Part shown: positions 1 through 16,656 of the stretch, in pieces
Layout: each line of letters starts with the position of its first letter
Numbering within the stretch: position 1 is the stretch's first letter
Source: Sphingobacteriales bacterium
GTDB lineage: Bacteria > Bacteroidota > Bacteroidia > Chitinophagales > Chitinophagaceae
Assembly: GCA_024640385.1 (NCBI GenBank)
Contig: JAHEFC010000015.1
Span: 3,215 to 19,870, forward strand
Direction: 5' to 3'
Length of the DNA stretch: 16,656 nucleotides
The notes under the pieces: generated by a model
Databases searched by the model: none
What the model was told of the DNA's origin: nothing
What the model saw: only the letters and a program-made list of their open reading frames with translations
Translations under genes and position numbers: made by a program

Positions 1-417
1 AAGCTGGCTCGTATACCTTGTTTTTTTAGACAGCGATATGATCATCCCGTCAACGCCCTGTTTCTTCATAGCGGCCATAACCCTCAACTCTCTTTCAGGA
101 TCGTCATAGCTCTGTCCAAAAAGAATAGTGTAATCATTATCTAATGCTGCAGCTTCGATGCCACTGATAGCCTGTGAGAAAAACTCCTCCCTGATGAAAG
201 GAATCACCACACCAATTACATAGGTTCTTTTTTGTTTGAAAAAGATGGCCCGGTTGTTGGGCTCATAATTCAACTCCTTTGCCAGTTTCTGAACTTCCAT
301 ACGGGTTTTCAAACCGATCCGCTGGTTATTGTTCAGCGCCCGCGATACGGTTGAAGGAGACACTTTCAGTCTTTTTGCGATCTCCTTAATGGTTGTTGTA
401 GTGGGGTTCGTGTGCAT
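1..417 (-). CDS. LacI-family transcriptional regulator, N-terminal part (cut by window edge)
   Basis: The first 139 residues of a LacI/GalR-type repressor are visible; the reading frame is open to the left edge, so the C-terminal part lies outside. Residues 9-30 form the helix-turn-helix (TIKEIAKRLKVSPSTVSRAL), followed by the usual YxPN hinge segment at 51-54. The periplasmic-binding-protein-like sensor domain begins near residue 66 (YVIGVVIPFI). ATG at 417 is the first start in frame and puts the helix-turn-helix at the normal distance from the N terminus. These regulators bind palindromic operators and respond to a sugar or sugar derivative. The gene lies downstream of, and on the same strand as, a secreted glycoside-hydrolase-like gene, so control of that gene is plausible but not shown. 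The family call is firm; the ligand is unknown. Confidence 0.93.
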   Translation of the reverse strand, partial: MHTNPTTTTIKEIAKRLKVSPSTVSRALNNNQRIGLKTRMEVQKLAKELNYEPNNRAIFFKQKRTYVIGVVIPFIREEFFSQAISGIEAAALDNDYTILFGQSYDDPERELRVMAAMKKQGVDGMIISLSKKTRYTSQL

Positions 418-499
418 TCCTGCGTCAAAGTAACTGAAGTGTTCAAACTATATCAATTTTGATCAGAACTATTTCATGAAAACAAGAAGAATATTCAGG

Positions 500-541
500 C
501 ATCTGCAACCTGCCATCTGCAACCTGCCACCTGCAACCTGC
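500..541. repeat. Tandem heptamer array, six units
   Basis: Six consecutive 7-base units, read on the plus strand as CATCTGC AACCTGC CATCTGC AACCTGC CACCTGC AACCTGC, also readable as three 14-base units. The array lies in the 123-base gap between the glycoside-hydrolase-like gene and the LacI gene, and its last base is also the last base of the hydrolase stop codon. Read along the transcribed strand it is GCAGGTT-like and would encode RLQVAG-type peptides. It has no self-complementarity, so it is not a hairpin terminator. A second array of the same length is at 7020-7061. The rest of this gap is AT-rich and presumably holds the LacI promoter, but no clear promoter elements are visible. Confidence 0.9.
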
Positions 542-2715
542 TATTCTACCACCCACCAGGAGTAGGTCCCGGCTGGGAGGGTAACAGGTAACATGACCTT
601 ATAATCCCGGCTAACGCTGTAAGTTTTTGACACCCCTTCCTTCTCCCTGATCTTCACAGTTGAATGTAACCCGGTATAATAAACAGGAACAGCGATCTCC
701 GTTTTGATCTCCTTGTCCGTTGGATTGAACAACATCATCAACCCTTTCTGCTTCAACGCAGGGTTCACATGCATCCAGCCATCCCAGCTTCTTCCGTCGG
801 CCCTCCTCAGGTGTATAAGATCAGCATTAAGTATGTCCCTGTATTTCTTATACCAATTGATCACACCAATAACCGTTTGCCTGGTTGTCTCCGTATCATA
901 TAATCTTGGGCCCCGATAACAGGCCTGTACACCTGCACCATAGTATTGCATCATCAGCTGCTCATAATCTTTCAAATGTTCACTCAGGGGTTCCAATACG
1001 GCTTCCGGACCCCCTCCCTGGTATTTTACCAGGGGCACAAAGCCCCAACCCATTGACGGTGTTTTCTCCCAGGTGCCGTCAAATATATTCTGCCTGTTCA
1101 GGATCTTCTGGTTCTCCCTGGGCAGTGAAAAATTCACCTCACGATAGCCGATGGCGATCTTATGCGTACCATCCAGGAAATACCAGTCCGGTGCGTTGAT
1201 ATACACCCCTTTCTCATTCAGCCAACGATACAGATCTTTTTGTATCTCCATCTGCCTCCACTGCGAATCATCCAGGTCATTATGACCCGGATGGGTTGTT
1301 GAAGCACATAGATCTCCCGGATAGGGGCCATCATTCTCCCAAATATCAAAGCCGGTATACGTAAAAAAGTTCTTGATCTTATCCCTGTAAGCCAGCCCCC
1401 ATTTGCTTCCAAAACAAGGCGCGTTGCCAAAAAATGCACCCCCGGGTTTCCCGGTTGCCGGATTGATCACATCATCTTCATCACTGATCTTCCTTGAACT
1501 GAACAATGAATACCCGCCTATCATGATCCCCTTACGGTGCGCATATTCAGTGAGTTTTTTCCAGCGGCTTAAGTTTGCCTCAGACTGGTCTTCCATATTC
1601 AGGTGCGAGCCAAAACTCAATATCAGCGCCTCATAGCCAGTAGAATCACACTGGTCCACCGCCCTCATCACCTCATCATCACTCCTGCTCACCAGGTGCA
1701 TGAAAATGGGATTGGAATTGGTCCAGGGAGCAACCTTATTGTACATCTTCCTTACAAACAAACCTCTCCGTTCACGGTCGTAACTGTCCATCAATAATTC
1801 ATAGGTCCTGACCGATCTAAAATTTTCACCCGGCTTTAATGCTATACCCGGGGCCTTATCAGGGTATACCTCCAGCACACAGGGCGTCTGGTAATTATAG
1901 TTCACCTGTGAAGTATAACTGCTGTCGATCAGCCAGTGGGTTGTCTGGTCACTGATCTGGTACCGCATGGCATTGTTGAAAGCGTAATTCGTTTCAATGT
2001 AAATGCCCTGTTGAGTTTTCATCTGCGCAGGACTGCCCACCACAGCGCTCTCTTCCTCCACGAGGTCCAGGATCTCGTTCTTTACCCGGTCTATTTTATA
2101 AGAAGAACTGCCGCTGTTATCAATAGTCAGATATTTCACTACCAGGGGCAGACCGTCATACATTTCATAATGCACTTTTACCAGGAGGCCTGGCAATAAC
2201 GGAGAAGAATATGCGAATATCAGCACCTTGCCGGTAGGTGATTTTTTGTTGGAGCTCCATCCTACGGGTTTCCATTGGAACTGATCTTTTAACTCACTGA
2301 CCTCATAACCTTTCAATTGCAGATCTTCATTATGAGCGGTCATTTGACCTACCCAGTTGTTTAACAGGTATGCCTTCTCTTTCTGACCATATAAACCACC
2401 TACCTTATGTTCTTTGCCGTCGATTTTTATGACCGCCTCAGGCTTCACGGCACGCAGCAACTGTTGCCCGTTCATCATGTTGGTATATTCTATACAGGCA
2501 ACATTCGGGCTCAGCCTGAAAACTCTTTTGACCAGACCGTTGTAAAGCACAATATCTTTTTTATCATCACTCAGGTAAACAGCGGCCCTGATCTCAGAAG
2601 GCTTTACAAGCCAGTCCGACGCATACGATTTCAATTCCCTTGGCAGTGATTGAATAGTGGTTTGCGCCGCAGCTATTTGAGAAAACAGTGCAGCTACTAA
2701 AAAGATCCTCTTCAT
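541..2715 (-). CDS. Secreted glycoside-hydrolase-like protein (possible alpha-galactosidase-like, clan GH-D type)
   Basis: A 724-residue protein with a signal peptide (residues 1-18, ending AAAQ), so exported to the periplasm or beyond. Three parts can be inferred. Residues about 20-320 are beta-rich, like the N-terminal supersandwich of large glycosidases. Residues about 330-630 look like a TIM barrel with aromatic and acidic strand ends, notably FDIWENDGPYPGDLC at 456-470 and NAPDWYFLDG at 507-516. Residues about 645-724 form a C-terminal beta-sandwich. Asp457, Asp462 and Asp510 are the obvious catalytic candidates. The architecture recalls alpha-galactosidase-like (GH27/GH36-related) proteins, but I cannot assign a family with certainty and the substrate is unknown. 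The start lies 6 bases after the stop of the acetyltransferase gene, so the two are probably cotranscribed; the LacI gene follows. Confidence 0.6.
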   Translation of the reverse strand: MKRIFLVAALFSQIAAAQTTIQSLPRELKSYASDWLVKPSEIRAAVYLSDDKKDIVLYNGLVKRVFRLSPNVACIEYTNMMNGQQLLRAVKPEAVIKIDGKEHKVGGLYGQKEKAYLLNNWVGQMTAHNEDLQLKGYEVSELKDQFQWKPVGWSSNKKSPTGKVLIFAYSSPLLPGLLVKVHYEMYDGLPLVVKYLTIDNSGSSSYKIDRVKNEILDLVEEESAVVGSPAQMKTQQGIYIETNYAFNNAMRYQISDQTTHWLIDSSYTSQVNYNYQTPCVLEVYPDKAPGIALKPGENFRSVRTYELLMDSYDRERRGLFVRKMYNKVAPWTNSNPIFMHLVSRSDDEVMRAVDQCDSTGYEALILSFGSHLNMEDQSEANLSRWKKLTEYAHRKGIMIGGYSLFSSRKISDEDDVINPATGKPGGAFFGNAPCFGSKWGLAYRDKIKNFFTYTGFDIWENDGPYPGDLCASTTHPGHNDLDDSQWRQMEIQKDLYRWLNEKGVYINAPDWYFLDGTHKIAIGYREVNFSLPRENQKILNRQNIFDGTWEKTPSMGWGFVPLVKYQGGGPEAVLEPLSEHLKDYEQLMMQYYGAGVQACYRGPRLYDTETTRQTVIGVINWYKKYRDILNADLIHLRRADGRSWDGWMHVNPALKQKGLMMLFNPTDKEIKTEIAVPVYYTGLHSTVKIREKEGVSKTYSVSRDYKVMLPVTLPAGTYSWWVVE

Positions 2716-2721
2716 GTTGGG

Positions 2722-3351
2722 TCAATGGGCGTTTAGTAATTGATCGATGTTATTGCCGGTAAGATACTGAACATTTTTTGTGATCTTTTCCGCATCCCAG
2801 TCCCACCAACTGATCTCCAGTAATTCTTTTATAACATCATCCGAAAATCTTTTACGGATCTCCTGTGCCGGGTTTCCGCCCACTATTGAATAAGGAGCAA
2901 CATCTTTAACAACGGTGGCATTTGTGGCGATGATGGCCCCATCGCCGATGGTTACCCCCGCCATGATGGTGGCATTATAACCGATCCAGACATCATTGCC
3001 AATCACCGTATTTCCTTTAAACGGATAAACCTTTCCCGCCATGGCATTTTCCCAGCCGTTTCCGAAAATGGCAAAAGGGTAAGTCGAAACCGCGTCTGTC
3101 AGATGATTGGCCCCGTTCATGATAAAACTAACACCGGAAGCGATCATGCAGAATTTTCCAATGATGAGCTTGTCACCCGTAAAATCGAAAAGGTATTTCA
3201 CGTTCTTTTCAAAATTCTCCACACTTTCGAAATCATCATAATAGGTATAGTCGCCTACTATGATGTTCGGATTTTTTACCACGTTCTTCAGGAAGCAAAG
3301 CCGCTCGTAAAACGGCAGCGGAAATTTTGTGAATTTATCTGGTCCGTTCAT
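2722..3351 (-). CDS. Vat-type xenobiotic O-acetyltransferase (streptogramin A acetyltransferase family)
   Basis: A 209-residue left-handed beta-helix (hexapeptide repeat) acetyltransferase of the xenobiotic acetyltransferase class. From memory it follows Vat proteins closely: NPNIIVGDYTYYD at 28-39, GDKLIIGKFC at 59-68, FIMNGANH at 76-83, TYPF at 90-93, IGNDVWIG at 117-124, and PYSIVGGNP followed by IRKRFS at 153-170. His83 is the expected catalytic base. Vat enzymes use acetyl-CoA to acetylate the hydroxyl of streptogramin A antibiotics; the related CatB branch acts on chloramphenicol. FIMNGANH and the following TYPF/GWE pattern favour Vat over CatB. The length is normal for the family and there is no signal peptide, so it is cytoplasmic. 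It appears to be the first gene of the minus-strand unit. Real antibiotic activity is not established: environmental homologues may acetylate other substrates. Confidence 0.85.
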   Translation of the reverse strand: MNGPDKFTKFPLPFYERLCFLKNVVKNPNIIVGDYTYYDDFESVENFEKNVKYLFDFTGDKLIIGKFCMIASGVSFIMNGANHLTDAVSTYPFAIFGNGWENAMAGKVYPFKGNTVIGNDVWIGYNATIMAGVTIGDGAIIATNATVVKDVAPYSIVGGNPAQEIRKRFSDDVIKELLEISWWDWDAEKITKNVQYLTGNNIDQLLNAH

Positions 3352-3411
3352 AGGCGTCCAAAATAATCAATTGAATTATTATAGACAATTGCATTAATTT
3401 GTTCCCCTTAT
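3352..3411. promoter_or_regulatory. Divergent promoter region between the Vat-type gene and the small membrane-protein gene
   Basis: This 60-base AT-rich gap separates two divergent genes. On the minus strand, TTG (3386-3388), 19 bases, then TTATTTTG (3359-3366) resembles the Bacteroidota promoter TTG-N19-TAnnTTTG with one mismatch in the -7 element. On the plus strand, TTG (3371-3373), 21 bases, then TAATTTG (3395-3401) is a weaker match, one base short. Both would give very short leaders. Two self-palindromic CAATTG hexamers lie at 3368-3373 and 3386-3391. The element calls are inference. Confidence 0.35.
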
Positions 3412-3918
3412 ATGAGGAAACTGATTTCCATTGCACTTCTGACGCTGGTTTTTTTCAGTCAGCTGGGGTATCATTTCATCTATTCAGTCAAACTGATCAT
3501 GGTCCGTAAGGAGCAGAAATGGAAAATACTCAGCACGATAGATGATGCAGAACTGGAAAAAGTAGAATTAAATGCTCAGATCAAATGGAAGGAAGAAGGC
3601 CGCGAATTCTATTTCCAGGGGCAGTTGTATGATGTTGTGAAGAAAAAAAATCTGAACGGGAAAACCGTCTATTTTGTTCTCAACGACCGCAATGAGGAAG
3701 AACTGCTGGCCAAACATGCGCATACCACAAAAAAGCAAACCGGAAACCAGGCTGATAAAAAAATTGCCGCACAAATATTCCAACAGGTTTGCATTTTAGA
3801 TGAGCCAATTACGGCTACTATATTATATATAAAGAATTCTGCAACCAGATTTCCCGTTCGCCTGGATATGCATGGCGAAAACCACCGTAAGATCCTCATT
3901 CCCCCGCCACAGGGCTGA
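3412..3918 (+). CDS. Small membrane-anchored protein of unknown function
   Basis: A 168-residue protein that I cannot assign to a named family. Residues 5-24 form one hydrophobic segment (LISIALLTLVFFSQLGYHFI), either a signal anchor or an uncleaved signal peptide. The remainder is soluble, charged and Lys/Glu-rich, with no cysteine pair or metal motif; its only Cys is near residue 127. The C terminus ends Ile-Pro-Pro-Pro-Gln-Gly. The start at 3412 puts the membrane segment right at the N terminus. A TonB-dependent receptor gene begins 77 bases downstream on the same strand, so it may be an accessory of that receptor; similar small proteins beside TonB receptors are common in Bacteroidota. 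A hairpin lies between the two genes, so cotranscription is not certain. Confidence 0.75.
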   Translation: MRKLISIALLTLVFFSQLGYHFIYSVKLIMVRKEQKWKILSTIDDAELEKVELNAQIKWKEEGREFYFQGQLYDVVKKKNLNGKTVYFVLNDRNEEELLAKHAHTTKKQTGNQADKKIAAQIFQQVCILDEPITATILYIKNSATRFPVRLDMHGENHRKILIPPPQG

Positions 3919-3947
3919 TACTTACCATATTCTTTTCTTACCGGAGA

Positions 3948-3967
3948 TCGCTTTATATCTAAAGCGA
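3948..3967 (+). promoter_or_regulatory. Perfect 8-base inverted repeat ahead of the TonB-receptor gene
   Basis: TCGCTTTA (3948-3955), a four-base TATC loop, then TAAAGCGA (3960-3967). The repeat ends 28 bases before the receptor start and begins 29 bases after the stop of the preceding gene. No T-run follows it, so it is a poor intrinsic terminator. It could be an operator or a leader hairpin that modulates receptor expression. The structure is seen directly; the function is inferred. Confidence 0.5.
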
Positions 3968-3995
3968 ATAATGTATTCATCCCTATATATTAATC

Positions 3996-6419
3996 ATGAG
4001 GAAAATATCTTTATTATTCATGCTGCTCATGAGTTTGGGCAGCTATGCATCTGCACAGCAGATCATCCATTCCATTGTTTACGATGCCATCAGTAAAAAA
4101 CCACTTGCCGGTGCAACAGTGATCTATGGCAATAAAAAAATGGTTACTGACAGAGAGGGTAAATTCAGTTTTCCCTGTTCAGATATCATTAAGATCAGTA
4201 TTTCATACGTTGGATACCAGTCAGTCAATGCTACCGTAAGTAATTGTTCAGTGAGTGAGATCTATCTCAGCGCAACTGAAACCACCCTGGGAACAATCGA
4301 AGTAAGCACCAGTTCCAATCCCAATAAAGCACTGCTGTTTCAGCCGGCCTCCATAACCAAGCTTGGCAAGAATGAACTGAACCGGGGCATGGGGCTTTTC
4401 CTGGATGATGCCATACAAACCAATGTACCCGGAGTTTCCATGAACCGGCGCTCTGTAGGCGGTGGCCAGCAATTCAATATCCGTGGCTATGGCAATGGCG
4501 CCAGGGGTACCAGGGGCATCAGCAGTAATTTCGACGGCCAGGGATATAAAGTTTACCTGAATGGTATTGTGGTCACCGACGCAGAAGGCATATCCACCCT
4601 GGATGATATCGACTATGCTTCCTTGCAAAATGTGGAGATCACCAAGGGACCGGCAGGTTCTCTATACGGCCTGGCTATCGCCGGTGCCGTTAATTTCACC
4701 ACTGCTAAAGCACCTAAAGGTGAAACATCGGTTTCGCAACAGGTAATGATAGGCAACTATGGCCTGCAGCGTTTTACAACAACACTCAAAACCGGCGGAG
4801 ATCATTCTTCCATATTACTGAATTATGGCAACCAGAAGTCTGACGGCTATACCATCCACAACAAGTCGAAAAAAGATTTTGTAAATTTCATGGGTGACTT
4901 TCAGCCCAATGAAAAACAGACGATCTCCACCTATTTCGGCTATAGCAACAGTTATGATGAAAGGGCAGGTGAACTCACCATCCAGCAGTATAACAACAAT
5001 GACTATTCAGGAAATCCTGAATACATCAAAAGGGATGCGCACAGTAATGTTGTCACATTCCGTGCCGGCATCGGGCATACCTATAATTTTTCAAAGAACA
5101 TATCCAACTCTACCACAGTTTTTGGAACCGGTTTCAACAGTAATGCAGCATCCGCCGGTGGGTGGACGGACAAGTCGACCACGAATTATGGCCTTCGTTC
5201 CGTTTTCAATACCAAATTCAATCTGGCCAATGGCATTGTACTGAACGGCATTACAGGCCTGGAGGTACAAAAGCAACTGGCCAATGTGATCGGATACAGC
5301 ATGAAGAAAAACCCTTCAGATACGGGCGCCAACTGGATATACGGTGTAAACCCTTACTGGGTGATCAATACCGCAACTTCCAATGTCTATACTGAAGCAG
5401 GCACAAGCTCCCTGTTTACAGAGTGGACCCTGGTGTTACCCAAAGACCTTTCATTCACAGCAGGAGTTGGATCCAGTACGCAAAACCTGGAACTGAACGA
5501 CAGGTTCAATACCGCCCTGGCCACCAGGCCGGACAGGTTTCAAAAACACTATGGCAACATGGTATCACCTCACCTGGCCATTAACAAGGTGTTCGATCAG
5601 AAGATCTCTGTATTTGCTTCATATAGTAAAGGATACAAGGCCCCGGTAACTTCCTATTTCTATATTACTACACCCGTAGTCAATACAACTCCGCTCACGC
5701 CCCCAACAGGTATGGTGAATGAAGATCTGGTTCCCGAAGTTGGGAATCAGTTTGAGATCGGTTCAAGGGGAGAGCTGCTGAAAAATGATCTTTTTTATGA
5801 ACTGATCGTATACCATTCAACCTTCTCAAACAAGATGACTGCCGTTTCGGTAGCATCTCCTGTATCGCCCAACACCACACTGTATTCGTATATGGTGAAT
5901 GGTGGTGAGCAGATCCATAAAGGCGTAGAGGCCAGCCTCAGGTGGATGGCCTATGAATCGTTCACCAGGTTTTTCAGAACGGTAAGGCCTTTCGCCAATT
6001 TCACGTATTCTGATTTCAAGTATGGAGATCATTTCATCATTGAAAAATCAGTCACGGTAAAAGAAGATTACAGCAATAAAAAAGTTGCCGCTGTCCCGGC
6101 TTATGTTGCCAACATTGGCATAGACCTGAATATGGCAGGGGGGCTATATGCTAACTTCACATACAACTACAGGGACAAAATGCCCATCACGTCTTTGAAT
6201 GATCTGTGGACAGAAAGCTATAACCTCCTCAATGGGAAGATCGGCATCCAGCGCATACTCGGAAAACATTTTACAATTGACGGAAGTTTTGGTATAAACA
6301 ACATCACCGGCACCCAATATTTCACAATGGTGTTCGCCAATCAACTACCCGATGCCTACGTGCCGGCGGCAAGGAATGCGAACTATTTCGGAAATATCGT
6401 ACTGAGTTATAAACTGTAG
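3996..6419 (+). CDS. TonB-dependent outer-membrane receptor
   Basis: An 807-residue outer-membrane receptor using TonB energy for uptake. A signal peptide (1-20, ending ASA) is followed by a carboxypeptidase-regulatory-like beta-sandwich at about 22-92, typical of Bacteroidota receptors. The plug lies at about 110-238, with QFNIRGYGNGARGTRG near 159-174 and VEITKGPAGSLYGLAIAGAVNF near 213-234. The rest is a 22-strand barrel with alternating aromatic residues, ending SYKL rather than the commoner terminal Phe. No SusD-like lipoprotein gene is adjacent, so this is not a typical glycan SusC/SusD pair; the length and plug resemble siderophore or metal receptors. The ligand cannot be read from sequence. 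The upstream gene encodes a small anchored protein. Downstream, an AT-rich hairpin separates it from a convergent gene. Confidence 0.95.
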   Translation: MRKISLLFMLLMSLGSYASAQQIIHSIVYDAISKKPLAGATVIYGNKKMVTDREGKFSFPCSDIIKISISYVGYQSVNATVSNCSVSEIYLSATETTLGTIEVSTSSNPNKALLFQPASITKLGKNELNRGMGLFLDDAIQTNVPGVSMNRRSVGGGQQFNIRGYGNGARGTRGISSNFDGQGYKVYLNGIVVTDAEGISTLDDIDYASLQNVEITKGPAGSLYGLAIAGAVNFTTAKAPKGETSVSQQVMIGNYGLQRFTTTLKTGGDHSSILLNYGNQKSDGYTIHNKSKKDFVNFMGDFQPNEKQTISTYFGYSNSYDERAGELTIQQYNNNDYSGNPEYIKRDAHSNVVTFRAGIGHTYNFSKNISNSTTVFGTGFNSNAASAGGWTDKSTTNYGLRSVFNTKFNLANGIVLNGITGLEVQKQLANVIGYSMKKNPSDTGANWIYGVNPYWVINTATSNVYTEAGTSSLFTEWTLVLPKDLSFTAGVGSSTQNLELNDRFNTALATRPDRFQKHYGNMVSPHLAINKVFDQKISVFASYSKGYKAPVTSYFYITTPVVNTTPLTPPTGMVNEDLVPEVGNQFEIGSRGELLKNDLFYELIVYHSTFSNKMTAVSVASPVSPNTTLYSYMVNGGEQIHKGVEASLRWMAYESFTRFFRTVRPFANFTYSDFKYGDHFIIEKSVTVKEDYSNKKVAAVPAYVANIGIDLNMAGGLYANFTYNYRDKMPITSLNDLWTESYNLLNGKIGIQRILGKHFTIDGSFGINNITGTQYFTMVFANQLPDAYVPAARNANYFGNIVLSYKL

Positions 6420-6421
6420 TC

Positions 6422-6449
6422 CAATGAAAAAAAATTCTTTATTTCATTG
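6422..6449. terminator. Possible bidirectional terminator hairpin
   Basis: CAATGAAA (6422-6429) pairs perfectly with TTTCATTG (6442-6449); after one mismatch, three more A-T pairs extend the stem towards the loop. It begins 3 bases after the TonB-receptor stop and lies in the gap between two convergent genes, where a shared terminator is expected. The stem is AT-rich and the T-run on the plus side is short, so it would be weak. Confidence 0.45.
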
Positions 6450-6460
6450 TTTGTGGTGCA

Positions 6461-6955
6461 TTAACGGGGAGCCTGATGGTCGTAGCTTAATCCGCGGGCC
6501 AGCTTCCATTCTCCATTTTCCAGGAGCCAGACGTGAGTGAATTTTGCAGTACTGGCGGGCCGTTCAGGCTGGCCTTTTATGTTCTCAAAAAATCTATGCT
6601 CACCGGTTTGAATAGCTCCATATAATTTGCCATTGTCAGTCAAGGGGAAAACCTTCAGGGAGCCGGGCACCAGTTCCCGCCTTGATTGAAAATTCGCGGG
6701 ATCTTTACAGAGGCCATTCCGAATGCTTTCAATGAACTTTTGCTTATCAGGTGTAATGCCACCTCTATCGTGGTAAAATTCAAAATTGTCTGAGACCAGT
6801 TTTTCGAACTGGGAGATATCACAGGTATTAAAACCGATATTGAAAAGCAGGCTGTCTTTAGCCCTCAACACATTGAACAATTCCTCTTCTGTTGCCTGGG
6901 CAGAGGAACTGCAATACATACACAGCAGCATAGAGGTGAACATGAGTTTTCGCAT
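6461..6955 (-). CDS. Secreted NTF2-like protein (DUF4440/SnoaL type)
   Basis: A 164-residue exported protein with a signal peptide of about 20 residues (MRKLMFTSMLLCMYCSSSAQ). The mature part has the cone-shaped NTF2-like pattern: helix TEEELFNVLRAKDSLLF (22-38), LVSDNFEFYHDRGGIT (53-68), KQKFIESI (71-78), and C-terminal strands ending FTHVWLLENGEWKLARGLSYDHQ (139-161). The motif HVWLLENGEWKLA is the usual DUF4440 signature. Members are found both as small enzymes and as non-catalytic binding domains, so no reaction can be assigned. It follows the amidohydrolase gene on the same strand, separated by 112 bases that include a heptamer array, and converges on the TonB-receptor gene. ATG at 6955 is chosen because it begins the signal peptide. 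Confidence 0.82.
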   Translation of the reverse strand: MRKLMFTSMLLCMYCSSSAQATEEELFNVLRAKDSLLFNIGFNTCDISQFEKLVSDNFEFYHDRGGITPDKQKFIESIRNGLCKDPANFQSRRELVPGSLKVFPLTDNGKLYGAIQTGEHRFFENIKGQPERPASTAKFTHVWLLENGEWKLARGLSYDHQAPR

Positions 6956-7019
6956 GCCTGCAATCTACCATCAATCTCCGATCATCAAAAGCCATTCATC
7001 AAATAGCCCCACCAACTGG

Positions 7020-7061
7020 AACCTGTAACCTGCAACCTGTAACCTGCAACCTGCAACCTGC
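7020..7061. repeat. Tandem heptamer array, six units
   Basis: Six consecutive units of AACCTG followed by C or T (unit order T, C, T, C, C, C), 42 bases in all. It lies between the amidohydrolase stop codon (7068-7070) and the NTF2-like gene, starting 6 bases after the stop in transcript direction. Orientation relative to the upstream gene, unit size and total length match the array at 500-541, but the unit sequences differ slightly. The array cannot fold on itself. Confidence 0.9.
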
Positions 7062-7067
7062 TTATGC

Positions 7068-8318
7068 CTACTGCCTGTAAATAATTCCGTCTTTCATTAC
7101 AAACAAAACCTTTCTCACATCAGAGATATTCCTGGATGGATCGCCTGAGAATATAGCAAAGTCCGCCTTCATACCCGGCTTAATGGAACCCACCTGGCTT
7201 TCCCAATGCATGGCCCTTGCATTCACCATGGTAGCGGCTTTCAGCACATCCAACGGCTTCATGCCGTATTCTACCATCAGCTCCATTTCCAGGTAATTCT
7301 CACCATGGGGATAAACGCCCACATCACCGCCCATGCCTATTGTTACTCCGGATGCCAGGGCATCTTTAAAACTTCTTTTCTTATTTACAATATTGGCGGG
7401 GTCAGGATCAACCCCTTTCTTCCAACCGCGATACTGAGTGATCTGGTCTACCGCCGAAACTGTTGGGAAATAAGTGACATTATGTTCTTTCATCAGCCTG
7501 CCCGTTTCCACATCAATGAAATCCCCGTGTTCAATGGTTTCCGCTCCTGCCAATACCGCACGACGGATGGCTTCTTTTGTTTTAGCATGACAAACCATCA
7601 CCCTGCCGCTGCTCCTGGTCACCTCATTGATAAGTTTCAATTCGTCCAATGTGAATGAAGGCTGGTCTTCTCCATTTACTCCCCAGCGGTAGTCAGCATA
7701 GATCTTGATGAAATCTGCTCCTTTGCCGATCTGGTCGCGAACAACGCGTACCAGGTCATTTCCATCTGCCGGCTCTGCACCCAGCATGATCGTTTGATCA
7801 TAGTCATACCCCTTGGGTCCGTATGAACCAGTGGCAACAATTGCCCGGCCTGCCACCTGCAACCTGGGTCCCGGAATGATGCCTTCGTTAATGGCACGCT
7901 TAAGCGCCACATCAGCATAACCAGCGCCTTCGGTTCCGAGGTCACGTGCACTGGTGAACCCCGCCATCAAAGTATTTTTGGCATGCACAGTTGCCCGGGC
8001 TGTTCTGTAGGCATCGGTTTCTTTCAACACCTGTGTATCCCAATCTGTAATATTATAGGGATAAAGCAGGAGGTGAGAATGCCCTTCGATCAAACCCGGT
8101 GTGAGCGTGGAACCTGGATAGTTTATTTTCAAAGCACCTTCAGGCACTTTAAGATTGGCGCCTGCGGAAATGATCTTGTTGCCTTCAACTATCACGGCCC
8201 AATCTGTATGCATGTTCTCCCCGTCAAACACCCGGTCTGCGGTGAGATAATACCTGGCTTGAGAAAATGAAAAACAGGAAATAAACAATAAGAAGAAAAC
8301 AGAAATTATTCGGCGCAT
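7068..8318 (-). CDS. Secreted metal-dependent amidohydrolase (imidazolonepropionase/prolidase-like)
   Basis: A 416-residue exported amidohydrolase-superfamily enzyme. ATG at 8318 gives a standard signal peptide (MRRIISVFFLLFISCFSFSQ); the frame extends upstream only to a GTG, which would spoil it. The HxH metal motif is in PGLIEGHSH (His80, His82). Lys205 in FIKIYADY is the likely carbamylated bridging lysine. His244 (VMVCH), His264 (ETIEHGDF) and Asp332 (GMGGDVG) complete a binuclear site. The family hydrolyses amide or cyclic amide bonds; periplasmic members in Bacteroidota often act on dipeptides or similar small amides, but the substrate is not determined. It follows the serine-hydrolase gene by 67 bases on the same strand, with a purine-rich stretch on the transcribed strand between them. 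Confidence 0.9.
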   Translation of the reverse strand: MRRIISVFFLLFISCFSFSQARYYLTADRVFDGENMHTDWAVIVEGNKIISAGANLKVPEGALKINYPGSTLTPGLIEGHSHLLLYPYNITDWDTQVLKETDAYRTARATVHAKNTLMAGFTSARDLGTEGAGYADVALKRAINEGIIPGPRLQVAGRAIVATGSYGPKGYDYDQTIMLGAEPADGNDLVRVVRDQIGKGADFIKIYADYRWGVNGEDQPSFTLDELKLINEVTRSSGRVMVCHAKTKEAIRRAVLAGAETIEHGDFIDVETGRLMKEHNVTYFPTVSAVDQITQYRGWKKGVDPDPANIVNKKRSFKDALASGVTIGMGGDVGVYPHGENYLEMELMVEYGMKPLDVLKAATMVNARAMHWESQVGSIKPGMKADFAIFSGDPSRNISDVRKVLFVMKDGIIYRQ

Positions 8319-8385
8319 ACAGCAGGTTTTGATCACTATTAAACATACAATTATTCTTCCTCTCTATCTCTCTCACGCTCTTATT

Positions 8386-9672
8386 TTAGTTATCAACCTC
8401 TTTGATCGCAGGTCTGCTGTCGGCTTTACGCGGCTGGTATTCCAGTTTGAAACCAGAAAGATCCGGCCTGAATGGCCTTGGCCTTTTCAGCTCATAGGAA
8501 TAAATGGTTTGCCCCAGTTTATTCATGAATGGCCAGCCTACCGAATCGTACTCATATTTATCATCATTCAAAATACCATCGGCATTCACATAAATGGTTG
8601 CCGTAAGCATGAATTCAATATTATTTTTAAAATCTGCCACATAACTCACATCGGTTAAGCATCCATAGGCCCAGCCTACTTTATTGAAAACCCTTACGTG
8701 TTCAGGCATCAGGTGCGTGCTATCCCTGAAATAGAATTTCACGTAGCTGTCATAAAACTTAGCCGTATCATATTTTGGGTAATCGCTCTCCGACGGGTAT
8801 TGCGACAGGTATCTGTACAGAAAAGCATAATCGTTTTTACTTAAATGGAAGCGCTGTTTTTTGGATACCGACTGGGGAAACATGACCGATTGCAGCAATC
8901 CCTGCAAATGTTCAACTGTCAGATTATTGGCAAACGTAAAATCAATGGGCTCGTTGACCAGGCTGTCTTTGGCATTGAGATAACCCTTGCCCATCCTGTT
9001 GATATGTGAGAAGTTGAACGCATCAGGATTATATGCTTCTGGCTGCAGGTAGATGAGTTTTCCCTCTGTATCAATGAATCGTATTGGATTGGTATACCTG
9101 TTCTGGTCCACGGTAAGGCCCATGAACTGCCTGCTGATCCTCAGGTCGGGATAACCCATCTCATGCAACCTCCTGTTGATGGTTTGCTGCCCGATGAACT
9201 GGTACATCCTGTTATAGGCATCATTATCACTGACCAGCAAGGCTTTCCGGATGAAGTGTGCGATGGAAGGCTTTCCTGTTTCCGAAGTGCTGTCGGCATA
9301 TAGTTTCCGCTGCCAGGGCCTGGAGCTGTCGAACTGCATGAGGGTGTTCATATCAACCCCTTCATTCTTCATGCTGCGTAATTTCTCCAGTGAAAGAAAT
9401 GCAAGCGGCAGCTTTACAGTAGATGCCGGATTGAAATAAATCAGTGAATCAACGTTGAGATAGTAATTATGGAAAGAAGGCTTGTTCTTTTTATCGCGGT
9501 CTATTCTCGTATATATCACCTGGTAACGGTAGACCTCAGGATGACTGATCACCTCTTGCAGTAAAGGATCACTATTCTGTTTAAGGATATCCAACAGCTC
9601 TTTATCTGTTCTGGGCTGGGAAAAAGCTGCGAGCGAAACCAACAACAGAACCGGGATGAATACGCTTTTCAT
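8386..9672 (-). CDS. Secreted serine hydrolase with class A beta-lactamase fold
   Basis: A 428-residue exported protein (signal peptide about 1-18, ending AAFSQ). It carries the three active-site motifs of the class A beta-lactamase/DD-peptidase fold: SxxK at Ser84-Lys87 (NPASTVK), SDN at 148-150 (LVSDNDAYN), and a KTG-like KVG at 331-333 (NKVGWAYG). SxxK to SDN is 64 residues, close to TEM-type enzymes (60), but SDN to KVG is 183 residues against about 104, so roughly 80 residues are inserted, probably within about 185-310. I see no ExxLN omega-loop motif, so deacylation differs from true class A beta-lactamases and antibiotic hydrolysis should not be assumed. A peptidase, amidase or esterase role on cell-wall or other amides is equally possible. 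The VOC gene lies 15 bases upstream and the amidohydrolase gene downstream. Confidence 0.85.
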   Translation of the reverse strand: MKSVFIPVLLLVSLAAFSQPRTDKELLDILKQNSDPLLQEVISHPEVYRYQVIYTRIDRDKKNKPSFHNYYLNVDSLIYFNPASTVKLPLAFLSLEKLRSMKNEGVDMNTLMQFDSSRPWQRKLYADSTSETGKPSIAHFIRKALLVSDNDAYNRMYQFIGQQTINRRLHEMGYPDLRISRQFMGLTVDQNRYTNPIRFIDTEGKLIYLQPEAYNPDAFNFSHINRMGKGYLNAKDSLVNEPIDFTFANNLTVEHLQGLLQSVMFPQSVSKKQRFHLSKNDYAFLYRYLSQYPSESDYPKYDTAKFYDSYVKFYFRDSTHLMPEHVRVFNKVGWAYGCLTDVSYVADFKNNIEFMLTATIYVNADGILNDDKYEYDSVGWPFMNKLGQTIYSYELKRPRPFRPDLSGFKLEYQPRKADSRPAIKEVDN

Positions 9673-9687
9673 AAAATAATAAATGTA

Positions 9688-10068
9688 CTAAGGTTCCTGA
9701 TACAAACCCAGCACATTGCCTGTTGGATCCCTGAACCAAGCCGTGATCTCAGGTGCATCTTCTCCAACCTGCCGTACTATGTGGCCCCCATTTTCAACAA
9801 TCAGCATCATGGTTGCTTCAATATCATCTACCATGATATGGATCAGCGTACCGAGTTCAACCACTGGCTTCCTGTCGGTTCTCCAGGTACCGCTGACCTC
9901 GCCAACGCCATCATCAAAAGCGATCGATCCATCGCCCCTAACTCTTTTCATCCATCCGAATATCTTCTCATAAAATGTGGCCGACTCCTCAATATCCCGT
10001 GTAGGCAGCTCTATGTAACAGATCTTACCGTTACCGTATGTGGGTACCTTATTGTTAGCCATTTTCAT
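9688..10068 (-). CDS. VOC-family (glyoxalase/bleomycin-resistance-like) protein
   Basis: A 126-residue cytoplasmic protein with the paired beta-alpha-beta-beta-beta VOC fold. The first half begins GNGKICYIELPTRDIEESATFYEKIFGW (12-39). The second half includes LIHIMVDDIEATMMLIVENGG (75-95) and ends with the family signature FRDPTGNVLGLYQ (112-124). VOC proteins may be metal-dependent isomerases, dioxygenases, thiol transferases or antibiotic-binding proteins; nothing here decides among them. The frame is open up to an ATG at 10110, but the conserved domain starts directly after ATG 10068 or 10062; I use 10068, which is uncertain by a few codons. It is the first gene of the minus-strand group and is divergent from the acylase gene. 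Confidence 0.85.
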   Translation of the reverse strand: MKMANNKVPTYGNGKICYIELPTRDIEESATFYEKIFGWMKRVRGDGSIAFDDGVGEVSGTWRTDRKPVVELGTLIHIMVDDIEATMMLIVENGGHIVRQVGEDAPEITAWFRDPTGNVLGLYQEP

Positions 10069-10118
10069 GATTTTTGTAGTTACTAATGTAAAGATTGCAT
10101 CAGTAAACATTTAAAATA

Positions 10119-10152
10119 TTAACTGAATTCCTAATTTCTTACATTCAGTTAA
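10119..10152. promoter_or_regulatory. Perfect 10-base inverted repeat in the VOC/acylase divergent promoter region
   Basis: TTAACTGAAT (10119-10128) and ATTCAGTTAA (10143-10152) are exact reverse complements, separated by 14 bases; past a single mismatch two further bases pair. The repeat ends 13 bases before the acylase ATG, inside the roughly 97-base gap shared by both promoters. The 24-base centre-to-centre spacing suits a dimeric regulator on one helix face, or a 5' leader hairpin. The structure is certain; the operator role is inference. Confidence 0.6.
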
Positions 10153-10165
10153 CATATTTCATGCC

Positions 10166-12241
10166 ATGAGATACTACCTGATCGTTCTGTTCATTGCCAC
10201 CATCTTTCATGCAACCGCCCAGCAAAAACCAGCTACGATTCAATGGGATGAATGGGGCATCCCACATATCACAGCAAATAATGATGAAGAACTGATGTAT
10301 GCCCAGGGCTGGGCTTCCATGCAAATGCATGGCAATCTCATCACGGAACTATACGGAAGGGCCAGGGGCAAGGGCGCTGAATATTGGGGCAAACAAAAGC
10401 TGAAGGAAGACATGTTCATTAACATGCTCGGCTTTCCAGAACTGGCAGAAGAATGGACGGCCAATCAGGACCCTGCATATAAAAAAATGCTGTCGGCATA
10501 TGTCAGGGGACTGAATGATTATGCCTCCGCACATCCCGAATCGGTTAAACCCGAAAATCGTGTTATCCTTCCTTTCTCTGAAAAAGATGTTAATCTGCAC
10601 GCGATATTCGTTGTATTTGGAAGATTTGTTGGCGGGAGTGAATTAGGAGGAGACCTGGAATGGAAAGAAATGGGGTCGAACACACTCGCAGTGGGCCCAT
10701 CCCGTTCCGCTTCAAAAAAAGCCATGCTGGTTCAGAATCCTCATTTGCCCTGGTTCGGAGAGTTCCTGTTTGCGGAATTCCATATGATGAAACCCGGGCA
10801 GAATATCTATGGCTCTAATCTGGTAGGATTACCCGGTATCGCCATCGCCTTCAATGAAAACCTGGGCTGGAGCCATACCAATAACACCATCGATAATGCA
10901 GATACCTATGAGTTGCAGTTGAAAGATGGCGGCTACCTCCTGGATGGAGTAAAAAAAGATTTTACAGTAAGAAAGAAAATACTCAAATACAAAGACGGGG
11001 ATGGGAAGATGGGAGAACAGGAACTCACCATACTTACCGCAGAACAAGGCCCAGTAGTGAATATGGGTAAAGAAAAAGCCCTGGCGATCAGGATGCCGGG
11101 GTACGACAGGCCAAACATTGGCTACCAGTGGTGGAAGATGGCGAACGCAAAGAGTTTTGAGGAATTTGAATCAGCGGTAAAGATGGCGCAGATCCCTTTC
11201 TGGAATATTATGTATGCCGATAAAAAAGGAAACATCTTCTACCTGTTCAATGGGCTGGTTCCAAAACGCGCTGACGGAGCTTGGGCCAAATGGGATAACA
11301 TTATCAAGGGGGGAAAATCTTCAGATATATGGACTACGGTACATCCGTATGAAGACCTTCCCAAGTTAAAAAATCCATCGAGCGGATGGTTACAGAATTC
11401 CAACGATCCTCCCTGGAGCTGCACTTACCCTTTCGAAATTGATGCTAAGAAATACCCGCCGTATATGTCGCCCCATTTCATGGATTTCCGCAACCAAAGC
11501 TCCATTCGAATGATGGCCGACGACTCTTCGATCACGTTCGATGAACTGGTGGCATATAAACATTCGACCAGGCTGGAACTTGCGGAAAGAGTATTGGATG
11601 ACCTGTTCAAAGCCATAGATGAGCATGGCACTGCAACCAGCAAAGAAGCAAAAGCTGTGCTGGAGAAATGGGACCGAAATGCGGATGCCACCAGCACTGG
11701 CGCTGTTTTGTTCATTCAGTGGGCCATGGCCATGAACCCGTTCTCAGGCCGGATGTTTGCGGTTAAATGGGACGAAAAGAATCCACGAAAAACACCAGAT
11801 GGACTCGCAGATCCCAAGGGGGCTGTGGCAAAACTCGATGAAGTGGCCGCAAAACTTAAAACCAAATATGGCACCATGGCAATTCCATACGGCGATATAG
11901 TTCGCCTTCGTTCAGGTACCATTGACCTCCCGGCAAATGGCAGCGAGGGAGCCGTTGGAAGTTTTCGTGTTGCAGGCGCTTCCCCTGTTGATGAAAAAAC
12001 ATTTCAAATAGATGGGGGCGACTCCTGGGTGGGCGTGATCGAATTCGGGAATAAAATAAAAGCGAAAGTACTCATGAGTTATGGCAACTCCTCACAGGAA
12101 GGAAATCCACATTTCGGCGACCAGCTGAAATATTTTTCGGAGAAAAAACTCCGCGATGCGTATTTCTATCCGGCAGATGTAGAGAAACATAAAGTAAGAA
12201 CGGAACAGTTAAAGAACGGCAGGTTCATTCTGCTTCAGTAG
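10166..12241 (+). CDS. Penicillin-acylase-family Ntn hydrolase (secreted N-acyl amidase)
   Basis: A 691-residue precursor with a signal peptide (about 1-18, ending ATAQ). It is expected to self-cleave between Gly170 and Ser171 in EMGSNTLAVGPS, giving an alpha chain of about 150 residues and a beta chain of 521 whose N-terminal Ser171 is the nucleophile. Supporting motifs are WDEWGIPHI (27-35), AQGWASMQMH (46-55), NPHLPW (191-196), and GWSHTNNTIDNADTYEL, which supplies the oxyanion asparagine. The family deacylates penicillins, aculeacin-type lipopeptides or N-acyl-homoserine lactones in the periplasm; the substrate here cannot be read from sequence. ATG at 10166 is required, because the ATG at 10161 runs into a stop after one codon. 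Its 3' end overlaps the convergent M48 gene by 17 bases. Confidence 0.93.
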   Translation: MRYYLIVLFIATIFHATAQQKPATIQWDEWGIPHITANNDEELMYAQGWASMQMHGNLITELYGRARGKGAEYWGKQKLKEDMFINMLGFPELAEEWTANQDPAYKKMLSAYVRGLNDYASAHPESVKPENRVILPFSEKDVNLHAIFVVFGRFVGGSELGGDLEWKEMGSNTLAVGPSRSASKKAMLVQNPHLPWFGEFLFAEFHMMKPGQNIYGSNLVGLPGIAIAFNENLGWSHTNNTIDNADTYELQLKDGGYLLDGVKKDFTVRKKILKYKDGDGKMGEQELTILTAEQGPVVNMGKEKALAIRMPGYDRPNIGYQWWKMANAKSFEEFESAVKMAQIPFWNIMYADKKGNIFYLFNGLVPKRADGAWAKWDNIIKGGKSSDIWTTVHPYEDLPKLKNPSSGWLQNSNDPPWSCTYPFEIDAKKYPPYMSPHFMDFRNQSSIRMMADDSSITFDELVAYKHSTRLELAERVLDDLFKAIDEHGTATSKEAKAVLEKWDRNADATSTGAVLFIQWAMAMNPFSGRMFAVKWDEKNPRKTPDGLADPKGAVAKLDEVAAKLKTKYGTMAIPYGDIVRLRSGTIDLPANGSEGAVGSFRVAGASPVDEKTFQIDGGDSWVGVIEFGNKIKAKVLMSYGNSSQEGNPHFGDQLKYFSEKKLRDAYFYPADVEKHKVRTEQLKNGRFILLQ

Positions 12242-13025
12242 CGCCAACAGCAGTCTTCAATTGCTTCCATGTTTGAGTGGCAAGTACCGGCCTGGACTTG
12301 TTAGACTTGCCTTTGCTGTATTCAACAATATATTCACCCCTCGCTTTAGAATCGGGATGTGTACTCACCCATGTGAGGTAACGCATATTATCCGGGGCAT
12401 TTTCTCCCAGCCTGTACAGGAAATTGGCAAGATGATCAGGTGGAAGGTTTGCCATATTCATATAGTCTACAGACTTCATATCTGCCTCTTTCTCCAATTT
12501 ACGGTCATAGGCTGAAGAAGATAGCAGTCTTGTTATTTCAGCCACCTCACCTCCGCCGCCGCCTGTTGTCACCGAGATCAATACAGACAGGCCTACTTCC
12601 TTCAGCAGCTTTTTCATCACGTGTTTTTCCTGCAAATGTGCCAGCTCATGTCCCATCACTCCAGCCAGTTCGCCTTCATCCAGAGCTTCCACGATCAAAC
12701 CTTTGTTGACAACGATATGGCCATTGGGCAAGGCAAATGCATTGACGTCTTCAATATCAACAATATGCAGCCTGATGGCGCTTTTATCGATCTGATTGGA
12801 TGTACAGATCCTTGTAAGAATACTGTCAACCGGTTTTGTGACAAGGGTATCCCCGATCTCCTTATCCTTATAGATCTCCCAGAACAGATCTCCCAGTTTC
12901 TCTTCTGTGTTTTTAGTGATCTTCTCGATCCTCAATAGCTTCATCCAGTTCACCTGGCTCAGGATCAGCCATGTCCCAAAAAACAAACCGATCACAATGG
13001 TCAGCTGCAGTAATATCTTCTTCAT
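12225..13025 (-). CDS. Membrane-anchored M48-family zinc metalloprotease
   Basis: A 266-residue protease with one N-terminal hydrophobic segment (about 4-23) and no lipobox, so probably inner-membrane anchored with its domain outside. The zinc motif HELAH is at 126-130 (catalytic Glu127). The third ligand is Glu180 in KEADMKSVDYM. The late M48 motif STHPDSKAR is at 221-229. NAFALPNGHIVVNKGLI at 95-111 is the conserved strand before the active helix. A pentaglycine loop lies at 155-159. M48 enzymes degrade damaged or misassembled membrane and envelope proteins (HtpX, BepA and LoiP are examples). The start comes 1 base after the DUF4870 stop, which makes it the last gene of a four-gene operon. 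The stop lies inside the convergent acylase gene. Confidence 0.93.
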   Translation of the reverse strand: MKKILLQLTIVIGLFFGTWLILSQVNWMKLLRIEKITKNTEEKLGDLFWEIYKDKEIGDTLVTKPVDSILTRICTSNQIDKSAIRLHIVDIEDVNAFALPNGHIVVNKGLIVEALDEGELAGVMGHELAHLQEKHVMKKLLKEVGLSVLISVTTGGGGGEVAEITRLLSSSAYDRKLEKEADMKSVDYMNMANLPPDHLANFLYRLGENAPDNMRYLTWVSTHPDSKARGEYIVEYSKGKSNKSRPVLATQTWKQLKTAVGATEAE

Positions 13026-13026
13026 A

Positions 13027-13455
13027 TCAACGAGGGCATATCAGGTTTGTGAGGTCTCCATATAGCCACCAACGGACATGCTCGCCCCTCCTGGTATGGA
13101 TGGCAGTATATATAGTGGCAATGAACTCAATGAGGTTAAAAAGAATTACTGTGATCACGTAAGCCACATAATAGTTGGTCACTACCGCATCGCTGAAAAC
13201 TATAGAAACCGTCCACCAGAATCCAAAGCTGTTCATGAACAATAAGGAGAACTGCGACAGCAGGGCCTGTGTACAATGCCACCGTACAAAATATGTACCC
13301 TTTCGATTACCCATATAAAATATGAATGTAGCGATGAGGTTGATGATAGGAAGAGGCAACCCCGCTATTGCTGCAACCAGCGACATGAGATAACTATTCG
13401 AAGCTTTTTCTGCTTCATGATCAGTAGGCGAATAGCTTACGTTATCAATGATCAT
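13027..13455 (-). CDS. DUF4870-family multi-pass membrane protein
   Basis: A 142-residue integral membrane protein with about four hydrophobic segments (roughly 23-48, 65-87, 92-118, with the first probably a hairpin pair). It has the DUF4870 pattern: SYLMSLVAAIAGLP near 21-34 and the conserved FVRWHCTQALLSQ at 57-69. The frame extends upstream to 13476, but ATG at 13455 is preferred: it overlaps the DUF2752 stop in a 4-base ATGA, a classic translational-coupling arrangement. No biochemical function is known for the family. Position between DUF2752 and the M48 protease, with almost no spacing, implies a shared role. Confidence 0.88.
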   Translation of the reverse strand: MIIDNVSYSPTDHEAEKASNSYLMSLVAAIAGLPLPIINLIATFIFYMGNRKGTYFVRWHCTQALLSQFSLLFMNSFGFWWTVSIVFSDAVVTNYYVAYVITVILFNLIEFIATIYTAIHTRRGEHVRWWLYGDLTNLICPR

Positions 13456-13856
13456 AGTCCTTTGTAAATATTCCACATCCAGTTTGCCAGTAACAGCAGC
13501 AGGGCCGTAATGGCAAATCTTTTCCGGCTGAAAAACAACTCGGCTTTTCTGTAGGCTATGAACAGGGTCCGCTTTTTATTGAACAGGTCGTACGCGATCC
13601 ACAATGGGATCAGAGCCATGGAGATCAGGAGGAAAAGTCCCATCGGATTCCATAACACGGCCTGTACAATATCTCCCTGCATCAATGATATGACTGACCT
13701 GGTAGAACCGCAGGATGGGCAGGGGATGCCTGCTACACTCTTGAATATGCATGCGTGCACTTCATTGTCTGCAGCTGTAATCAGGTTATAATAAATCCAT
13801 GCATAGCCTGCGGCACACATAACAGCCAGTAAACCATATAGTCTGTTCCTGTTCAT
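13452..13856 (-). CDS. DUF2752-family membrane protein
   Basis: A 134-residue membrane protein. Residues about 7-27, 69-92 and 114-131 are hydrophobic. The family signature is at 36-54: CIFKSVAGIPCPSCGSTRS, with Cys36, Cys46, Cys49 and Arg53. The CPxCGxTR core suggests metal binding or a redox pair, but neither is established for the family. Its stop overlaps the DUF4870 start by 4 bases, and its start lies 3 bases after the TM2 gene. The length is normal for the family. Confidence 0.9.
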   Translation of the reverse strand: MNRNRLYGLLAVMCAAGYAWIYYNLITAADNEVHACIFKSVAGIPCPSCGSTRSVISLMQGDIVQAVLWNPMGLFLLISMALIPLWIAYDLFNKKRTLFIAYRKAELFFSRKRFAITALLLLLANWMWNIYKGL

Positions 13857-13859
13857 TGG

Positions 13860-14198
13860 TCAGGCAAGTAGGGGTTGAAGCTGTGCCAGGTTCTTTTCGC
13901 GTGTGGCTCCCATGATCAGGAACCAGTCTATGATAGCCCAGATACCAAATCCGCCACAGGTAAGCAGTTTGCCAATACCGAGACCGGTATCGCCGATCAT
14001 GAACCTGTCGATACCTAGATAACCAACAAGCAAAGAAATGATCAGGATCATGGTAGGATCTTTAAACTGCATGGTTTGCAGAACGGCCCACCTGGAATCG
14101 TCAGTTTGTATAAGCCTCTCTCTTATAGGCAATAAGGTTTGACTTTCAAAATACTTCGAATTAGACATGATGAACATGTCTACTTTAGATGAATCCAT
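13860..14198 (-). CDS. TM2-domain membrane protein
   Basis: A 112-residue protein whose C-terminal half is a TM2 domain: two hydrophobic helices (about 50-69 and 78-98) joined by a short turn with the diagnostic GIDRFMIGDTGLGIGKLLTCGGFGIWAIIDWFLI pattern at 62-95, including Asp64-Arg65-Phe66. An amphipathic N-terminal segment of about 45 residues precedes it. ATG at 14198 is chosen because related Bacteroidota TM2 proteins, from memory, begin with a similar KVDMF segment; downstream ATGs at 14177 and 14168 are alternatives. It is the first gene of the TM2-DUF2752-DUF4870-M48 operon. TM2 proteins are widespread but mostly uncharacterised in bacteria. Confidence 0.9.
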   Translation of the reverse strand: MDSSKVDMFIMSNSKYFESQTLLPIRERLIQTDDSRWAVLQTMQFKDPTMILIISLLVGYLGIDRFMIGDTGLGIGKLLTCGGFGIWAIIDWFLIMGATREKNLAQLQPLLA

Positions 14199-14210
14199 AA
14201 AAGGGAAACG

Positions 14211-14237
14211 TTGTAGAGTTAATGGGTAATAATTTTG
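14211..14237 (+). promoter_or_regulatory. Possible Bacteroidota-type promoter for the FAD oxidase gene
   Basis: TAATTTTG at 14230-14237 exactly matches the Bacteroidota -7 consensus TAnnTTTG. The best -33 candidate is TTG at 14211-14213, but its 16-base spacing is shorter than the usual 19-21. It lies about 108 bases before the oxidase ATG, in a 146-base AT-rich gap between divergent genes. An 8-base exact match can occur by chance in such sequence. Confidence 0.35.
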
Positions 14238-14344
14238 GTTTCAGAGTTATGATAATAACGTCTGCAGTACAATAATAATATCTGATAGATAACTTTTATG
14301 CGTTTTATTAAAATAATTCTTCGTTCAATTTTTATAAATTGTTG

Positions 14345-15475
14345 ATGATGATCAGTTACGATCATATCGTCATAGGCGTGGGGTCCATGGGATCGGCAGC
14401 ATGCTATCATTTAGCCAGGCGTGGCAGATCTGTTTTAGGCCTGGAACAGTTCACCATACCACATGAATTGGGATCACATGCAGGAGAAACCAGGATCATC
14501 CGGAAAGCCTATTTCGAGCATCCGGATTATATCCCCTTGCTGATCAGGGCTTATGAGAACTGGCAGGAACTGACGGAACGTTCGGGTAAACAACTATACC
14601 ATAAAACAGGTTTGTTCTACGCAGCCCCAAAAGGCCATGAACTGATCAACAGTATCAGGAGATCTGCGGAACTGTACAACATTCCACTTGAATCGGGTGT
14701 GCCAACAAAATTTAGTTTACCAACTGGCTACGAATCTTTGTTTGAACCGGATGCAGGTTATGTGGAACCGGAAAATACGATAAGGGCACTCGTACATCAT
14801 GCTATTGATTTGGGTGCTGAAATTCATGAGCGGGAACAGGTATTGGGGTGGAATGGCGGAGGGCAGCCTGGGTATGTTACTGTTCGAACCAATATTGCTG
14901 AATACAGATGTAAGAAACTTATAGTCACAGCCGGGGCCTGGTCTGCAAAAATGATCCCGGGAATTGATAAACATCTAAGGGTAACGCGGCAGGTACTGGC
15001 CTGGCTCAAACCGGCAGAACCCGAACAATTCACCAAAGAAAAATTTCCCTGTTGGCTTATTGCTACTGAAAATGATAAAGGCGCCTATTATGGGTTTCCC
15101 ATCATCCCCTCACATTTGGGCGCGTTGAAGTTTGCATATCATTATCCCGGCAGCGACACAGAGGCTGATTCTGTAAACAGGAAGGTTGTAATTGAAGACA
15201 CAGAGAATCTTCTTGACTTTGCCCGAAAATTTTTACCGCCGGCATCTGGTGAGATAGAAAGCACAAAGGTTTGCCTGTATTCCAATTCGCCAGACGAAAA
15301 TTTTGTGATCGATAATCTTGCGGGCATGGAAGATCAGGTTTGTGTGGCCTGGGGGTTCTCGGGTCATGGGTTCAAGTTTGTTCCCGTAGTTGGAGAGATC
15401 CTGGCGGATCTTGCCATGTACGGGAAAACATCATTGCCAATAGAATTTCTGAATGCCGGGAGATTTTCTGCCTGA
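14345..15475 (+). CDS. solA: FAD-dependent N-methyl amino-acid oxidase (monomeric sarcosine oxidase / SolA type)
   Basis: A 376-residue cytoplasmic flavoenzyme of the MSOX/N-methyltryptophan oxidase family. It has the N-terminal dinucleotide-binding GVGSMG loop (residues 11-16), SHAGETRIIR at 44-53, TAGAWS at 195-200, Cys310 in KVCLYSNSPDENFVID (the expected covalent 8-alpha-S-cysteinyl flavin site) and WGFSGHGFKFVPVVGE near 336-351. These enzymes oxidatively demethylate N-methyl amino acids with O2, releasing formaldehyde and H2O2. The length fits the family. The frame extends to TTG codons at 14339 and 14342, but the ATGs at 14345 and 14348 place the flavin loop correctly; I use 14345. The substrate (sarcosine, N-methyltryptophan or other) is not resolved, so the symbol is by family resemblance only. 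The gene stands alone on its strand. Confidence 0.88.
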   Translation: MMISYDHIVIGVGSMGSAACYHLARRGRSVLGLEQFTIPHELGSHAGETRIIRKAYFEHPDYIPLLIRAYENWQELTERSGKQLYHKTGLFYAAPKGHELINSIRRSAELYNIPLESGVPTKFSLPTGYESLFEPDAGYVEPENTIRALVHHAIDLGAEIHEREQVLGWNGGGQPGYVTVRTNIAEYRCKKLIVTAGAWSAKMIPGIDKHLRVTRQVLAWLKPAEPEQFTKEKFPCWLIATENDKGAYYGFPIIPSHLGALKFAYHYPGSDTEADSVNRKVVIEDTENLLDFARKFLPPASGEIESTKVCLYSNSPDENFVIDNLAGMEDQVCVAWGFSGHGFKFVPVVGEILADLAMYGKTSLPIEFLNAGRFSA

Positions 15476-15478
15476 TAG

Positions 15479-15506
15479 AAAAAACCCCGCCCGTAAGCAG
15501 GCAGGG
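15479..15506 (-). terminator. Intrinsic terminator of the T9SS-secreted protein gene
   Basis: On the minus strand a GC-rich stem (CCCTGCCTG pairing with CGGGCGGGG through 9 pairs, two of them G-T; loop CTTA) is followed directly by six T. It lies 30 bases after the stop of the minus-strand secreted-protein gene and 4 bases past the end of the oxidase gene. No T-run follows the stem on the plus strand, so it serves mainly the minus-strand gene. Confidence 0.85.
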
Positions 15507-15535
15507 CTCGTATTTAAGGATTAAGGCTTTATTCT

Positions 15536-16656
15536 CTAGTTCCTGATAATTTTGCCTGTTCTCATCTCTTTACCCACGATCACTTTATAGAACAGAAGGT
15601 TCTGCTTCATCCCGCTGAAATCTACCAATGTTTCAGCCCCTTTGTTCAGGCTGACCTTTTTATCAGCAACGATCTGTCCCAGGTTATTTATGATCATCAC
15701 ATGGCCATCCCCTGATTCAGGAGAAAGGATCCTGATCCTGAATGAACCCTGGTGTGGATTCGGATAAACTCCGGTTGTGAACGGCATCACCTGCATCATG
15801 GCCTGTGATGGCGCCCTCACGGTCCCTATACTTTGGGATACGGACAATGAATAGCAGAGATATGACAATCCTCCTGTTATGCTTACATAGTATGTAGTAC
15901 CTCCAAGCAACGAATACTGTTTAGTGGTTGCTGTGGAATTTGAAGGCGTTAATGCCGGGGCATTATTACCTGCGGGATAAATATTAAATGTAAATGCAGT
16001 TGTTGGATGGGTCAGTGTAACGATATAGGTACCTGATGTTGATGTATTGAATTTGAACCAATCAGCTACATCTGTTGACAATGCGATCCTTGCATTGACG
16101 GGAACACCTGCAGTGATCTGCTTAGCGTTGTTCTTACTGTTGTTGGATTCAAATTCATCAGAGCCATTATCGGTAATGGTAATGATCTTTGAAGTAGTGC
16201 AATTATTGGCATCTTTCACCCAAACCGTGTAAGTACCGCCGCCATAAAAACCCGAGAAGGATCCGGAACCCTGGTATTGTCCATTATCCAGTTTGTATTG
16301 GTAAGGTGATGTGCCGCCGGCGCCTGTTGCCGTAATTGTTCCGGGTGTATTACACCCTGTTGCATTTGTGCCTTTTGCGGTCAGACTCAATGCTGCAGCA
16401 GGCTGAGTGATGGTATAGGTTTTTGTAAGCACACAGCCGCTGCCCAGGTCTGTAACAGCAATGGTATAGTTACCTGGCAACAAACCGGAAATGTCTTCAG
16501 ATGTAGCACTTATTCCTCCGGTCCACTGCACCAGGAATCCTGCACCCGAACCTCCATTGAGCGTGATGTCTATGGAACCTGTAGCTGTTCCCCTGCAGAG
16601 TACATTGTTTACAACAGCATTTATAAGAATCTCAGGCTGTGAAGGTAGATTCACAT
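15536..16656 (-). CDS. C-terminal part of a large T9SS-secreted SprB-repeat protein (N terminus beyond window)
   Basis: The frame is open to the right edge; the first visible complete codon is a GTG that is probably internal, so only the last 373 or so residues are seen. In order: a SprB-type repeat (about 8-85, with LCRGTATGSIDI and LLPGNYTIAVTD), a second related repeat (about 88-162, with GCNTPGTITATGAGGTSPYQY and TYTVWVKDANNC), a prepeptidase-C-terminal-like beta domain (about 166-275, with DEFESNNSKNNAKQI and TTYYVSITGG), and a T9SS type A sorting domain (about 294-372, starting GVYPNPHQGSF, ending RTGKIIRN). The protein is exported through the type IX system and attached to or released from the cell surface. 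Such repeat proteins act as adhesins or carry enzymes at the N terminus, which is not visible. A strong terminator follows. Confidence 0.92.
   Translation of the reverse strand, partial: VNLPSQPEILINAVVNNVLCRGTATGSIDITLNGGSGAGFLVQWTGGISATSEDISGLLPGNYTIAVTDLGSGCVLTKTYTITQPAAALSLTAKGTNATGCNTPGTITATGAGGTSPYQYKLDNGQYQGSGSFSGFYGGGTYTVWVKDANNCTTSKIITITDNGSDEFESNNSKNNAKQITAGVPVNARIALSTDVADWFKFNTSTSGTYIVTLTHPTTAFTFNIYPAGNNAPALTPSNSTATTKQYSLLGGTTYYVSITGGLSYLCYSLSVSQSIGTVRAPSQAMMQVMPFTTGVYPNPHQGSFRIRILSPESGDGHVMIINNLGQIVADKKVSLNKGAETLVDFSGMKQNLLFYKVIVGKEMRTGKIIRN

Follow-up and report, generated by a model that had tools for sequence, protein, structure and literature searches.

A conserved TM2, DUF2752, DUF4870 and M48 gene module in Bacteroidota as a possible accessory machine for envelope-protein quality control

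Four genes lie packed on the minus strand of the window (the whole stretch of DNA analysed, 16,656 nucleotides), and they raise the question of whether they constitute one functional unit and, if so, what that unit might do. They encode a TM2 protein (14198-13860, 112 aa; PF05154, 1.5e-14), a DUF2752 protein (13856-13452, 134 aa; PF10825, 2.3e-16), a DUF4870 protein (13455-13027, 142 aa; Pfam match at 3.9e-6) and an M48 protease (13025-12225, 266 aa; PF01435, 3.9e-24). The four family names given in the original prediction were all confirmed by these Pfam matches, and its gene positions and junctions of 3, -4 and 1 bases were confirmed from the sequence. The TM2 stop is separated from the DUF2752 ATG by 3 bases, the DUF4870 ATG at 13455 lies inside the DUF2752 stop (an ATGA overlap of 4 bases), and a single base stands ahead of the M48 ATG. 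A convergent penicillin-amidase gene shares 17 bases with the end of the M48 gene (12225-12241).

Conservation of the arrangement was assessed in GTDB species genomes, where 247 DUF4870 relatives were ranked by DUF4870 similarity and the top 80 were taken. All four genes were present in identical order at 78 of these 80 loci, an upper-end figure because of this selection; one of the two exceptions was truncated at a contig end and the other was without M48. Among 13 unselected genomes, the complete module was found in 10. The remaining three were G178, where the contig breaks off and TM2 is seen in part, G195, where the module is split, and G393, which has no M48. With script-chosen starts, and again among the best 80 of 247, the TM2/DUF2752 gap was ≤ 10 nt at every locus (80/80), the DUF2752/DUF4870 overlap was -4 in 70/80, and the DUF4870/M48 gap was ≤ 10 nt in 74/78. 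The recurrence of the order in 78/80 loci and of the -4 overlap in 70/80 argues that the arrangement exceeds chance. No flanking gene family recurred in more than 4 of the 80 loci (neighbours of the best 80 of 247). The four families are thus not rarely adjacent outside close relatives, given that 78/80 selected loci and 10/13 unselected genomes hold the full order. Judged from sequence, the module hosts are very different Bacteroidota and the gene order is constant among them; since the genes travel together, in order, through such hosts, they look like one undescribed machine. Flavobacterium is represented at several of the loci, for example L051, L059 and L124.

The module was rare, with a good DUF4870 match in 13 of 395 Bacteroidota genomes (15 matched, and G076, with two stops, and G243 were dropped as weak at E 6e-4 and 1e-3). 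All 13 fell within the 14 of 395 genomes with a strong TM2 match (19 matched, from which 5 with E above 1e-40 were excluded). In G195, the TM2-DUF2752 and DUF4870-M48 pairs were separated by ~13 kb on one contig and both halves were kept. Pairwise protein distances of the four members correlated at r 0.48-0.81, against a permutation maximum of 0.255 (500 permutations per pair), after exclusion of 3 of the 80 loci (L058, L125 and one with a short M48). The genes might instead form an operon of convenience, four unrelated small membrane genes co-transcribed by happenstance. Members of the TM2 and DUF2752 families do occur singly or in other pairings, but an order held at 78 of 80 loci despite different flanks, strict co-occurrence and correlated evolution make such an origin extremely improbable. 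The original prediction of a tightly coupled, functionally linked single module is therefore upheld by the order kept across relatives and by the co-occurrence of its members, and we are highly confident that the four genes act as one functional unit. Within it, presence and absence of the genes are nested, TM2-DUF2752 behaving as the core and DUF4870 and M48 as additions that can be lost. Some loci keep the other genes while lacking M48, and DUF4870 was absent at the locus itself, which was the only place considered, in the same-genus genomes G026, G010 and G036.

The module tree (same 3 of 80 loci excluded) intermixes orders, which is expected if the module moves as a block. This mixing, the rare and patchy distribution (13/395) and the self-contained cassette with variable flanks would all suit a horizontally spread accessory module for defence or antagonism, acting in immunity to phages or toxins. 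However, none of the four proteins had a PADLOC match up to E 0.1. The 100 nearest flanking proteins matched 31 PADLOC families; each of the 25 families among the matches listed was hit by a single protein, and helicase models were frequent among them. DUF4870 was not found in plasmids and TM2 was not found in IMG/VR contigs. TM2 and DUF4870 were also both strongly conserved (mean identities of 74% and 72% in the 80-locus set less 3), and we regard a defence role as very unlikely.

The TM2 protein consists of a conserved charged N-terminal segment of ~48 aa followed by the two-helix TM2 hairpin (mean column identity of 72% over 18 rows), and its C81 was invariant in 90/90 aligned rows. DUF2752 has three long helices, predicted to be transmembrane (structure model with a mean pLDDT of 89.6), and its sequence varies strongly outside C36, C46 and C49, each invariant in 90/90 rows. 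The CPxCGxTR core noticed earlier is indeed present, as CPSCGSTR at residues 46-53, and C36 adds a third invariant cysteine to it. Based upon loop charges, C36 and the CPSCGSTR stretch, which follow DUF2752 helix 1, are predicted to face the periplasm.

CPSC is similar to thiol motifs of the CPxC type. These features could describe a sensor in which the cysteines of DUF2752 and TM2 jointly bind a metal, or form a disulfide that can switch, on the periplasmic side; the state of this site would free the M48 plug, a signalling membrane protein would then be cut, and DUF4870 would serve as an adaptor. The likeness to thiol motifs, the predicted periplasmic loop and the invariance of four cysteines amid an otherwise variable DUF2752 all speak for it. 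Against it, six other loci with TM2 beside DUF2752 were compared: in five, the TM2 cysteine sits three residues further along and the C81 position has none, and the sixth (L002) has a TCG stretch with different spacing. The cysteine was shifted likewise in the TM2 protein of L147, which had no DUF2752 neighbour in view. These shifted cysteines indicate that a cysteine near the C81 position is common in TM2 proteins. The flanks also held no recurrent output gene, and we consider a sensor of this kind unlikely.

For DUF4870, the Pfam score was 27.3 bits, above the gathering score of 25, and Tic20 chains ranked top when its structure model was compared with known structures; on that model, the protein is probably Tic20-like. 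The three membrane proteins had been assigned to families without known biochemistry, which needs correcting for DUF4870, as that family does have some known relatives. It is the HOTT family and, according to PMC11628618, shares a superfamily with Tic20 and the MamF-like proteins of magnetosomes, where several proteins need MamF-like HOTT members to be targeted to the membrane.

The M48 protein has a single N-terminal membrane anchor and an intact catalytic site. The zinc ligands and catalytic residues of its HExxH motif (126-130) and E178 were complete (H126, E127, H130 and E178 in 90/90 rows), as was the HPx4R plug at 223-229 (H223 and P224 in 90/90, R229 in 89/90). No cysteine was found within the first 30 residues in 81/90 rows, so the protease is mostly not a lipoprotein. 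Its profile matches included PDB 3c37 (1.3e-48) and BepA chains (about 5e-30). The BepA NCBIfam equivalog cut-off was missed (68.9 bits vs 570), with only positions 41-249 matched against a profile of 483 positions that includes the TPR part, and the LoiP NCBIfam cut-off was also missed (53.6 bits vs 365). The HPx4R active-site plug motif was defined in PMC7950410, according to which the plug of BepA must move freely for function; the paper also proposes a quality-control role in membrane-protein biogenesis for the four E. coli M48 proteases. The suggestion that M48 relatives police envelope or membrane proteins was supported in kind, as the protease is BepA-related with every zinc ligand and the plug intact.

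The M48 catalytic domain was judged to lie on the periplasmic side. This placement, the Tic20-like ranking of DUF4870 and the tight packing of all four genes would also agree with an export or maturation device, in which DUF4870, TM2 and DUF2752 make a small channel or a lipid/peptide handler and M48 trims an exported peptide or protein. No recurrent substrate gene of at least 60 aa stood beside the module at the 80 loci, though, and some loci lose M48 yet keep the remaining genes; we find such a device quite unlikely.

Our preferred reading, given somewhat less than an even chance, is that the module is an accessory machine for envelope-protein biogenesis and quality control in the inner membrane. 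A quality-control mechanism, held marginally more tentatively, could run as follows. TM2 and DUF2752 would pair in the membrane with their cysteines (three from DUF2752, one from TM2) at the periplasmic face. The DUF4870 protein, probably Tic20-like, would join this pair and handle hydrophobic client segments, by analogy to its MamF-like relatives, for which handling of the hydrophobic segments of magnetosome proteins has been proposed. M48, tethered through a single helix so that the catalytic domain projects into the periplasm, would be kept latent by the HPx4R plug and would degrade or process clients presented by the membrane part.

Many module copies carry a further element. An orphan Rfam leader RNA of the DUF805 clan (CL00115) precedes TM2 in 36 of 80 loci (best 80 of 247), comprising 35 with DUF805 RNA (RF03081) at gathering score and one more with DUF805b (RF02914), and its 3' end lies 13-27 nt upstream of TM2. 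For the window copy, no DUF805-clan RNA was found in the leader region (14199..14338, minus strand), positions 13900-14500 held no Rfam match at E values of 1 or below, and no DUF805-clan RNA reached gathering score anywhere in the window. None was found in its own genome among the 150 of 581 first-look candidates scored. DUF805 RNA also lies upstream of many unrelated genes, and no publication on it was recognised from title or abstract opening in the searched literature.

A bolder version of the preferred reading, which we think improbable, is that a four-cysteine (3+1) TM2-DUF2752 core at the periplasmic face gates a Tic20-like insertase and a latent M48, is controlled by the orphan RNA in many hosts and is exchanged as a block among Bacteroidota. 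If true, DUF2752, prokaryotic TM2 and DUF805 RNA would gain a joint function. The module itself links DUF2752, bacterial TM2 and most of DUF4870/HOTT, which have no known job, to a mechanistically studied protease family, and it supplies DUF805 RNA with many client operons of uniform make-up, where its trigger can be looked for.

No published account of the four-gene module was found in a search that omitted most subscription papers; a listed paper on the SHOCT domain (PMC3581485) contains both Tic20 and TM2 domain as terms. The parts of the module can be set beside several known systems. DUF805 RNA is the leader of many module copies, whereas the module copy in the window is without it. Ordinary DUF2752 genes share the C-x(n)-CPxCG-like core; they also share a small two-helix membrane neighbour (TM2 or a CCC-motif protein), which was counted by eye at roughly twelve of 30 loci from Bacteroidota. 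Unlike the module, these loci have no DUF4870 or M48 match nearby, save the module loci L232, L241 and L242, and the TM2 partners seen there are without the VDMF N-terminus and mostly without C81. With the HOTT, Tic20 and MamF-like proteins, the module shares the DUF4870 Pfam match and Tic20 as first rank in structural comparison; the MamF-like proteins, however, act on magnetosomes, and the main text of PMC11628618 names TM2, M48 and Bacteroidota 0 times each. With BepA, LoiP and YcaL, the periplasmic M48 proteases of E. coli, it shares the M48 family, the zinc ligands and the HPx4R plug. Unlike them, the module protease has one N-terminal anchor, leaves no room for a TPR domain, is mostly a non-lipoprotein, and has its gene closely packed in one operon with those of three small membrane proteins.

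The four genes TM2 (14198-13860), DUF2752 (13856-13452), DUF4870 (13455-13027) and M48 (13025-12225) were found on the minus strand of the window with junctions of 3, −4 and 1 bases, as determined from gene calls and reading of the sequence. A domain search of the four proteins returned TM2, DUF2752, DUF4870 and Peptidase_M48 matches, and junctions and matches together agree with the original prediction of four tightly packed genes of named families. The operon is flanked on one side by a penicillin-amidase gene (10166-12241) that is convergent with M48 and on the other by a divergent FAD-dependent oxidoreductase gene. The 3′ ends of the M48 and penicillin-amidase genes overlap by 17 bases (12225-12241). 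Elsewhere in the window, domain matches were obtained for a Beta-lactamase2-family protein (8386-9672) and for SprB repeats with a C-terminal secretion sorting domain (Por_Secre_tail; 15536-16654), and a glyoxalase-family gene (9688-10110) lies just upstream of the Beta-lactamase2-family gene.

The co-occurrence of the four families in this order, proposed in the original prediction as its check, was counted by searching 395 Bacteroidota genomes, the window's own included, with the DUF4870 protein. Matches were found in 15 genomes, 13 of them good, and 10 of these 13 carried the complete module in identical order, including two of a distant family (G281 and G442) in which DUF4870 identity was only 34-37%. 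A contig end cut the locus in G178 (the last 40 TM2 residues were still visible), G393 carried the module without M48, and G195 carried TM2-DUF2752 and DUF4870-M48 halves roughly 13 kb apart on one contig. The two halves in this last locus (L265, G195:C14:137500-156500) are on opposite strands. A DUF4870 profile was also searched against GTDB species genomes, and the best 80 of 247 relatives, with titles naming Bacteroidota, were fetched. The four-gene order was present in 78 of these 80 loci, with tight junctions across the set; the sequence of L125 stops just past DUF4870, and in L058 the M48 position is taken by a different gene, methyltransferase-like by eye. Clustering of flanking proteins (at least 60 aa) gave no family in more than 4 of the 80 loci, so at this ORF size the module extends no further than its four genes. 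That the four genes form one functional unit is well supported.

Every one of the 395 genomes with a good DUF4870 match also had the module's TM2 (13/13), and a single genome (G438) carried the TM2-DUF2752 pair without the other module genes. Within the window's genus, module-type TM2 (E 1e-15 or better) was detected in 11 of 41 genomes, 6 of which had the full order. TM2 was cut by the contig in G014 (the other three genes being present), the locus was cut after DUF2752 in G016, DUF4870 was absent from the TM2-DUF2752-M48 locus of G026, and TM2-DUF2752 stood alone at the locus in G010 and G036; a twelfth genome, G006, had the last three module genes at a contig end. No module-type M48 was found on searching the whole genomes of G010, G036, G393 and G438 (79-99% complete), any match that appeared having an E-value of at least 1e-23. 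Given the loci and genomes that keep TM2-DUF2752 without DUF4870 and/or M48, this pair is the core of the module. Two loci, L012 and L013, share an upstream gene by eye, so module genes were probably lost in place there. DUF2752 itself was found in 154 of 296 Bacteroidota genomes, and in about a dozen of its best 30 loci, three of which are the module itself, it adjoins by eye a small two-helix protein of TM2 or CCC-motif type. A general pairing of the two in Bacteroidota is suggested by this, and the module resembles an elaborated version of it.

To follow inheritance, the four proteins were concatenated (90 rows) and a tree was built by a quick method, which strongly supported 30 of 87 inner branches and gave long-branch warnings on several rows. 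Order labels required 22 changes, against a minimum of 6 and a shuffled mean of 26. The window grouped with two Flammeovirgaceae genomes and one Chitinophagales genome and not with the four copies from its own genus, which made up a clade of their own. This tree makes transfer of the module as a whole block likely, and no more than likely, since 42 rows have no order label and many come from metagenome bins whose names are uncertain. Between the four proteins, pairwise distances correlated (r 0.48-0.81 versus ≤ 0.255 in permutations), part of which would be expected from shared descent alone.

Words common to the 200 bases upstream of TM2 were compared with Rfam, leading to DUF805 RNA (RF03081), an orphan leader RNA reportedly first described by Weinberg and colleagues. 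It was found upstream of TM2 at gathering score in 35 of the 80 loci, with DUF805b (RF02914) in 1 further locus, and its 3′ end lay 13 to 27 bases ahead of the TM2 start in all 36; a looser motif search added 10 loci. Beyond the 80, DUF805 RNA preceded TM2 in L033 and L040 and DUF805b in L038, while scans of nine same-genus loci and of L034, L036 and L041-L044 found neither, and an Rfam search found no DUF805 RNA in the window's leader, nor in its genome among the 150 of 581 first-look candidates scored. Two short stems showed paired changes in 24 leaders (5/7 pairs), with a small covariation term. The RNA occurred in 68 of the 395 genomes, above the cut-off in 54. For its non-module sites (L139-L215), downstream DNA was read for 77 and a first gene was found in 69 by a rough script; by eye, these genes include ones for DUF805 proteins, aquaporins, small TM2 proteins, lipoproteins and secreted proteins. 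A single-metabolite riboswitch is disfavoured by this strikingly mixed set, in which many products appear by eye to be membrane or secreted proteins. A second DUF805 RNA in L083 (1886-1954, plus strand) is separate from the module and lies about 12 bases ahead of the first ATG of what is, by eye, a putative lipoprotein gene. A TAnnTTTG string, possibly the Bacteroidetes −7 promoter element, was present in 17 of 80 TM2 leaders versus 7.4 in shuffles.

Mean identity across 77 loci and the window was 74% for TM2, 72% for DUF4870, 51% for M48 and 45% for DUF2752. Cysteines were kept in 90 of 90 rows at TM2 C81 and DUF2752 C36, C46 and C49, and were frequent at DUF2752 C14 (77/90), DUF4870 C61 (87) and C140 (83) and M48 C74 (83); in other TM2 proteins adjoining DUF2752 genes, the cysteine is mostly three residues further on. 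Charge distribution, by a positive-inside argument, suggests a periplasmic location for the cysteine-bearing DUF2752 loop and for the domain of M48 that follows the one membrane anchor. The M48 zinc ligands are intact, as is the HPx4R plug, conserved throughout M48 proteases according to PMC7950410. Among the closest rivals to the functional reading favoured here is a sensor, thiol- or metal-based, with the protease as its output. Another is a defence role, for which a search gave little support; PADLOC gave zero matches for the four proteins up to E 0.1.

From the families' known relatives and the predicted topology, the mechanism favoured over its rivals would be an accessory machine for envelope-protein biogenesis and quality control, an export and maturation device being another of the closest rivals. 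In NCBIfam, M48 matched no named subfamily and scored far under the cut-offs of BepA and LoiP, two periplasmic M48 proteases of Escherichia coli, and the other three proteins had zero matches. The structure model of DUF4870 was good, and its top-ranked solved relatives were Tic20 chains, barely above unrelated helical bundles. In PMC11628618, DUF4870 is named the HOTT family and placed in one superfamily with Tic20, and several magnetosome proteins are reported to depend on MamF-like members for their localisation.
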